DNA of 62,843 bases from Ectothiorhodospiraceae bacterium. Its GTDB lineage: Bacteria; Pseudomonadota; Gammaproteobacteria; Nitrococcales; Aquisalimonadaceae. Shown piece after piece: positions 1 through 62,843 of the stretch. Under the pieces are notes generated by a model. It had not been told where the DNA came from. It worked only from the letters and a program-made list of their open reading frames with translations, and did not search any database. Location: contig SLCE01000084.1 of NCBI GenBank assembly GCA_007125985.1, forward strand, positions 1-62,843, read 5' to 3'. The translations under genes and the position numbers were made by a program. Position 1 is the first letter of the stretch. Each line of letters begins with the position of its first letter.

Positions 1-232
1 AGGCCAGGGCTTCCTGGGTGAGCGCCTCCCCGGGGTCACCGTCCATCTCCCCCGTCAAGGTCCGCATGACGAGACGTTGCGCGCCGTTTCCCACCCAGAG
101 CCGGACCTGATCCTCACCGACAGGCTCCCGGCCATACTGGTGCAGCATCCTGTCCACCGCATCGGCGATATCCGGCGCGCTATCAATCAGCGTGCCATCC
201 AGATCAAACAGCAGCGTGTTCACGTCGCGCAT
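1..232 (-). CDS. gph: Phosphoglycolate phosphatase, partial
   Basis: Only the first 77 or so residues are in the window; the gene runs off the left edge. The N-terminus contains the HAD-superfamily nucleophile motif FDLDGTLIDS (residues 9-18, with Asp10 and Asp12), followed by a helical cap-type segment. Gph hydrolyses 2-phosphoglycolate in the cytoplasm. The ATG lies 1 base after the rpe stop codon, and the rpe-gph pair is common in proteobacteria, which supports Gph over other HAD phosphatases. The motif and synteny are visible; the substrate is inferred because the C-terminal part is missing. Confidence 0.8.
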   Translation of the reverse strand, partial: MRDVNTLLFDLDGTLIDSAPDIADAVDRMLHQYGREPVGEDQVRLWVGNGAQRLVMRTLTGEMDGDPGEALTQEALA

Positions 233-233
233 C

Positions 234-908
234 TCAGCGCCCCGCCTGAGCCAGTTCGGTGCGCATGGACCGAATGACTTCGGCATAGTCCGGTTTGCCG
301 AAGATGGCGGAGCCGGCGACAAAGGTGTCAGCGCCCGCTTCGGCCACGGCACGGATATTCTCCGCCTTGATGCCGCCGTCCACTTCCAGGCGGATGTCGT
401 ACCCGCTGGCGTCGATCATCGTCCGCGCCTCGCGCAGCTTATCCAGCGTCGCCGGAATAAAGGCCTGGCCGCCGAACCCGGGGTTCACGGACATGAGCAA
501 CACCATGTCCACCTTGTCCATCACGTACTTCAGGTAGCTCAACGGCGTGGCCGGATTGAACACCAGACCGGCCTTGCAGCCCTGGTCACGAATCAGCTGA
601 AGGCTGCGATCGATGTGCTCGCTGGCTTCCGGGTGGAATGTGATCCAGCTGGCGCCCGCGGCGGCGAAATCCGGAATCAGGCGATCTACCGGCTTGACCA
701 TCAGATGCACATCGATGTCGGCGGTAACCCCATGCTTGCGCAAGGCCTCGCAGACCAGTGGGCCAATGGTCAGATTCGGCACGTAATGATTGTCCATCAC
801 GTCGAAGTGCACCATATCCGCCCCGGCCGCGAGCACAGCATCCACCTCTTCTCCCAGGCGGGCGAAGTCGGCGGAAAGAATGGACGGTGCGATGCGAAAG
901 TCTTTCAT
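234..908 (-). CDS. rpe: Ribulose-phosphate 3-epimerase
   Basis: This cytoplasmic TIM-barrel enzyme interconverts ribulose-5-phosphate and xylulose-5-phosphate in the pentose phosphate pathway. The 224-residue product has the usual length and the family motifs: PSILSADF near the N-terminus, [12 protein letters not shown] with metal-binding His and Asp, VNPGFGGQ, and LEVDGGI before the phosphate site. The chosen ATG has GAGG five bases upstream; an in-frame GTG two codons earlier is possible. The stop lies 1 base before the gph start, so the two are probably co-transcribed. Family assignment is secure. Confidence 0.95.
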
Positions 909-968
909 GGCCACCTCATGGTGCAGACAAAGCCGAAACTCTACCGAATGCGTCGTGACAGGGCCAAC

Positions 969-2174
969 TCAGGGGCGGGCCAGGGCAGGCAGGTCCCCGC
1001 GCAAGCCCACCGCGTGCTCCATGATGCGGCGCTTCACCGGTCCGGCCCGATCGGTCAGGGCAAAGCCCAGGTTCCGGGCCAGGCCGCGAACCGGGTCCCG
1101 GTTGCTGAACAACCAGTGAAAACCATCCATGGCCGACTGCATCAACTGATTATCGCCCCGGCGCCAGCGCTCGTAGCGGCGCAGCGTCGCCAGGGCGCCC
1201 GGATCACGGCCGCGACGGACGGCCTGACACAACACTTCCGCCAGACTGGCCGCGTCGAGAAACCCCAGGTTGACGCCCTGCCCCGCCAGGGGATGAATGA
1301 CATGGGCGGCGTCGCCCACCAGCGCGAATCCCGGCGCCACATACCGCTCGGAATGCATGGCGCGCAGCGGAAACGCCGCCCGCGACTCGCTCTCCAGCAC
1401 CTCGCCAAGCACGCCCTCAGACGCGTTCGACAAGGCCGCATGGAACGCCGGCTCATCCATGTCCAGGGTCGCCTCAGCCTCATCCTCCGGCATGGACCAG
1501 ACAATGGAACAGCGACCGTCGGCCAAGGGCAGCAGGGCCAGTGGGCCACCGGCCAGGAAACGCTGGCGCGCCACCAGATCGTGATGGTGCTCGGCGCGAA
1601 CCGTCGCCACCACGCCGCGCTGGCCGTACGCGCGCTGTCGCACGCCGATACCCGCCCAATCCCGCACTAAGGAACGGGCACCATCCGCTCCCACAAGTAG
1701 CCGGGCGCCCAGGCGCCGGCCATCCTCCAGGCGCACGGTGAGGGCTCCGGCATCATCCCGGTTCACCTGTTCGATCGAAGCGGGCGCGAACACAGAGGTT
1801 TCGGTATTGGCCTGCACGGCTTCGAACAGGATCTGTTGTATCAGGCCGTTTTCCACGATATGGCCCAACCAGGCCTCACCCAGATCACGGGCGTGAAACC
1901 GGACGCCGCCACCGGCGTCCCAGGCATGAATGGCTTCGAACGGGCTGATCCGTGCGGACGCCAGCCCGGGCCAGACCCCAAGCCGCTCCAGCAGGCGCTG
2001 GGAGGCCAGGGTGAGCGAGGAGACGCGATTCTGCATCTGCTCAGCCCGCCACGGTGTGGGCAAGCGGGATTCCACCAGCGCCACCCGAAGCCCGCTACCC
2101 CGCAGGGCGAGCACAAAGGCCAACCCCACCATGCCGCCACCGTTGATGATGACATCGAACTGTCGCTCAGCCAT
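969..2174 (-). CDS. ubiI: UbiI-like FAD-dependent ubiquinone hydroxylase
   Basis: This is a 401-residue flavoprotein monooxygenase of the UbiH/UbiF/UbiI family, which hydroxylates the ring of ubiquinone intermediates. It has the Rossmann GGGMVG motif (12-17), the GADGARS motif (162-168) and the FAD-ribityl motif GDAAHVIHPLAGQG (287-300). The start overlaps the end of ubiH by a few bases, so translation is probably coupled. The order pepP-ubiH-this gene matches Escherichia coli pepP-ubiH-ubiI, which favours UbiI (C5 hydroxylase). UbiF or UbiM-like specificity cannot be excluded from sequence alone. Confidence 0.85.
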   Translation of the reverse strand: MAERQFDVIINGGGMVGLAFVLALRGSGLRVALVESRLPTPWRAEQMQNRVSSLTLASQRLLERLGVWPGLASARISPFEAIHAWDAGGGVRFHARDLGEAWLGHIVENGLIQQILFEAVQANTETSVFAPASIEQVNRDDAGALTVRLEDGRRLGARLLVGADGARSLVRDWAGIGVRQRAYGQRGVVATVRAEHHHDLVARQRFLAGGPLALLPLADGRCSIVWSMPEDEAEATLDMDEPAFHAALSNASEGVLGEVLESESRAAFPLRAMHSERYVAPGFALVGDAAHVIHPLAGQGVNLGFLDAASLAEVLCQAVRRGRDPGALATLRRYERWRRGDNQLMQSAMDGFHWLFSNRDPVRGLARNLGFALTDRAGPVKRRIMEHAVGLRGDLPALARP

Positions 2175-3417
2175 GCACCACGTCCTCATCGGCGGTCAAG
2201 GGCAGGCCACGCGCCAGACGCGGCAACGGCACACCACGCCCCATGGCCTGGTACATCAGCGCCCGGCGCAGTTCCGGCATCACGCCCAGCATCGACAAAC
2301 CAAGGTTTCGGCCCAGGGTCAGCCCCGGCAGTCGGTTGGAAAACAGACGGACCAGGCCATCGGTAAATCCGACCACACGGCGATAGTCCGGGGTCCGGGC
2401 ACGGAGGTAGCTATCCAACAGGCGGGCATCGCCTGGATCCTGTCCCGCCACGACGGCCCGGTGCAGGTGCTCCGCCAGTTCAGCCACATCACGCAGCGCG
2501 AGATTGAACCCCTGCCCTGCCACAGGGTGCAGCGTATGGGCCGCATTGCCCACCATCACGACACGACCGCTTCGACGGGCGTCGCTGCGTACCAGGTGCA
2601 ACGGATAGCAGGCACGTTCGCCCACCCGCAACAAGCGCCCCAGCCGGTAACCGAAGGCCTGCTGCAGTCGCTGCAGGAAACCGGCGTCGTCCAGCGCCAT
2701 GAGCTGCCGGGCCCGGGATTGATGGACAGTCCATACCAGGGACAGATGCCCGCCCGGCAGGGGGAGCAACGCCAGCGGACCTTCGCGGGTGAAACGCTCA
2801 AAGGCGCGGCCGAGATGATCCTGATCCGGCGTCACATTGGCGATGATGCCCACCTGGCCGTAGTCGGTTTCCCGCACCCCCAGACCCAGTTGCTCCCGCA
2901 CCGGCGACCGTGTGCCGTCCGCGGCCACGACCAGCCGCGCCTCCACCATCTCCGCGCCCTGTTCACCTTCGATGGTGACGCGGACACGATCTCCCACATC
3001 CTCCAGCGCGACCACCCGTGCCGGGCAGTACTGGCGCAGGACAGGCTGCCCGGCCAAACGTGAATGCAAAGCCTGACCCAGCACACGGTTCGGCACCACA
3101 TGGCCCAGCGCATCCAGCCCTTCGCTCCGGGCGTCGAGCCGCGCGATGCCGAATTGTCCCTGATCGGATACATGAATGTGTGTGATGGCGGCGGCGCCGG
3201 CGGCAATGGCATCCCAGCAGCCCAGTGCCTGGAAGACCCGACGCGACGTGGGAGCGAGCGCGGTGCTGCGGTCATCGTAACTGGGCTGCTCCGCAGCCCG
3301 CGGCACCACCGCCTCGACCATCGCCAGCCTGATCGGACTGCCGGCCAGCGCCAAGGCGAGGCTGGCGCCGACCATGCCGCCACCCACGATGAGCACATCC
3401 GCACCGGGTTCGCGCAT
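2167..3417 (-). CDS. ubiH: 2-octaprenyl-6-methoxyphenol hydroxylase UbiH
   Basis: This is a 416-residue flavoprotein monooxygenase of ubiquinone biosynthesis. It has the dinucleotide-binding GGGMVG motif at 12-17, an AADGTRSPVR motif in the middle, and GNAAHTLHPVAGQGFNL near residue 300. The GN form of that last motif, in place of GD, is typical of UbiH and separates it from the adjacent UbiI-like paralogue. It starts 3 bases after the pepP stop and overlaps the start of ubiI, so it is an internal gene of the ygfB-pepP-ubiH-ubiI operon. O2 and a flavin are the expected cofactors. Confidence 0.92.
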   Translation of the reverse strand: MREPGADVLIVGGGMVGASLALALAGSPIRLAMVEAVVPRAAEQPSYDDRSTALAPTSRRVFQALGCWDAIAAGAAAITHIHVSDQGQFGIARLDARSEGLDALGHVVPNRVLGQALHSRLAGQPVLRQYCPARVVALEDVGDRVRVTIEGEQGAEMVEARLVVAADGTRSPVREQLGLGVRETDYGQVGIIANVTPDQDHLGRAFERFTREGPLALLPLPGGHLSLVWTVHQSRARQLMALDDAGFLQRLQQAFGYRLGRLLRVGERACYPLHLVRSDARRSGRVVMVGNAAHTLHPVAGQGFNLALRDVAELAEHLHRAVVAGQDPGDARLLDSYLRARTPDYRRVVGFTDGLVRLFSNRLPGLTLGRNLGLSMLGVMPELRRALMYQAMGRGVPLPRLARGLPLTADEDVVHG

Positions 3418-3420
3418 GCT

Positions 3421-4725
3421 TCAGCTCCGCATCAGGGCTTCGATCTCTTCCGGCTCCTTGGGAGCACCCGTGCTCAGCACATCCGGGCCATCACGCCCCA
3501 CGGCCACGTCATCCTCGATGCGGATGCCGATGTTGTGCCATCGCGGATCAACATCCGGGATGGTGTCCGGGATGTACAGGCCAGGCTCCACCGTCAGCAC
3601 CATGCCCGGCTCCAGCTCCCGCCAGTGCCCGTCCACCCGGTAATCCCCCACATCGTGCACGTCCATGCCCAGCCAATGGCCCGTGCGATGCATGTAAAAC
3701 GGCCGGTAGGCTTCGGCCTCGATCAAGTCGTCCACAGCCCCTTGGAGCAAACCAAGATCCACCAAGCCCTGAGTCAGTACACGCAGGGCCGCCTCATGCG
3801 GCATGTTCCAGTGATTACCCATGCGTACCGCATCAATGGCTGCGTACTGGGCTTCCAGCACAATGTCATAGACGGCGCGCTGCTCGGGCGTGAAACGGCC
3901 ATTCACCGGGAAGGTGCGGGTGATGTCAGAAGCGTAGCAATCCAGTTCACAGCCGCAGTCGATGAGCAGCAGATCGCCGTCGCGCAGCGGCGCGGAGTTC
4001 TCAATGTAGTGCAGGATACAGCCGTTCCGCCCACCGCCCACGATGGGGGGGTAGGCGTGCTCGCCATTATGACGCCGGTACAGATAGGTGAACTCCGCCT
4101 CAATTTCATACTCGTGCATGTCCGGGCGACAGACCTCCATCGCCCGGCGATGCGCCGCCGCGGAGATCTGGGCAGCCTCCCGCATGCGTTTGAGCTCGGC
4201 CGCACTCTTGATCAGTCGCATCTCATGCAGCAGGTGCTCCAGCGAGACGTACTCGCCCGGCGCACGGGCGCCGGTACGGCTGCGCGCCCGGATCTGATTC
4301 ACCCAACCGAACAGGGCCTGATCAAACTCCTGATGCACACCCACCATGCAGAACACCTTGTCCCGCCCTTCCAGCAACCCGGGCAGGATTTCATCAATGT
4401 CATCGATCGGGAAGGCATCATCGGCGCCATAGTGTTCCCGGGCGCCATCCTGGCCGGCTCGTGGTCCGTCCCATTGCTCCCGCTCCGGATCACGGTCGCG
4501 GCAGAACAGAATGTACTCGCCGTGCTCCCGGCCGGGCACCAGCACCATGACGGCCTCCGGCTCGGGGAAGCCCGTCAGATACTGGAAGTCACTGTCCTGG
4601 CGATACGGGAACAGGACATCGCGGTTCCGCACCTGCTCCGGGGCGGCGGCAAGCACCGCCACGCCGTGCTCGCCCATCATATTCATCAGCTCACGCCGGC
4701 GACGCCGGTACTCATCCATCTGCAT
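3421..4725 (-). CDS. pepP: Xaa-Pro aminopeptidase PepP
   Basis: This cytoplasmic M24B metallopeptidase removes N-terminal residues before proline. The 434-residue product has the creatinase-like N-domain and a pita-bread catalytic domain. The five metal ligands of the E. coli enzyme can be placed at Asp256, Asp267 (SDITRTFPVNG), His350 (GHWLGMDVHDVG), Glu380 (VEPGLYIP) and Glu404 (RIEDD). GGAGG lies four bases before the first ATG; a second ATG two codons later is also within range. It sits between ygfB and ubiH, as in E. coli. Confidence 0.95.
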   Translation of the reverse strand: MQMDEYRRRRRELMNMMGEHGVAVLAAAPEQVRNRDVLFPYRQDSDFQYLTGFPEPEAVMVLVPGREHGEYILFCRDRDPEREQWDGPRAGQDGAREHYGADDAFPIDDIDEILPGLLEGRDKVFCMVGVHQEFDQALFGWVNQIRARSRTGARAPGEYVSLEHLLHEMRLIKSAAELKRMREAAQISAAAHRRAMEVCRPDMHEYEIEAEFTYLYRRHNGEHAYPPIVGGGRNGCILHYIENSAPLRDGDLLLIDCGCELDCYASDITRTFPVNGRFTPEQRAVYDIVLEAQYAAIDAVRMGNHWNMPHEAALRVLTQGLVDLGLLQGAVDDLIEAEAYRPFYMHRTGHWLGMDVHDVGDYRVDGHWRELEPGMVLTVEPGLYIPDTIPDVDPRWHNIGIRIEDDVAVGRDGPDVLSTGAPKEPEEIEALMRS

Positions 4726-4776
4726 GCGTCCTCCGCCACGGGGAAGGAAGCCGGCCCGGCCGACTCCGGTTGTCTA

Positions 4777-5367
4777 TCAGTGCAGCGTACGACCGCCGGA
4801 ATCCGGCGCTTTGAGGTCCACGGGCTGCTCGCGTTTCACCGGACGCAGCTGTTCGCGCACCAGCAGCACGGCCACGCGCAGGAACTCCACCACTTCCTCG
4901 TATGCGGCGCGATCGGTCTCCGCGGCGGCCTCACTGTCCACCCGCGCGATTTCGGATAGGGTGTTGAGCGCCTCCAGCACGTCCTCAGGCAGATCCGCAT
5001 CCGAACCGGAACGTACGTTGCCAAGCCCGTACAGGTAGCCCCCGGCCCAGGTTCCCAGCGCCTCGGCCAGCAACGGCACATCAGTTTCATCCGCCGGCAG
5101 CATCAGGCGGAAGTCCAGATTGGAATCTTCCAGCCCTGCGAGGGTTCCCTGATACGTGCCCGCGAGCAGCTCCAGACAGCGGCGCGCCGGTTCCCCCTTC
5201 GGCTCGGTGCCGTCCAGCACCTGGGCGATCCAGGCGGCGGGGCCCACGTCCCCGGTGGCGCTGAGCATACCGCACAGCATACCCTGCGCCTCGGCCGCAC
5301 CCATGGCGGCGCCGACATCCCGCAGCGCCTGTTCCAGTGCGTCAAAATCCGGCAGTTCGCCTTTCAT
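4777..5367 (-). CDS. ygfB: YgfB-like UPF0149 family protein
   Basis: This is a 196-residue all-helical acidic protein of the UPF0149/YgfB family. The visible family signature includes an N-terminal LEQALRD-type helix, GMLCGMLSATG (near 30-40) and WAGGYLYGLG in the centre. Its biochemical function is not firmly known. In Pseudomonas, YgfB has been linked to regulation of the ampDh3 amidase and beta-lactam resistance. It is the first gene of the minus-strand pepP-ubiH-ubiI operon and faces the zapA group across 228 bases. Family and synteny are clear; the role here is not. Confidence 0.9.
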   Translation of the reverse strand: MKGELPDFDALEQALRDVGAAMGAAEAQGMLCGMLSATGDVGPAAWIAQVLDGTEPKGEPARRCLELLAGTYQGTLAGLEDSNLDFRLMLPADETDVPLLAEALGTWAGGYLYGLGNVRSGSDADLPEDVLEALNTLSEIARVDSEAAAETDRAAYEEVVEFLRVAVLLVREQLRPVKREQPVDLKAPDSGGRTLH

Positions 5368-5595
5368 TCCACCCTCTTGTCCGCCACCTGTTCGCCCTTT
5401 GCCAGGCGACGCTTACTTCCCGCCGCAAAACCGTTATCCTACCATTTCTGATTTACTGGAAAACGCAGCCTGCGGTAGCGTGGCGCTGTATCCGGCGCAA
5501 ACCGGCCACTGGCCGGCCAGGCACCCGGTCAGGCCCGAGAGCTAAAGAAGAACCGGAGGCGGACGGAACAGGCGCCGCAGGACAGGGGACGGGAC

Positions 5596-5823
5596 ATGGA
5601 CAGCGACCGAGTCATTCGACTGACCGAAGAGCTGCAGCGGCTTGAACACCGCCTGGATCAACTCGTCCAGCGGGCCGCACGCCTTGAGGAAGAGAACCGC
5701 GTGCTACGCCAGTCACAGGAAGCATTGAACGCGGAACGCGCCTCGCTACTGGAGAAAAACGAACTGGCCCGTTCCCGCATTGAGGCCATGATCAGCCGCC
5801 TTAAGGCAATGGAGCAGCACTGA
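5596..5823 (+). CDS. ZapB-like small coiled-coil protein (TIGR02449-type)
   Basis: The 75-residue product is almost entirely heptad-patterned coiled coil, with Leu, Ile and Val at regular spacing and many Glu, Arg and Gln residues. It resembles the short TIGR02449/ZapB-like proteins found directly upstream of zapA in Pseudomonas and relatives. Its stop codon overlaps the zapA ATG by one base (TGATG), indicating translational coupling. A role in Z-ring assembly with ZapA is inferred from context and fold, not shown by a catalytic motif. Confidence 0.8.
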   Translation: MDSDRVIRLTEELQRLEHRLDQLVQRAARLEEENRVLRQSQEALNAERASLLEKNELARSRIEAMISRLKAMEQH

Positions 5824-6152
5824 TGAAGCCTGCCATGGAACCCGTCAAGGTCACGATCCTGGACAAGGAATATCTGATTGCCTGCCCCGAGGATGAAAAG
5901 GACGGCCTGCTGCGCTCGGCCAGCATGCTGCACCGGCGCATGCGCGAGATCCGGGACAGCGGCAAGGTGGTGGGTGCCGACCGCATCGCCGTCATGGCGG
6001 CACTGAACCTGGCCCACGAACTGCTGCGCAATGATGAAGCAAGCGGCCAGCTGGCCGGCTCCCTGGAGCAGCGCCTGGATGCCATGCATCGCCGACTGGA
6101 CACGGTGCTGCCCGGCGGCAACGGGCACAAGCCCGGCGGGGCTGACCAATAA
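5823..6152 (+). CDS. zapA: Cell division protein ZapA
   Basis: This 109-residue protein has the ZapA fold. The N-terminal part (VKVTILDKEYLIACPEDE) forms the globular domain, and a long C-terminal helix contains the family core DRIAVMAALNLAHELLR. ZapA binds FtsZ and promotes bundling of Z-ring filaments at midcell. It overlaps the upstream coiled-coil gene by one base. The 6S RNA gene and fau follow, the same order as zapA-ssrS-fau in E. coli and Pseudomonas. An ATG at 5835 is an alternative start. Confidence 0.93.
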   Translation: MKPAMEPVKVTILDKEYLIACPEDEKDGLLRSASMLHRRMREIRDSGKVVGADRIAVMAALNLAHELLRNDEASGQLAGSLEQRLDAMHRRLDTVLPGGNGHKPGGADQ

Positions 6153-6235
6153 CAGGCCGGCAAGGAGCGACTACGGAGCTGCTTACTCGTGTTCCCCTTG
6201 CAGTCCGGCCTCTTTGCCCCCACCATTGGCTGTGT

Positions 6236-6426
6236 GACATCCCCTGCGGCGTTCGAGAGCGGGTACTGCAATCCTTGACCCTCAATGATATCGCCTGGGG
6301 ACATGGTGTGGCAGCGACCGGTGTGCATGTCCGTCACGAACGGAAAGCCTAAGGCGCTGCTCTCCGTCCCCACCTGAACCTTAGGGTTCAAGGGGCGACA
6401 CCCGTACGGCGCAGGCGGGGGATGTC
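6236..6426 (+). ncRNA. ssrS: 6S RNA (regulator of RNA polymerase)
   Basis: This roughly 190-base non-coding stretch between zapA and fau has the 6S RNA layout. The ends close in a terminal stem: GACATCCCC at 6236-6244 pairs with GGGGATGTC at 6418-6426. The 3' part holds the diagnostic segment ACCTGAACCTTAGGGTTCAAGG (first base near 6372), matching the E. coli region CCTTGAACCAAGGGTTCAAGG. GAGAGCGGG near the 5' end and GGAAAGCCTAAGGC near 6340 also resemble E. coli 6S. 6S RNA mimics an open promoter and sequesters sigma-70 RNA polymerase in stationary phase. Ends are estimated from pairing only. Confidence 0.88.
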
Positions 6427-6461
6427 CTTCTCTTTCCGACCGATGGCATGCATCACCCTGG

Positions 6462-7046
6462 ATGGATCAACGCAACGCACTGCGCCAGCAACTCCGCGCG
6501 CGCCGGCGGGAACTGTCCCCCCGCCAGCAACGGCGGGCAGCGGAACGGCTGGCCAAGGCATTGGAATGCTGGCGCCCGTTTCAGCAGGCGCAGCGGGTGG
6601 CCGTGTATCTACCCAACGACGGCGAACTGGACCCTGGACTGCTGACCCGGACCTGCTGGGCCTCGGGCAAGCAGGTGTACCTGCCGGCGCTGCGCGGCTT
6701 CGGACCGCCATTGCTGTGGTTTCTCCCTTACCATCCGGGTCAGCGCCTGCAAGCCAATCGCTTCGGCATCCCGGAACCCTGGCCGCAAACCCGACCGGCC
6801 CGCCCCCGCCAGCTGGACATGGTGCTCACGCCCCTGGTGGGATTTGACGCCACGGGCAACCGGCTGGGCATGGGCGGAGGGTTCTACGACCGCAGCTTCG
6901 CCTTCCTCAACCGGCATCCACGCTGGCGTCGCCCGGCATTGGTCGGCGTGGCCCACGCCTTTCAGCAGGTCCCGGCGCTGCCAGCCCAGCCCTGGGACGT
7001 TCCCCTGATCGCAGTGGCCACCGACCGGGGCCTGCTCACCCTCTAA
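6462..7046 (+). CDS. fau: 5-formyltetrahydrofolate cyclo-ligase
   Basis: This cytoplasmic enzyme (also called YgfA, FthC or MTHFS) uses ATP to convert 5-formyl-THF to 5,10-methenyl-THF. The 194-residue protein has a basic N-terminal helix rich in Arg and Gln, the segment VAVYLPNDGELD, and the phosphate-binding motif GMGGGFYDR at 136-144, which is diagnostic for the family. It lies directly downstream of 6S RNA, as in E. coli, where ssrS and ygfA are co-transcribed. Only 35 bases separate the 6S 3' end from the ATG, so a joint transcript is likely. Confidence 0.93.
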   Translation: MDQRNALRQQLRARRRELSPRQQRRAAERLAKALECWRPFQQAQRVAVYLPNDGELDPGLLTRTCWASGKQVYLPALRGFGPPLLWFLPYHPGQRLQANRFGIPEPWPQTRPARPRQLDMVLTPLVGFDATGNRLGMGGGFYDRSFAFLNRHPRWRRPALVGVAHAFQQVPALPAQPWDVPLIAVATDRGLLTL

Positions 7047-7168
7047 ACAAGCACTGATGGATTCCCATGGCGCTCTCGCTTTGCAACGCGTCCGGGGGGC
7101 AAGGCGCGGGTCGCGCGTTTGGAACGGTTTCAGTATGCTACGGGCAACCTTGTGACCCGGAGACGCGC

Positions 7169-7627
7169 ATGCAGTACTGGCTGATGAAGTCCGAGCCGGA
7201 TGTGTTCAGCATCGATGACCTGGCGTCGCGCCCTGACCAGACCGAACCCTGGGACGGGGTGCGCAATTACCAGGCACGGAACATGATGCGTGACCAGATG
7301 AAAGTGGGCGATCAGGTTTTCTTCTACCATTCGAACACCCAGCCTCCAGGCATCGTCGGTATTGCGGAAGTGGTGCGTGAAGGCTATCCGGACCACACGG
7401 CGTTCGATCCGGAGGATCCGCATTACGATCCCAAGAGCGACCCGGACAAGCCGCGCTGGTTCATGGTGGACGTCCGTTTCGTGCGCAAGCTATCGCGGAC
7501 CATCACCCTCGCGGAGCTCAAGGAGCAACCGGAACTGGACGGTCTGCCCCTGATCCGCAAGGGTAATCGCCTGTCGGTGATGCCGGTGGACAAGGCGCAC
7601 TGGGATTTCATCCTGACACTGGAATAG
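7169..7627 (+). CDS. EVE domain-containing protein
   Basis: This 152-residue protein consists of one EVE (PUA-like) domain. It opens with the hallmark MQYWLMKSEPDVFSIDDL and continues with WDGVRNYQARN, GDQVFFYHSN and the C-terminal RLSVMPVDKAHWDFIL. EVE domains bind modified bases in RNA or DNA, but the ligand of this housekeeping group is not established. The ATG at 7169 is preceded by GGAG with seven-base spacing and matches the conserved N-terminus; the reading frame extends upstream without support. The position after fau is conserved in Pseudomonas. Confidence 0.9.
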   Translation: MQYWLMKSEPDVFSIDDLASRPDQTEPWDGVRNYQARNMMRDQMKVGDQVFFYHSNTQPPGIVGIAEVVREGYPDHTAFDPEDPHYDPKSDPDKPRWFMVDVRFVRKLSRTITLAELKEQPELDGLPLIRKGNRLSVMPVDKAHWDFILTLE

Positions 7628-7675
7628 GCCGCCGGCCGCCAGACACATCAACCCGGTCGTGTAGGACGACGATTC

Positions 7676-8617
7676 ATGCCTTCGGAACATGGGCTTCGCG
7701 CCACTGATCACCGCATTCTGCTCCTTCCCGCAGTCATTCTGGCGCTCCTTGTCGGACTGCAGCAGGGCTGGCGTGTGCTCGAACCCTTGAATGCGAACAG
7801 CACAACCAATGGCCGTTCGGAAGCGGACGTGACGCTGCAACCGGTCAGCGGGCAAAGTGCTGAGCAGATTCTTGCGCGGTTTGAATCCACCGGCTACACC
7901 TGGCCTCCGGAGGAGGCTGTACCGACGCTGGCGGTACAGCAGTTCCCGGATGACATCGGCGAACTGGCCGTGGACGAGCGCAAGGCACTGTTCTTCCAGA
8001 GCCTGCTTCCATTGCTGCTGGTGGAAAACGCGCGACTGCGCCACAAGCGTGGCCGCCTGCAGGAACTGTTTGCCGGCGGGAGCCTGGAACTGGACGGGCC
8101 TGCCTGGCAATTCGTGGCAGAGCTGCTCTACCGCTACCAGCTCAGCGGCGACCCCAACGATCCACAGACGCGGCGGGAACTGCTGCGGCGCGTGGATGAA
8201 ATCCCGATCGACATGGCGCTGGCGCAGGCCGCCAACGAGAGCGGCTGGGGCACATCCCGTTTCGCCCAGGAGGCCAACAACCTGTTCGGCGTCTGGACCT
8301 GGGATGCGGATCAGGGCATGGTGCCGGAGAACCGGCCGGAGGGAGCATCGCATTATGTGCGCGTGTTCCCGGATTTACACGCTTCGGTGCGTAATTATGT
8401 GTATACGCTCAATGTCGGCGACGCCTACCAGGAGCTGCGCCTGCTCCGGGAGCAACGACGCCAGGAAGGACGACCGTTGCACGGGCTGGAGCTGGCCCAA
8501 GGCCTGAGCCGTTACTCCCAACGCGGCGTAGCCTACGTGGAAGAGGTTCAGAGCATGATCCGGACCAACAGGCTGGGTGAATTGACGACCCTGGAACTGC
8601 AGCCAAACAGCGAATGA
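7676..8617 (+). CDS. Bax-like glucosaminidase (GH73 family)
   Basis: The 313-residue protein has an N-terminal membrane anchor (about 13-32) followed by a periplasmic region. The C-terminal domain (about 170-300) matches the Bax/FlgJ-type endo-beta-N-acetylglucosaminidase fold, with ALAQAANESGWGTSRFAQ carrying the likely catalytic Glu188 and then NNLFGVWTW. This group cleaves the glycan strand of peptidoglycan. Another peptidoglycan hydrolase gene (M23) follows in the same direction, behind its own promoter-like signal. The exact cleavage site and role (growth, pili or envelope remodelling) are not visible. Confidence 0.85.
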   Translation: MPSEHGLRATDHRILLLPAVILALLVGLQQGWRVLEPLNANSTTNGRSEADVTLQPVSGQSAEQILARFESTGYTWPPEEAVPTLAVQQFPDDIGELAVDERKALFFQSLLPLLLVENARLRHKRGRLQELFAGGSLELDGPAWQFVAELLYRYQLSGDPNDPQTRRELLRRVDEIPIDMALAQAANESGWGTSRFAQEANNLFGVWTWDADQGMVPENRPEGASHYVRVFPDLHASVRNYVYTLNVGDAYQELRLLREQRRQEGRPLHGLELAQGLSRYSQRGVAYVEEVQSMIRTNRLGELTTLELQPNSE

Positions 8618-8664
8618 TTTGTCGTCAAAGCCCAACAATCCCGAGAGCTTATGGGCACTTTTTA

Positions 8665-8692
8665 CTTGAGCGTTGAAGGCGACTGATATACT
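8665..8692 (+). promoter_or_regulatory. Candidate extended -10 promoter for the M23 peptidase gene
   Basis: TATACT at 8687-8692 is preceded by TG at 8684-8685, giving an extended -10 element. CTTGAG or TTGAGC at 8665-8671 could serve as -35 with a short spacer of 15-16 bases. The element lies 54 bases before the M23 peptidase ATG. It is a sequence match only. Confidence 0.5.
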
Positions 8693-8745
8693 GTTTCGCG
8701 AATGTGCGGGCGCGACGCCCGCCGCCATACTCAACGCCTCGCAGA

Positions 8746-10317
8746 ATGAACAAGCAACCCGGCCGATCCGGGATTCCAGAGGACACTGCTTTGCGATCGT
8801 CCAAGCTCACCGACATGGATTTCAAAACCCGCGGTACGCGTGCCGGGGGCACATCCGGCGGCTTGTTCGCACGCTTACGCCACCGTCCGGCGCTCCTGGC
8901 GCTGGTGGTTGGCGGCTCCGGGCTGCTGGCGCTGGCCATGACGGGAGGCAAACCCGGTGGCACCGCTGAAGTGGACATCACCGAGATGCCGGTCCCGGAG
9001 CTACGCAGCGCAGGGCCGGTAGCTGCGGAAAGCAGTGGGCATGAGCGGGCTGCCTTGCCGGATCCGGTCACCCAGGAACTGTCGCGCCTGCGCTGGGACC
9101 CGTCTCCGTTGATCGAGCCGCTGGTGCCCTTCTTCCCCGGCGATTCCCTGGACGCGCGCGTTGCCGCCATGGCCGCCGCCACCCCGGAACCACCCGATCC
9201 GCTGGCGGACTTCGAAACCGTGACCGTGCAGCAGGGCGACAGCCTGGCCGCCATTTTCAACCGCATGGGGCTCAGCGCTCAGGAACTGCACCGAGTGGTG
9301 AACTCCAGTGACGATGCCAAGGCACTGAGCCGCATCCATCCCGGTCGCGAAATGCATTTCCGGCTGATGGAGGACGGCAGCGGTCTGGCCGAACTACGAT
9401 ATCCGCTGAACCGGACCCGCACCCTGATCGTGGAGCGCACCGAAGACGGCTTTGATGCCGCCATTCAGGAACAGACGCTGGAGACACGCCAGCTGGTGGC
9501 TTCCGGCACCATCGACCGCTCGCTGTACCTTGCAGGCAGGCAGGCTGGCCTGTCCAACCGGCACATCATGCAGTTGATGAGCATCTTCGAGTGGCAGCTG
9601 GACTTCAACCGGGATGTGCGCAGCGGTGATAGTTTCTCCGTGGTGTACGAAGCCGAGTTCCTGGACGATGAGCGGGTGGGCGACGGCCGCATCGTCGCCG
9701 CCAGCTTTCAGAACCGTGGCCGTACCCATCAGGCCCTGCATTACGAGCTGCCGGACGGCACCCGCGGCTACTTCACCCCGGACGGTGAGAACCTGCGCAA
9801 GGCCTTCATCCGACGGCCGGTGCAGAACGCGCGGATCAGCTCCGGCTTCAACCGTAACCGCAAGCATCCGGTGCTGGGCGTGACCCGCCCCCATCTGGGC
9901 ACCGATTTCGCCGCCCCCACCGGCACCCCGATCATGGCCGCCGGCGCCGGCCGCGTGGTCCATTCCGGTCGCAAGGGCGGCTACGGTCATACCGTGATCA
10001 TCCAGCATAGCAACCAATACCGTACGCTCTACGCGCACATGTCCCGCTATGCTGGCGGCATCCGTGTGGGCAGCCGTGTGGAACAGGGTCAGGTGATCGG
10101 CTATGTGGGCCGTTCCGGCCTTGCCACCGGTCCGCACCTGCACTACGAATTCCACGTCAATGGCGAGCCCAGGGATGCCATGCGTGTTGATCTGCCCAAC
10201 GGCGACCCGGTGCCCAGCGAGCATCTGGCTGACTTCAAAGCCAGCACCAGCAGCCTGCTCGCCATGCTGGAGGAGCAGAGCACGGACACCCGACTGGCCA
10301 TGCGCGATTCAGACTGA
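8746..10317 (+). CDS. M23 family murein endopeptidase, MepM-like
   Basis: This 523-residue envelope protein has a cytoplasmic basic tail, one membrane segment (about 49-65), then a periplasmic OapA/LysM-like domain beginning at VTVQQGDSLAAIFNRMGLS. A Csd3-like middle domain and a C-terminal LytM (M23) domain follow. The zinc ligands are intact: His383 and Asp387 (HLGTDF), and His464 and His466 (HLHYEF). This is the architecture of MepM/YebA, a DD-endopeptidase that cuts peptide cross-links for wall growth. The ATG at 8746 is the best placed after the promoter; an internal ATG 23 codons on (MDFKTRG) is an alternative. Confidence 0.9.
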   Translation: MNKQPGRSGIPEDTALRSSKLTDMDFKTRGTRAGGTSGGLFARLRHRPALLALVVGGSGLLALAMTGGKPGGTAEVDITEMPVPELRSAGPVAAESSGHERAALPDPVTQELSRLRWDPSPLIEPLVPFFPGDSLDARVAAMAAATPEPPDPLADFETVTVQQGDSLAAIFNRMGLSAQELHRVVNSSDDAKALSRIHPGREMHFRLMEDGSGLAELRYPLNRTRTLIVERTEDGFDAAIQEQTLETRQLVASGTIDRSLYLAGRQAGLSNRHIMQLMSIFEWQLDFNRDVRSGDSFSVVYEAEFLDDERVGDGRIVAASFQNRGRTHQALHYELPDGTRGYFTPDGENLRKAFIRRPVQNARISSGFNRNRKHPVLGVTRPHLGTDFAAPTGTPIMAAGAGRVVHSGRKGGYGHTVIIQHSNQYRTLYAHMSRYAGGIRVGSRVEQGQVIGYVGRSGLATGPHLHYEFHVNGEPRDAMRVDLPNGDPVPSEHLADFKASTSSLLAMLEEQSTDTRLAMRDSD

Positions 10318-10395
10318 GCACAGTACACCCGGGAACGGCGCCGGCCCATCGTGGTCTGATCTGCTGTCGGCCCGGAGTGTGCTGGGAGTGTTTCG

Positions 10396-10935
10396 ATGAT
10401 ACGCGCCTGCGTTCCCTTGTGTTTGCTGGTCTTGCTCGCCGGATGTGCCAGCATTCCGTCTGCTGTTGACCTCCCCGTTTCCGATCCGGAACCAAGCCTG
10501 GCCCAGGCCCAGCATGATCCGGACGACGTCGCGGAGGAGCGCGTACGTTGGGGCGGCACGCTCATTTCGGTGACAAACGCCCCGGACCATTCCGAGCTGG
10601 AGATCATCGCCCGCCCGCTGCAGCGGAACGCGCGCCCGGATGAAGGCCAACCCAGCCCCGGGCGTTTCCTGGCCATCGTTCCCGGCTTCGTGGACCCCCG
10701 TGAGTACGAGGAAGGCAAGGCGATTACGGTCACCGGGCAACTCGATGGCGTGGAACGACGCAATGTCGGGGATTTCGCCTATCGTTACCCCCGCGTCCAG
10801 GTTGACGGACACTATCTCTGGCCACCGGAGCCGGAACTGCGCAGGCCTCCACCCGATCCTTACTGGTACGATCCCTGGTATCGTCCCTGGTGGCACGACC
10901 CGTGGCACCCGCACTGGCGCCCCCATCGTTGGTAA
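10396..10935 (+). CDS. Slp family outer membrane lipoprotein, copy 1
   Basis: The 179-residue protein begins with a lipoprotein signal peptide and the lipobox LLAGC (Cys17). The mature part carries the Slp motif ERVRWGGTLISV and the PLQRNARP and GRFLAIVPGFVDP segments. Residue +2 is Ala, which predicts outer membrane sorting. The last 30 or so residues are unusual, consisting of repeated Asp-Pro-Trp-Tyr/His-type units rich in Trp, Pro and His. E. coli Slp is an acid- and starvation-induced lipoprotein of unclear mechanism. The second Slp gene follows after 21 bases, suggesting a tandem duplication. Confidence 0.88.
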   Translation: MIRACVPLCLLVLLAGCASIPSAVDLPVSDPEPSLAQAQHDPDDVAEERVRWGGTLISVTNAPDHSELEIIARPLQRNARPDEGQPSPGRFLAIVPGFVDPREYEEGKAITVTGQLDGVERRNVGDFAYRYPRVQVDGHYLWPPEPELRRPPPDPYWYDPWYRPWWHDPWHPHWRPHRW

Positions 10936-10956
10936 ATCAAGGGGAGCAAGGTTCGC

Positions 10957-11451
10957 ATGAGACATTACCTATGGCTGCTTGGCGCGATGCTTCTCCTGTC
11001 CGGCTGCGCATCGGGCCCGGGTTTCCCTGTGGAGGGCGTCAACACGGACCTGAAACCGCAACAGGCCTCAGCGGTTCCGGACGGGGCCCAGGGAGAGCGC
11101 GTGCTCTGGGGCGGCCGCATCATTCATGCCGAACCAGGACGCGAGACCACGCGCATCGAAGTGCTGGGATACCCCCTGCAGCGTAACCAGAAGCCGGACA
11201 CGTCAGCGGGCTCCGAAGGGCGCTTCGTCATTATCCATGACGGCTACCTGGAACCAGCAGATCATGCGCCCAACCGGCTGATCACGGTGGGTGGATACCT
11301 GCAACAGCCCAAACAGGGGCGCATCGGCGAAGCCGACTACCTCTATCCGGTGATCGTCGCCGACGACCTCCACCTCTGGCCGGAAGAGCCCCGTGTGGTA
11401 CGCGAGGAGCCGCGGGTCCGCTTCGGCATCGGCGTCATGATCTCCCGTTGA
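10957..11451 (+). CDS. Slp family outer membrane lipoprotein, copy 2
   Basis: This 164-residue paralogue of the preceding gene has a signal peptide ending in lipobox LLSGC (Cys17). It shares ERVLWGGRIIHA, GYPLQRNQKPD, GRFVIIHDGYLEP and the final YLYPVIVADDLHLWP block with copy 1. It lacks the Trp/His-rich tail of copy 1 and ends in a short charged, then hydrophobic, segment. It probably shares a transcript with copy 1. Function is inferred only from the family: outer membrane stabilisation under stress. Confidence 0.88.
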   Translation: MRHYLWLLGAMLLLSGCASGPGFPVEGVNTDLKPQQASAVPDGAQGERVLWGGRIIHAEPGRETTRIEVLGYPLQRNQKPDTSAGSEGRFVIIHDGYLEPADHAPNRLITVGGYLQQPKQGRIGEADYLYPVIVADDLHLWPEEPRVVREEPRVRFGIGVMISR

Positions 11452-11528
11452 CGGAATGGCCCGTTGATCACGGCTGGTCAAATGCGCCACACCCGTATAC
11501 CGTTTGCCGTTTCTGAAAGCCGCAGCCG

Positions 11529-13850
11529 ATGGAACCGATGAGCACCAGCCTGATTCAACGCCTATCCAGCGAACTCCAGATTCATCCCCGCCAGGCCGAG
11601 GCCGCCATCCGCTTACTCGACGACGGCGCCACCGTGCCCTTTATCGCCCGCTACCGGAAGGAAGTTACCGGTGGACTGGATGACACGCAGTTACGTCAGC
11701 TGGATGAGCGGCTCAGCTATACCCGGGAACTGGACGAACGCCGTGAGACAGTGCTGGAGAGCATTCAGGAGCAGGGCAAACTCACTCCGGAGCTCCGAAA
11801 TGCCATCCTCACCGCCGACACCAAGCAGCGACTGGAGGATCTCTACCTCCCATACCGCAAGAAACGCCGCACCCGCGGCCAGATTGCCAGGGAAGCGGGG
11901 CTGGAGCCCCTGGCCCGCCTGCTACTGGAACAACCCGACACCGTGCCGGAGGCGGCGGCGGCGGCGTATGTGAACCCGGCCAAAGACGTGGCGGACGTCA
12001 ACGCGGCACTGGACGGCGCCAAGCACCTGCTGGCGGAGGAGTTCGCCGAGGACGCGGAGCTGGTGGGTGCTCTTCGCGACCACGCCTGGGATCACGGGGT
12101 TCTCCACTCCGAAGTGGCGGAAAGCATGGCGGACAGTGGGGCGAAATTCGCCGATTATTTCGCCTATCAGGAGCCGTTACGCAAGATCCCCTCCCACCGC
12201 GCCCTGGCCCTGTTCCGGGGTCGTAAGGAACGGGTGCTGCGCCTGACCCTGGTGGTGGACGGCGACGCACGCACGGCAGGACCCTGCGAACAGCGGATCG
12301 CCGCCCGGTTCGGCATTCGTCATCAAGGCCGCCCGGCTGACGACTGGCTCACCACCTTGGTCCGCTTCACCTGGCGAGTGAAAATCTTCACCCGCCTGGA
12401 GACCGATTTACTGGGGCGCCTGCGCGAGGCGGCGGAAGCCGAGGCCATCCGCGTGTTCGCCCACAACCTGAAGGACCTGCTGCTGGCCGCCCCGGCAGGC
12501 AACCGCTGCGTCATGGGCCTGGACCCAGGCATCCGCACCGGGTGCAAGGTGGCGGTTGTGGACAGCACCGGCAAACTGGTGGAAACCGCCACGATCTACC
12601 CGCTGCCTCCCCGCAACGCCTGGGACGCGTCCATTGCCGCACTGGCCGCGTTGGCTGCCCGCCATGGCGTGGAACTGGTGGCGATCGGCAACGGCACCGG
12701 CTCCCGGGAGATCGAACGGCTGGTGAAGGAACTCGGGCAGCGGCACAAGGCGCTGCGCCTGACCCAGATCATGGTCTCCGAGGCCGGAGCCTCGGTGTAT
12801 TCCGCCTCAGAGCTGGCGGCCCGGGAGTTCCCCGACCTGGATGTATCCCTGCGTGGCGCCGTGTCCATCGCCCGGCGACTGCAGGATCCGCTGGCCGAAC
12901 TGGTGAAAATCGATCCCAAGTCCATCGGCGTGGGTCAATACCAGCATGACGTGAGCCAGGTGCAACTGGCGCGCAGCCTGGATGCGGTGGTGGAGGACTG
13001 CGTGAACGCAGTGGGTGTGGACCTGAACACAGCATCCGTGCCACTGCTGGCGCGGGTCTCCGGCCTGACCCCCACACTGGCCGAGCGCATCGTGGAATTC
13101 CGTAACCGCAGTGGCGCCTTCCCCAACCGGGAGACGCTCAAACAGGTGTCCCGCCTGGGGGCGAAGACGTTTGAACAGGCGGCGGGATTTCTGCGTATCC
13201 GCGGCGGCGAGCAGCCCCTGGATGCCTCCGCGGTCCACCCTGAAGCCTATCCGGTGGTGGAACGCATTCTGGCGCGCAACAGCCGTCGGCTGGAACAGGT
13301 GGTGGGGGATCGCCAGTTCCTGCGCGCACTGAATGCGGCGGATTATACGGACACCCATTTCGGTGAGCCCACGGTGAAGGACATTCTCACCGAACTGGAG
13401 AAACCCGGACGGGATCCGCGGCCGGAATTCCGCACCGCGGAGTTCCGGGAAGGCGTGGAAACCGTGGCTGATCTGCAGCCGGGCATGATTCTGGAAGGCG
13501 TGGTCACCAATGTGACCAATTTCGGCGCGTTCGTGGATGTGGGGGTCCATCAGGACGGGCTGGTCCACATCTCCGCCATGTCCGAGAAGTTCGTCAAGGA
13601 CCCGAGGGAAGTCACCCGCTCCGGCGACGTGGTGAAGGTCAAGGTACTGGAGGTGGATACCCGGCGCCAGCGCATCGCGCTCACCCTGCGCCTGCAGGAC
13701 CCGTTACCGGATGAAGACGCCCCGGCACAGCCGGGCCGCCGTCGGGAACAGCGCTCGCCGCAACCCTCCCGTAACCAGAAACAGGCAGCGCCGGCGCAGG
13801 AACAAGGAGCCATGGCGCAGGCCCTGCTGCAGGCTAAGAAGCGCCGCTAG
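11529..13850 (+). CDS. tex: Tex family RNA-binding transcription accessory protein
   Basis: The 773-residue cytoplasmic protein has the full Tex architecture. It starts with an N-terminal helical domain containing [19 protein letters not shown] YqgF/RNase H-like domain follows at about 330-455 ([16 protein letters not shown]), then tandem helix-hairpin-helix motifs at about 500-565. It ends in an S1 RNA-binding domain at about 642-724 ([17 protein letters not shown]) and a basic tail. Tex is a homologue of eukaryotic Spt6 and binds nucleic acid and the transcription machinery. A second ATG three codons in (MSTS) is an equally plausible start. Confidence 0.96.
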
Positions 13851-13921
13851 AGAGACGGTGTCTGATGCGGGACGGGAAGGTCACCCTCAGTCGTCAACCT
13901 GATCCGGTCATCGCCGGCACG

Positions 13922-13964
13922 GAACCCGCCATCCCGGCCTTCCCCTGGAGGCCACGGCGGGTTC
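13922..13964. terminator. Hairpin between convergent tex and ilvA
   Basis: GAACCCGCC (13922-13930) pairs perfectly with GGCGGGTTC (13956-13964), and an inner GGCCTT/AGGCC arm extends the stem. It sits at the ilvA stop and 70 bases after tex, so it could terminate both. No clear T run follows on either strand, which weakens the call. Confidence 0.5.
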
Positions 13965-15477
13965 AGCTCAGGAACAGGGAATAAACCGGATTATCGGTCT
14001 CCTCGTGGTAGCGATAGTCCAGCTTGGAAAGAAAGGCCTGGAAGCGCTCGCGCTGGCTCTCCGGCACCTGTACACCCACGAGCACCCGGCCGTAGGCCGC
14101 ACCATGGTTGCGGTAATGGAACAGGCTGATGTTAAAGCGCTTGCCCAGCCGCGTTAGGAAATTCAGCAAAGCACCGGGGCGCTCCGGGAATTCGAAACGG
14201 TAAAGCACCTCATTGTCCACCAGGCGGCCGTGGCCGCCCACCATATGCCGGACGTGCACCTTGGCCATCTCGTTCTCGGTGAGGTCCAGTACCGGATAGC
14301 CCCGCTCACGCAAGGTCTGCACCAGGGCGTGCCGTTCGGACTCGCCATCGGTCAGTTGAACGCCGGCGAACACATGCGCTGAGTCCGGGTCGGAGAAGCG
14401 GTAGTTGAATTCGGTGACCGTGCGCTGACCGATGGCCTGACAGAATTCCCGGAAGCTACCAGGCCGTTCCGGAATGGTGACGGCCAGGACCGCCTCCCGG
14501 TGTTCACCGATCTCGGCGCGCTCGGCCACATGGCCGAGGCGACTGAAGTTCATATTGGCACCGCTGTTTATCGCCACCAGGCGCTGGTCGGTGATGCCTT
14601 CCCGCTCCACGTATTTCTTCAGCCCGGCCACCGCCAGCGCCCCGGCGGGCTCCATCACCGAGCGTGTATCGTCGAAGATATCCTTGATCGCCGCGCAGAT
14701 TTCGTCCGTGCTCACGAGCACAACCTCGTCCACGTGCTTGCGGCAAACGCGGAAGGTCTCCTTGCCGATCTGGCGCACCGCCACACCGTCAGCGAACAGC
14801 CCCACCTGATCCAGCATCACGCGCCGGCCGCTGGCCATGGCGTGATGCAGCGTGGGGGCGTCCTCGGGCTCCACACCGATCACCCGGATATCCGGGCGCA
14901 GATGCTTGACGTAGACGGAAATACCGGCGGCGAGGCCACCTCCCCCCACGGGGACGAAAATGGCGTGCAGCTTCTCGGGATGCTGGTGCAGGATCTCCAT
15001 GCCCACCGTACCCTGCCCGGCGATGATCTCCGGATCGTCAAAGGGCGGGATCCAGCTCAGGCCGCGTTCTTCCATGAGCTTGGCGGCATGGGCTGCAGCC
15101 TCGTCATAGCCGTCACCATGCAGCACCACGCGCCCCCCGAGATTGCGTACGGCATCCACCTTGATCCGGGGTGTGGTGCGGGGCATGACGATAATGGCCT
15201 TGATACCCAGCCGGCTGGCGGACAATGCCACGCCCTGGGCATGGTTACCCGCGGAGGCGCAGATCACGCCGCGACGGCGGGCCGCTTCCGACAGTTTAGC
15301 GATCTTGTTGTACGCACCCCGGATCTTGAAAGAGAACACCGGCTGCAGATCTTCGCGCTTCATCAGGACACGGTTGCCCATACGGGTGCTGAGATTGGGG
15401 GCGGCCTCCAGCGGCGTATGTACGGCCGCATCATAGACGCGGGCGGTGAGAATGCGTTCCAGATAGGGTCGAGTCAT
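13963..15477 (-). CDS. ilvA: Threonine ammonia-lyase, biosynthetic
   Basis: This PLP enzyme deaminates threonine to 2-oxobutanoate, the first committed step of isoleucine synthesis. The 504-residue protein has the PLP lysine Lys51 in SFKIRGAYNK, the phosphate-binding loop GGGGLAAG, and two C-terminal ACT-like regulatory domains (about 330-500). This is the layout of the isoleucine-inhibited biosynthetic form, not the shorter catabolic TdcB. It faces rpiA across 173 bases, a pairing frequent in gammaproteobacteria. Confidence 0.95.
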   Translation of the reverse strand: MTRPYLERILTARVYDAAVHTPLEAAPNLSTRMGNRVLMKREDLQPVFSFKIRGAYNKIAKLSEAARRRGVICASAGNHAQGVALSASRLGIKAIIVMPRTTPRIKVDAVRNLGGRVVLHGDGYDEAAAHAAKLMEERGLSWIPPFDDPEIIAGQGTVGMEILHQHPEKLHAIFVPVGGGGLAAGISVYVKHLRPDIRVIGVEPEDAPTLHHAMASGRRVMLDQVGLFADGVAVRQIGKETFRVCRKHVDEVVLVSTDEICAAIKDIFDDTRSVMEPAGALAVAGLKKYVEREGITDQRLVAINSGANMNFSRLGHVAERAEIGEHREAVLAVTIPERPGSFREFCQAIGQRTVTEFNYRFSDPDSAHVFAGVQLTDGESERHALVQTLRERGYPVLDLTENEMAKVHVRHMVGGHGRLVDNEVLYRFEFPERPGALLNFLTRLGKRFNISLFHYRNHGAAYGRVLVGVQVPESQRERFQAFLSKLDYRYHEETDNPVYSLFLS

Positions 15478-15650
15478 AAGGTCGTGAGTCTGCCAATGCC
15501 TTCAGGGCGAGCGCATCAGTGTATTGAGTCGCACCAACCTTTGAAAGGCCTTGGGGAAACACTGAACCATTCCCCGGGCCGGCACAGGCGTGAATACCGT
15601 CGCGGATAACGCGTATCATTACTGGAAGGGACAGGCAGAGGAGATCCGAG

Positions 15651-16310
15651 ATGTCCGCCGATGCGCAAAAGAAAGCCGTCGCCGAAGCCGCGTTGCACTA
15701 TGTGCCTCCGGACGAGATTCTTGGCGTGGGCACTGGCTCCACCGTTAACCACTTCATCCGCGCCCTGGCCTCCATGCGTGACCGCATTCCGGGCGCCGTA
15801 TCCAGCTCGGAAGCCTCCAGTTCGCTGCTGGAGGAGGTCGGCATCCCTGTGGTGTCGTTGAACGAGGTGCATGAGCTCTCCGTTTACGTCGACGGCGCCG
15901 ATGAGGCCAATCGCCACCTTCAGCTGATCAAGGGCGGCGGAGCCGCACTGACGCGGGAGAAAATCGTGGCCGCAGCGAGTCGGCGCTTCGTCTGCATTGC
16001 CGACGAGAGCAAGCTGGTGGGCGCGCTCGGCGGCTTCCCGCTGCCGGTGGAAGTCATCCCGATGGCGCGCAGTTATGTAGCACGGCAGCTGAGCCGCCTA
16101 GGGGGCCGCCCGGTTTACCGGCAAGGTGTGGTCACGGATAACGGCAATGTGATCCTCGACGTGCACGACCTGGAAATCAACGAACCCATCCGCCTGGAGC
16201 AGGCGATCAACAACATTGCCGGGGTGGTCTGCAACGGACTGTTCGCCATGCGGCCGGCCGATGTGCTTCTGCTGGGCTCCCCGGGCGGGGTGCAAACGCT
16301 GGAACGCTGA
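15651..16310 (+). CDS. rpiA: Ribose-5-phosphate isomerase A
   Basis: This cytoplasmic enzyme interconverts ribose-5-phosphate and ribulose-5-phosphate. The 219-residue product carries the family motifs [11 protein letters not shown] (25-35), DGADEAN (81-87) and [11 protein letters not shown] (94-104), which contains the catalytic residues. The length equals that of E. coli RpiA. GAGG upstream and a clean N-terminus support the ATG at 15651. A small membrane protein gene follows 6 bases later, probably on the same transcript. Confidence 0.96.
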
Positions 16311-16316
16311 GCCATT

Positions 16317-16517
16317 ATGCAGCGCACATTGATCATCATTGGTTTGCTGATCCTGGCGGCCGGGCTGTTATGGCCCTGGCTGTCGAGGCTAGGGCTGGGG
16401 CGTCTGCCCGGCGATATCCTCATCCGCCGGGAAGGATATACGTTCTACTTCCCGCTGATGACGTCCATCCTGGTCAGCGTGGTGTTGACGCTGCTGTTCT
16501 GGTTGTTCCGCAAATAG
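16317..16517 (+). CDS. DUF2905 family small membrane protein
   Basis: This 66-residue protein has two predicted transmembrane helices (about 4-22 and 46-64). They flank a conserved loop, GLGRLPGDILIRREGYTFYFP, the hallmark of DUF2905. Function is unknown. It starts six bases after rpiA and is followed by a strong hairpin terminator, so rpiA and this gene form a small operon. Confidence 0.88.
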   Translation: MQRTLIIIGLLILAAGLLWPWLSRLGLGRLPGDILIRREGYTFYFPLMTSILVSVVLTLLFWLFRK

Positions 16518-16548
16518 CCGGCGCGGGGCCCGCAGGCCCCGCGCCGGC
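16517..16548. terminator. Strong bidirectional hairpin between DUF2905 gene and mmsB
   Basis: A perfect 14-bp stem, with arms at 16517-16530 and 16535-16548, closes a CGCA loop. It begins at the last base of the DUF2905 stop codon and ends just before the convergent mmsB stop. The stem is almost pure G and C; there is no long T run. Confidence 0.7.
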
Positions 16549-16555
16549 ACCCGTG

Positions 16556-17449
16556 CTATTGCGCCTTGCCCTGCAGCATCTGCAGGATGCTGGAGAAATC
16601 CTTGTCCGCGGAACCGCCGGCGGCATGCATGGCATACAGTTGCCGGGCCAGCCCGCCCAGCGGGGTGGATGAGCCGCATTTCACCGCCGCATCCGCCGCG
16701 AGCCCCAGATCCTTCAACATCAGGGCTGTGCCGAACCCGCCGGTATAGCCACGGGACGCGGGCGCCTTCTCCATGACCCCGGGATAGGGGTTGTAGACAT
16801 TCAGCACCCAGTTGCCCCCGGAAGCCGACTGCATAATGTCGGAGAGCACGGACGGGTCCAGGCCTTCGGACACCCCCAGATTCAGCGCCTCGGAGGTGCC
16901 GATCATGCTGATGGCCAGCAGCATGTTGTTGCACATCTTCGCCACCTGCCCCGCGCCGGCATCCCCGGCATGGAAGATCTTCGCCCCCATCACTTCCAGC
17001 AGCGGCCGCGCACGGTCCACATCGGCGCTATTACCGCCCACCATAAAGGTGAGCGTGCCGCCTTCCGCACCAGCGACGCCACCGGACACCGGCGCATCGA
17101 TCATGGCGCAACCCGCGGCCTGTGCCGCTTCGGCCACGGCCCGGGCACTATCCGCATCGATGGTGCTGGAGTCGATGAGCAGAGCACCCTGCTCCATTTG
17201 CCCGAGCAGGCCATCATCGCCCAGGAAAAGGCCGCGCACATGCTTGCCGGCCGGCAGCATGGACACAACGAATTCCGCCCCCTTCACGGCCTCCGCCGCG
17301 CTGGCGGCCGCCGTGGCCCCCGCCTCGGCAACGCGCTTGATCGCTGCCTCGCTGAGATCGAAAGCCTGGACCGTATGACCGGCCTTGGCCAGGTTGATGG
17401 CCATGGGGCCGCCCATGTTACCCAGGCCAATGAATCCGATGGTCGCCAT
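16556..17449 (-). CDS. mmsB: 3-hydroxyisobutyrate dehydrogenase
   Basis: This NAD-dependent beta-hydroxyacid dehydrogenase oxidises 3-hydroxyisobutyrate to methylmalonate semialdehyde in valine breakdown. The 297-residue product has the Rossmann motif GLGNMG (8-13), the substrate-binding DAPVSGGVAGAEGGTL (118-133) and the catalytic Lys171 in GAGQVAKMCNNM. The ATG at 17449 has GGAGGGG upstream. It is the last gene of an operon encoding acyl-CoA dehydrogenase, hydratase, hydrolase and this enzyme, which matches successive valine pathway steps and supports the substrate. Confidence 0.92.
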   Translation of the reverse strand: MATIGFIGLGNMGGPMAINLAKAGHTVQAFDLSEAAIKRVAEAGATAAASAAEAVKGAEFVVSMLPAGKHVRGLFLGDDGLLGQMEQGALLIDSSTIDADSARAVAEAAQAAGCAMIDAPVSGGVAGAEGGTLTFMVGGNSADVDRARPLLEVMGAKIFHAGDAGAGQVAKMCNNMLLAISMIGTSEALNLGVSEGLDPSVLSDIMQSASGGNWVLNVYNPYPGVMEKAPASRGYTGGFGTALMLKDLGLAADAAVKCGSSTPLGGLARQLYAMHAAGGSADKDFSSILQMLQGKAQ

Positions 17450-17512
17450 GATAGTTCCCCTCCTGTCTGGGCGTGTGTGCACCGCCCGGCGGTGCGCACG
17501 CGCTGCACTGCT

Positions 17513-18637
17513 TCAGAGATCCGCGAGTGGATGTTCCGGGTAGTCCGCCGGCATGGTGAAGTGCGCGTCGATCACGGACTCCGGGACATCCTCGATACGG
17601 GAATAGCTCCACTGGGGCTTGCGATCCTTGTCCACCAGCAGGGCCCGCACGCCCTCCCGGAAATCCGCGTGGCGCGAGCAGCCGATGGCCATGGCCAGTT
17701 CCATGCGGAACACCTCACCCAGGTTCAGGAATCGCCCGCTGCGGTACTGGCGATCAAAAATCGCCACCGACACCGGGCAGGCGCGGGTGAGCGCCTTCGC
17801 GGCCGGCTTCAGCCATTCGTCGGTTTCCGCCGCCTGCTGGATGGCCTCGGCCACCGCCGAAGGGGTAGCGTGGTCGGTCACAGCGTGAATCTGATGGAAG
17901 TGCGTCATCAGCTCACCTTCACCATCCACGCTATGGGAGCGGCCAAAACCGGCCAGCACCTGGCTCGCCGTCTCGTGGCGCTCGGCATCGCTGCCGCCCC
18001 AGCGTGCCCCGGCCAGCGCTTCCACCACAGCCTCGCGCTGCGCGGACTGGATGCCGTAATCGGCCAGACCCAGCGGCATCATGTCCACACCGCTGACCTG
18101 GATGCCGGTAATCCCCAGAAAATAGCCGATCCGACCCGGCATACGGTTCAGGAACCAGGTGCCCCCCACGTCAGGAAACAGCCCCAGGGGCATCTCCGGC
18201 ATGGCCATACGGCTGGTTTCCGTGACCACCTTGTGGCTGCAGGCGGCCATCAGTCCGACGCCTCCACCCATGGCGTAACCGGTACCCCAGGCGATAACCG
18301 GTTTGGGGAACACGGTGAGGTCATGGTCCAGACGGTATTCGGTGTTGAAGAAGCGCTCGGCCACCTCAACGGGCTGCCCCAGATCCTGCTGGATCATGGC
18401 CTTGTATAGGGACACCACGTCGCCACCGGCACAGAATGCCTTCTCGCCGGCACCTTCGAGGAAAATCCCCGCCACGTCGTCTTCGCCAGACCAGCGATCC
18501 AGCGCCACCTGCAACTGGTCGATCATGTCCTGGTTGAGCGCGTTCAGCGCCTTCTCCAGGTTGAGACGGACACGCATCAAACGCTGGCCATCGGCCGTGG
18601 GAAGCTCCTGGATGAGCAGTACGTTCTGGTCCGACAT
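17513..18637 (-). CDS. 3-hydroxyisobutyryl-CoA hydrolase
   Basis: This crotonase-fold protein of 374 residues is about 100 residues longer than an ordinary hydratase, as expected for HIBYL-CoA hydrolases. The oxyanion-hole segments AFCAGGDV (67-74) and GGGVGLM (124-130) and the block PEMPLGLFPDVGGT (147-160) are typical of this subgroup. It releases 3-hydroxyisobutyrate from its CoA ester, feeding mmsB downstream. Its ATG shares one base with the stop of the upstream hydratase gene (TGATG), implying coupling. Broader acyl-CoA hydrolase activity is possible. Confidence 0.88.
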   Translation of the reverse strand: MSDQNVLLIQELPTADGQRLMRVRLNLEKALNALNQDMIDQLQVALDRWSGEDDVAGIFLEGAGEKAFCAGGDVVSLYKAMIQQDLGQPVEVAERFFNTEYRLDHDLTVFPKPVIAWGTGYAMGGGVGLMAACSHKVVTETSRMAMPEMPLGLFPDVGGTWFLNRMPGRIGYFLGITGIQVSGVDMMPLGLADYGIQSAQREAVVEALAGARWGGSDAERHETASQVLAGFGRSHSVDGEGELMTHFHQIHAVTDHATPSAVAEAIQQAAETDEWLKPAAKALTRACPVSVAIFDRQYRSGRFLNLGEVFRMELAMAIGCSRHADFREGVRALLVDKDRKPQWSYSRIEDVPESVIDAHFTMPADYPEHPLADL

Positions 18638-19413
18638 CAACGATGGCTCCACTTCGGCTGACGTTTTTCCACAAAGGCCTTCATGCCTTCCTTCTGGTCT
18701 TCGGTGGCGAACGCGGAATGGAACACGCGGCGTTCGAACAGCACACCCTCGGACAGGGTGGTCTCATAGGACCGGTTCACGGATTCCTTGGCCATCTTGG
18801 TGGCGACCCGGGACATTCCGGCGATCTGCTCCGCCGTCTTCATCGCCTCATCGATCAATTGGTCAGCTGGCACCACCCGGCTGACCAGTCCGGACCGCTC
18901 CGCCTCATCTGCATCCATCATGCGGCCGGTCAGGCACATTTCCATGGCCTTGGACTTGCCGACGAAACGGGTCAGGCGCTGGGTACCGCCGGCACCCGGG
19001 ATCACGCCGAGCTTGATCTCCGGCTGACCGAACTTGGCGGTGTCGGCCGCCAGGATGAAATCACACATCATGGCCAGTTCACAGCCACCGCCCAGGGCAA
19101 ATCCGGCCACCGCAGCGATCACCGGTTTGCGGCAGCGGGTCACCTCCTCCCAGGACGCGGTGATGAAGTCTTCGTTGTACACATCCGCAAAGCCCTTGCT
19201 CTGCATCTCGCTGATGTCGGCGCCGGCGGCAAAGGCCTTCTCGCTGCCGGTGATCACGATGGCGCCAATGGCATCATCCGCGTCGAAGCCTTTCAGGGCC
19301 TGGCCGAGCTCGGCGGTCAACCCGCTGTTCAGGGCATTGAGCACCTTGGGGCGGTTCAGGGTGATCAGTGCCACCGCGCCCCGCGTTTCGGTCAGGATGT
19401 TCTGGTAAGCCAT
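18637..19413 (-). CDS. Enoyl-CoA hydratase
   Basis: The 258-residue crotonase-family enzyme keeps both catalytic glutamates, Glu112 ([11 protein letters not shown]) and Glu132 ([19 protein letters not shown]), and the oxyanion-hole AFAAGADI. It would hydrate methacrylyl-CoA to 3-hydroxyisobutyryl-CoA in valine degradation, and may also accept short fatty enoyl-CoAs. It lies 15 bases after the acyl-CoA dehydrogenase gene and overlaps the hydrolase gene by one base. The specific substrate is inferred from the operon. Confidence 0.9.
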
Positions 19414-19428
19414 ATGCTGTGTTCTCCT

Positions 19429-20589
19429 CTAGCGAATCCGCTCTTCCGCACCATCGGCCAGCAGCCGACGGGCGATGATCAGACGCATGATCTCGTTGGT
19501 GCCTTCCAGAATCTGGTGCACCCGTGTATCACGCACGAAACGTTCCAGGGGATATTCCCGAATGTAACCGTAGCCCCCGTGTATCTGCAGCGCTTCATTG
19601 CAGATGCGGAAGCCGAGATCCGTGGCCAGCCGCTTGGCCATGGCGCAGTAGGTGGTGGCCTCGGGATGACCGGCGTCCAGCTTGCTGGCGCCCAGCCGCA
19701 CCATTTGTCGTGCGGCCACGAGTTCCGTTGCCATATCGGCGAGCTTGAACTGGATGGCCTGGAACTGCGCCAGGTGCTGGCCGAACTGCTTGCGCTCGCC
19801 CGCGTATGTCCGCGCCGCCTCAAGCGCTGCCTGGGCTGTGCCCACGGAGCAGGTGGCCACGTTCAGACGCCCCCCATCCAGACCTTTCATGGCAATCTTG
19901 AAACCCTCGCCTTCCTTGCCGAGGCGATTGGCGGCAGGCACCGGCACCTTGTCAAAGGTGATCGCCCGGGTGGGCTGACTGTTCCAGCCCATCTTCTCTT
20001 CCTTCCGGCCGTAACTGATGCCCTCAGCATCCGCCGGCACAGCAAACGCCGTCACACCCGCGGGACCGTTTTCACCGGTGCGGGCCATCACCACCAGCAT
20101 GTCGGTATCGCCGGCACCGGAAATGAACACCTTGCTGCCGCTGAGCAGGTAGTGATCGCCATCCTTCTCCGCCCGCGTACGCAATGACCCGGCGTCGGAC
20201 CCGGCGCCTGGCTCCGTCAGGCAATAGGAGGCCAGCTTCTGGCCGCTGGTCAGCGGCGGCCCCCATTCTTCGCGCAGCACAGACTGCCCGAATGTGGCAA
20301 GCATCCAGGTGGCCATATTGTGGATGGTGATGAAAGCCGTGGTGGAGGTGCACCCCCCGGCCAGCGCCTCGAAGATGATGGTGGCGTCCAGGCGACTGAG
20401 GCCCAGCCCCCCCACATCCTCGGGACTGTAGACGCCACAGAAGCCGAGTTCCCCGGCCATGCGCAAGGTATCCACGGGGAAGATGCACTCGGCATCCCAA
20501 CGCGCGGCGTTGGGGGCCAATTCGCGGTTGGCAAAATCCCGCGCCAGATCCTGAAAGGCGATCTGGTCTTCATTCAGTTCGAAATCCAT
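19429..20589 (-). CDS. Acyl-CoA dehydrogenase, probable isobutyryl-CoA dehydrogenase
   Basis: This FAD enzyme of 386 residues has the three-part acyl-CoA dehydrogenase fold. It shows CLTEPGAGSDAGSL (FAD and substrate binding), a QIHGGYGYIREYP block, and the catalytic Glu362 in HQILEGTNEIMR. The genes downstream carry out the next valine steps, so isobutyryl-CoA is the likely substrate, although 2-methylbutyryl-CoA or short-chain acyl-CoA are possible. The ATG at 20589 begins the conserved MDFELNEDQ; a few upstream codons are open but not conserved. It heads the operon. Confidence 0.9.
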   Translation of the reverse strand: MDFELNEDQIAFQDLARDFANRELAPNAARWDAECIFPVDTLRMAGELGFCGVYSPEDVGGLGLSRLDATIIFEALAGGCTSTTAFITIHNMATWMLATFGQSVLREEWGPPLTSGQKLASYCLTEPGAGSDAGSLRTRAEKDGDHYLLSGSKVFISGAGDTDMLVVMARTGENGPAGVTAFAVPADAEGISYGRKEEKMGWNSQPTRAITFDKVPVPAANRLGKEGEGFKIAMKGLDGGRLNVATCSVGTAQAALEAARTYAGERKQFGQHLAQFQAIQFKLADMATELVAARQMVRLGASKLDAGHPEATTYCAMAKRLATDLGFRICNEALQIHGGYGYIREYPLERFVRDTRVHQILEGTNEIMRLIIARRLLADGAEERIR

Positions 20590-20636
20590 CGTGCGCTCCA
20601 CAATGGCAGTCAGATCGGTGGGGCATCGATCGCGTG

Positions 20637-20681
20637 CCGCGGATCAAACATCCGCGGTGCCGGGGCCGCGTTGGCCCCGGC
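20637..20681. terminator. Two consecutive GC-rich hairpins upstream of the valine operon
   Basis: CCGCGGAT (20637-20644) pairs with ATCCGCGG (20650-20657). GCCGGGGCC (20659-20667) pairs with GGCCCCGGC (20673-20681). They lie just after the stop of the PaaK-like gene on the minus strand, so they probably end the transporter-ligase transcript and insulate the valine operon. No T run is visible. Confidence 0.6.
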
Positions 20682-20690
20682 CTACCACGT

Positions 20691-21938
20691 CTAGTCGAAG
20701 GTGCGCTCGTCGGCAATCACCTTACCGTCGTTGGGCAGATCGCCCGGCGCCACGAGTTCCACCTGACCACGCAACTTGGTGACGGTCTGCAGGCTTTCCC
20801 GTAACTTGTCGGCCAGGCCGGCATCGGCGCCTTCGCACTCGGCCTTCAAGGTCATGCTGTCCTGCTCGTTGTCCCGGGTGACCACCAGCCGGGCGCGGCG
20901 GATTTCCGGGTACCGCTGCATGATCTGATTGATCTGCTCCGGAGCGACGAACATGCCTTTGACTTTCGTGCGCTGGTCCGCGCGCCCCATCCAACCGCGG
21001 ATACGCGGCGCGGTGCGCCCGCAGGGGCTGGCCCCGGGCATGATCGCTGTCATGTCCCCAGTGGCAAAACGAATAACCGGGAATGCGCCGGCGCGCAACA
21101 CGGTGACCACCATCTCACCCACCTCACCTTCGGGCAATGGCTCCCCGCTGCCAGGCCTGACGACCTCCACCAGCACATCCTCGTCGGTAATCAGCCCTTC
21201 CACCGCCTCGGACTCATACGCCACGAGGCCGAGTTCCGCCGTGCCAAAAGATTGCAGCGCGTAAATGCCGCGATCAGCGAGCTCTTTTCTGAGACTGTTA
21301 CTGAAGGGCTCCCCGCCCATCAGGGCATACTTGAAGGAACTGGTGTCACGCCCCAGCTCATCGCCCTTGTCCAGCAGAATCTTGAGGAAGGACGGCGTGC
21401 CCCCGTAGGCCTGGGGACGCAGTTGCTCAATGGCGTCGAGCTGGATCTCGGTGTTGCCGACACCGCCGGGGAAAACAGCGCAACCGATGGCTCGGGCGCC
21501 GCTGTCCATCATCATGCCCGCTGGCGTCAGATGATAGGAAAAGGTGTTATGCACCAACTGCCCCGGGCGGATACCTGCCGCCCACATGGCGCGCCCGAAA
21601 CGCCAGTAATCCGGCTTGTCCTCGCCACCCTCGTAGATCGGGCCGGGCGACTGGAACACGCGGGCCAGACTGCCCATGGATGCCGCTTCCATGCCCCCGA
21701 ACGGTCCGTTGCCGGCCTGCATACCGGGTATGTCAGATTTGCGGGTCAGCGGCACCCGGGCCAGATCCTCCGGCCCCTGAATGGAATCCGGGTCGATGTC
21801 CTGCAGCAGCTTGCCCCAGTACGATGAGTTGGCTTTGGCGTGGGCCAGGGTGACACGCAGTGTCTGCCACTGCTCTGCGGCACGTTCTTCCTGGGAACGT
21901 GTTTCGCGATCGTCCATGTAAGGACTGTGGGTCGCCAT
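20691..21938 (-). CDS. PaaK-like phenylacetate-CoA ligase family protein
   Basis: This 415-residue adenylate-forming enzyme resembles the phenylacetate-CoA ligase family. The recognisable parts are PLTRKSDIPGMQ in the N-domain, AYGGTPSFLKILL, a GGEPFSNSLRKEL segment, and IRFATGDMTAIMPG with a C-terminal RTKVKGMFVAPEQI hinge. It would activate a carboxylic acid with ATP and CoA. It is the last gene of the livG-H-M-binding protein-livF operon, which begins with another acyl-CoA ligase. Aromatic acids, fatty acids or related compounds are candidate substrates; none is proven by the sequence. Confidence 0.8.
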   Translation of the reverse strand: MATHSPYMDDRETRSQEERAAEQWQTLRVTLAHAKANSSYWGKLLQDIDPDSIQGPEDLARVPLTRKSDIPGMQAGNGPFGGMEAASMGSLARVFQSPGPIYEGGEDKPDYWRFGRAMWAAGIRPGQLVHNTFSYHLTPAGMMMDSGARAIGCAVFPGGVGNTEIQLDAIEQLRPQAYGGTPSFLKILLDKGDELGRDTSSFKYALMGGEPFSNSLRKELADRGIYALQSFGTAELGLVAYESEAVEGLITDEDVLVEVVRPGSGEPLPEGEVGEMVVTVLRAGAFPVIRFATGDMTAIMPGASPCGRTAPRIRGWMGRADQRTKVKGMFVAPEQINQIMQRYPEIRRARLVVTRDNEQDSMTLKAECEGADAGLADKLRESLQTVTKLRGQVELVAPGDLPNDGKVIADERTFD

Positions 21939-22019
21939 GCTTGTCCTCCGTCACGCCCCCGGCGACTGCTCAGCCGGCGGAAGGCGCGTTCTCTTGATAC
22001 AGGCTGGGATACGGGTTGA

Positions 22020-22856
22020 TCAGGACAGCCAGCGCTTGCGGCGCTTGTAGTGCTTGACGTTGCGGAAGCTCTTCTTCCCTTCCCCAGAGCTTACCCCCAG
22101 GTAGAACTCCTTGACGTCCGGGTTCTCCCGCAACTGCGCCGCATCGCCGTACATCACGATACGTCCGTTCTCCAGGATGTACCCGTAGTCCGCATTCCGC
22201 AGCGCCACATTGGTATTCTGCTCGGCCACCAGGAAGGTGACACCCTCCTCCCGGCGCAGGGTGGTGACAATGTTGAAAATCTCTTCCACCAACTGCGGCG
22301 CCAAGCCCATGGAGGGCTCGTCCAGCAGGATCATCCGCGGCCGCGCCATCATCGCGCGCCCCATGGCCAGCATCTGCTGCTCACCACCCGAAGTGTAGCC
22401 CGCCACGGATTTCCGACGTTCGCGCAGGCGAGGGAAGTAGTCGTAGACCATTTCCATGTCCTTCTGGATGGCCGCGGCACCGTCCTTGCGTCCGTAGGAA
22501 CCCACCTGCAGGTTCTCATCGACGGTGAGATGCTCGAACACACGACGCCCTTCCATGACATGCAGGACGCCACGTTGGACGCGGTCGGCCGCGGTCAGGT
22601 GCGTGACATTCTCACCGTTGTAATGGATGTTGCCGCGGGTGATCTCGCCGCGCTCGCCGGTCAGCAAACCGGAGATCGCCTTCAGCGTGGTGCTCTTGCC
22701 CGCGCCGTTGCCGCCCAGCAGCGCCACAATACTGCCGGGAGCCACCTCCAGGGAGACCCCCTTGAGCACCAGCACGACGTGGTTGTAGACCACCTCAATG
22801 TTGTTCAGCGACAGCAGCGCCTCTTCCGCCTGCTGCGCGCTTGCCTGTTCCGCCAT
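22020..22856 (-). CDS. livF: Branched-chain-type ABC transporter ATPase LivF
   Basis: This cytoplasmic ATPase of 278 residues belongs to the hydrophobic amino acid (HAAT) ABC importer class. It has Walker A GGNGAGKST (48-56), a signature YTSGGEQQMLAMGRA, Walker B MILLDEPSMGL and a switch His region replaced by the LivF-type AEQNTNVAL. A basic C-terminal tail (KHYKRRKRW) extends beyond the usual LivF length. The ATG at 22856 starts a normal LivF; the frame is open upstream through a hairpin. It sits between the substrate-binding protein and PaaK-like genes. Confidence 0.9.
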   Translation of the reverse strand: MAEQASAQQAEEALLSLNNIEVVYNHVVLVLKGVSLEVAPGSIVALLGGNGAGKSTTLKAISGLLTGERGEITRGNIHYNGENVTHLTAADRVQRGVLHVMEGRRVFEHLTVDENLQVGSYGRKDGAAAIQKDMEMVYDYFPRLRERRKSVAGYTSGGEQQMLAMGRAMMARPRMILLDEPSMGLAPQLVEEIFNIVTTLRREEGVTFLVAEQNTNVALRNADYGYILENGRIVMYGDAAQLRENPDVKEFYLGVSSGEGKKSFRNVKHYKRRKRWLS

Positions 22857-22902
22857 GAAACTGTTCCTCCGGTTACCGGGGATCATCAACAATCCGGGGA
22901 AA

Positions 22903-22930
22903 CCGCCCGGGTATCGGAACACCCGGGCGG
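22903..22930 (-). other. Intergenic stem-loop between binding-protein gene and livF
   Basis: A perfect 10-bp stem, with arms at 22903-22912 and 22921-22930, closes an 8-base loop, 23 bases after the binding-protein stop. Such hairpins often protect the 3' end of binding-protein mRNA and reduce read-through to downstream genes, giving more binding protein than ATPase. A short TTT follows on the minus strand, so it may be a partial terminator. Confidence 0.65.
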
Positions 22931-22952
22931 CCGGTTACGATCAGCTCAACCC

Positions 22953-24278
22953 TTAGTCGCAGGACCGCGGGGTGATGCCCTCTTCCTGGGCATAGCGCAT
23001 GGCCGAGTCACGGTACATGCCTTCGACCAGTTCCCGGTTGGTATCGAGCCAATCGGTGAGCTGGTTCCAGTTCTCGCCATCCCACTGTTGAACCATGACG
23101 CGACCATCGCCCTCATGGTTCTCGCAGGTGATGTCCACCGTCGGCATCAGACCGTCCATACCCAGTTCGGCGACGCGGTCTTCATCGATCTTCAGCTGCT
23201 GCCAGGCCCACAGGGTCTCCTCACGGGTCACCGGGCGACCTTCGCCGAATTCGGCCTGTGCCTGACGCCAGGCCTCGATGATGTAGCCAGCGTTGATGAG
23301 GCCGCGGTTGTAGGCGATGGTGCCCATCAGGTCACCGTCACCGGCAGCCAGGCCCGCATCATAAACGTACTGCTGCAACTCGTCGTAGATCGGGTAATCG
23401 GCACCCGGGCCATGGAAGGTCACAGCCTTGTAGCCTTCCGCAGCACTACCCGCCGGCAGCACGGCATCATCCTGGGCCGCGTAGATGCCGCCGATAATGC
23501 GGTCACGCGGGATACCCATGGATGCCGCGGTGCGGATGGCGGTGGGGTTCATGACGCCCCATCCGTACAGGGAGACCCAGTCCGGCTGGATGCGGCGGAT
23601 CTGCTGCCACACGGAACGCTGTTCCACACCGGGGGGGGAGATGGCCATCTCATGCAGGGTGAAGCCGTACTCCTCGGCGTAATGGCGCAGCACGCCCAGC
23701 GGCTCACGCCCGTAGGCGGAATCATGGAAAGCGTGGACGATGTCCTTGCCCCGCATGTTCTCCCAACCGCCTTCCTGCTCGGCGATGTAGTCCAGCGTTG
23801 CAGTCATGCTGGACCAGTAGGTGGTCGGCACCATGAAGACGTTGTCCAGCACCCGGCCGTAAGCCGCATCCGCGCGCCCGTAACCCATGGTGCTGAGCAC
23901 GATCCCATCCCGGCGGGAACGCGGGATCACAGCGTAGGTGATACCCGTGGATAGAGGCGCAACCACTGTGGCGCCATTACCGCGGTCCTTCAGGCGCTCA
24001 TAGCATTCCACGCCACGGTCATTGGCGTAGGCGGTCTCACACTCCTCGAGCCGAATGCGCACTCCATTGATGCCACCGTCACGCTCATTGATGAGGGTGA
24101 CGTAGTCAGCGAAGCCATCGGCAAAGCCGATACCACTGGGGGCAAACGGGCCGGTCCGGTAGACGAGACTCGGCAGATACTGCTCGCTGGCCTGGGCGTG
24201 CGCAGCAAAGAAGCTGCCCACACCGATAACGGCCCCGAGACCGATCATCGCTGCTTTCTTCAGAATAGGTGTTGCCAT
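22953..24278 (-). CDS. ABC transporter substrate-binding protein (HAAT/Leu-Ile-Val type)
   Basis: The 441-residue protein has a Sec signal peptide (about 1-28, cleavage near AHA-QA) and a periplasmic type I binding fold of the Peripla_BP_6 class. Recognisable parts include GFADGFADYVTLINERDGGINGV, a cysteine pair in the LEECETAYANDRGVEC region, and [23 protein letters not shown] lies before the chosen ATG. It belongs with livG, livH, livM and livF. The neighbours are acyl-CoA ligases instead of amino acid genes, so the ligand may be an aromatic or fatty carboxylate (inference). Confidence 0.88.
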   Translation of the reverse strand: MATPILKKAAMIGLGAVIGVGSFFAAHAQASEQYLPSLVYRTGPFAPSGIGFADGFADYVTLINERDGGINGVRIRLEECETAYANDRGVECYERLKDRGNGATVVAPLSTGITYAVIPRSRRDGIVLSTMGYGRADAAYGRVLDNVFMVPTTYWSSMTATLDYIAEQEGGWENMRGKDIVHAFHDSAYGREPLGVLRHYAEEYGFTLHEMAISPPGVEQRSVWQQIRRIQPDWVSLYGWGVMNPTAIRTAASMGIPRDRIIGGIYAAQDDAVLPAGSAAEGYKAVTFHGPGADYPIYDELQQYVYDAGLAAGDGDLMGTIAYNRGLINAGYIIEAWRQAQAEFGEGRPVTREETLWAWQQLKIDEDRVAELGMDGLMPTVDITCENHEGDGRVMVQQWDGENWNQLTDWLDTNRELVEGMYRDSAMRYAQEEGITPRSCD

Positions 24279-24362
24279 GCTTCTCTCCTCCATAGGGGCA
24301 TTCCCCTGTCTTCTTGCGTCGGTCACTTCCGGCAACAGCGCCATGTGACCTGTCTTCCAGAC

Positions 24363-24420
24363 TACCGCGAAAGCGGTATACCGAAACAGCCTGTTTTGCC
24401 GCGCGCCGGACGCGCGCGGC
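24363..24420 (-). other. Two stem-loops between livM and the binding-protein gene
   Basis: TACCGC (24363-24368) and GCGGTA (24373-24378) enclose a four-base GAAA loop. GCCGCGCG (24398-24405) pairs with CGCGCGGC (24413-24420) just after the livM stop. The 148-base gap is the longest in the operon and may hold a terminator or a second promoter for the binding-protein gene. Confidence 0.5.
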
Positions 24421-24426
24421 GATCAC

Positions 24427-25485
24427 TCAGTACGGGAATGGCCATAAGCGCAGCTTCTGCTTGACGATGCTCCACAACCGGGCAATGCCGTGGGGTTCCA
24501 CGATCAAGAAGAAGATGATCAGAACACCGAAGATGAAAATCTCGACGTAGCTGATCATCGCCGTCCCCAGCGGCAAGCCGATCGCGCTGGGGACCACGTT
24601 CAGGAAGATCGGCACCAGCACGACAAACGCCGCCCCGATGATGCTCCCGAGAATGGAACCCAGACCTCCGATGATGATCATGAACAGCACATCAAAGGAC
24701 ACGTAGATATTGAACGCCTCGGCTTCCAACTGCCCCAGGTACAGAAAGCCCCAAAGCACACCGGCAATGCCGATAAAGAACGAGCTCACGGCGAAGGCTT
24801 TCAGTTTGGTGGCCATCGGGCGGATGCCGATGATCTCGGCGGCCACGTCCATGTCACGTATCGCCATCCATTTCCGACCGGTGCTACTTCGCACAATGTT
24901 TTTCGCGATCAGCGCCATGATGACCAGGATGATCAGTGCCAGGTAGTAGCGATCCGTCACCGAATCAACCGTCCAGCCGAACATATCCACCGTCGGCGCG
25001 GAGATCACACCCGTGGGACTGTAGTTGTTGAACCAGGGACGCTGCAGCAACCAGATCAGGAAAAACTGCGCTGCCAGCGTGGTGACCGCCAGATAGAACC
25101 CCTTGATGCGCAGAGCCGGCAAGCCGAAGAGCACCCCCGTCCCCGCGGTGATCAGGCCCGCCAACAGGAAGATCACGGGCATGGGCAATTCGGTACGTGT
25201 CGCCAGGTTCCAGGCGGCGAAGGCACCGACGGCCATGAAACCACCGGTCCCCAGGGAGATTTGCCCGCAGTACCCCACAAGCAGGTTCAGGCCGATGGCC
25301 GCCAAGGCATAGATGAGGAACGGCAGCAGCAGCGCGTTCATCACATAGTTGGACGCCACCATCGGGATGACCAGGAAGGCCACCAGGAGCACACCGACCA
25401 TAAAGATCTGATCGGTGCGCAACGGCAGAATGGCCTGGTCGGCTTCGTACGTCTTTTTGAACTGTCCGGATTCTCTATAGATCAT
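24427..25485 (-). CDS. livM: Branched-chain-type ABC transporter permease LivM
   Basis: The 352-residue inner membrane permease shows about eight to ten hydrophobic helices and the LivM hallmark GLNLLVGYCGQISLGTGGFMAVGAF. A cytoplasmic EAA-like coupling region, RKWMAIRDMDVAAEIIGI, contacts the ATPases. The ATG at 25485 lies 4 bases after livH, and the open frame further upstream overlaps livH without any conserved sequence. It forms the translocation pore together with LivH. Confidence 0.92.
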   Translation of the reverse strand: MIYRESGQFKKTYEADQAILPLRTDQIFMVGVLLVAFLVIPMVASNYVMNALLLPFLIYALAAIGLNLLVGYCGQISLGTGGFMAVGAFAAWNLATRTELPMPVIFLLAGLITAGTGVLFGLPALRIKGFYLAVTTLAAQFFLIWLLQRPWFNNYSPTGVISAPTVDMFGWTVDSVTDRYYLALIILVIMALIAKNIVRSSTGRKWMAIRDMDVAAEIIGIRPMATKLKAFAVSSFFIGIAGVLWGFLYLGQLEAEAFNIYVSFDVLFMIIIGGLGSILGSIIGAAFVVLVPIFLNVVPSAIGLPLGTAMISYVEIFIFGVLIIFFLIVEPHGIARLWSIVKQKLRLWPFPY

Positions 25486-25489
25486 GCCG

Positions 25490-26374
25490 TCAGATCCTTT
25501 CGATGATTTTTTCGCCAAACAGGCCTTCCGGCCGCCAGACCATGAATGCCATGGCAATGATGTAGGCGAACCAGTTGTCGATACCACCACCAATGATCGG
25601 GCCCAGGTACACCTCGGCCAACGCCTCACCAGCGCCGATGATCAGGCCGGCGATAATGGCCCCGTGAATGGACGTCAGGCCGCCGAGCAACAATACCGGC
25701 AAGGCCTTGAAGGCCACGTCCACCATAACGGGCTGCACACCCAAGGAGCCGCCCCAGACAATACCGGCGACCACCGCAACGACCCCGGCAACGGACCAGA
25801 CAACGACCCAGACCGTGCTGAGCTTGATGCCGACCGATTGCGCGGCCTGGTGGTCATCCGCCACGGCGCGCAGCACGCGCCCCATGCGGGTCTTCTGGGC
25901 GAAGATCATAAGCAGGACCACCAACACGGCAACCATGAGGGCCGTGACGATGTCGTATTGCTGGAACAACATGTCACCAATGAACAACATGTCATCTGGC
26001 AGCCCGACATCCAGCGTCCGCGAGCGGCTGCCCCAGATGATTTCGGCAAAGCCGATAATGGCGAAGAAGATGCCGATGGTCGCCATGAACATGATAATCG
26101 GCTCCTGGTTCACCAGGTGCCGGAGCACGAAGCGCTCGATCACCCAGGCCAGACCGATCATCAACAGAATGGTGATGGGAATCGCCAGCCAATAGGGCAC
26201 GCCCCAGTCACCGTACATACCGGCCATGAACATGGCAGCAAACAACACCATGGCGGCCTGGGCAAAGTTGAACACGCCTGAGGCCTTGAAGATCAGCACG
26301 AACCCGAGAGCGACCAGGGCGTACATGATCCCGGACATCAGGCCGCCGATCAGAACTTCGAAGAAGAACATCAT
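25490..26374 (-). CDS. livH: Branched-chain-type ABC transporter permease LivH
   Basis: This 294-residue inner membrane permease begins directly with a hydrophobic helix (FEVLIGGLMSGIMYALVALGF) and has the LivH hallmark GVFNFAQAAMVLFAAM. The ATPase-coupling loop TRMGRVLRAVADDHQAAQSVGI follows. It is tightly packed between livG (2-base gap) and livM (4-base gap). Its length and motif order match the HAAT family. Substrate range cannot be read from the permease. Confidence 0.92.
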   Translation of the reverse strand: MMFFFEVLIGGLMSGIMYALVALGFVLIFKASGVFNFAQAAMVLFAAMFMAGMYGDWGVPYWLAIPITILLMIGLAWVIERFVLRHLVNQEPIIMFMATIGIFFAIIGFAEIIWGSRSRTLDVGLPDDMLFIGDMLFQQYDIVTALMVAVLVVLLMIFAQKTRMGRVLRAVADDHQAAQSVGIKLSTVWVVVWSVAGVVAVVAGIVWGGSLGVQPVMVDVAFKALPVLLLGGLTSIHGAIIAGLIIGAGEALAEVYLGPIIGGGIDNWFAYIIAMAFMVWRPEGLFGEKIIERI

Positions 26375-26376
26375 GG

Positions 26377-27207
26377 TCAGGCTTCCCCCTCTTCCTGCAC
26401 GCCCAGGTAGGCCTCGATCACCTTGGGATCGTTGCTCACCTCCTCCGGGGTGCCTTGGCCAATCATTTCACCGTGGTCCAGCACCACGATGCTGTCGGAC
26501 AAGTCCATGACCACGCCCATATCGTGCTCAATCAGGCAGATGGTCATCCCGAACTCGTCGTTCACATCCAGGATGAACCGGGCCATGTCCTGTTTTTCTT
26601 CCAGGTTCATACCGGCCATGGGCTCGTCGAGCAGGAGCAGTTCCGGCTCGGCGGCCAGGGCACGCCCGAGCTCCACACGTTTCTGCAAGCCATACGGCAG
26701 CGTCCCCACCGCCGTCTTGCGTACGTGCTGTAGATTGAGGAAATCGATAATTTCCTCGCAGAACTTGCGGTGCTCCATCTCCTCGCGCTTGGCGCGACCA
26801 AACCAGAAGGCGTTCTCCAGCAGCGTCGCCTTCGTCTTGAGGTGACGGCCGGTCATGATGTTGTCCAGCGTGGACATGCCCTTGAACAGCGCGATGTTCT
26901 GGAAGGTACGCGCCACACCCTGGCTGGCGGTCACGTAGGGCCGCATTGCCTTGCGCGGCTGGCCCTTGTAGGTAATGGTCCCGGAGGTCGGGTGATAAAA
27001 GCCGTTGATGCAGTTCAGCATCGACGACTTGCCCGCCCCGTTGGGGCCGATGATCGAGAAAATTTCACCACGGCGGACCTCGAAGCTCACGCCACGCAGG
27101 GCGCGGACGCCCCCGAAGCGCAGTTCCACGTCTTCCACCTTCAGGAGCACCTCGGATGATCGGGCCCGGGACGTCACGTCTGCTGCATTTGCTGCCATGA
27201 TCGTCAT
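26377..27207 (-). CDS. livG: Branched-chain-type ABC transporter ATPase LivG
   Basis: The 276-residue ATPase has Walker A GPNGAGKSS (about 54-62), Walker B LLLLDEPMAGMN and the switch histidine in LIEHDMGVVMDL. The signature reads LPYGLQKRVELGRAL, where most LivG proteins have an LSYGQQR-like form. The ATG overlaps the upstream ligase stop (ATGA), so translation is coupled. An ATG three codons later is an alternative. It pairs with LivF at the LivHM permease. Confidence 0.92.
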   Translation of the reverse strand: MTIMAANAADVTSRARSSEVLLKVEDVELRFGGVRALRGVSFEVRRGEIFSIIGPNGAGKSSMLNCINGFYHPTSGTITYKGQPRKAMRPYVTASQGVARTFQNIALFKGMSTLDNIMTGRHLKTKATLLENAFWFGRAKREEMEHRKFCEEIIDFLNLQHVRKTAVGTLPYGLQKRVELGRALAAEPELLLLDEPMAGMNLEEKQDMARFILDVNDEFGMTICLIEHDMGVVMDLSDSIVVLDHGEMIGQGTPEEVSNDPKVIEAYLGVQEEGEA

Positions 27208-29150
27208 CCTGCCTTGCTAAGGGGCTGATAGGTTTCTGCGTCGCGGATGGCCAGATTCGCCCGGAGCTTGCCGGTGCTGCCATCCTCATAGGTGACCTGC
27301 ACTTCCAGCTCCGCTTCGTCAGAGCCGTCATACAGGGCATTGATCAACGCCGCGTAACGCTCTGCCACAATCCGGCGACGCACCTTGCGGGTACGCGTGA
27401 TTTCACCATCATCCGGATCCAACTCCTTGTGCAGGATCAGGAAACGATGAACCTGGATCGGCGCCATCTCGGGATCCTGGGACAGGTCGCGGTTGACCTC
27501 CTCCACCTCTTCCTTGATCAGGTCGTACACTTCCTTGCGGCCGGCCAGATCGACATAGCCGGTGAAGGAGATATTCTGCCGCTCCGCCCAATTACTGAGC
27601 GCCTCGAAGTCGATATTGATGAAGGCCGTGACGAAGTCCTTCTCGTGCCCGAAGGCCACCGCTTCCTTGATATGCGGGTGGAACTTGAGCTTGTTCTCGA
27701 CGAACTTGGGACTGAACAGAGTACCGTTGTTGAGACGCCCCACATCCTTGGCACGGTCAATGATGCGCAGATGCCCGTCCTCGGTGAACATACCGGCATC
27801 ACCACTGTGCACCCAACCGTCCTCGGTCTTGGTGTCCCGGGTGGCTTCCTCATTCTTGTAGTAAGCCATGAAGACGCCCGGGCTGCGGAACAGCACCTCA
27901 CCACGCTCATCCAGCTTGATTTCCACACCCTCTCCGGGCGGCCCCACGGTATCCGGCCGCACATCGTCATCACGCTGCAGGCACAGGTACACGGAGCACT
28001 CAGTCTGACCGTAGAGCTGCTTGAGGTTCACACCCAGAGCACGGAAAAAGTCGAAGATATCTGGCCCCAAGGCCTCGCCGGCGGTATAGGCCAGGCGGAT
28101 GCGGCTGAAACCCAGGACGTTGCGCAGCGGGCCATAGACCAGCCAATCGCCCAAGGCATAGTGCAGGCGCTCACCCAGGGACACGGGCTTGCCTTCCAGC
28201 AGCCGCACACCCACCTTGCGGGACACCTTCATGAAGTGGTTGAAGACAGCACGCTTCAGGCGGCTGGCATTCTCCATGCGCACCATCACGCTGGTGATCA
28301 GGTTTTCCCAGATACGGGGCGGGGCGAAGAAATACGTGGGACCGATCTCGCGCAGATCGGTCATCACCGTTTCCGGCGACTCCGGGCAATTGATGCAAAA
28401 GCCCGAGATCAGACTTTCACCGTATGTGATGAAATGATCCCCCACCCACGCCATAGGCAGGTACGCCAGGGTCTCATCGTTTTCCGTGATGTTGTCGAAC
28501 TTGATCGCCAGCCGACCGGTTTCAATGAGGTTGTTGTAGCTCAACATCACGCCTTTGGGGCGCCCGGTGGTGCCTGAGGTGTAGACGATGATCGACAGGT
28601 CCTCGCCCTTGCCCTGGGCCGCTTCCTGCTCGAAGAAGCCGCTGTGCTGACGGGCATACTCGCGACCCTTTTCCTGCACACTTGTCAACGCATGCAGGAA
28701 CGGTTCGGCGTAGCTGCGCAGGCCGCGCGGATCATCGTAGACCATCACTTCCAGGCTCGGCACCTGATCCTTGATCTCCAGTACCTTGTCCACCTGCTCC
28801 TGGTTTTCCACCACGGCAAAGCGGACCTCGGCATGATCCAGAACGTACTGCATTTCCTCGCCGACGGAATCCTGGTAGAGCGGTACCGGCACGGCGCCCA
28901 TAGCCTGCGCGGCACAGACCGCCCAGTAAAGCTGCGGCCGGTTATCGCCGATGATGGCAACCTTATCGCCGCGTTCCAGCCCCAGCGCCTTGAGGCCGCC
29001 GGCAAGCGCCTGCACCTCATCCAGCACCTGGCTCCAGGTCCAGGTCTGCCAGATGCCGAGATCCTTCTCGCGCATGGCATCCTTGTCCGGGCGAACCTTG
29101 GCGTTGTTCATCAACAGTTTCGGGAAGGTATCCAGCTCACTGGCAGCCAT
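27204..29150 (-). CDS. Long-chain acyl-CoA synthetase-like AMP-binding protein
   Basis: This 648-residue adenylate-forming ligase has YTSGTTGRPKG (about 188-198), the YGQTECSVY core motif, GWVHSGDAG and a C-terminal domain with DRAKDVGRLNNG. Its length and an inserted central region resemble FadD15/AcsM-type long-chain acyl-CoA synthetases. The ATG at 29150 has AGGGGGT nine bases upstream; an ATG at 29168 lacks a ribosome site. It heads the livGHM-binding protein-livF-PaaK operon through an ATGA overlap with livG. It probably activates the imported carboxylate with CoA; the substrate is unknown. Confidence 0.85.
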   Translation of the reverse strand: MAASELDTFPKLLMNNAKVRPDKDAMREKDLGIWQTWTWSQVLDEVQALAGGLKALGLERGDKVAIIGDNRPQLYWAVCAAQAMGAVPVPLYQDSVGEEMQYVLDHAEVRFAVVENQEQVDKVLEIKDQVPSLEVMVYDDPRGLRSYAEPFLHALTSVQEKGREYARQHSGFFEQEAAQGKGEDLSIIVYTSGTTGRPKGVMLSYNNLIETGRLAIKFDNITENDETLAYLPMAWVGDHFITYGESLISGFCINCPESPETVMTDLREIGPTYFFAPPRIWENLITSVMVRMENASRLKRAVFNHFMKVSRKVGVRLLEGKPVSLGERLHYALGDWLVYGPLRNVLGFSRIRLAYTAGEALGPDIFDFFRALGVNLKQLYGQTECSVYLCLQRDDDVRPDTVGPPGEGVEIKLDERGEVLFRSPGVFMAYYKNEEATRDTKTEDGWVHSGDAGMFTEDGHLRIIDRAKDVGRLNNGTLFSPKFVENKLKFHPHIKEAVAFGHEKDFVTAFINIDFEALSNWAERQNISFTGYVDLAGRKEVYDLIKEEVEEVNRDLSQDPEMAPIQVHRFLILHKELDPDDGEITRTRKVRRRIVAERYAALINALYDGSDEAELEVQVTYEDGSTGKLRANLAIRDAETYQPLSKAG

Positions 29151-29540
29151 GGTGCCGACCCCCTGCATGGTTCAAACGGATACTTGAACGAAAAATTGGA
29201 CACGCCGATACGCCCGCGAGCCCCGAAGCGGGCGGCGGGCGCAGCGACGATGCGGAACGGAAAACGGGCCCCACGGCAACACTTGCGCGCCGAGGGCTGC
29301 CCGCTGAAAGACGGACACACCTCAAGGGTCTCTCCTCCAAGTTTCTTTCGCGGCCCGAATTATTATTAACCGCGCTTATACCTTGCTTATTGCCGTTTCA
29401 GGCTACCCGTATCGCCGAGCATTCCACAAGCGGCTTTTATCGGCCCAAACCACGGGGCTTCCACCCCGATACGGCAAGAACGCGTAATAGCTATACACAA
29501 AGAAGCTGCATCAAGCTGTCGTTTCCGCGACAATCTGCAA
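29151..29540. other. Divergent intergenic region between the ligase-liv operon and crp/fnr gene
   Basis: This 390-base region separates the minus-strand transporter operon from the plus-strand Crp/Fnr gene. It becomes AT-rich at about 29355-29400, a likely site for divergent promoters. I found no convincing protein gene, tRNA or clear palindromic Crp/Fnr box by eye. Confidence 0.5.
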
Positions 29541-30326
29541 ATGAAAGTCAGAAAATTCGCCACACGAACGCATCCCGCCATGTCAAACAGCGGACATTCC
29601 TCCAACAGACAGACCCCGGCCAGGCCGGATTCCGAACTCCGGCAGACGGGCACGCCAAGCCTGGACGACATGTTGCGTAACTCCATCTGGGCGCGCGACC
29701 TGGACCCGGTCGCCTTCGACAACGTTCGCGGCCAGATCACCGAGCGGCGCGTGGCTCCGGGGGAGCATGTCTGCCACCAGGGACGCTCCGCCGTGCACTG
29801 GATCGGTGTTATCGAAGGATTGGTAAAACTAACCGGGGTTTCGCCGGAGGGCAAGACCGTGACCTTCACCGGCGTCAATGCCGGGGGGTGGTTCGGCGAG
29901 GGCTCCTTGCTCAAGGATGAGCCCCGCCGCTACGATGGTTGCGCGGTCGGCCATACGCGTGTCGCCCTGATGCCGCGCAGCACGTTCAGCTGGCTGCTGG
30001 ACAACAGCATTGCTTTCAACCGCTTTCTGCTGCACCAGCTTAACGAGCGTCTCGGCCTGTTCATCTCGATGGTGGGGTATGACCGCATGCTCCGGCCGGA
30101 GGCGCGTGTGGCACGGTGCCTGGCGACGCTGTTCAATCCGTACCTCTACCCCAACAGTTCGCTGAGTCTGCAGCTCTCACAGGAGGATGTGGCCCAGCTG
30201 GCCGGGATGTCCCGGCAACGGGTTAACCAGGCCTTGCGTGAACTGGAGGAAGCCGGCTTGCTGAATGTGGAATATGGCCGTATCAATGTCCGGGACCTGG
30301 CGGCGCTTGAGGCTTACGACGGCTAG
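29541..30326 (+). CDS. Crp/Fnr family transcriptional regulator
   Basis: The 261-residue protein has an N-terminal cyclic-nucleotide-binding-like beta-roll (about 50-165, with GWFGEGSLL) and a C-terminal winged helix. The recognition region is LSQEDVAQLAGMSRQRVNQALRELEEAG (about 211-240). It lacks the N-terminal cysteine cluster of FNR, so no iron-sulfur cluster is expected. It lies divergent from the ligase-liv operon and upstream of another acyl-CoA ligase, both plausible targets. The start is uncertain: ATG at 29541 or 29580, neither with a good ribosome site. Confidence 0.85.
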   Translation: MKVRKFATRTHPAMSNSGHSSNRQTPARPDSELRQTGTPSLDDMLRNSIWARDLDPVAFDNVRGQITERRVAPGEHVCHQGRSAVHWIGVIEGLVKLTGVSPEGKTVTFTGVNAGGWFGEGSLLKDEPRRYDGCAVGHTRVALMPRSTFSWLLDNSIAFNRFLLHQLNERLGLFISMVGYDRMLRPEARVARCLATLFNPYLYPNSSLSLQLSQEDVAQLAGMSRQRVNQALRELEEAGLLNVEYGRINVRDLAALEAYDG

Positions 30327-30394
30327 CCCGGACCCCGAACGCGCCCGATGCAATCGAATAACAGTGCGTGCCCGACACGCAGGAGGAGACATCC

Positions 30395-32041
30395 ATGCAG
30401 ACACCCGGTGTTCCGGCTCCGAACCATGTCCCGCTGACGCCGCTATCGCTGCTCGACTGGGCGGTGACCGTCTACCCACGCAAGACAGCGGTAATCTACG
30501 GCGACCAGCGCATGGATTACGCCCAGTACGACGCCCGTTGCCGCCGCCTGGCAGCGGCCCTGGTCCGGCGCGGCCTGAAACCTGGGCAGACCGTGGCCGC
30601 CATGTTGCCCAACATCCCGCCCATGCTGGAGGCGCATTTCGGCGTTCCCATGGCCGGAGGCATCCTCAACACCATCAATATCCGGCTGGACGCACGAACC
30701 ATCGCCTTCATCCTCGACCATGGCGAGGCAAAGGTGCTGCTGACCGACACCGCGTTCGCGCCGGTGATCCGTGAAGCCCTCAGCCTGGTGAAACACAAGC
30801 CGTTGGTGGTGGATATTCACGACGCACTGGGGCCGGGCGGCGACGCTCTGGGCGACGTGGATTACGAAACCCTGCTGGCGGAGGGCGAGCCGGACTTCCG
30901 GTGGCAATGGCCAGCAAGCGAGATGGACACCATCAGCCTGAACTACACCTCGGGCACCACCGGCAATCCGAAGGGTGTGCTTTACCATCACCGCGGCGCC
31001 CACCAAGGCGCTTTCAGCAACATTATCGCCTGTCAGATGGGCCAACAGCCCACCTACCTGTGGACGCTGCCCATGTTCCACTGCAACGGCTGGCGCTTTC
31101 CGTGGACCCTACCCGCCGTTGCGGGCACCAGCGTCTGCCTGCGTGCAGTGGATCCGGCCGAGATTTTCTACCTGCTGGAAGCGGAGAAGGTGACGCATTT
31201 CTGTGGCGCCCCGCTGGTGCTGAACATGCTGTGCAATGCGCCGGAGGCCAACACGCTCAATCTGAAGCAGCCGGTGACAGCGTACGTGGGCGGTGCGGCA
31301 CCGCCATCATCGGTGATCGGAGCACTGGAGAATATCGGCATCCACGTGGTGCATCTCTACGGTCTCACGGAGACCTATGGCCCGTCCCATTACTGCGCCT
31401 GGCAGTCCGAGTGGGACGCGCTGGATGCGGACGCACGGGCCGAGCAGACCGCGCGTCAGGGCGTGCGTTATCTCACCATCGAGGACAGCATGGTGGCGGA
31501 TCCGGACACCATGGAGCCGGTACCCATGGACGGTCAGACCCTGGGCGAGATCATGGTGCGCGGCAACAGCGTGATGAGCGGCTACCTGAAAAACCCGGAC
31601 GCCACAGAAGAGGCTTTCCGGGGCGGCTGGTACCACACCGGCGATCTGGCAGTCTGGCACGCGGACGGCTATCTGGAGATCAAGGATCGGGCCAAGGACA
31701 TCATCATCTCCGGTGGGGAGAATATTTCCACCATTGAGGTGGAGGACATCCTCTACCGCCATCCGGCCGTGCTGGAGGCGGCCGTGGTATCCGCCCCCAG
31801 CGAGCGCTGGGGCGAGACGCCCTGTGCCTTTGTCACGCTGAAATCCGGCAAGGAGGACACCACGGCAGACGAGATCATCGCCTGGTGCAAGGACAATCTC
31901 GCCGGCTTCAAGGTACCGCGCCACATCATTTTCGGCGAACTGCCAAAGACATCGACCGGCAAGATCCAGAAGTTCGTGCTGCGTGACCAGGCGAGCGATC
32001 TGGACGACAGCAAGGTGGCGCATCGTTCCAGCAAAGGTTGA
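30395..32041 (+). CDS. AMP-dependent acyl-CoA ligase (AlkK/DmdB-like)
   Basis: This 548-residue adenylate-forming enzyme has YTSGTTGNPKG (about 185-195), LPMFHCNGWRFPW, YGLTETYGP and GGWYHTGDLAV. The C-terminal KTSTGKIQKF carries the catalytic lysine. The LPMFHCNGW form is typical of the medium-chain fatty acid and methylmercaptopropionate ligases (AlkK, DmdB). AGGAGGAG precedes the ATG at 30395 closely, which decides the start over an upstream GTG. It follows the Crp/Fnr gene. The true substrate is undetermined. Confidence 0.88.
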   Translation: MQTPGVPAPNHVPLTPLSLLDWAVTVYPRKTAVIYGDQRMDYAQYDARCRRLAAALVRRGLKPGQTVAAMLPNIPPMLEAHFGVPMAGGILNTINIRLDARTIAFILDHGEAKVLLTDTAFAPVIREALSLVKHKPLVVDIHDALGPGGDALGDVDYETLLAEGEPDFRWQWPASEMDTISLNYTSGTTGNPKGVLYHHRGAHQGAFSNIIACQMGQQPTYLWTLPMFHCNGWRFPWTLPAVAGTSVCLRAVDPAEIFYLLEAEKVTHFCGAPLVLNMLCNAPEANTLNLKQPVTAYVGGAAPPSSVIGALENIGIHVVHLYGLTETYGPSHYCAWQSEWDALDADARAEQTARQGVRYLTIEDSMVADPDTMEPVPMDGQTLGEIMVRGNSVMSGYLKNPDATEEAFRGGWYHTGDLAVWHADGYLEIKDRAKDIIISGGENISTIEVEDILYRHPAVLEAAVVSAPSERWGETPCAFVTLKSGKEDTTADEIIAWCKDNLAGFKVPRHIIFGELPKTSTGKIQKFVLRDQASDLDDSKVAHRSSKG

Positions 32042-32049
32042 GCGGAACC

Positions 32050-32066
32050 GGCCCGGGATCCGGGCC
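32050..32066 (+). terminator. Short hairpin after the acyl-CoA ligase gene
   Basis: GGCCCGG (32050-32056) pairs with CCGGGCC (32060-32066) 9 bases after the stop. The stem is strong but no T run follows. The rest of the gap up to lgt (about 190 bases) shows no conserved feature that I can support. Confidence 0.4.
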
Positions 32067-32254
32067 TGGGGCTTCGACTCGGCCGGTTGGGCAGAATCTG
32101 CACTCGGACTGTCGGCCGGAGGGACCCGTCCGACAAGCCTACAGGGATGTATTCATGCGTGTCCGCGACACATCCCCCGACCGCGAGCCGATCGAAGCCG
32201 CCGAGCGGCCCTCTGAATAGCCCCCGGGACCTCAATGCTTTACCATCCTCCCTC

Positions 32255-33055
32255 ATGCTGACCTATCCCGATATCGATCCCGTCGCCCTGCAACTGGGGC
32301 CGCTTGCCATCCATTGGTATGGGCTTATGTATGGCGTGGGTTTCCTGGCCGGCTGGTGGCTTGGCCGGGTGCGCGCGAAGCAGCCCTGGCGACCGGTGAA
32401 ACCACCACAGATGGAAGACCTGGTGCTCTACGTGGCGCTGGGCGTGATCCTGGGCGGGCGGATCGGCTACATCCTGTTCTACGACATGGGTCAGGTGGCC
32501 AACGACCCGCTGCGCCTGATCCGCCTCTGGGAAGGCGGCATGAGCTTCCATGGCGGGCTGCTTGGCGTGATCATTGCCTGCCTGCTGTTCGTGCGGAAGA
32601 CGGGCGTTTCATTCCTGCGCCTCATGGATTTTGTTGCACCATTGGTGCCCATCGGACTTGGCGCCGGGCGCATCGGCAACTTCATCAACGGGGAACTCTG
32701 GGGCAAACCCACCGACCTGCCCTGGGGCATGGTGTATGCCCCCCTGGGGCCGGACCCGCGCCACCCGTCGCAGCTCTACCAGTTCCTGCTGGAAGGCGTG
32801 GTGCTGTTCATCGCCCTGTGGCTGTTCTCGCGCAAACCGCGGCCCACCATGTCGGTCTCCGGCCTGTTCCTCGTGCTCTACGGCTTGTTCCGGTTCATCG
32901 TCGAATTCGCCCGCATGCCGGACGCCCACATCGGCTACCTGGCCTTCGGCTGGGTCACCATGGGGCAGGTACTCTCGCTGCCGATGATGGCCGGCGGCGT
33001 CCTGCTGCTGTTCTTGGCATACCGGAATCATGCGATTCCCGGGCCCGGGAGGTAA
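32255..33055 (+). CDS. lgt: Prolipoprotein diacylglyceryl transferase
   Basis: This inner membrane enzyme transfers diacylglycerol to the lipobox cysteine of prolipoproteins, the first step of lipoprotein maturation. The 266-residue protein has about seven transmembrane helices, the conserved SFHGGLLGV near the active-site histidine, and the Lgt signature [15 protein letters not shown]. The start is set by [16 protein letters not shown], which matches homologues; the long upstream open frame is not conserved. thyA starts 5 bases after its stop, the same order as in E. coli. Confidence 0.95.
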
Positions 33056-33060
33056 CGGAC

Positions 33061-33855
33061 ATGCAACAGTATCTGGACTTGATGCGCCGCGTACGGAATG
33101 AGGGGGTCCGCAAAGAAGACCGCACCGGCACCGGAACCTTGTCCGTCTTTGGCCACCAGATGCGGTTCGACCTGGCCGACGGCTTTCCGCTGGTCACCAC
33201 CAAAAAGGTCCACCTCAAATCCATCATTCACGAGCTGCTCTGGTTCCTGCGGGGCGACAGCAATATCGCCTATCTCAAGGAACACGGCGTCAGCATCTGG
33301 GATGAATGGGCCGACGAGAACGGCGACCTGGGCCCGGTGTACGGTGTACAGTGGCGCTCATGGCCGCTACCGGACGGGGGGTCACTGGACCAGATCGCCC
33401 GGGTCGTTGAGCAGATCAGGCACACACCGGATTCACGCCGGCTGATCGTCAGCGCCTGGAACCCGGCGGAGGTGGACCAGATGGCACTGCCACCCTGCCA
33501 CACCCTGTTCCAGTTTTACGTGGCGGACGGACGTCTGTCCTGCCAGTTGTACCAGCGCAGCGCGGACATCTTCCTGGGCGTGCCATTCAACATCGCTTCC
33601 TATGCGCTGTTGGCCTTGATGGTGGCCCAGGTCACCGGGCTGCGGCCGGGGGAGTTCATCCACACACTGGGCGACGCGCACCTGTATACCAACCACCTGG
33701 AGCAGGCCGACCTGCAACTGCAGCGGCAACCCTACCCTTTGCCGCAGATGCGACTCAACCCGGCGATCAAGGACATTTTCGGCTTCCAGTATGCCGACTT
33801 CACGCTGGAGAATTACCGCTTCCACCCGCATATCAAAGCCCCCGTGGCGGTCTAA
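33061..33855 (+). CDS. thyA: Thymidylate synthase
   Basis: This cytoplasmic enzyme methylates dUMP to dTMP, using methylene-THF and leaving dihydrofolate. The 264-residue protein has the same length as E. coli ThyA, and the catalytic Cys146 falls at the same number, in [13 protein letters not shown]. The phosphate-binding Arg21 and the C-terminal IKAPVAV are present. GGAGG precedes the ATG. The next gene is folA, which regenerates THF from the dihydrofolate produced here. Confidence 0.97.
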
Positions 33856-33861
33856 CCAATT

Positions 33862-34356
33862 ATGCCGGCACGTATCTCACTGATCGCCGCACTCACACCG
33901 GACCGCGTGATTGGCCGCAACAACGATTTGCCATGGCGGATCCGCTCAGACCTGCGACACTTCCGGCGCCTGACCGTAGGCAAGCCGGTGATCATGGGCC
34001 GGCGCAATCACGAGTCCATCGGGCGCCCCTTGCCGGAGCGGCGCAACATCATCATCACCCGGGACCCGGCCTTCCGTGCCGAGGGCTGTCTGGTGGCCCA
34101 TAGCCCGGAACAGGCGTTGGCACTGGCCGGCGACGCCGAGGAAATCATGATTATCGGCGGCGCCGAGATCTACGCTGTGTTCTTCCCCCTGGCAGACCGG
34201 CTCTATCTGACCTGGGTGCAGGCGGACATCAGCGGCGACACGCGCTTCCCCGCTTTCAATGCCGATGAATGGAAGGTGGTTGAGGAGCAGCGCCAGGAAC
34301 CGGGTCCGGACACCCCCTATCCGCTGGTCTACCAGACGCTGGACCGCGGCCGCTGA
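33862..34356 (+). CDS. folA: Dihydrofolate reductase
   Basis: This enzyme reduces dihydrofolate to tetrahydrofolate with NADPH. The 164-residue product has the substrate-binding Asp30 (LPWRIRSDLRHF) and the NADPH-binding PVIMGRRNHESIGRPLPERRNIIITRD. The later IIGGAEIYAVFFPLADRLYLTWV block completes the fold. It starts 6 bases after thyA and completes the lgt-thyA-folA operon. Length and motifs match chromosomal, trimethoprim-sensitive type enzymes; actual sensitivity is not determined here. Confidence 0.96.
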   Translation: MPARISLIAALTPDRVIGRNNDLPWRIRSDLRHFRRLTVGKPVIMGRRNHESIGRPLPERRNIIITRDPAFRAEGCLVAHSPEQALALAGDAEEIMIIGGAEIYAVFFPLADRLYLTWVQADISGDTRFPAFNADEWKVVEEQRQEPGPDTPYPLVYQTLDRGR

Positions 34357-34396
34357 GAAAATGCTGCGGCGGACTGTGACGGACGCCAGGAACTGA

Positions 34397-34409
34397 TACA
34401 ATACCTGTA
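34397..34409 (+). promoter_or_regulatory. Inverted repeat in the merR-phr promoter region
   Basis: TACA (34397-34400) and TGTA (34406-34409) form an inverted repeat with a 5-base centre, and a TACAAT -10-like box begins at the first arm. It lies 36 bases before the MerR-type gene and may be its own operator. MerR-family proteins usually bind such palindromes inside promoters. The evidence is limited to the short repeat. Confidence 0.4.
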
Positions 34410-34444
34410 CACTGCGGCCGAACAGCACCAGGGAGCGATACGCC

Positions 34445-35362
34445 TTGACGAAGGGCCTGTACCCGATTCGGACCATTTCAGCGATGACCGGCGTGAACCC
34501 GGTGACCTTGCGTGCCTGGGAGCGCCGTTACGGCTTGATTCAGCCGCAGCGCACCCCCAAAGGTCACCGTCTTTACACGGAACAGGACCTGGAGCGGATC
34601 CAGCAGATTCTGATGCTGTTGGAGCGGGGCATTCCCATCAGCCAGGCGAAATCGGTGCTGGAAGGGCGCGAGGCCGGTATTGAGGAAACCTCCAGCCCAG
34701 ACGTGGCCACCCACTCCGGCTGGCATGCACTGCGTCGCGAATGGGAAGCGGCCCTGCGCTCGGCGGATGATCACCGTCTGGAACAGGCCCATGCGTCGGC
34801 ATTGGGTCTGTTTCCTGCCGACTGCGTGCTCCGCGAGCTGGCACTGCCGCTGCTGGACGAACTTCAGCAGGCCGAGGCCGACAACGCTGCTGCGGCGTTC
34901 CAGTTCCGTTTCCTGCGCAGCTTTCTGCGTAACAAGCTTGCGGCGCGCCTGCACCACCAGGGTGCTTATGCCAGCGGACCGCGGCTGCTGCTAGCCGCGC
35001 CCATCGGCAGCTGTGACGACCTGCCCTTGCTACTCCTGGCCACAGCAGCCCAGCGTCACGGCTACCGCTGTGTATTACTGGGTGGCGATGTGCCCCTCCA
35101 CGCCCTCAAGCACGCAATGGACGCGGGCAGTTGCACCGGGCTGGTGCTGACCGGCAGCACCGCGACACCGCCCGACGGGTTGATGCAACACCTGGAGGCC
35201 GCGGAACTCCCCGTGTTCCTGCTGGACGGCGCCGCCAGCTGGGCGGACCATGGCGGCGCACAGCACTTCATCCCGGTTCCGCGCGTGGATGCTGCTCTGG
35301 ATATCATTGGCCGCAGCATCCCCCCCATGTCCGGAGGCATGCCCCTGCAGGGGTTTGCATGA
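34445..35362 (+). CDS. MerR family regulator with B12-binding-like C-terminal domain
   Basis: The 305-residue protein has an N-terminal MerR winged helix (YPIRTISAMTGVNPVTLRAWERRYG, 6-30) and a helical middle. The C-terminal Rossmann-like domain (about 180-290) resembles the cobalamin-binding domain of the light regulators CarH and LitR. The usual ExHxxG cobalamin motif is replaced by GSCDDLP (188-194), with Asp at the histidine position. The start is TTG with AGGGAG nine bases upstream; later ATGs would break the DNA-binding domain. Its stop overlaps the photolyase start (ATGA), so it probably regulates the photolyase gene. Confidence 0.85.
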   Translation: MTKGLYPIRTISAMTGVNPVTLRAWERRYGLIQPQRTPKGHRLYTEQDLERIQQILMLLERGIPISQAKSVLEGREAGIEETSSPDVATHSGWHALRREWEAALRSADDHRLEQAHASALGLFPADCVLRELALPLLDELQQAEADNAAAAFQFRFLRSFLRNKLAARLHHQGAYASGPRLLLAAPIGSCDDLPLLLLATAAQRHGYRCVLLGGDVPLHALKHAMDAGSCTGLVLTGSTATPPDGLMQHLEAAELPVFLLDGAASWADHGGAQHFIPVPRVDAALDIIGRSIPPMSGGMPLQGFA

Positions 35363-36789
35363 CCGGCCCGAGTATCGTCTGGCTCCGTCGGGATCTTCGC
35401 CTGCGGGACAATCCGGCCCTGTATCGGGCCGCAGCCCTGGGGCCGGTGCTCCCTGTCTACATCCACGCGCCCGAGGAAGAGGGAAATCACGCTACCGGTG
35501 CTGCCGGCGCCTGGTGGCTTCACTGTGCGCTGCGGGAACTGCAGCAAGAGCTGAAGGCCTGTTCATCCCGCCTGCTCATCCTCCGCGGCGAGGACAGCCT
35601 GGCGGTGCTGCGCCGGCTCATTCGTGACACCGACGCAGCAGCGGTGTTGTGGAACCGGCGTTACGAGCCGGCCGGCATCCAGGTGGACCGCAGGGTCAAG
35701 GCTGCCCTGCGGGAAGATGGGATTCGCGCCGAGAGCTTTCCCGGCAACCTGCTCCGGGAGCCCTGGGAGGTGCAACGCAAGGATGGCGGCAGCTTCCGCG
35801 CCTTTACCCCATTCTGGCGTGCCAGTCACCGCCTGCCACCACCCGCGACACCGTTACCAGCACCGCAGCTTGAGCCGCCTGCGCACTGGCCCGACAGCCT
35901 GGAACCCGATGAGCTGGAACTGCTGCCACGCATACCCTGGTATCGCGGCTTCGAATCCTGTTGGCAGCCCGGTGAGCAAGGCGCCAACACCGCACTGGAC
36001 ATCTTTGTGCGGAACCAGCTGTCCGGCTATGCCGGACACCGTGACCTGCCCGGCACGCCGGGCACCTCCCGGCTGTCGCCACACCTGCACTTCGGCGAAC
36101 TCAGCCCGCGTCAGGTCTGGGCGGCAGTTCATGCCTCCCGGCAATACGATAGCGACAGTGCCACCACGTTTCTCTCCGAACTCGGCTGGCGGGAGTTCGC
36201 CCACCACCTCCTGTACTACCACCCGCAGATGCCGGATACGCCCCTGGACCGACGCTTCGAGGAGTTCCCCTGGGCCGAGGAACAGGAAGGTCCGCTGCAG
36301 ACCTGGCAACAGGGTCAGACCGGCATCCCCATCGTCGATGCAGGGATGCGGGAACTGTGGCATACGGGCTGGATGCACAACCGCGTCCGGATGATCGTCG
36401 GATCACTGCTGACCAAGAACCTGCGCATCCCCTGGCAGCGTGGCGAGCGCTGGTTCCGTGACACACTGGTGGACGCCGACCTGGCCAGCAACAGCATGGG
36501 CTGGCAATGGGTACAGGGGTGCGGCGCCGACGCGGCGCCCTACTTCCGCATTTTCAACCCGGTTCGCCAGGGCGAACGTTTCGACCCGGACGGCACGTAT
36601 GTGCGCCGCTGGGTACCGGAGCTGGCGCGCCTGCCCACCGGAAACCTGCATGCCCCCTGGGATGCTTCTGTATGCACCCTGCGGAAAGCGGGCGTTACAC
36701 TAGGGGAGACATACCCGGAACCGCTGGTGGATCTTGGCACATCGCGCAAGGCCGCGCTGGACGCCTACCAGACCATCCGGAACGGCTGA
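35359..36789 (+). CDS. phrB: Deoxyribodipyrimidine photolyase
   Basis: This 476-residue flavoprotein repairs cyclobutane pyrimidine dimers using blue light. The N-terminal photolyase domain (WLRRDLRLRDNPAL) binds an antenna chromophore. The C-terminal FAD domain has LSPHLHFGELSPRQVW, TGIPIVDAGMRELWHTGWMHNRVRM and NSMGWQWVQGCGADAAPYFRIFNP, typical of class I CPD photolyases. The start overlaps the MerR-type gene. A cryptochrome-like role is less likely given the conserved repair motifs. Coupling to a CarH/LitR-like regulator suggests light- or stress-dependent expression (inference). Confidence 0.93.
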   Translation: MTGPSIVWLRRDLRLRDNPALYRAAALGPVLPVYIHAPEEEGNHATGAAGAWWLHCALRELQQELKACSSRLLILRGEDSLAVLRRLIRDTDAAAVLWNRRYEPAGIQVDRRVKAALREDGIRAESFPGNLLREPWEVQRKDGGSFRAFTPFWRASHRLPPPATPLPAPQLEPPAHWPDSLEPDELELLPRIPWYRGFESCWQPGEQGANTALDIFVRNQLSGYAGHRDLPGTPGTSRLSPHLHFGELSPRQVWAAVHASRQYDSDSATTFLSELGWREFAHHLLYYHPQMPDTPLDRRFEEFPWAEEQEGPLQTWQQGQTGIPIVDAGMRELWHTGWMHNRVRMIVGSLLTKNLRIPWQRGERWFRDTLVDADLASNSMGWQWVQGCGADAAPYFRIFNPVRQGERFDPDGTYVRRWVPELARLPTGNLHAPWDASVCTLRKAGVTLGETYPEPLVDLGTSRKAALDAYQTIRNG

Positions 36790-36813
36790 AAATAATACCC
36801 ACCGGGGTATAAT
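36786..36813 (+). promoter_or_regulatory. sulP promoter with CsoR-type palindromic operator
   Basis: TATAAT (36808-36813) is a perfect -10 box, and CTGAAA (36786-36791) is a fair -35 at 16-base spacing. The 16-base palindrome ATACCCACCGGGGTAT (36795-36810) fills the spacer and overlaps the first half of the -10. It matches 12 of 16 positions with a palindrome in the promoter of the nearby CsoR-family gene and resembles known CsoR/CstR operators (ATACCCC-AGGGGTAT type). Confidence 0.7.
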
Positions 36814-36868
36814 GCGGTTCATTGGACGACCCGTCGTCGGCCCTTGTCGGGCCGGTGCAGGAGCATGC

Positions 36869-38626
36869 ATGGCCTCACCTCGACTGAAGCAATGGTTCAC
36901 CATCCTGGAGTGGTTGCCCAACGCCCGCGGGCGGCAACTGCAGGACGATCTGCTGGCAGGCGTCATCACGGCGCTGCTGCTGGTGCCGCAGGGCATGGCC
37001 CTGGCCCTGCTGGCGGGCCTGCCCCCTGTCGTCGGGCTGTATGCGGGGATACTCCCACCCCTAGTGTATGCCATCTTTGGCACCAGCCGGACGCTGGCGG
37101 TGGGCCCGGTGTCCGTGGCCGCGCTCCTGGTGGCGAATGCACTGGGTGGCCTGGGCGCGGAACCCGGCAGCACCGAATGGCTGCACGGGGCCGTGCAACT
37201 GGCCGCGATGTCCGCCGCCCTGTTGCTGATCATGGGGTTGCTGCGTCTGGGTGAGCTGGCCAACTTCCTGAGTCACCCCGTGCTGTCCGGCTTCACCAGC
37301 GGCGCCGCGGTGGTGATCATCGTCAGTCAGCTGCCGCAGCTCACCGGCATCCCGCTCCCCGGAGACGCGAACCTGCTGACCCAGCTGTATACGCTGATCA
37401 TCGGCATACCGCAGCTTAGTCTTGGACCAGTGCTGTTCGGCGGTGGTTCGCTCGCCCTGCTGTGGCTGGCGCGCCATTCCCTGGTGCGCTGGCTGGCGCG
37501 GATGGGCATATCACCCCGCCTGGCGCTGGTGGCCAGCCGCGCCGCCCCGCTGGTGATCGTGCTGGGCGCCACCGGCGTCTCGGCACTCGGTGGGCATGGC
37601 CTGCCCGGTCTGAGCCTGGTTGGAGACATACCCCGCGGTCTGCCCATGCCCTCGCTGGGCTTCCTTGGCGGTGATGGCTGGCGCGAGTTGTTGCCGGCGG
37701 CGCTGGTCATCAGCCTGGTGGGCTATGTGGAGAGCGTCTCCGTGGCCCGGGTGCTGGCATGGCGTCGCCGGGAGCGGGTGGACCCGAACCAGGAGTTGAT
37801 CGCTCTGGGCGCCGCCAACGCCGGGGCAGCACTAACCGGCACGATGCCGGTGGCTGGCGGATTCGCCCGCTCCATGGTCAACTTCGAGGCAGGCGCCCGC
37901 ACACAGTTGGCGGGCGTCATCACCGCAGTACTGGTCGCACTGGCGGCGCTGTTATTCACCCCCGTGTTCCGCTATCTGCCGCTGGCTGTGCTGGCAGCAG
38001 TGATTATCGTCGCGGTCATTCCGCTGATCGATGTGCATGCACTGAAGGCCGCCTGGCGCTTTGACAAGGCCGACGGCACCGCATTGGGGGTGACGTTCCT
38101 GGGCGTCGTGCTGGTGGATATCGAGCTGGGGCTGGTCTTCGGATTGGCGGTATCTCTCGGCGTCTTCCTGTGGCGTACCGGTCATCCGCATGCTGCGGTC
38201 GTGGGCCGGGTTCCTGGTACGGAGCACTTCCGCAATGTGGACCGGCACAACGTGGAGACCTGGCCTCATCTGCTCCTGTTGCGTGTGGATGAGAGCCTGT
38301 ATTTCGCCAACACGGCCATTCTTGAGCAGGCGGTGGCGGCGCGGGTGGCTGAACAACCGGAGCTACGCCATGTGGTGCTCGTGTGCAGTGCGGTCAACCG
38401 GATTGACTTCAGCGCGCTGGAGACACTGGAACAGCTGGCGGACAACCTGTCGCGCAGCGGTATCACGCTCCATCTGGCCGAGGTAAAGGGTCCGGTGATG
38501 GACCGTCTGCGTGGATCCGGCCTGCTGGACGCCATGGGCGGTGGCCGGATTTTCCTTAGCAGCGAGGAGGCCGTGGAGTATCTGGGCACCCGGGTACCGC
38601 CTAAACCGGAGAGTACCGGCGACTGA
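36869..38626 (+). CDS. SulP family anion transporter with STAS domain
   Basis: The 585-residue inner membrane protein has about 12-14 transmembrane segments starting at DDLLAGVITALLLVPQGMALALLAGLPPVVGLYAG, split here into shorter recognisable blocks. SISYVES-like and PVAGGFARSMVNFEAGARTQ motifs follow, and a cytoplasmic STAS domain (about 450-560) closes the protein. SulP proteins carry sulfate, bicarbonate or dicarboxylates. GGAG precedes the ATG at 36869. The promoter contains an operator-like palindrome shared with the adjacent CsoR-family gene, which suggests thiol- or metal-linked control. Confidence 0.9.
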   Translation: MASPRLKQWFTILEWLPNARGRQLQDDLLAGVITALLLVPQGMALALLAGLPPVVGLYAGILPPLVYAIFGTSRTLAVGPVSVAALLVANALGGLGAEPGSTEWLHGAVQLAAMSAALLLIMGLLRLGELANFLSHPVLSGFTSGAAVVIIVSQLPQLTGIPLPGDANLLTQLYTLIIGIPQLSLGPVLFGGGSLALLWLARHSLVRWLARMGISPRLALVASRAAPLVIVLGATGVSALGGHGLPGLSLVGDIPRGLPMPSLGFLGGDGWRELLPAALVISLVGYVESVSVARVLAWRRRERVDPNQELIALGAANAGAALTGTMPVAGGFARSMVNFEAGARTQLAGVITAVLVALAALLFTPVFRYLPLAVLAAVIIVAVIPLIDVHALKAAWRFDKADGTALGVTFLGVVLVDIELGLVFGLAVSLGVFLWRTGHPHAAVVGRVPGTEHFRNVDRHNVETWPHLLLLRVDESLYFANTAILEQAVAARVAEQPELRHVVLVCSAVNRIDFSALETLEQLADNLSRSGITLHLAEVKGPVMDRLRGSGLLDAMGGGRIFLSSEEAVEYLGTRVPPKPESTGD

Positions 38627-38641
38627 GCGACCAGCCGTGAC

Positions 38642-38938
38642 TCAGCCGTACTTGGTCAGCAACCGCGTCAGCTCCTCCAGCTTGTCACGCGCCGCCTCAG
38701 GTAGTTCACCCCCGGGCATATCCCGCTCGATGGCGCACGCGAGCATTTCGTAGAACGCCTTATCCAGCGCCTTGCGTGAGGCAGACAATTGCTGGGCTAC
38801 ATCCTCACAGGGGCGCTGCGCCTCTATCATGCGGCGGATGGCGCGCAGTTGACCCTCCGCGCGGGCCAGGCGCGCCACCAGCGCGCGGCGTCGCGGATCC
38901 AGTTCCGGAAGCACGTCGGTATCGGTTGCGGCGGACAT
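38642..38938 (-). CDS. CsoR/RcnR/FrmR-family (DUF156) repressor
   Basis: The 98-residue all-helical protein contains the family core RLARAEGQLRAIRRMIE, then PCEDVAQQLSASRKALDKA. Cys44 corresponds to the first conserved cysteine of CsoR, CstR and FrmR. The position of the usual second ligand, His60 in FrmR, is Ala69 here, with Cys68 beside it, and no nearby His is present. A thiol-only site would fit a persulfide or electrophile sensor better than a Cu(I) or Ni(II) sensor (inference). The ATG at 38938 has GAGAG upstream. It is convergent with sulP. Confidence 0.87.
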   Translation of the reverse strand: MSAATDTDVLPELDPRRRALVARLARAEGQLRAIRRMIEAQRPCEDVAQQLSASRKALDKAFYEMLACAIERDMPGGELPEAARDKLEELTRLLTKYG

Positions 38939-39022
38939 GGGACTCTCTCGATTGAAGCTTAACGTCTGTATAATCGGCGCCTTGCGGTACTTTCGACGCC
39001 TGTTTTTGTACCGTTCACTTAA

Positions 39023-39049
39023 ATCATACTCCACAGGGTATGTTTTCAA
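39023..39049 (-). promoter_or_regulatory. Promoter and palindromic operator of the CsoR-family gene
   Basis: On the minus strand TTGAAA (39049-39044) and TATGAT (39028-39023) form -35 and -10 boxes with a short 15-base spacer. The palindrome CATACTCCACAGGGTATG (39025-39042) fills the spacer and overlaps the -10, the same geometry as at sulP. Autoregulation is the simplest reading. On the plus strand the site lies in the purC leader. Confidence 0.65.
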
Positions 39050-39075
39050 CAGCCCATCGTCAGCCGAGCCGTTCC

Positions 39076-39972
39076 ATGACCCAGACGCCCAGCGCCCTGT
39101 ACGAATCCAGCCTGAAATCCCTGTCGTTGATCCAGCGCGGCAAGGTGCGGGACATCTACGAAGTGGACGCGCAGCATTTGCTGATCGTGACCACCGACCG
39201 GCTGTCCGCCTTTGATGTGATCCTGCCGGACCCCATACCCGGCAAGGGCGCGGTGCTGACGGCGGTTTCCTGCTTCTGGTTCCACCGCCTTGCGAACATC
39301 ATTCCGAACCATTTGGCAGACATGCCGCTGGAACAGGCGGTGCCCGATGCCGATGACCGCGCCCAGGTGGCCGGACGCGCGGTGGTGGTCAAACGCCTGC
39401 AGCCACTGCCGGTGGAGGCCATCGCCCGCGGCTATCTGATCGGCTCCGGATGGAAGGATTACCAGCAGACCGGCTCGGTCTGCGGCATCAGCCTGCCGGA
39501 AGGCCTGCGTCAGGCCGACCGCCTGCCTGAGCCCATTTACACCCCGTCCACCAAGGCCGCCGTGGGCGATCACGACGAAAACGTGAGCTTCGAGCAGACG
39601 GTGGACTTGCTGGGGCAGGACCGGGCGGAACAGGTCAGGGAGGTGACACTGACGCTGTATCGCGAGGCAGCGGCTTACGCCCTGGAACGCGGCATCATGA
39701 TTGCTGACACGAAATTCGAGTTCGGCCTGGATGCAAACGGTGCGCTAGTGCTCATCGATGAGGCGCTGACACCGGATTCATCCCGTTTCTGGCCGGCCGA
39801 CCAATACCAGCCAGGCATGTCGCCGCCCAGTTTCGACAAGCAGTTCGTACGTGATTACCTGGAAACACTGGACTGGGACAAGACCCCGCCCGGCCCCCGG
39901 TTGCCGGAGGCAATCCTTCAGAAAACCGCCCAGAAATATCAGGAGGCCCAGCGACGCCTGCTGGGCAACTGA
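39076..39972 (+). CDS. purC: SAICAR synthetase (phosphoribosylaminoimidazole-succinocarboxamide synthase)
   Basis: This cytosolic ATP-dependent enzyme joins CAIR and aspartate in purine synthesis. The 298-residue product is of the longer form and has [58 protein letters not shown] and [16 protein letters not shown] box at 38969-38974 could serve it. The ATG at 39076 is preferred because an in-frame ATG at 39040 lies inside the palindrome of the neighbouring repressor gene and adds non-conserved residues. Confidence 0.94.
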
Positions 39973-39981
39973 GCAAACGCA

Positions 39982-40006
39982 GGTGCGCGGCGCTCAGCCG
40001 CGCGCC
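39982..40006. terminator. Hairpin between convergent purC and pgk
   Basis: Arms at 39982-39991 and 39997-40006 form a 10-bp GC-rich stem (one G-T pair) around the loop GCTCA, which overlaps the pgk stop. It probably terminates both genes. There is no T run. Confidence 0.55.
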
Positions 40007-41172
40007 CGCTCCTCCAGCACCGCCACCGCGGGCAGCGTCTTGCCCTCGAGAAACTCCAGAAAAGCACCGCCGCCGGTGGAGATATACGAAATCCGGTCCC
40101 CCACGCCATATTTGGCCACCGCGGCCAGGGTGTCCCCGCCGCCGGCAATGGAGAATGCCGGGCTGTCGGCGATGGCCCGGGCCAGAGCGCGCGTACCCTC
40201 ACCGAACTGGTCGAACTCGAACACGCCCACCGGACCGTTCCAGACGATGGTGCCGGCCTGCTTGAGCAGTTCTGTATAACGGCCGGCGGTCTCAGGGCCG
40301 ATATCAAGAATCAGGTCATCCGCAGCCACTTGGGCAACAGTCTTGGTTTCCGCAGCGGCATCCTCGGCGAAGGCCTTGGCGGTGACCACATCACCGGGGA
40401 CCGGGATCTCACCGCCCCGCTCCCGGGCCTGCTGCATCAACGCCTGAGCCTGGGGGACCAGGTCGGCTTCATGGAGCGAGTTACCCACCGGGTGACCGGC
40501 AGCCGCGATAAAGGTGTTGGCAATCCCACCGCCGACGATGAGCTGATCCACTTTGTCCGCCAGGGATTCCAGCACGGTCAGCTTAGTAGACACCTTGGAG
40601 CCCCCGACGATGGCAACCATGGGCCGTTTCGGCTCCTTGAGCGCTTTCCCCAGGGCATCCAGTTCGGCAGCCAGCAACGGCCCGGCACAGGCCACAGGCG
40701 CGAAGCGCGCCACACCGTGGGTGGAGGCCTGGGCGCGATGGGCGGTGCCGAAGGCGTCCATCACGTAAATGTCGCACAGGGCAGCCATACGGCGACTCAG
40801 GGCTTCATCGTCCTTTTTCTCGCCGGCGTTGAAGCGCACGTTCTCGCACAGCACCAGCTGCCCCGGCTCCACGTCCACGCCGTCCAGCCACTCCCGCACC
40901 AGCCTAACCGGCTGCCCCAGAAGGTTATGCAGACACTCCGCCACCGGAGCCAGTGAGGCGTCCGGATCAAACGCACCTTCCTTTGGCCGGCCAAGATGGC
41001 TCATGACCATGACCCGGGCTCCGGCCTCCAACGCCTGGCGGAGCGTGGGGAGGCTGGCGCGGATACGGGTGTCGTCCGCCACCTTTCCGGCCTTCAGCGG
41101 CACATTGAGATCCTGACGGATCAGTACGCGCTTGCCGCCCAGTGCCAGGTCAGTCATACGAAGTACGGACAT
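39994..41172 (-). CDS. pgk: Phosphoglycerate kinase
   Basis: This glycolytic enzyme interconverts 1,3-bisphosphoglycerate and 3-phosphoglycerate with ATP. The 392-residue two-domain protein has [31 protein letters not shown], the hinge region and a C-terminal [17 protein letters not shown] nucleotide-site motif. Its length matches bacterial Pgk. It is the last gene of tkt-epd-pgk, with 30 bases after epd. Fructose-bisphosphate aldolase (fba), which often follows, is absent; purC converges instead. Confidence 0.96.
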
Positions 41173-41202
41173 TGGCGTATTCCTTTCGCTGCACTCAATG
41201 AT

Positions 41203-42246
41203 TCAGGCATGTTGACGTTCGGTGGGCTTCGATCCGAATCTCCGGCTCCAAGCCTCGGCCACATCCAGCATGCGGCTGGCGAAGGCCCATTCATTGTCAA
41301 ACCAGGCCATCAGGTGCAGCAGGCGGTCGCCGCTGACCTGCGTCTGTGTGCCGTCGATCGTGGCCGAACGCACGTCATGGTTGAAGTCGCAGGAGGCGTG
41401 CGGCAGCTCACTGTAGCCCAGTATGCCCTTCAGAGATCCGTCGGCCGCCTGCCGCAGCACGCCGTTCACCGCTTCCGCCGTGGCCGGCTGCGCGAGCTGC
41501 ACACAGATGTCCAGCGCCGAGACATTGGGCGTGGGCACGCGCAGGTGGTGCGCCTGCACCCGACCGCTGAGCTGTGGCAGCAGCCGCTCGATACCCCGGG
41601 CCAGGCCGGTGGAGACCGGCACAATGGAATTCATGGCCGAGCGTGTCCGCCGCAGATCCGTGCGGTGATAACCATCCAGCACCGGCTGGTCGTTCATGGC
41701 GGAGTGCACTGTGGTAACGCTGGCAGCGGCCACACCAACGGTTTCGTCCAGCAGTTTCAGCACCGGCACGATGCAATTCGTGGTGCAGGAGGCATTCGAG
41801 ACGATGCGCATATCGGCGTCGAGTTGCTCATGATTCACCCCCATGACAACGGTGCAATCCGCCTCTTTCTCACTGTACATGGGGTTCGACACCAGCAGAC
41901 GGGGCACGCCGATGGCCAGAAAACGTTCTGCGGTGGCACGGTCTCCGAAACTACCGGAGCAGTCCAACACCAGATCCACCCCGGACCAGTCCGCGCCCTC
42001 CGGTTCGGTTGCATGGCTGACGCGGATGGCATCGCCTTCCACCCGCAGGCCGTTTCTGCCCTGCTCCACCACTCCGGGAAAACGGCCGTGGTTGGAGTCG
42101 AACCGGGTGAGATGCACCATACTCTCCAGGTCCGAGGGCTCATTGATGGCCACGACCTGCATACGCGCGCGGCGCCCGGACTCATACAGGGCGCGCAGCA
42201 CGCAACGGCCGATGCGGCCGTAACCATTGATCGCGAGTCTCAACAA
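41203..42246 (-). CDS. epd: Erythrose-4-phosphate dehydrogenase
   Basis: This NAD-dependent enzyme oxidises erythrose-4-phosphate to 4-phosphoerythronate for pyridoxal phosphate synthesis. The 347-residue protein has the GAPDH fold: NGYGRIGR (8-14), catalytic Cys154 (NASCTTNC) and His181. The segment VHSAMNDQPVLDGYHRTDLRRTRSAMNSIVPV resembles E. coli Epd (HSAMHDQ...YHPDLRRTRAASQSIIPV), not GapA (HSYTNDQ), and is given here only by its first and last parts. The place between tkt and pgk matches E. coli. A glycolytic GAPDH role is possible. Confidence 0.88.
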   Translation of the reverse strand: MLRLAINGYGRIGRCVLRALYESGRRARMQVVAINEPSDLESMVHLTRFDSNHGRFPGVVEQGRNGLRVEGDAIRVSHATEPEGADWSGVDLVLDCSGSFGDRATAERFLAIGVPRLLVSNPMYSEKEADCTVVMGVNHEQLDADMRIVSNASCTTNCIVPVLKLLDETVGVAAASVTTVHSAMNDQPVLDGYHRTDLRRTRSAMNSIVPVSTGLARGIERLLPQLSGRVQAHHLRVPTPNVSALDICVQLAQPATAEAVNGVLRQAADGSLKGILGYSELPHASCDFNHDVRSATIDGTQTQVSGDRLLHLMAWFDNEWAFASRMLDVAEAWSRRFGSKPTERQHA

Positions 42247-42249
42247 GCC

Positions 42250-44250
42250 TCAGCGCTCCAGCAGGCTGCGGGCCGTGTCGACCACGCTGTCCACCGTGAA
42301 CCCGAAGTGTGTGAACAGGGCGTCGGCCGGCGCGGACTCGCCAAAACCGTCCATGCCGATCACGGCACCGTCCAGGCCCACGAACCGGTACCAATAATCC
42401 ACATGCGCGGCTTCCACGGCCAGGCGACGCCTGACAGAGGAGGGAATCACCTGTTCACGGTAGGATGCATCCTGCGCCATGAACACCTCGACACAGGGCA
42501 GAGACACCAGGCGCACACGGACGCCGCCGGCGGTCAGCCGATCCCATGCCTGCGCCGCCAGTTCCACTTCGGATCCGGTGGCCAGTAGCAACAGCTCGGG
42601 CTCACCATCACAGTCCCGCAGCACGTAGCCGCCGCGACTAATCTCACCAAGCTGCTCCGCGTTGCGTTCCTGGCAGGGCAGCCCCTGGCGCGTGAGCACC
42701 AGGCAGCTGGGGCCATCCGCACGCTCGATGGCCGCGCGCCAGGCGGCAGCGGTCTCCACCGAATCACAGGGGCGCCAGACATCAAGCCCCGGGATCAGGC
42801 GCAAGCTGGCCAGATGCTCCACCGGCTGGTGGGTGGGGCCGTCCTCCCCCAGGCCGATGGAGTCATGGGTGTAGACCATGATGTTACGCAGCTTCATCAG
42901 TGCGGCCATGCGCACGGCATTGCGCGCGTAATCGGAGAACACCAGGAACGTGCCACCGTAGGGCAGGAAACCACCGTGCAGCGCGAGACCGTTCTGAATG
43001 GCGGTCATGGCGAACTCGCGCACACCGTAGTAGATGTAGTTGCCATCACCGTCATCCGCGGTGACCGGTGCGCAGCCAGACCATTTGGTGTTGTTGGAAC
43101 CGGTAAGATCGGCGGAGCCCCCGATGAGTTCCGGCAGATACGGTCCCAGGCCGTCCAGCGCGTTCTGCGACGCCTTGCGGGTGGCAACCTTTTCGCCCTG
43201 ATCGGCAATTTTTCTGAGCAGCGCATCGGCATGTTCAGCGAAGTGTTTCGGCAGGTCCCCGGCCATACGCCGTTCGAATTCCGCCGCCAGTTCCGGGTGC
43301 GCCTTGCGATAGGCTTCCAGCGTTGCCGTCCAGGCGGCCTCCGCCTCGCCGCCGGCGGCGCGGGCCTCATACCCTTCGTAGATGGCCTGCGGGATCTCGA
43401 ACGGGGCATGCTCCCAGTTGAGGAATTCGCGTGTGGCCTGGATCTCGTCGTCACCCAGCGGCGCACCGTGCACACTGTGGGAGCCGCAGGCGTTGGGGGC
43501 GCCAAAGCCGATCACGGTCTTGCAGCAGACCAGCGTCGGGCGGTCGGTGACCCGCCGCGCCTCCTCGGTGGCGCGTTTGACCGCCTCGGCGTCATGACCG
43601 TCCACATTCTCGATCACATGCCATCCATAGGCGCGGAAACGGCGCGGGGTGTCGTCAGTGAACCAGCCTTCGACCTTGCCGTCGATGGAGATCCCGTTGT
43701 CATCGTAGAACACCACCAGCTTGCCCAGCCCCAGCGTACCGGCCAGGGAGCAGGCTTCGTGAGAGATGCCTTCCATCAGGCATCCGTCGCCGGCGAAGCA
43801 ATAGGTGAAGTGGTCCACCAGCGTGTGGCCCGGGCGGTTGAACTGGGCTGCGAGCACCTTCTCCGCCAGAGCGAGCCCCACCGCATTGGCCAGGCCCTGC
43901 CCCAACGGACCGGTGGTGGTCTCCACACCCGGGGTGTAGCCGTACTCCGGGTGCCCAGGGGTTTTGGAGTGCAGTTGCCGGAAATTGCGCAGTTCCTCCA
44001 TGGGCAGGTCGTAGCCGCTGAGATGCAGCAGGCTGTAAATCAGCATGGAGCCGTGACCGTTGGAGAGCACAAAGCGATCCCGGTTCACCCAGTTCGGGTT
44101 GGCGGGATTATGACGGAGGAAGTCGTTCCACAGCACTTCCGCAATATCCGCCATTCCCATGGGCGCACCCGGATGACCGGATTTTGCCCGCTGGACGGCA
44201 TCCATGCTGAGGGCTCGAATGGCATTGGCGAGTTCGCGGCGCGACGGCAT
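42250..44250 (-). CDS. tkt: Transketolase
   Basis: This TPP- and Mg-dependent enzyme moves two-carbon units between sugar phosphates. The 666-residue product has the expected length and carries the N-terminal [28 protein letters not shown] and the TPP motif [13 protein letters not shown]. The pyrimidine domain contains [18 protein letters not shown]. The start at 44250 has GGAG ten bases upstream and matches homologues; the frame stays open for 95 more codons but that part is not conserved. It heads the tkt-epd-pgk operon. Confidence 0.95.
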
Positions 44251-44598
44251 TGATGCGGATCTCCAGGTTGCTGCGGCTTTCAGCTTCGGGGACGACAGCT
44301 GTCTGTCAGACTTGTGCGAGGGCGCGGGTTGGCCGGGCGGCCCGGGGGCAACACCACAGCCAGACAATCCGGCCAGCACGTCTGCGGCCGGCGCCCGATC
44401 ATATAAGGGCCGCAATTTTCTAGGAATTCGCCTCCCGGAGCAAGCCACGCGACCCAGCCTCGCGATGGCCCCTGCCGTCGCTGGCCTGTCGTCAAGCGGT
44501 TTCATGCACGGTACACTTTCACTCTCGTGCGTCACACGGGCGCCTGAAACCCGTTAACACAACACTCCGGGCCGACCGGCGACTGTAGGAGGATGAGG
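44251..44598. other. Divergent intergenic region between tkt and metK
   Basis: This 348-base gap between diverging genes must hold the promoters of both operons. TACACT at 44512-44517 is a possible -10 for metK, with no strong -35. A small hairpin (ACGGG...CCCGT, near 44536-44556) precedes the metK ribosome site. No known SAM riboswitch class was recognised here. Confidence 0.45.
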
Positions 44599-45762
44599 GT
44601 GAAAAGTTTCCTGTTTACGTCGGAATCCGTTTCCGAGGGCCATCCGGACAAGATGGCCGACCAGATTTCGGACGCAGTGCTGGACGCTATACTGGAACAG
44701 GATCCGCAGGCGCGCGTGGCCTGCGAAACGCTCACCAAGACCGGCATGATCGTCCTGGCCGGCGAACTCACGGTCGATCCATCCGTGAACATCGACTTCG
44801 AGGACCTGGCCCGCGCCACAGTGCGCCGCATCGGCTACACCTCGTCCGAGATGGGGTTTGACGCCGAGACCTGCGCCTTCATCAATGCCCTGGGTAAGCA
44901 GTCACCTGATATCCGCCAGGGCGTGGATCGGGAAACCCCCGAGGCCCAGGGCGCCGGCGATCAGGGCATCATGTTCGGCTATGCCTGCAACGAAACCGAT
45001 GTGCTCATGCCGGCCGCCATCACTTACGCGCATCGACTGGTGCAGCGGCAGGCCGAGGTGCGACGCTCCGGCCAATTGCCCTGGCTGCGCCCGGATGCCA
45101 AGAGCCAGGTCACGCTCCGTTACGACAACGGTCGCCCTGTGGGCGTGGACGCGGTGGTGCTATCCACCCAGCACGCACCGGAAATCACCCAGAGTGAACT
45201 GAAGGAAGCGGTGATTGAGGAAATCATCAAGCCGGTGCTGCCTCAGGACTGGATCACCACGGACACCCGCTACCTGATCAACCCCACCGGTAAGTTTGTG
45301 ATCGGCGGCCCCATGGGTGACTGCGGACTCACCGGCCGCAAGATCATCGTGGACACCTATGGCGGCATGGCGCGTCACGGGGGTGGTGCGTTCTCCGGGA
45401 AGGATCCATCCAAGGTGGACCGGTCCGCGGCGTACGCCTGCCGCTACGTGGCCAAGAACATTGTCGCTGCGGGCCTGGCGGAGAAATGCGAGATCCAGGT
45501 TTCCTATGCCATTGGCGTGGCCGAGCCCACCTCCATCATGGTGGACACCTTCGGCACTGCCGCCATCGAGGAATCCCGCATCGCGGACCTGGTCCGCGAA
45601 TTCTTCGATCTGCGCCCATACGGAATCCTCAAGATGCTCGACCTGGTCCGTCCCATCTATCAGCGGACAGCCACGTACGGGCATTTCGGTCGGGAGGACA
45701 GGGATTTTACCTGGGAACAGACTGACAAGGCTGCCGCGCTGCGGGATGCCGCTGGTCTCTGA
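44599..45762 (+). CDS. metK: S-adenosylmethionine synthetase
   Basis: This cytoplasmic enzyme makes SAM from methionine and ATP. The 387-residue protein has GHPDK (14-18), the adenosine-binding [16 protein letters not shown] and the phosphate-binding [22 protein letters not shown] at 44599 is chosen because AGGAGG ends 6 bases upstream; an ATG two codons earlier would touch the ribosome site. The protein then starts [18 protein letters not shown], in line with homologues. ahcY follows after an SAH riboswitch. Confidence 0.95.
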
Positions 45763-45825
45763 CCACCACTGCGGTGTGCGCGGGAACCTCCGCCGTCCGG
45801 GACACTCTACGTGTATCCGGCCGCT

Positions 45826-45900
45826 GTCCGAGGAGCGTTGCAACAGGGAGCACCCTGCCAGGCTCGGACGACGGACCATTCACTGAACCAACGGCGCTCA
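45826..45900 (+). promoter_or_regulatory. SAH (S-adenosylhomocysteine) riboswitch
   Basis: The element fits the SAH/ahcY riboswitch. P1 is GTCCGAG (45826-45832) with CTCGGAC (45863-45869). The conserved GGAGCGTTGCAAC follows P1, and hairpin P2 is CAGGG/CCCTG (45844-45857). CCAGGCTCGG closes the core. Pseudoknot strand CGCTC (45895-45899) in AACGGCGCTC pairs with GAGCG (45833-45837). It ends about 20 bases before ahcY. The class turns on ahcY expression when SAH accumulates. Confidence 0.93.
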
Positions 45901-45919
45901 GCGAAACGGAGTCTGCATC

Positions 45920-47332
45920 ATGAATGCTGTCGTAAAAGCCAAGAGCGACGACTACATCGTGCGCGACATCGGCCTCGCTGACTGGGGCCGTAAGGAAATC
46001 GCCATCGCCGAGACAGAAATGCCCGGCCTGATGGCGGTACGCGAAGAATACCGCAACGAGCAGCCGCTCAAGGGCGCCCGCATCGCCGGGAGCCTGCACA
46101 TGACCATCCAGACCGCCGTGCTCATCGAGGCACTGATCGAGCTGGGGGCCGAAGTGCGCTGGGCGTCCTGCAACATCTACTCCACCCAGGATCACGCAGC
46201 GGCAGCCATTGCCGCCCAAGGGATCCCGGTGTTCGCCTACAAGGGTGAGACGCTGGAGGAATACTGGGACTACTGCCATCGCATCTTCGAATTCGAGGGC
46301 GGGCACGCCAACATGATCCTGGATGACGGCGGCGACGCCACGCTGCTGCTCAACCTGGGTGCCAAGGCGGAGCAGGACGCCTCGGTTCTGAACAACCCGG
46401 GGAGTGATGAGGAGCAGGCACTGTTCGCCAGCATTCGCAAGCGCCTGGACAGCCAGCCCGGCTGGTACAGCGAGCGGCTGGCTGTCATCCAGGGTGTTAC
46501 CGAGGAGACCACCACCGGCGTCAACCGCCTGGTGCGCATGGCGAACGAGGGCACGCTGCCGTTCCCCGCCATCAACGTGAACGACTCGGTCACCAAGTCC
46601 AAGTTCGACAACCTTTACGGTTGCCGCGAATCACTGCTGGACGGCATCAAGCGGGCCACTGACGTGATGATCGCCGGCAAGATCTGCGTGGTGGCCGGTT
46701 ACGGCGACGTGGGCAAGGGCTGCGCCCAGAGCCTGCGCGGCCAGGGCGCCACCGTCTGGATCACCGAGATCGACCCCATCTGCGCCCTGCAGGCCGCCAT
46801 GGAGGGCTACGGGGTTGTGACCATGGATGAGGCCGCCGACAAGGCGGACATCTTTGTCACCGCCACCGGCAATTACCACGTGATCACCCATGATCATCTG
46901 GTACGCATGAAGCACAACGCCATCGTCTGCAACATCGGTCACTTCGACAACGAGATCGATGTGGCCAGCCTCAAGCAGTACGACTGGGACAACATCAAGC
47001 CGCAGGTGGATCACATCACCCTGCCCAGCGGCAACAAGCTGATCCTGTTGGCCGAGGGCCGATTGGTGAACCTGGGTTGCGCCACCGGCCATCCCAGTTT
47101 CGTGATGTCCAACTCCTTCACCAACCAGGTGCTGGCCCAGATCGAGCTGTTCAATCACCGCGACAGCTATGACAACCAGGTCTACGTCCTGCCGAAACAT
47201 CTGGACGAGAAGGTGGCTATGCTGCATCTGCAGAAACTGGGCGCGAACCTCACGGAGCTCCGCCCTGAACAGGCCGAGTACATCGGGGTTCCGGTCGCGG
47301 GGCCATTCAAGCCCGACAGCTACCGTTACTGA
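45920..47332 (+). CDS. ahcY: S-adenosylhomocysteine hydrolase
   Basis: This NAD-dependent enzyme splits SAH to adenosine and homocysteine, relieving inhibition of methyltransferases. The 470-residue protein has [20 protein letters not shown], the NAD-binding [10 protein letters not shown] motif, [10 protein letters not shown] and the C-terminal KPDSYRY with its conserved Lys and Tyr. The gene is preceded by an SAH riboswitch and followed by a hairpin with a T run. It works between metK and metF in the methyl cycle. Confidence 0.97.
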
Positions 47333-47366
47333 GCCGCAGAAGCAGCACTCATGCCGTGCCCAACCC

Positions 47367-47394
47367 GCCCTCGGCGTCCGCGCCGGGGGCTTTT
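47367..47394 (+). terminator. Intrinsic terminator or attenuator between ahcY and metF
   Basis: GCCCTCGGCG (47367-47376) pairs with CGCCGGGGGC (47381-47390; one T-G pair) around loop TCCG, followed by TTTT. This is a standard Rho-independent terminator 34 bases after ahcY. It ends 15 bases before the metF ATG, leaving little room for a separate metF promoter. Confidence 0.8.
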
Positions 47395-47409
47395 GTCGTG
47401 AGAACAGCC

Positions 47410-48288
47410 ATGGAATCGCAAGCCAAGTACCCACTGGAATTCAGTTTCGAGTTCTTTCCGCCCAAGACGCCGGAAGGCGTGAAAAAACTCCGCGCCACAC
47501 GGACACGTCTGGCCCAGTTGAGTCCGCGTTTCTTCTCCGTGACCTTCGGCGCCGGCGGTTCAACCCGCGATCGTACCTTCGAGACCGTGGTGGAGATTCA
47601 GGAGCAATCGGGCATCCCGGCCGCGCCGCATCTCTCCTGTGTGGGCTCCACCCCGGAGAGCATTGCCGAGATCCTGCAACAATACCGGGACCAGGGCATT
47701 CGCCATATCGTCGCCCTACGCGGTGACATGCCCTCCGGGATGAGCGGCCCCGGCCATTTCCGCTACGCCAACGAACTCGTGGAGTTCATCCGCGAGCAGC
47801 ACGGTGACCATTTCCGCATCGAGGTGGCTTGCTACCCCGAGGTGCACCCCCAGGCGGAGGATGCGGACGCCGATCTGCTGAACTTCAAACGCAAGGTGGA
47901 TGCAGGGGCGGATTGCGCGATCACGCAGTATTTCTTCAACCCGGATGCCTACTTCCGGTTTGTGGAGTGCTGCGAACAGGCGGGAATCGACCTGCCCATC
48001 GTGCCCGGCATCATGCCTATCACCAACTTCAAACAACTGGCGCGGTTTTCCGACGCCTGCGGAGCCGAGATCCCACGCTGGCTACGCAAGCGGCTGGCGG
48101 CCTTCGGTGACGACCGGGAATCACTGCTGGCCTTCGGCATCGATGTGGTTACGGAGCTGTGTTTCGATCTGCTGGAAGGCGGGGCGCCGGGGTTGCACTT
48201 CTACACCCTCAACCAGGCCGGGCCCAGTGAGACCATCTGGCACAACCTCGCCCTCTCCGAGATCGGAGAGGAGGCTCCGGCCGGTTAG
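47410..48288 (+). CDS. metF: 5,10-methylenetetrahydrofolate reductase
   Basis: This FAD enzyme makes 5-methyl-THF for methionine synthesis from homocysteine. The 292-residue TIM-barrel protein has LEFSFEFFPPKTPEG (substrate and FAD site), SVTFGAGGSTRDRT, ALRGDMP, and CAITQYFFNPDAYFRF. Its length equals bacterial MetF. The ATG at 47410 has only a weak ribosome site (GTGAG). It follows ahcY after a terminator-like hairpin, so expression may depend on read-through. Confidence 0.95.
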   Translation: MESQAKYPLEFSFEFFPPKTPEGVKKLRATRTRLAQLSPRFFSVTFGAGGSTRDRTFETVVEIQEQSGIPAAPHLSCVGSTPESIAEILQQYRDQGIRHIVALRGDMPSGMSGPGHFRYANELVEFIREQHGDHFRIEVACYPEVHPQAEDADADLLNFKRKVDAGADCAITQYFFNPDAYFRFVECCEQAGIDLPIVPGIMPITNFKQLARFSDACGAEIPRWLRKRLAAFGDDRESLLAFGIDVVTELCFDLLEGGAPGLHFYTLNQAGPSETIWHNLALSEIGEEAPAG

Positions 48289-48304
48289 GGGAGCGCTGAA
48301 GATC

Positions 48305-48331
48305 GGGGCCGGTGCTGCGGCGCCGGGCCCC
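48305..48331. terminator. Hairpin between convergent metF and rsmE
   Basis: A GC-rich imperfect stem (GGGGCCGGTGC against GCGCCGGGCCCC, with one bulge) fills the short gap between the two stops. It probably terminates both transcripts; the minus-strand side directly abuts the rsmE stop. Confidence 0.5.
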
Positions 48332-48332
48332 T

Positions 48333-49076
48333 TCACTGCGCACCGAGATCGCCCCAAAGCGACTGCATGGCGGCCAATGCGGCCACGGCAGCCGTCTCCG
48401 TGCGCAGAACACGCGGCCCCAAGAGGATCGGCGTACAGCCCTGCTCCCGTGCCCAATGCAGTTCCGCATCACTGAAACCGCCTTCAGGTCCCACCAGTAA
48501 CGCAACCGGCGCGGAGGCGCCGAGTTGTATGCTGGGCAATGGATGGCCGCCTGCCGGGTCCAGTAGCAGGGACGGGGCGTGTTCGGCGAGTACTGCGGTA
48601 CTGTCCAGCAGATGCCGGGCTGGCAGGACTTCAGGAATGCGGTTGCGTCCACACTGCTCGCAGGCGCTGCGCACCACGCCCTGCCAGTGATGATGCTTTT
48701 TCTGCAGACGCTCGCCCTTCAGGTTGACCACGCTGTGCTCGGTGAACACAGGGAGAATACGACTCACACCCAGTTCCACAGCTTTCTGGATCGCCCAGTC
48801 CATGCGGTCGCCCTTACTCACGCCCTGGAGCAGGGTCAGCCGCAACGGCGACTCCCGCTCCACATCCTGATGGGACAGCAGGCGTACCCGGGCCTGCTTG
48901 CGATCCAGTGCCAACAACTCGGCCTGATACTCACCGCCGGTGCCATCAAAAAGCACCAGCGGGCTCCCGGGGCGCAGACGCAGGACGCGGAGATGATTCG
49001 CTGCATCGCCGACCAGCACCTGCTCGCCCTGGGCCCCGGGCTCCAGTGGTGGCACATGGATGCGGGGGGATTTCAT
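48333..49076 (-). CDS. rsmE: 16S rRNA m3U1498 methyltransferase RsmE
   Basis: This SAM-dependent SPOUT-fold enzyme methylates U1498 of 16S rRNA. The 247-residue protein has an N-terminal PUA-like part (HLRVLRLRPGSPLVLFDGTGGEY), the middle QGVSKGDRMDWAIQKAVELGV, and the knot motifs LLVGPEGGFSDAEL and LGPRVLRTETA. It starts 6 bases after the chpC stop, so it may be co-transcribed with the Pil-Chp cluster, though the functions are unrelated. Confidence 0.95.
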   Translation of the reverse strand: MKSPRIHVPPLEPGAQGEQVLVGDAANHLRVLRLRPGSPLVLFDGTGGEYQAELLALDRKQARVRLLSHQDVERESPLRLTLLQGVSKGDRMDWAIQKAVELGVSRILPVFTEHSVVNLKGERLQKKHHHWQGVVRSACEQCGRNRIPEVLPARHLLDSTAVLAEHAPSLLLDPAGGHPLPSIQLGASAPVALLVGPEGGFSDAELHWAREQGCTPILLGPRVLRTETAAVAALAAMQSLWGDLGAQ

Positions 49077-49082
49077 CAGTGC

Positions 49083-49550
49083 CTAGCCGAACAGGGCCCG
49101 ATAGATCTGGCTCTCGATATGACTGACGTCCGGAATCACAGCGGATTCACCATGGACCCGTACCGGCATCCGCGCCGCGGGGCCGTCATTCTGGTCATCA
49201 TCCGTCTCGTCGATCTCGTTCGTCTCCACAGTGATCAGCCGGGGAATGCCCTGCGCCACCAAAGCAAAGTAAGGCAGTCCGGGCCGGTTACCCACGGCTT
49301 TCATCACGATCACCCGCGCACGCGTGGCCGGTGCCGCCGGCTGCCCTCCATTGAGTGCCTCAAATGACACGCAGGGCAGGCGCTGGCCGCGCCAGTGAAG
49401 CCGGCCCAGAAGCCAACGCGGGTACTGCCCGGGTACAGCCTCTGGCTGGGTATAGGCCACCACTTCCGCCACCAGGGCACCCGGAATCAGCAGATGATCC
49501 GTCTGTACCGGTACCATCAGGCTGCGGATTGCGGTTTGCTCGGCTGCCAT
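49083..49550 (-). CDS. chpC: CheW-like adaptor protein ChpC
   Basis: This 155-residue protein has a single CheW-like SH3 domain (LLIPGALVAEVVAY, WLLGRLHWRGQRLPCVSFE, GIPRLITV). CheW-type proteins link receptors to the CheA-type kinase. It is the last chemosensory gene of the minus-strand cluster, the position of chpC in Pseudomonas aeruginosa, which decides the name. It is more divergent than PilI. It lies 21 bases after chpB. Confidence 0.88.
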   Translation of the reverse strand: MAAEQTAIRSLMVPVQTDHLLIPGALVAEVVAYTQPEAVPGQYPRWLLGRLHWRGQRLPCVSFEALNGGQPAAPATRARVIVMKAVGNRPGLPYFALVAQGIPRLITVETNEIDETDDDQNDGPAARMPVRVHGESAVIPDVSHIESQIYRALFG

Positions 49551-49571
49551 GCGTTTGACTCCTTCAATCTA

Positions 49572-50567
49572 TCACTGGGCCGCCCGGGCCGATTCCCGGG
49601 CATGCAGATAGTCCATCAGGGCCGCGGACAGTTGCTCCGGTGTGCCGCGCCGCCGGACCACGCCGGTGGCGGCCGCACAGTCAGGCATGCTGCTGATGGT
49701 GCAGCTATCGCTGTCCTGCGCCCACACCTCGCCTCCAGCCTGCGCCACTGCCTGTACACCCCGCGCCCCATCATCCCCCATGCCGCTGAACACGATGGCC
49801 CCTGCCATGGGTCCGAAGCGGTGCGCCACCTCCTCCAACAGCGCGTCAATGGACGGCCGATAGAGTGGCGGGCTGGGATCCGGCCGCAAGCGGAGACTGG
49901 CCGTCTCGTCGAAGTGGATACGGGACGCCACCGGCGCGACGTGAATGGTTCCGGGTTCCGGTTGCAGGCCATCTGCGGCAGCAAGTACCCGGAACCGGGT
50001 GGAGCGGTTCAGCTGCGAGGCCAATAAATCAACGAAACCATCGCCGATATGCTGCGCCAGTAGAAAATAGGCCGGAGGAACCCCGGGCATGGAATCCAGG
50101 AAACGCTTTACCGCCTCCGGCCCACCAAAGGAGGCCCCCAGCACCCAGACCATGGGGCCACTATAGTCCGCGACGCCACCACGGTCGCGCTGCGAGTCCG
50201 GCTCGGGCTCCGCCAGCATCTCCAGCGGTGCGGCAAGCGCCTCCAGTTTCCGTGCCAGACGCTTCAGCCAGGCGCGTGGGCGCCCCGCCAGTTCCGTTTC
50301 GTTGAACAGAATCGGCACGGCCGCCGTTTCCGTGAGCTGATCCAACGCGTCCAGCAAGTTGTCCGGTGCTGCGCACAGGTCGACCAGCAGTATCTGGGCG
50401 CGGCCCGCCAGCCGTCCGTCAACGGCTTCATCGAGATCCACGACCAGGGTGCGAAGCCCCTGGGCCTTGAGCCCCTGGGCAAGCGCCTCCCCCTGGCCGC
50501 CCGGTGCCAGTATGGCCACCGCAGGCCGGCGTGTCCCCGGCCCGGTTTCGCTATCGGCGGCGCCCAT
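49572..50567 (-). CDS. chpB: CheB-like methylesterase ChpB
   Basis: This 331-residue protein has a C-terminal CheB methylesterase domain with a full catalytic triad: Ser146 (GASFGGPEA), His173 (AQHIGDGF) and Asp266 (SGMGDDGARG). The N-terminal 120 residues resemble a receiver domain that has lost the phospho-acceptor layout. It would demethylate receptor glutamates on PilJ. The start overlaps the end of chpA by 17 bases. Position and degenerate receiver match Pseudomonas ChpB. Confidence 0.9.
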   Translation of the reverse strand: MGAADSETGPGTRRPAVAILAPGGQGEALAQGLKAQGLRTLVVDLDEAVDGRLAGRAQILLVDLCAAPDNLLDALDQLTETAAVPILFNETELAGRPRAWLKRLARKLEALAAPLEMLAEPEPDSQRDRGGVADYSGPMVWVLGASFGGPEAVKRFLDSMPGVPPAYFLLAQHIGDGFVDLLASQLNRSTRFRVLAAADGLQPEPGTIHVAPVASRIHFDETASLRLRPDPSPPLYRPSIDALLEEVAHRFGPMAGAIVFSGMGDDGARGVQAVAQAGGEVWAQDSDSCTISSMPDCAAATGVVRRRGTPEQLSAALMDYLHARESARAAQ

Positions 50568-53500
50568 GACGTTCGCCCAGCAACTCCCGCAGATTCTCCA
50601 GCAGGTCGTTTTCCTGGTACGGCTTGCCGATGTAGCGGTTAACACCGATATCCATGGCCCGCTGCCGGTGTTTCTCGCCCGTGCGCGAGGTGATCATAAT
50701 GATGGGAATCTCCCTCAGGCGCTCGTCATTGCGCATGTGGGTCGCCAGTTCGTATCCGTCCATCCGCGGCATCTCGATATCCAGAAGCATGGCATCCGGA
50801 ATCTGCTCCTGCAGGCGGGCCACGGCATCCACACCGTCCTTGGCCGTCACCACCTGCATGTGGTTCCGTTCCAGCAGGCGGGTGGCCACCTTACGCATGG
50901 TGATCGAATCGTCCACCACCATGATCAACGGCTCACGATCCACATCCTCGTGGGCATCCTCCGGCTCCGCCGGCTGCTCCACCACCGTGCCCACACGGGC
51001 CAGGGCGCTGATATCCAGAATGAGCACGACGCGGCCGTCCGCCAGGATGGTGGCTCCAAAGATGCCTGGCACGCTGCTGATCTGACGCCCCACGGATTTC
51101 ACGACGATCTCGCGATTGCCCTGCAGTTCGTCCACCTGGACCGCCAGTCGCTGCTCGCCGGTCTGGACCAGCACGACGGGGATGCGGCGCCCGATACTCC
51201 CCAGATTGGGTTCACCGGTGCCCAGCAGCGTTGCCAGGCTGGTGACTCGGTAATCCTGGCCCGCATAGTGATAACGAGCCTGCTCCCCTTGCGCGAAATA
51301 GGTCTCGAGCTGATCGCGGGTCAAGCGCACCACGCCATCGATACTGGACAAGGGAATGGCATAACTCTGCTCACCTGCCGCGCATAGCAGGGCCTGGTTC
51401 ATAGCCAGGGTAAACGGCAGGCGAATGGTGAAGCGGCTGCCTTTGCCGGGGCTGGAATCGAGTTCCAGCGTGCCGCCCAGCTGCTTGATCTCGGAGTTCA
51501 CCACATCGAGCCCGACGCCGCGGCCGGAGATCTGGGTGACCGTCTGCGCCGTGCTGAAACCCTGCTCCACGACAAACTGCATGACCTCGCGGTCGGACAG
51601 CGCCGACTCCTCGCGCATCATGCCCTGTTCCAGCGCCTTCCGCCGGATCGCATCCAGATCCATGCCGGCGCCATCGTCGGTGACCCGCAGCACCACGTCG
51701 GCACCCTCGCGGTCCAACGCGATGGTGATATGGCCCGCTTCGTCCTTGCCGGCGGCCAGACGGTCGGCCGGTTTTTCAATCCCATGGGCGACCGCATTAC
51801 GCAGCATGTGCTCCAGCGGCGCGGTCACGCGCTCAAGCACCGTGCGGTCCATTTCCCCCTGGGCACCCTGCAGCTTGATCTGGGCCTTCTTGCCGAGTTC
51901 CTGCGCGGTTTGGCGGACGATCCTGCGCAGACGGGAGGCCAGGTTGGCGAATGGCACCATGCGGGTGCGCATCAGACCATCCTGGAGTTCCGTGTTCACG
52001 CGGGACTGCTGCAGCAACAGCGTTTCCGCTTCCCGAGACAGGTTATCCAGCATGGACTGGATGCTACCCAGGTCGTTCACCGATTCGGACAGAGCGCGGG
52101 ACAATTCCTGTAAATGGGAGAAGCGGTCCAGTTCCAGCGGATCGAAATCCTGTTCCAGGCTGTCGTTTTCGTGCTCCCGCTCGTAGCGATAGAGAATCTG
52201 GGCTTCGGTCTCGATTTCCATGGTGCGCAGCTGGGAGCGCAGCCGTGACACGGTCTGATCAAGCTCCGCCAGGTTGAAGCCGATGGCCCCTACCTGCTGG
52301 TCTAGACGGGCTCGGTAGATGCTCACCTCACCGGCGTAATTCACCAGATTGTCCAGCAGATCCGCACGCACGCGCACCATGTCGCTGCCCTGGCGTGGAA
52401 GCGCAGGCTCGGCCACGGCACGGGCCGCCGGCGCGGGCACCTCCGCCGCAGGCGGCTCGCCGGACACCTCCGGCACCGGCGCGGCAGTCGCCGCAGCGGG
52501 CTCCAGTGCAGGGCGCCCCGCCTCCAGATCACTGATCGTCTGCAGCAGATCCTGGGGCGCCACCATGGCGACGCCCTGGGCAGCGTGCTCCCGCATCTGG
52601 TGGAGACGGTCGTGGCACTGCTCCAGCAATTCGAACAGAGCCGGGCCTGCCTCGACACGCCCCTCGTCGACGCCGATCAGTAGGGTTTCCACCGCATGCG
52701 CGAGATCCCCCATGGGGCCGAAGCCCGCCATGCGCGCCCCGCCCTTGAGCGTGTGCAGCGCGCGTTGGATGTCCTGCACCAGGCGCCGGCTGTCCGTCTC
52801 CTCCATCCAGGCCTGCTGGGCCTGTTCGATGGACTGGAGGATTTCAGTGGACTCCTCCAGAAACACATCCACCAGTTCGCTATCGCGCCCTGCGGCGCTA
52901 TCCGCGGACGCCGGGGTCTCCGCCGCGCCCCCCGCCTGGCTCCGCAGGTCACGGATCACCTGGATGAGGTCATCCGCGGACGCTGGCGAATCGCCGTTAC
53001 GGGCTGCATCCACCATGGCTGCAAGGCGCTCCAGACAGGTCTGCAGCAGCTCGAAGAACGCGTCGTCGGCGGCGATCCGGTGGGTCTCCACATCCACCGC
53101 CAGACTTTCCAGCGTATGGCAGAGATCACCGATGGTTTCAAACCGGGCCAATCGGGCACCACCCTTCAGGGTGTGCAGCGAACGCTGCAATTCGGCGACG
53201 GCGCCTTCCTGCCCGGCCTCGTCGTCCCACCGGACCAGCGTCCCTTCAAGGAACTGAAGAATATCGTCTGCCTCGTCCAGGAACAGTTCCACCAGTTCCT
53301 GATCGACCTCCGGCTCGTCCGTTGTGGGCGCTTCCGCTGCGGTGGCGGAATCCACCGTCTCCGCGGCAGGCTCGGCCAAAACCGCGTGATGCCGTGCCTC
53401 GATGCGGGCCAGCAGATCGTCAATATCGGGCTGGGACTCACGGATGTCCCCCAGCGCATCCACGAGTTCCTGGATACGCGCCGCACCGGCTTCCAGCAAG

Positions 53501-56500
53501 GCCAGATCCTCGTCCTCAAGAGGCGTTTCCGCCTCCCGGCGCGCATCGCCAAGCAGCTCAAGCCGGCGGCCGAGCTCCGCGACGCGCGCCACCCCTGCCA
53601 TCCGGGCGCTGCCGGCCAGGGTGTGGAGGGCGCGGGTCAGCGTATCCGGGACTGCGCGGGCATCAGTATCCTGACGGGCTTCTTCCAGATAGGCACTGAC
53701 GACGGCGAGATGATCTGAAGTCTCGTTGCTGAATATCTCGTACAGGGTCGGATCCAGCGCAGGCACCGATTCGTCATCCGCGGTCTGGTCGCCGGTCGAC
53801 CCGGCGGCGCTGTCAGCCGAGTCCGCCGCTGCATCCTGTGGCGTGGGCACCTCGTCCACCGAAGCGGACCATAGACCTGTCTCGGACAGCTCTGCGGACT
53901 CTGCGGACTCTGCGGACTCTGCGGACTCTGCGGACTCTGCGGACTCTGCGGACTCTGCGGACTCTGCGGACTCTGCGGACTCTGCGGACTCTGCGGACAG
54001 ATCGAAATCCGGTTCCAGGTCTTCGTCCAGACTGAATTCACCAAAATCGGTGCCCGGTTCAGCCTCTTCCATCGTGGAAGACGTTGTCTCCTCCCGGTCC
54101 GCGTCACTGGCGAGCGCATCGGCCAGGCCCTGCAGGTTATCCTCGGCGCCGTCCGGTTCAGACAACTCAAACTCGAGCTCCGGCATGCCCTCATCGGCAT
54201 CCTGCATCGGCGCATCGTGATCCGACGCAAGGGACTGTGGCTGCGAGTCAGCACCTGGCTCCTGCTCGGCATCGGCCCCATCAGCGGGCGACGCCGGCTC
54301 AACCGGCTCGTCGCTTGCTGCTTCCGCGCCCATATCCTCCGACGCCGGTCCCTCGACCTGGTCCGGGCTCGCCGTTGACACAGGCGGCTCTGGCACACGC
54401 ACACCGGCGTCTTCCGCCGCAGCGCCTGCGGACGCCGCCGCGGCCTCAGCCGCATCCTGCTCCGCGTGATGCTGCGGATCGGCCAGGCGGTCGGCCTCGA
54501 GCAGCAGAGCTCGGGCGTCCACCTCAGGCTCGGCCTCGCCCTTGATCTGGCGAACAAGCTGCGGAATCGCCGCGATGCTGCGATCCATCAGGGCGTGGAT
54601 TTCCGGCGACGTCTGCAGTTGCCCGTCGATGATCCGGTTCAGCAGGCGCTCGTTACCCCAGGCCACTTCACCCAGCAGCAGCGCGCCCGCTAGCCGGCCA
54701 CTGCCCTTGAGGGTGTGGAACATGCGCCGGGTCGCGGCAAGCGCATCCTCGTTGCCGGGGTCCGCTTTCCACCGGGGATACTCCTGATGGAGGGTTTCCA
54801 TCAGTTCCTCGACCTCCTCGAGGAAAATCTCGAGGATTTCGTCGTCCAGTTCCTCGGACGCCACCGCCACGTCCAGATTGACGCCACCTGGCGCTCCGGT
54901 CCGCGGGCGCGGAGCGGCAGGAGGAGGCTCCGCCGCCAATCCGCTGTCCTCGCTCGCCACGGGAACAGCAACTTCCGTCTCGGCGGCGCAGGCCTGCCCG
55001 GCAGCCGCCGCATCCTGGTCAGAGACCGCTGCTGGCCCTGAACTCTCCGCCGCCGGCTCATCGACCTCAGCGGGGGCATCAGCGACTTCCGCGGTCACCG
55101 GCTCCGCTTCAGTCTGCCCCGGTTCGCGCGCCACAGGGGCTTCAGCCAGGCGCTGCAATGCGGCCAGACTGTCTTCCGCCACATCCAGAATCTCGTCCCG
55201 CCCGCGACGGCGCTCCAATACCGCTTCCAGATAGTATTCGAGGCTGGTGATGGTATCCGCCAGTGGATCCAGCACCTCGGCCTCCGGCACGGCTCCCGGC
55301 TCCAGCACGTGCTGTTCGATATATTCGCCCATTTCCTGGAATAGCTGCGCCGCCCGTTCCAGATCGAGCATGTTCAGCGCACCCTGGAGACGGGCGGCCA
55401 GACCGGGCAATTGCTGCAGGGCATCGTGGTCGCCGCGATCAATAAAGCGGATGATCGCTTCCTTGACATGCCCGATATCCGCGACGGCTTCCCGCACCGC
55501 GTTCTGGTACACGGCGCGGTATTCGAGATCGAACAGGTCCTGGTCGTCAAGATCGGCTGATCCCGCATCCTCGGCCTGCGTCTCCTCGGGCCGCGCATCA
55601 CCGCGCAACAGCCCATCCAGCGCTGCCTCCACATAGAGCAGCGCTCGGGCGATGTTCATATAAACCGCATCGTCCCCGGTTTCGCCGTCGGCCAGGCGCT
55701 TCAGCACCTTCGCCTGTTCCTTGGCGACCCGGCGCGGCGCGCCGAGACCGAGCATGCCCAGGGTGTCGGCTACCCGGTCCAGATCCGCAGCCGCGTCCTC
55801 CAGACGTGCGGGATCCTTCTGCGCGCCACGGGCATGCAGATCCAGGGCATCCTTGATGCTGGTCACATCCTCGCGGATGGCGGCGGACACACTGGAGAGA
55901 ATCTCCGAGCCGGGACCAAAGCCCCCCGGTTCACCCTCCTGGGAAGGCTCTGCCGGCTGCAGGCCGAAATGGGCCTGGATCGCGATCAGTCGCTCAGTAG
56001 CCGGGCCGGCACGCAGGACCTGATACAGGAGGTCTTTGAGCAGCGTCTCGGGCGGGTTTGCACGAAAAGCGTCATCGCCCTCGTCGATCACGCGACGGAT
56101 CTGACGATCAACCTGGCCCAGCAGGCCCTTCAAGTCACTGTCCGGCGCCAGCGAGCCCGTACGCAGCCCATCCACGACGCCGGCGGCCGCCCACCAGAGC
56201 TCGGCTTGGCTGCCACGTTGCGCGGCACCGTCCAACGCCTCAAGCACCTTCGCCATGGCACTGAGGCTGTGCTCGAGTTGCTGTCCACGGATCACGCCCA
56301 GGAGCGCGCGTTGATACTGGTGCCGGTGCGTGCGCGCGACCTCAGAGAGTGGCCGCGCAGCAGGATCCCGCACCCGCTCGGGCCGATCAGCGTCCGCGAG
56401 GTCCGGACGGAACAGCGCGCTCTCCGGCAACGCTGCTTCGCCCCGCGCCGCCCGCAACTCGTTAAGCAGCATCCGGTAACGCACCGTACTGTCAGGCTCG

Positions 56501-56829
56501 CCGCCGTGGATGCGCTCGAGGATGTCTGACAGGCGCAGGATGGACGTCATCAGCGTCTCCTCCGCCTGCTCCACCTGGCCGGTTTCGCCGGCCATCATGG
56601 CTTCCACCAGCCGCTCCATCTCCTCGGCCAGCAGCGAGGCGCCCTCGAGCTCCAACATCTGCAGGGTGCCGTAGACCTGGTGCAGGTAGCTGCCGCAGAA
56701 GCGCAAACGGGTGCGATCACTCCGGTCCTGGCTGTATTCATCCAGCGCCTGGGCGGCCTGACGCAAGGTCTCGTCAAGTTCCTTTCTGACCCAGCCCAGG
56801 GTCGTGCGATCGAATTCCGTTCTAGTCAT
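50551..56829 (-). CDS. chpA: Hybrid CheA-type histidine kinase ChpA
   Basis: The 2092-residue protein is the central kinase of the Pil-Chp system. Two degenerate HPt-like regions lie in the first 600 residues. Canonical HPt domains carry His705, His1069, His1219 and His1359 in xHTLxGxAR-type motifs. A dimerisation helix (about 1440-1560), an HATPase domain (RNAVAHGIE near 1676; DDGAGMD near 1719) and a CheW domain follow. A C-terminal receiver has Asp2017 (LLDIEMPRMDGYE). An acidic linker holds 12 Ala-Glu-Ser repeats (944-980). The start is ATG, with TTG three codons upstream as an alternative. Confidence 0.95.
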   Translation of the reverse strand: MTRTEFDRTTLGWVRKELDETLRQAAQALDEYSQDRSDRTRLRFCGSYLHQVYGTLQMLELEGASLLAEEMERLVEAMMAGETGQVEQAEETLMTSILRLSDILERIHGGEPDSTVRYRMLLNELRAARGEAALPESALFRPDLADADRPERVRDPAARPLSEVARTHRHQYQRALLGVIRGQQLEHSLSAMAKVLEALDGAAQRGSQAELWWAAAGVVDGLRTGSLAPDSDLKGLLGQVDRQIRRVIDEGDDAFRANPPETLLKDLLYQVLRAGPATERLIAIQAHFGLQPAEPSQEGEPGGFGPGSEILSSVSAAIREDVTSIKDALDLHARGAQKDPARLEDAAADLDRVADTLGMLGLGAPRRVAKEQAKVLKRLADGETGDDAVYMNIARALLYVEAALDGLLRGDARPEETQAEDAGSADLDDQDLFDLEYRAVYQNAVREAVADIGHVKEAIIRFIDRGDHDALQQLPGLAARLQGALNMLDLERAAQLFQEMGEYIEQHVLEPGAVPEAEVLDPLADTITSLEYYLEAVLERRRGRDEILDVAEDSLAALQRLAEAPVAREPGQTEAEPVTAEVADAPAEVDEPAAESSGPAAVSDQDAAAAGQACAAETEVAVPVASEDSGLAAEPPPAAPRPRTGAPGGVNLDVAVASEELDDEILEIFLEEVEELMETLHQEYPRWKADPGNEDALAATRRMFHTLKGSGRLAGALLLGEVAWGNERLLNRIIDGQLQTSPEIHALMDRSIAAIPQLVRQIKGEAEPEVDARALLLEADRLADPQHHAEQDAAEAAAASAGAAAEDAGVRVPEPPVSTASPDQVEGPASEDMGAEAASDEPVEPASPADGADAEQEPGADSQPQSLASDHDAPMQDADEGMPELEFELSEPDGAEDNLQGLADALASDADREETTSSTMEEAEPGTDFGEFSLDEDLEPDFDLSAESAESAESAESAESAESAESAESAESAESAESAELSETGLWSASVDEVPTPQDAAADSADSAAGSTGDQTADDESVPALDPTLYEIFSNETSDHLAVVSAYLEEARQDTDARAVPDTLTRALHTLAGSARMAGVARVAELGRRLELLGDARREAETPLEDEDLALLEAGAARIQELVDALGDIRESQPDIDDLLARIEARHHAVLAEPAAETVDSATAAEAPTTDEPEVDQELVELFLDEADDILQFLEGTLVRWDDEAGQEGAVAELQRSLHTLKGGARLARFETIGDLCHTLESLAVDVETHRIAADDAFFELLQTCLERLAAMVDAARNGDSPASADDLIQVIRDLRSQAGGAAETPASADSAAGRDSELVDVFLEESTEILQSIEQAQQAWMEETDSRRLVQDIQRALHTLKGGARMAGFGPMGDLAHAVETLLIGVDEGRVEAGPALFELLEQCHDRLHQMREHAAQGVAMVAPQDLLQTISDLEAGRPALEPAAATAAPVPEVSGEPPAAEVPAPAARAVAEPALPRQGSDMVRVRADLLDNLVNYAGEVSIYRARLDQQVGAIGFNLAELDQTVSRLRSQLRTMEIETEAQILYRYEREHENDSLEQDFDPLELDRFSHLQELSRALSESVNDLGSIQSMLDNLSREAETLLLQQSRVNTELQDGLMRTRMVPFANLASRLRRIVRQTAQELGKKAQIKLQGAQGEMDRTVLERVTAPLEHMLRNAVAHGIEKPADRLAAGKDEAGHITIALDREGADVVLRVTDDGAGMDLDAIRRKALEQGMMREESALSDREVMQFVVEQGFSTAQTVTQISGRGVGLDVVNSEIKQLGGTLELDSSPGKGSRFTIRLPFTLAMNQALLCAAGEQSYAIPLSSIDGVVRLTRDQLETYFAQGEQARYHYAGQDYRVTSLATLLGTGEPNLGSIGRRIPVVLVQTGEQRLAVQVDELQGNREIVVKSVGRQISSVPGIFGATILADGRVVLILDISALARVGTVVEQPAEPEDAHEDVDREPLIMVVDDSITMRKVATRLLERNHMQVVTAKDGVDAVARLQEQIPDAMLLDIEMPRMDGYELATHMRNDERLREIPIIMITSRTGEKHRQRAMDIGVNRYIGKPYQENDLLENLRELLGERHGRRR
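53891..53998 (-). repeat. Perfect 9-bp tandem repeat, 12 copies, inside chpA
   Basis: The unit TCTGCGGAC (plus strand) is repeated 12 times without a mismatch. On the coding strand each unit encodes Ser-Ala-Glu, giving an acidic low-complexity linker between the first and second canonical HPt domains. Because the unit is a multiple of three, copy-number changes keep the reading frame. The identity of all copies suggests recent expansion. Confidence 0.97.
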
Positions 56830-56841
56830 TGGGAGCAACCG

Positions 56842-57756
56842 TCACAGTTCATCTCGTCGCCGGTAGGCGAGCACATCCCAGCGGTTCCGTACCCGCTCCA
56901 TATCCGCGCGCTGCCATCCCACCAGCTCACCGGCGCCCAGCACGAGGACACCACCCGGGCGCAGATGATGCACGAGGCCGTCAGCGATGGCCTGGCGCCG
57001 GCCGCGATCAAAGTAGATCAGCAGGTTCTGGCAATAGATCACATCCGCTTCCTGAGAACCCAGCCGGCCTGCGTCCATGATATTCATCTGTGCGAAGCAC
57101 ACACGTCGACGCAGGCGCTGCGCCACACGCAGACGGCCGCCCTCAACCGTTTCAAAGTACCGGGTCAGGTAGTCGTCCGGCAGTTCCCGCGCCCGACGTT
57201 GGCCGTAAAGCCCCGCGCGCGCCGTGGCCAGGGACTGGAGACTGATATCGGTCCCGGTGACGCCGAAGTTCTGCGGACAACCGGCGGCATGCAGGAAGCG
57301 GTCCAGCACCATGGCCAGCGTATACGCCTCCTCGCCCGTAGAGCAGCCCGCGCTCCATACGTGGACAGCGTCGTCGGGCGCGCGCGCGGCCATGCGCTCG
57401 GGGAAAACCTGCTGGGTGAGGAATTCCAGGGCCCGGGGATCGCGCAGGAAATGGGTCTCGTGCACCGTCAGGCGGTCGACCAGGGCCGCCCATTCCACGT
57501 TGCCCCGCACACCGGACGTGAGGTACCGGTAATAGTCTTCATGGGTATGGAAGCCGGCCTCGCGCATACGCAGGCCAACGCTGGTCACCAGGAACGACCG
57601 ACGCGCCGCCGGCATGGACATCCCTGTGCGGGATTCGATCAGGGCCGCCCAGCGGGCAAACTCCTGCTCGTCCATGTCCGGCAGGGCGTCGGACGGATGC
57701 CAGTCGTTCCGGTACGGAATCGCAGCATTCATGGGCACGATCCGCGCATCGCTCAA
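56842..57756 (-). CDS. pilK: CheR-like methyltransferase PilK
   Basis: This 304-residue chemoreceptor methyltransferase has an N-terminal helical CheR domain and the SAM-binding core VWSAGCSTGEEAYTLAM and VTGTDIS. VIYCQNLLIYFD corresponds to the usual CRNVLIYF motif. It would methylate glutamates of the adjacent receptor PilJ, opposed by ChpB. It overlaps the pilJ stop (ATGA) and is followed by chpA after 12 bases, matching the Pseudomonas pilJ-pilK-chpA order. Confidence 0.93.
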   Translation of the reverse strand: MSDARIVPMNAAIPYRNDWHPSDALPDMDEQEFARWAALIESRTGMSMPAARRSFLVTSVGLRMREAGFHTHEDYYRYLTSGVRGNVEWAALVDRLTVHETHFLRDPRALEFLTQQVFPERMAARAPDDAVHVWSAGCSTGEEAYTLAMVLDRFLHAAGCPQNFGVTGTDISLQSLATARAGLYGQRRARELPDDYLTRYFETVEGGRLRVAQRLRRRVCFAQMNIMDAGRLGSQEADVIYCQNLLIYFDRGRRQAIADGLVHHLRPGGVLVLGAGELVGWQRADMERVRNRWDVLAYRRRDEL

Positions 57757-59795
57757 TCAGGCAGCTTGAAGCCGGCCACCGAGTTCCGCAGGTCGTTGGC
57801 CAGATCCGCCAGGTTCCCGATGGAGGTGGCCGTCTCGTTGGTGCCGGCCGAGGTCTGCGAGGTGATCTCCTGGATAACGTTCATGGTGTCGGAGATGTTG
57901 CCGGCCGCCTGAGCCTGCTGACGTGCCGCCTCGGAGATGTTCTGGATCAAACCGGCCAGTTGCTGCGAGGTGGTTTCGATTTCGCGCAGTGCCTCGCCGG
58001 CATCCTCCGCCAGCCGTGCACCGCTGACCACACCGGCGGTGGACTGCTCCATCGAGATCACCGCTTCGTTGGTGTCCGTCTGGATAGTCTTCACCAGGGC
58101 CTCGATCTGCTTGGTGGCATTACCGGAACGCTCAGCCAGACGCTGCACTTCGTCGGCCACCACCGCGAAGCCGCGGCCGGCCTCCCCGGCCATGGCCGCC
58201 TGAATCGAGGCGTTCAGCGCCAGGATGTTGGTCTGGTCGGCGATGTCGTTGATCAGCTCCACGATGTTACCGATCTCCTGGGAGGACTCGCCCAGCCGCT
58301 TGATCCGCTTGGAGGTCTCCTGGATCTGTTCACGGATGGTGTCCATGCCGTCGATAGTGCGGCGCACGGTGTCGGCCCCTTTGTGGGCCAGTTCCACCGA
58401 GCGGCGGGCCACGTCGGCGGACTCTTCGGAGTTGCGCGACACCTGGTCGATGGAAACCGCCATCTCGTTGATAGCCGCGGATGCCGCGGTGATCTGATGC
58501 GCCTGGTGATCAGACGCTTCAGCCAGGTGCATGGCCGTTGCCTGCGTCTGCTGGGCCGCGGAGGACACCTGCACCGAGGTCTCGTTAATGGTGGTTACCA
58601 GGCTGCGCAGGGCTTCGATGGAGTCGTTAAAGGCGTCACCGATGGCGCCGGTGAATTCCTCACCCACCGATGCCTGCACCGTCAGATCACCCTCGGACAG
58701 ACCCTGAATTTCATCCAGCAGGTCAAGAATCGCTTGCTGATTCTGCTTGGCGGCTGCGTCCGCCTTCTCCCTTTCCTCACGCTGGGCGGCAAGTTCCCGG
58801 CCCGCGATGATGCGGTCGAGCACAATGCGCAACAACAGCAGCACAGTGAACAGACCGCCGAGCACAAAACCGAACCACCACTTAACAGGCCGCTCTTCAG
58901 GCAGATCACGGAACACGGCCAGCAGGTTCCCGGTGTCCGCCTCCAGGTTACCGGACAGCATGGAGATCCACACCGCGGCGTCATGCACCATGTAGATCTC
59001 CACCGAATCTTCGATCACCGGCATCACCTCCGCCTCCACATTGGAGGCGGTGCGCTGCGCCTGCTCCAGCAGGCGCATCACCTCAGGGTCAGTGATGGTG
59101 GCATCGGCACGCAGGCCTTCGATGGAATCGTTCAGCCTCTCGAGGTTCTCGAGCAGATTGCGGTTCACTGTGGTGCGACCGAGGATACCGCGCGCCATGG
59201 CGTCGAGGTCACGACCAATCCCCTGGATCGCCAACATACCCTGACTGGCGAGGAACACCTGCTCCGGATTAGCGCCGGTTTCCGCGAGGCGGCCGGCCAC
59301 CAGTTCCAGTTCACGCTCCAGCTGAGGGACCTCGAAGCGCAGAAACTGCTCTGTCATGCGGACGAGACCAAGGGTGAGTTCCTCGCGCTCCAGGATGACA
59401 TCCACATATTGACGGGAGACATCCCACAGGCCGCCAGCGCGTTCAAGGCTGGCCACGGTGCTCTCACTGTACTCGGTTGCGGGAGGCAGCCCGGTTTCCG
59501 GGTTGCCACTCTCCAGGGCGCGGATGTTACGTTCCAGCTCGGCCCGGGCAGCCGCCAGGCGAGAAAACGCCCCCGCATCGCCTGCCACAGCCTCCAGGGT
59601 GTTCCTGGCTATACTCTGGGTGGCCACTCGAGCACCCTCGGTGCGCGCGGTGTACTCCTCATCGAAGTTGCTGTAGTACACCACATAGGCAAAGCTGCCC
59701 ACCGTGAGCAACACCGCAAGCAGCGCCAGGCCACCGATGACATTGGTCGCCAGGCGCAGCTTGCTTTGCTGACCCTTTTTATCCGCACCCTTCAT
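57753..59795 (-). CDS. pilJ: Type IV pilus methyl-accepting chemoreceptor PilJ
   Basis: The 680-residue receptor has a cytoplasmic N-terminus, a first transmembrane helix (about 16-41), a periplasmic helical PilJ-type sensor region and a second helix (about 304-327). A HAMP-like stretch and a long coiled signalling domain follow. The hairpin tip, LINDIADQTNILALNASIQAA with GRGFAVVADEVQRLAERS, is intact. In P. aeruginosa, PilJ senses surface contact through pilins and controls twitching and cAMP. The same role is inferred here from synteny and sequence. Confidence 0.94.
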   Translation of the reverse strand: MKGADKKGQQSKLRLATNVIGGLALLAVLLTVGSFAYVVYYSNFDEEYTARTEGARVATQSIARNTLEAVAGDAGAFSRLAAARAELERNIRALESGNPETGLPPATEYSESTVASLERAGGLWDVSRQYVDVILEREELTLGLVRMTEQFLRFEVPQLERELELVAGRLAETGANPEQVFLASQGMLAIQGIGRDLDAMARGILGRTTVNRNLLENLERLNDSIEGLRADATITDPEVMRLLEQAQRTASNVEAEVMPVIEDSVEIYMVHDAAVWISMLSGNLEADTGNLLAVFRDLPEERPVKWWFGFVLGGLFTVLLLLRIVLDRIIAGRELAAQREEREKADAAAKQNQQAILDLLDEIQGLSEGDLTVQASVGEEFTGAIGDAFNDSIEALRSLVTTINETSVQVSSAAQQTQATAMHLAEASDHQAHQITAASAAINEMAVSIDQVSRNSEESADVARRSVELAHKGADTVRRTIDGMDTIREQIQETSKRIKRLGESSQEIGNIVELINDIADQTNILALNASIQAAMAGEAGRGFAVVADEVQRLAERSGNATKQIEALVKTIQTDTNEAVISMEQSTAGVVSGARLAEDAGEALREIETTSQQLAGLIQNISEAARQQAQAAGNISDTMNVIQEITSQTSAGTNETATSIGNLADLANDLRNSVAGFKLPD

Positions 59796-59871
59796 GGTTG
59801 TTGTTCCTCCAGAAAAAATCCGCCCCGCGCAGGGGTCGTTCGGTCCTGTCCCGCCCGGACGTCCCGTGCGT

Positions 59872-60423
59872 TCATCCAGCCACCTTCAGAAACTGCGGGT
59901 GATGGGCGAGCGCCTCCATGCTGAACAGCAGCCAGGACGTTCCCCGCGCATCGCCAAAGCTACCGTTGACGTACGGCTCCAGATTGGCCGACAGATCGTC
60001 TGGAACGCCTCCGCGCTGGTCTTCCTGAAAATGCCGCATGCCAAAGACCTCATCCACGAGCAGCCCGGTGAAAACATCGTCAACGTCGATCACCAGGACG
60101 CGGCTGCTTCGGGTGAGACTGGCCGGCATTTCCTCCAGGTAGGCGCTGAGATCCATCACGGGCAGCAGGTTCCCCCGTACGTTCGCAATGCCGCGCACCC
60201 ATGGCCGGGTGCGCGGCACCGGCGCCAGCTCCGGGAACCTCAACAGTTCCACGACCTGGTCCATGGGGGACACGAAATGCCGGGTGCCAAGCCGGAACGC
60301 AACACCTTCCCACAGGGCCTGGTGCTCTTCCTGAGCAGGCAACTCGGCCGCATGCGCCCGGCCCAGTCGCTCCAGTTCCAGAAGCGCCCTGAAGGCGGAA
60401 TGCTGGTCCACGGTTGCTTCCAT
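59872..60423 (-). CDS. pilI: CheW-like adaptor protein PilI
   Basis: The 183-residue CheW-domain protein contains GTRHFVSPMDQVVELLRFPELAPVPRTRPWVRGIANVRGNLLPVMDLSAYL, quoted here in separable blocks: MDQVVELLRFPELAPVP and VRGIANVRGNLLPVMDL. It couples PilJ to ChpA. The ATG at 60423 has GGGGGC upstream; it lies 16 bases after pilH. The pilH-pilI-pilJ order matches Pseudomonas. Confidence 0.93.
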   Translation of the reverse strand: MEATVDQHSAFRALLELERLGRAHAAELPAQEEHQALWEGVAFRLGTRHFVSPMDQVVELLRFPELAPVPRTRPWVRGIANVRGNLLPVMDLSAYLEEMPASLTRSSRVLVIDVDDVFTGLLVDEVFGMRHFQEDQRGGVPDDLSANLEPYVNGSFGDARGTSWLLFSMEALAHHPQFLKVAG

Positions 60424-60439
60424 CGTGCCCCCTGCCAAC

Positions 60440-60805
60440 TCAGCCGCCCAAGGCTTCCTTGACCTTCGCAATCAGGTCCGGCTCTGTCACCGGTTTGGTG
60501 AGGTAGTCCCGCGCCCCCTGCCGCATGCCCCAGATGCGATCAGTGTCCTGGTCCTTGGTGCTGATAATGACGATGGGAATGGACGCAGTGGCCGGATCCT
60601 TGCTCAACTTCCGGGTGGCCTGGAACCCATTGACGCCGGGCATCACGATATCCATGAGAATCAAGTCCGGGGCCACGGAATGGGCCAAATTAATACCGTC
60701 TTCGCCGCTATCGGCGACACTGACCTCATAACCGTGCTTTTCCAGCATGCCCCGAAGCACGTGGGTTTCCGTTGGGGAATCGTCAACGATCAATACCCGA
60801 GCCAT
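60440..60805 (-). CDS. pilH: Response regulator PilH
   Basis: This 121-residue single-domain CheY-like receiver has the acidic pocket VDD (8-9 and following), the phospho-acceptor Asp52 (LILMDIVMPG) and the C-terminal YLTKP lysine motif. Length and sequence match Pseudomonas PilH, which modulates pilus retraction and acts as a phosphate sink or brake. The ATG at 60805 has GGAGAA upstream. There is no DNA-binding domain. Confidence 0.94.
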   Translation of the reverse strand: MARVLIVDDSPTETHVLRGMLEKHGYEVSVADSGEDGINLAHSVAPDLILMDIVMPGVNGFQATRKLSKDPATASIPIVIISTKDQDTDRIWGMRQGARDYLTKPVTEPDLIAKVKEALGG

Positions 60806-60945
60806 TACTCTATTCTCCAAGTCTTCATATGAGTTCCGACAAATCGACACCGCAACCCGGCACCAGTCGCAGGGCGACGTAGCGGCGTCAGGCCGCTTAC
60901 CATGTTCATCCTGCTACTGCCCACCCCGGGAAACCGTGTAATGCG

Positions 60946-61350
60946 TCACGCAGCCTGATTCATGTGGCGCTTGATGGCACCAAGCAATTCCTCGCGCGTG
61001 AACGGCTTGGTGAGATACTGCTCCGACCCCACAATCCGCCCCCGCGCACGATCAAACAGCCCGTCCTTACTGGACAGCATGATCACCGGCGTCTTCTTGA
61101 ATATCTGGTTATGCTTGATCAGGGCGCAGGTTTGGTAGCCATCCAAGCGCGGCATCATGATGTCGATAAAGATGATCTCCGGTTTCAGATCGGCGATCTT
61201 TGACAATGCCTCGAACCCGTCCGTGGCAGTGATGACTTCACATCCTTCCTTTTTCAGCAGGGTTTCCGCGGTGCGCCTGATGGTCTTGCTGTCGTCGATG
61301 ACCATCACCTTCAAGCCCGCCAGTCCGTTTTGTTCGCTTTCCTTATCCAC
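60946..61350 (-). CDS. pilG: Response regulator PilG
   Basis: This 134-residue CheY-like receiver is strikingly close to Pseudomonas PilG, with LKVMVIDDSKTIRRTAETLL and phospho-acceptor Asp63 in IFIDIMMPRLDGYQTCALIK. LTKPFTREELLGAIKRH follows near the end. It signals to the pilus extension machinery. The start is GTG at 61350, with GGGGGAG just upstream; longer open sequence upstream is not conserved. pilG is the first gene of the operon and diverges from gshB. Confidence 0.93.
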   Translation of the reverse strand: MDKESEQNGLAGLKVMVIDDSKTIRRTAETLLKKEGCEVITATDGFEALSKIADLKPEIIFIDIMMPRLDGYQTCALIKHNQIFKKTPVIMLSSKDGLFDRARGRIVGSEQYLTKPFTREELLGAIKRHMNQAA

Positions 61351-61555
61351 CGAACTCCCCCGAGATCCTTGCGCCGACGCACCGATGCCTCCACCGCGAA
61401 AGCGCCTCCATGCGGCCTGAACAAATGCCGCCAAAGTCTCGTTTCCGCAATGGTTCGCACCTATGTAACATAGACGGTCACCATAATCTACCGAGCACCC
61501 GTTGTCTGTGGCCTGGTCCACATTCCCGGGTCGGCCAACCCCTGGAGTGCTTTCG

Positions 61556-62506
61556 ATGTCGCTACGCATCGGGGTCGTCATGGACCCAATCGCCAGCATC
61601 ACCCCGTACAAGGACACGACACTTGCCATGCTGCTCGCCGCCCAGAAGCGCGGCTGGGAGATCCGCTACATGGAACTGGGCGACCTGCACCTACGCCAGG
61701 GCGAGGCCTGGGCGCATCAGCAGGCGCTTACTGTCCGCGATGACAACAACGATTGGTTCAGCCTGGGGGAAGCCTCCCTGACACCGCTTGCCGAGCTGGA
61801 CATTGTGCTCATGCGCAAGGATCCTCCGGTTGACAGCCAGTTCCTTTACGCCACGCACATTCTGGAACGGGCCGAGGCGGACGGCAGCCTGGTGGTCAAC
61901 CGCCCCCGGGCCCTGCGGGACGCCAATGAGAAACTCTTCACCGCCCACTTCCCCCAGTGTTGCGCGCCCACCATTGTGGACGCTGACCGCCAGCGACTGA
62001 AGGATTTCATCCGCGAGCAGGGCAAGGCCGTACTGAAACCGCTAGACGGCATGGGCGGTCGCTCGATTTTCGTACTTGAGCAGGGCGACCCGAACACGTC
62101 CGTGGTGATTGACACGCTGACTGAGGACGGGGCGCGGTATATCATGGCGCAACGTTTCCTGCCAGAGATCAGCGCCGGCGACAAACGCATCCTGCTGATC
62201 AATGGTGAACCGGTGGACTACGCCCTGGCGCGTATTCCCCAGCACGGCGAAACCCGCGGCAACCTGGCCGCAGGCGGACGCGGTGAAGGTGTGCCGCTGA
62301 GTGACCGGGATCGCTGGATTGTGGAACAGGTCGCGCCCACCCTGCAGCAACGCGGGTTATGGTTTGTCGGTCTGGATGTCATCGGCGACCACCTCACGGA
62401 AATCAATGTCACCAGCCCCACCTGTGTTCGGGAACTGGACCAGATCTACGGGATCGACATCAGCTCCCGGCTTCTGGCATTTCTGGATCAGCAGCGCGGG
62501 GCCTGA
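61556..62506 (+). CDS. gshB: Glutathione synthetase
   Basis: This cytoplasmic ATP-grasp enzyme joins gamma-glutamylcysteine with glycine. The 316-residue protein has the N-terminal IGVVMDPIASITPYKDTTLAML and the ATP-grasp core KPLDGMGGRSIF. RGNLAAGGRGEG and EINVTSPTCVREL form the metal and substrate site. The length matches E. coli GshB. GGAG precedes the ATG. Its location facing pilG, with a tonB-like gene downstream, matches Pseudomonas. Confidence 0.96.
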   Translation: MSLRIGVVMDPIASITPYKDTTLAMLLAAQKRGWEIRYMELGDLHLRQGEAWAHQQALTVRDDNNDWFSLGEASLTPLAELDIVLMRKDPPVDSQFLYATHILERAEADGSLVVNRPRALRDANEKLFTAHFPQCCAPTIVDADRQRLKDFIREQGKAVLKPLDGMGGRSIFVLEQGDPNTSVVIDTLTEDGARYIMAQRFLPEISAGDKRILLINGEPVDYALARIPQHGETRGNLAAGGRGEGVPLSDRDRWIVEQVAPTLQQRGLWFVGLDVIGDHLTEINVTSPTCVRELDQIYGIDISSRLLAFLDQQRGA

Positions 62507-62562
62507 CCGCAACCACGACGGCAGGCCCCGTTGCGCCGGAGGCGTGACCCAAACGGAAGGCA

Positions 62563-62843
62563 ATGAGCGCTAAGATCACCCCGAACGATCGCCTTGGCAT
62601 GACCCTGTTCATGGCCGTTGTGGTCCACGCCCTGGTGATTCTCGGCGTCGGCTTCAGCACGGTCATCCCGGAGCGGGATCTGCCGCCCCTGATCGAGATC
62701 ACGCTAACCCAGTCGCCCACGGACGAGACGCCCGACGACTATGACTTCCTTGCGCCGGAGGACCAGGACGGGGGGGGCACGGTGGACGAGGTGGTGCGCC
62801 CCACCGAGCCCAGCGCACTGGAACCGGACGCCCGCGACATGGA
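62563..62843 (+). CDS. TonB-like energy transducer, partial
   Basis: Only the first 93 residues are present; the gene runs off the right edge. The protein starts with a short cytoplasmic segment and one transmembrane helix (about 14-33), followed by an acidic proline-containing periplasmic stretch. LIEITLTQS after the helix is like TonB N-termini, and GGAAGG lies before the ATG. In P. aeruginosa the gene beside gshB is tonB3, required for twitching motility, so a TonB3-like role is likely. The diagnostic C-terminal domain is outside the window. Confidence 0.75.
   Translation, partial: MSAKITPNDRLGMTLFMAVVVHALVILGVGFSTVIPERDLPPLIEITLTQSPTDETPDDYDFLAPEDQDGGGTVDEVVRPTEPSALEPDARDM

Follow-up and report, generated by a model that had tools for sequence, protein, structure and literature searches.

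Members of the CsoR/RcnR family that carry the ligand histidine bind Cu(I), Ni(II) or Co(II). Operators of the copper-sensing CsoRs have been published as TAC-X9-GTA (PMC3902906). In Streptomyces coelicolor, ScCsoR is described as a sulfane-sulfur sensor with a persulfide dioxygenase target; its Cys37 is persulfidated, Cys66 is needed, and its site, ATACCn6GGTAT, has the ATAC-N8-GTAT (N8) geometry (PMC7533328). Little is known of how sulfur oxidation is controlled at the level of transcription; a CsoR-like sox regulator described from Thermus in 2023 was termed the first link by its authors (PMC10318464). Published systems are described here after six sources (PMC10318464, PMC9918477, PMC9774590, PMC9405070, PMC3902906, PMC7533328).

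The window, by which we mean the whole stretch of 62,843 bases that was analysed, contains a csoR-like gene with the following features:

38642..38938, minus strand: csoR-like repressor gene, 98 amino acids, ATG start
38807..38809, minus strand: codon of Cys44, the family's first ligand cysteine, at the start of helix 2
38735..38737, minus strand: codon of Cys68, one residue ahead of the family ligand His position
38732..38734, minus strand: codon of Ala69, which sits at the family ligand His position in the alignments

The protein matches PF02583 (CsoR/RcnR, DUF156) with 75.4 bits against a curated cut-off of 22.8, and it is the sole PF02583 match in its 3.24-Mb genome. The start codon, giving the N-terminus MSAA, is common to the window and to a relative, L003, whose protein is 84% identical. 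Alignments to solved structures and labelled references, gap-free between Cys44 and Cys68, pair Ala69 with the ligand His in CsoR, InrS, FrmR and RcnR, and with an Asn in S. pneumoniae CstR. They bear out the earlier note, which had taken Cys44 for the conserved first ligand, Ala69 for the occupant of the His position and Cys68 for its immediate predecessor, and had named a His at that site in a structure-based alignment as the finding that would speak against it; the alignments to solved structures put Ala69 there. His+4, the position four residues further on where CsoR and CstR carry their second cysteine, is Asp73. The Cys-His-Cys ligand set of copper CsoRs is thus absent, with Cys44, Ala69 and Asp73 in its place, and the second-position ligand His of RcnR and FrmR is likewise replaced by Ala69. 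The CstR trait of two cysteines and a ligand position without His is present. The spacing of 24 residues, which the note had set against 29 in CstR, is also correct: CstR (C31/C60), TTHA1953 of Thermus (C39/C68) and ScCsoR (C37/C66) all have 29. Of the family's conserved DNA-contact residues, R23, L24 and R26 of the RLxR motif and Q50 are invariant across 65 aligned members. From the alignment and the residue numbering, we take R26 and Q50 to be the equivalents of R57 and Q81 in S. lividans CsoR. The R57A and Q81A variants of that protein are reported to give no ITC profile (PMC3902906).

AlphaFold, run with a 65-row alignment, predicts an all-helical, three-helix protomer as in the CsoR/RcnR family (helices 15-39, 44-72 and 81-97), with a mean pLDDT of 83.8 overall, 95-98 for residues 21-60 and 87 for residues 61-70. 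The first 18 Foldseek matches are all CsoR, CstR, FrmR or InrS chains with a probability of 0.99-1.00, the best E value being 0.006 and none reaching 0.001 or less. Cys44 and Cys68 lie 24 residues apart on a single helix of the model, which at 1.5 A per residue puts them about 36 A from each other, too far for contact inside one chain; on this model an intramolecular disulfide was ruled out. The cysteines of CstR link across protomers (PMC9774590), and by analogy an inter-protomer arrangement of Cys44 and Cys68 is expected here. As Cys68 comes five residues before the second cysteine of CstR, it lies on a different helix face and may or may not point toward Cys44'.

Proteins with these residues form a sizeable group. 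A protein search in 59 genomes (own included) was followed by searches with a profile, A1, built from eight proteins. In 54 genomes of the order this profile gave eight matches of at least 149 bits and nothing else above 45. In overlapping class and phylum samples (369 and 398 genomes) group matches went down to 69 bits and other family members began at 59, and the group threshold, over 65 bits, was placed at this gap. Among the 23 profile-found members Cys44 is kept in 23, Cys68 in 20 and the ligand His in none (three rows missed by the pattern script were read directly); without the eight seeds the counts are 15/15, 12/15 and 0/15. The missing His sets the whole group apart from CsoR, RcnR and FrmR, as the note had said of the single protein. 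Chance loss of His in one gene was ruled out, the pattern of Cys68 without His recurring across many species. Eight of the 23 (L209-L216) were assigned by score and motif; they stand outside the main tree described below and are included in both later trees.

A contig scan with two peptide patterns, one of which includes Cys68, added 58 group loci. Forty-four match the Cys68-containing pattern and 14 the other alone, all 14 keeping Cys68; conservation of this residue in the contig loci is partly by construction, and our conservation figures rest on the 23 profile-found proteins. In the aligned rows the ligand position carries His in 46 of 47 non-group rows, 8 of 9 references and 0 of 66 group rows. 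Cys at His+4 occurs in 0/66 group rows, 0/8 rows added later and 11/11 CstR-pattern rows, which were selected on that Cys. The members are mostly gamma- and betaproteobacterial; L024 comes from an Acidobacteriota MAG. L066, whose contig belongs to a MAG with the title Klebsiella pneumoniae, clusters with Nevskia-type proteins, and that contig is probably mis-binned.

Several members depart from the two-cysteine pattern. Cys68 is replaced by Thr, Asp and Ala in L101, L214 and L216, respectively, and Cys44 by Arg in L058; these four are useful natural single-cysteine variants. L214 and L216 have His at His+4. His at this position is also found in 7 of the 66 group rows, from Rhodanobacter and related loci, where the window protein has Asp. 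These seven (L026, L027, L035, L042, L044, L045 and L057) keep both cysteines and may possess a three-residue site.

A DUF156 family tree marked with ligand positions had been proposed as a check. In the main tree (122 rows, 87 usable columns, ligand columns kept in) the 66 group rows lie on one side of a branch that has support of 99/94 and appears in all of 200 bootstrap trees (100%). The CstR row falls outside the group, and the FrmR and RcnR rows make a clade of their own (100/99). The single clade was not upheld in two later trees, both made after removal of the ligand columns and addition of 8 group rows and 11 CstR-pattern rows; each requires two changes for the group where a single clade would require one. 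In the first, a quick tree of 141 rows, the second change arises because the long row L110 pairs with L215, and 10 CstR-pattern rows are sister of the group. In the second, a careful tree, from which L110, L010, L302, L303 and 14 near-copies were left out, two long rows, S. pneumoniae CstR and L289, are placed within the group. Forcing the group into one clade cost 9.28 log units (AU p 0.351), by which one clade is neither rejected nor shown. Judging by these trees, we are likely dealing with a coherent group near CstR, whose exact kinship to CstR varies between trees.

The genes on either side of csoR in the window are:

36869..38626, plus strand: SulP-family anion permease with STAS domain, a predicted target, convergent with csoR
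39076..39972, plus strand: purC (SAICAR synthetase, PF01259), divergent from csoR

The SulP gene product matches PF00916 (330 bits), PF01740 and TIGR00815 (445 bits, over the cut-off of 380). Directly ahead of it are genes, named by eye, for a MerR-type regulator and a photolyase-like protein (34445-36789), and a relative (L167) shows a comparable order in front of its own SulP. purC is divergent from csoR in several relatives, but probably is not a functional partner of it. As a target, purC is disfavoured: the operator described below is absent beside csoR in L016 and L061, both of which have purC there.

Neighbouring open reading frames of the 58 contig loci were clustered, and one representative per cluster was named by Pfam and NCBIfam. 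Representatives of SoxB, SoxA, SoxX, SoxY, SoxZ, SoxC and DsrE2 exceed equivalog cut-offs, and the TusA, YeeE/YedE-type, Lactamase_B, SLAC1 and OsmC clusters were named by Pfam. The names PDO_Blh and SQRlike are weaker, their representatives matching Lactamase_B and Pyr_redox_2 alone; among proteins related to these clusters, that of L180 matches bifunc_ST_SDO with 555.8 bits, below the cut-off of 625, and that of L169 matches a type III SQR model, also below cut-off. Thirteen core sulfur profiles (sox, YeeE/YedE, DsrE2, TusA, dioxygenase and SQR) were then searched in group and non-group loci. At least one is present in 45 of the 58 group contig loci (mean 12.8 kb), but the profiles were chosen from these very loci, so this figure is not independent, and the fairer one is 8 of the 18 group loci from profile-searched genomes (mean 15.6 kb; 9/18 with SulP). 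These 18 are 17 regions plus the window, and one, L238, lies on the same contig as L051. Non-group loci gave 0/22 (contig loci, 12.2 kb) and 0/20 (gammaproteobacterial loci, 13.7 kb); for 8/18 against 0/20 the Fisher p is 9e-4. The link between the group and sulfur genes is not universal: core sulfur genes are absent in 10 of the 18 profile-searched loci, and 10 of the 58 contig loci still have none when SulP is added to the list. The loci free of sulfur genes include one lineage (L050, L051, L053 and L055) with leucine-biosynthesis-like neighbours, named by eye.

Comparison of the intergenic regions of the window and L003 revealed a common pseudopalindrome, identical in the two, which we regard as the predicted operator. 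It has two occurrences in the window:

39026..39041, no strand assigned: predicted operator ATACTCCACAGGGTAT, between csoR and purC, overlapping the TATGAT -10-like hexamer of csoR
36795..36810, no strand assigned: predicted operator ATACCCACCGGGGTAT, in the SulP promoter, 58 bp ahead of the SulP start

These are the only exact copies of ATAC-N8-GTAT in the 62,843 bases, against 0.07 expected. ATAC-N9-GTAT (N9), which has the spacing of the copper CsoR operator TAC-X9-GTA, has no match in the window. The TATGAT hexamer of csoR, on the minus strand and 15 nt from TTGAAA, was read by eye and was not listed by the promoter scan. The SulP site lies within the sole sigma-70-like match of the region 36700-39100 (CTGAAA-16-TATAAT, 36786-36813) and overlaps its TATAAT; shuffled sequences yield 0.4 such matches in this region, so the SulP promoter call is weak by itself.

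An exact N8 site is located within 400 bp upstream of csoR in 35/58 contig loci and 6/18 profile-searched loci of the group (41/76), where shuffling predicts 0.07 and 0.00, respectively. The 42 non-group loci, FrmR-like proteins included, have N8 upstream in 0 and N9 in 24, which agrees with the published TAC-X9-GTA of copper CsoRs. The remaining 35 of the 76 group loci lack an exact N8 site in that 400-bp stretch, and an N9 site is present in 9 of the 76. A second palindrome, of the N9 type, occurs ahead of csoR in L021, L028, L031, L033, L041, L043, L047, L049, L056 and L068, at a distance of 47-128 bp from the N8 site. The group loci carrying N9, nine or ten depending on how the start is defined, are betaproteobacterial, and their N9 is mostly near a divergent DsrE2 gene.

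The N8/N9 contrast is firm for the 76 group and 42 other loci compared and unproven family-wide. L085 encodes a protein of CstR residue pattern and carries an N8 site 1.7 kb upstream; in its host G798 (a Syntrophomonadaceae MAG of 2.4 Mb) the longer form ATAC-N6-GGGTAT gives 13 strand-matches against 1 for the control, a hint that some CstR-type proteins may also use a 16-bp operator. Relatives of G798 supplied 30 loci, of which 11 show the CstR pattern; N8 sites are present upstream in two loci, L289, the only one of those 11, and L315. N9 was found within 500 bp upstream in none of these 30 loci, 16 of which have the CsoR pattern, so the N9 rule is not confirmed in that set. The inputs to the 16-nt consensus of ScCsoR included sites of Geobacillus CsoR and mycobacterial RicR (PMC7533328), so N8 is less secure as a feature confined to sulfur sensors.

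Scanning the window's own genome with ATAC-N8-GTAT has found matches at 10 places, against 4 for the reversed pattern. Four of the ten precede plausible targets: SulP, csoR, an OsmC-family gene and a DUF302 gene. Sites on contigs C4, C9 and C34 were set aside, lying by eye within or beside genes with no evident sulfur role, and those on C28, C64 and C164 were left out of target inspection. The DUF302 gene (4751-5188 of L135, contig C181) has an N8 site starting 48 bp before its likely start, a position that suggests a possible role of DUF302 in reactive-sulfur handling. The best SQR homologue of this genome (57% identical) has no site even with two mismatches allowed, its dioxygenase-like gene has none upstream and a single one-mismatch match inside the coding stretch, and SoxB is absent from the genome. 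For the window organism the predicted regulon is a small one centred on SulP.

Six relatives gave 44 strand-matches of ATAC-N6-GGGTAT against 10 for the control. Fifteen of the 25 places examined (out of 33) are upstream of genes for SulP, YeeE/YedE, an SQR/SLAC1 pair, a dioxygenase, OsmC or csoR; the other ten have neither a sulfur gene nor csoR downstream. In three genomes (L134, L163 and L176) the predicted targets include OsmC-family genes. In all loci taken together, 51 of 64 sites with the CCC/GGG core have a gene matching a sulfur profile, purC or csoR starting within 450 bp downstream, or 45 of 57 once seven duplicates of the same DNA are removed. Random placement of 60 sites in the annotated loci gave a mean of 7.8 labelled sites and a maximum of 15. 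With csoR and purC dropped from the labels, 39 of 60 sites remain labelled against a random mean of 5.7 and a maximum of 12. Among sites more than 600 bp away from csoR, 22/28 are labelled (18/24 without four duplicates). Rhodanobacter thiooxydans has two matches in its genome, both on the csoR contig, in front of YeeE-type and molybdenum-cofactor genes. L244 has one site just upstream of a dioxygenase-like gene and a second inside the same gene, and in L241 two tandem sites are located ahead of a BLH_phosphatase-type gene. In L164 (relative G002) an N8 site at position 2472 falls on the 5' end of an EamA transporter gene, a possible further target, downstream of which lies a gene for a flavocytochrome c sulfide dehydrogenase flavoprotein.

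Overall, we consider it likely that the window protein is a repressor of the CstR kind acting on sulfane-sulfur genes, its second cysteine standing five residues before that of CstR. The analysis itself gives the predicted fold, the pattern of residues, the group, its gene neighbourhoods and a DNA motif found at promoters; for this protein we infer repression, DNA binding, a tetramer, a sulfane-sulfur effector and the cysteine chemistry. The reduced repressor would bind the predicted 16-bp ATAC-N8-GTAT sites over the -10 elements of csoR and SulP and block transcription, and the OsmC and DUF302 genes elsewhere in the genome probably carry further repressor-bound sites. Sulfane sulfur (persulfides, polysulfides) would react with Cys44, and Cys68 would resolve or stabilise the product, most likely across protomers, because in a single chain some 36 A of one long helix separate the two cysteines. 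The modified tetramer would then leave DNA, permitting expression of transport, oxidation or detoxification genes for reactive sulfur. By analogy, ScCsoR offers the closest precedent for such a mechanism. The note's suggestion of a distinct sensor subgroup recalling CstR has held up well in that the group is wide, forms a clade in the main tree, and has neighbourhoods and predicted regulons pointing to reactive sulfur.

The main rival is a thiol-redox sensor, in which peroxide or disulfide stress would join Cys44 and Cys68 of neighbouring protomers and release DNA, the sulfur genes then responding to general thiol oxidation and not to sulfane sulfur. TTHA1953 lends it some weight, since H2O2 or Cu(II) is reported to lower its DNA affinity, disulfide-linked dimers being formed, and NaHS to have no such effect (PMC10318464). 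The lack of an NaHS effect in this CsoR-like sox regulator speaks against our main reading, though sulfide is not sulfane sulfur. The OsmC-family genes among the predicted targets of three genomes would also suit an oxidant sensor, but most predicted targets would serve to transport or oxidise sulfane sulfur, sulfite or thiosulfate, and the operator has the geometry of the sulfane-sulfur sensor ScCsoR, so we regard the redox reading as unlikely.

Metal sensing appears less probable still, and we would be surprised to see it borne out. Two thiolates can in principle bind Cu(I), so that Cu(I) or Zn(II) might be held between Cys44 and Cys68 of the neighbouring chain, with the residue at His+4 assisting in the 7 of 66 group rows where it is His. 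In the window protein, though, that residue is Asp, the ligand His is missing throughout the group, the operator is N8 and not the TAC-X9-GTA of copper CsoR, and sulfur genes are common as neighbours. A formaldehyde sensor of the FrmR type has hardly any chance of being correct: FrmR also lacks a cysteine at His+4 and its first ligand cysteine is matched by Cys44, but its ligand His is Ala in the window protein, whose MSAA start lacks the N-terminal Pro2 that FrmR uses, the FrmR and RcnR rows form the separate 100/99 clade, and no frmA-like gene is seen by eye among the open reading frames beside csoR in the window. Both metal and formaldehyde sensing are disfavoured by the lack of His, by the operator and by the genes nearby.

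Returning to the CstR-like sulfane-sulfur repressor, a wider proposal can be built on it, which we put forward tentatively and lean slightly against as a whole. According to it, in much of the family 16-bp N8 operators would belong to sulfur sensors and 17-bp N9 operators to metal and formaldehyde types, and the group would be an undescribed gamma- and betaproteobacterial class of sulfane-sulfur sensors, its dithiol site rebuilt with the second cysteine moved from His+4 to His-1, supplying for many sulfur oxidisers the missing repressor of sox, YeeE/YedE, DsrE2-TusA and SQR/dioxygenase operons. The N4 operator of TTHA1953 is an exception to such spacing by sensor class. In a literature search covering titles and abstract starts, and few subscription papers, no His-less CsoR member with cysteines 24 apart was described. 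The group therefore appears undescribed within the literature searched; CsoR-fold sulfur sensors as a general idea are already known.

Among the known systems, CstR (S. aureus; S. pneumoniae, 7mq1-7mq3; B. licheniformis YrkD) shares with the group the PF02583 fold, two cysteines, the lack of a ligand His and a connection with genes for SQR, persulfide dioxygenase and the transport of sulfur or sulfite. Its second cysteine comes 29 residues after the first, at His+4, whereas that of the group comes 24 after, at His-1. CstR lets go of DNA when persulfide or polysulfide forms di-, tri- or tetrasulfides between protomers, a behaviour that the window protein may share. If true, our reading would add a second CsoR-fold dithiol geometry, making persulfide chemistry comparable between two natural arrangements. 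The established hosts of CstR are described as lacking Sox (PMC10318464), while many group members adjoin sox genes.

ScCsoR (SCO0620) resembles the group in its 16-bp site of ATAC-N8-GTAT geometry (PMC7533328), a likeness drawn from published descriptions; it differs in being actinobacterial and in having Cys37 and Cys66, 29 apart. TTHA1953 of Thermus thermophilus is, like the presumed role of the group, a CsoR-like regulator of the Sox pathway acting via two cysteines, but these are Cys39 and Cys68, 29 apart, its regulon is distant from its own gene, and its consensus TACTATACCTTGGTATGGTA has the ATAC-N4-GTAT geometry against N8 in the group (PMC10318464). If our reading is true, the link between CsoR and sox would reach into many gamma- and betaproteobacteria and come with a defined operator and with target genes open to testing.

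CsoR, RcnR, InrS and FrmR have in common with the group the fold, the first cysteine, the RLxR motif and the invariant Gln. The group differs from them in the missing ligand His, in its sulfur gene neighbours and in its operator, which falls one base short of the TAC-X9-GTA found for copper CsoR; should this one-base difference prove general, proteins at present labelled metal-sensing could be annotated by a simple rule read from sequence.
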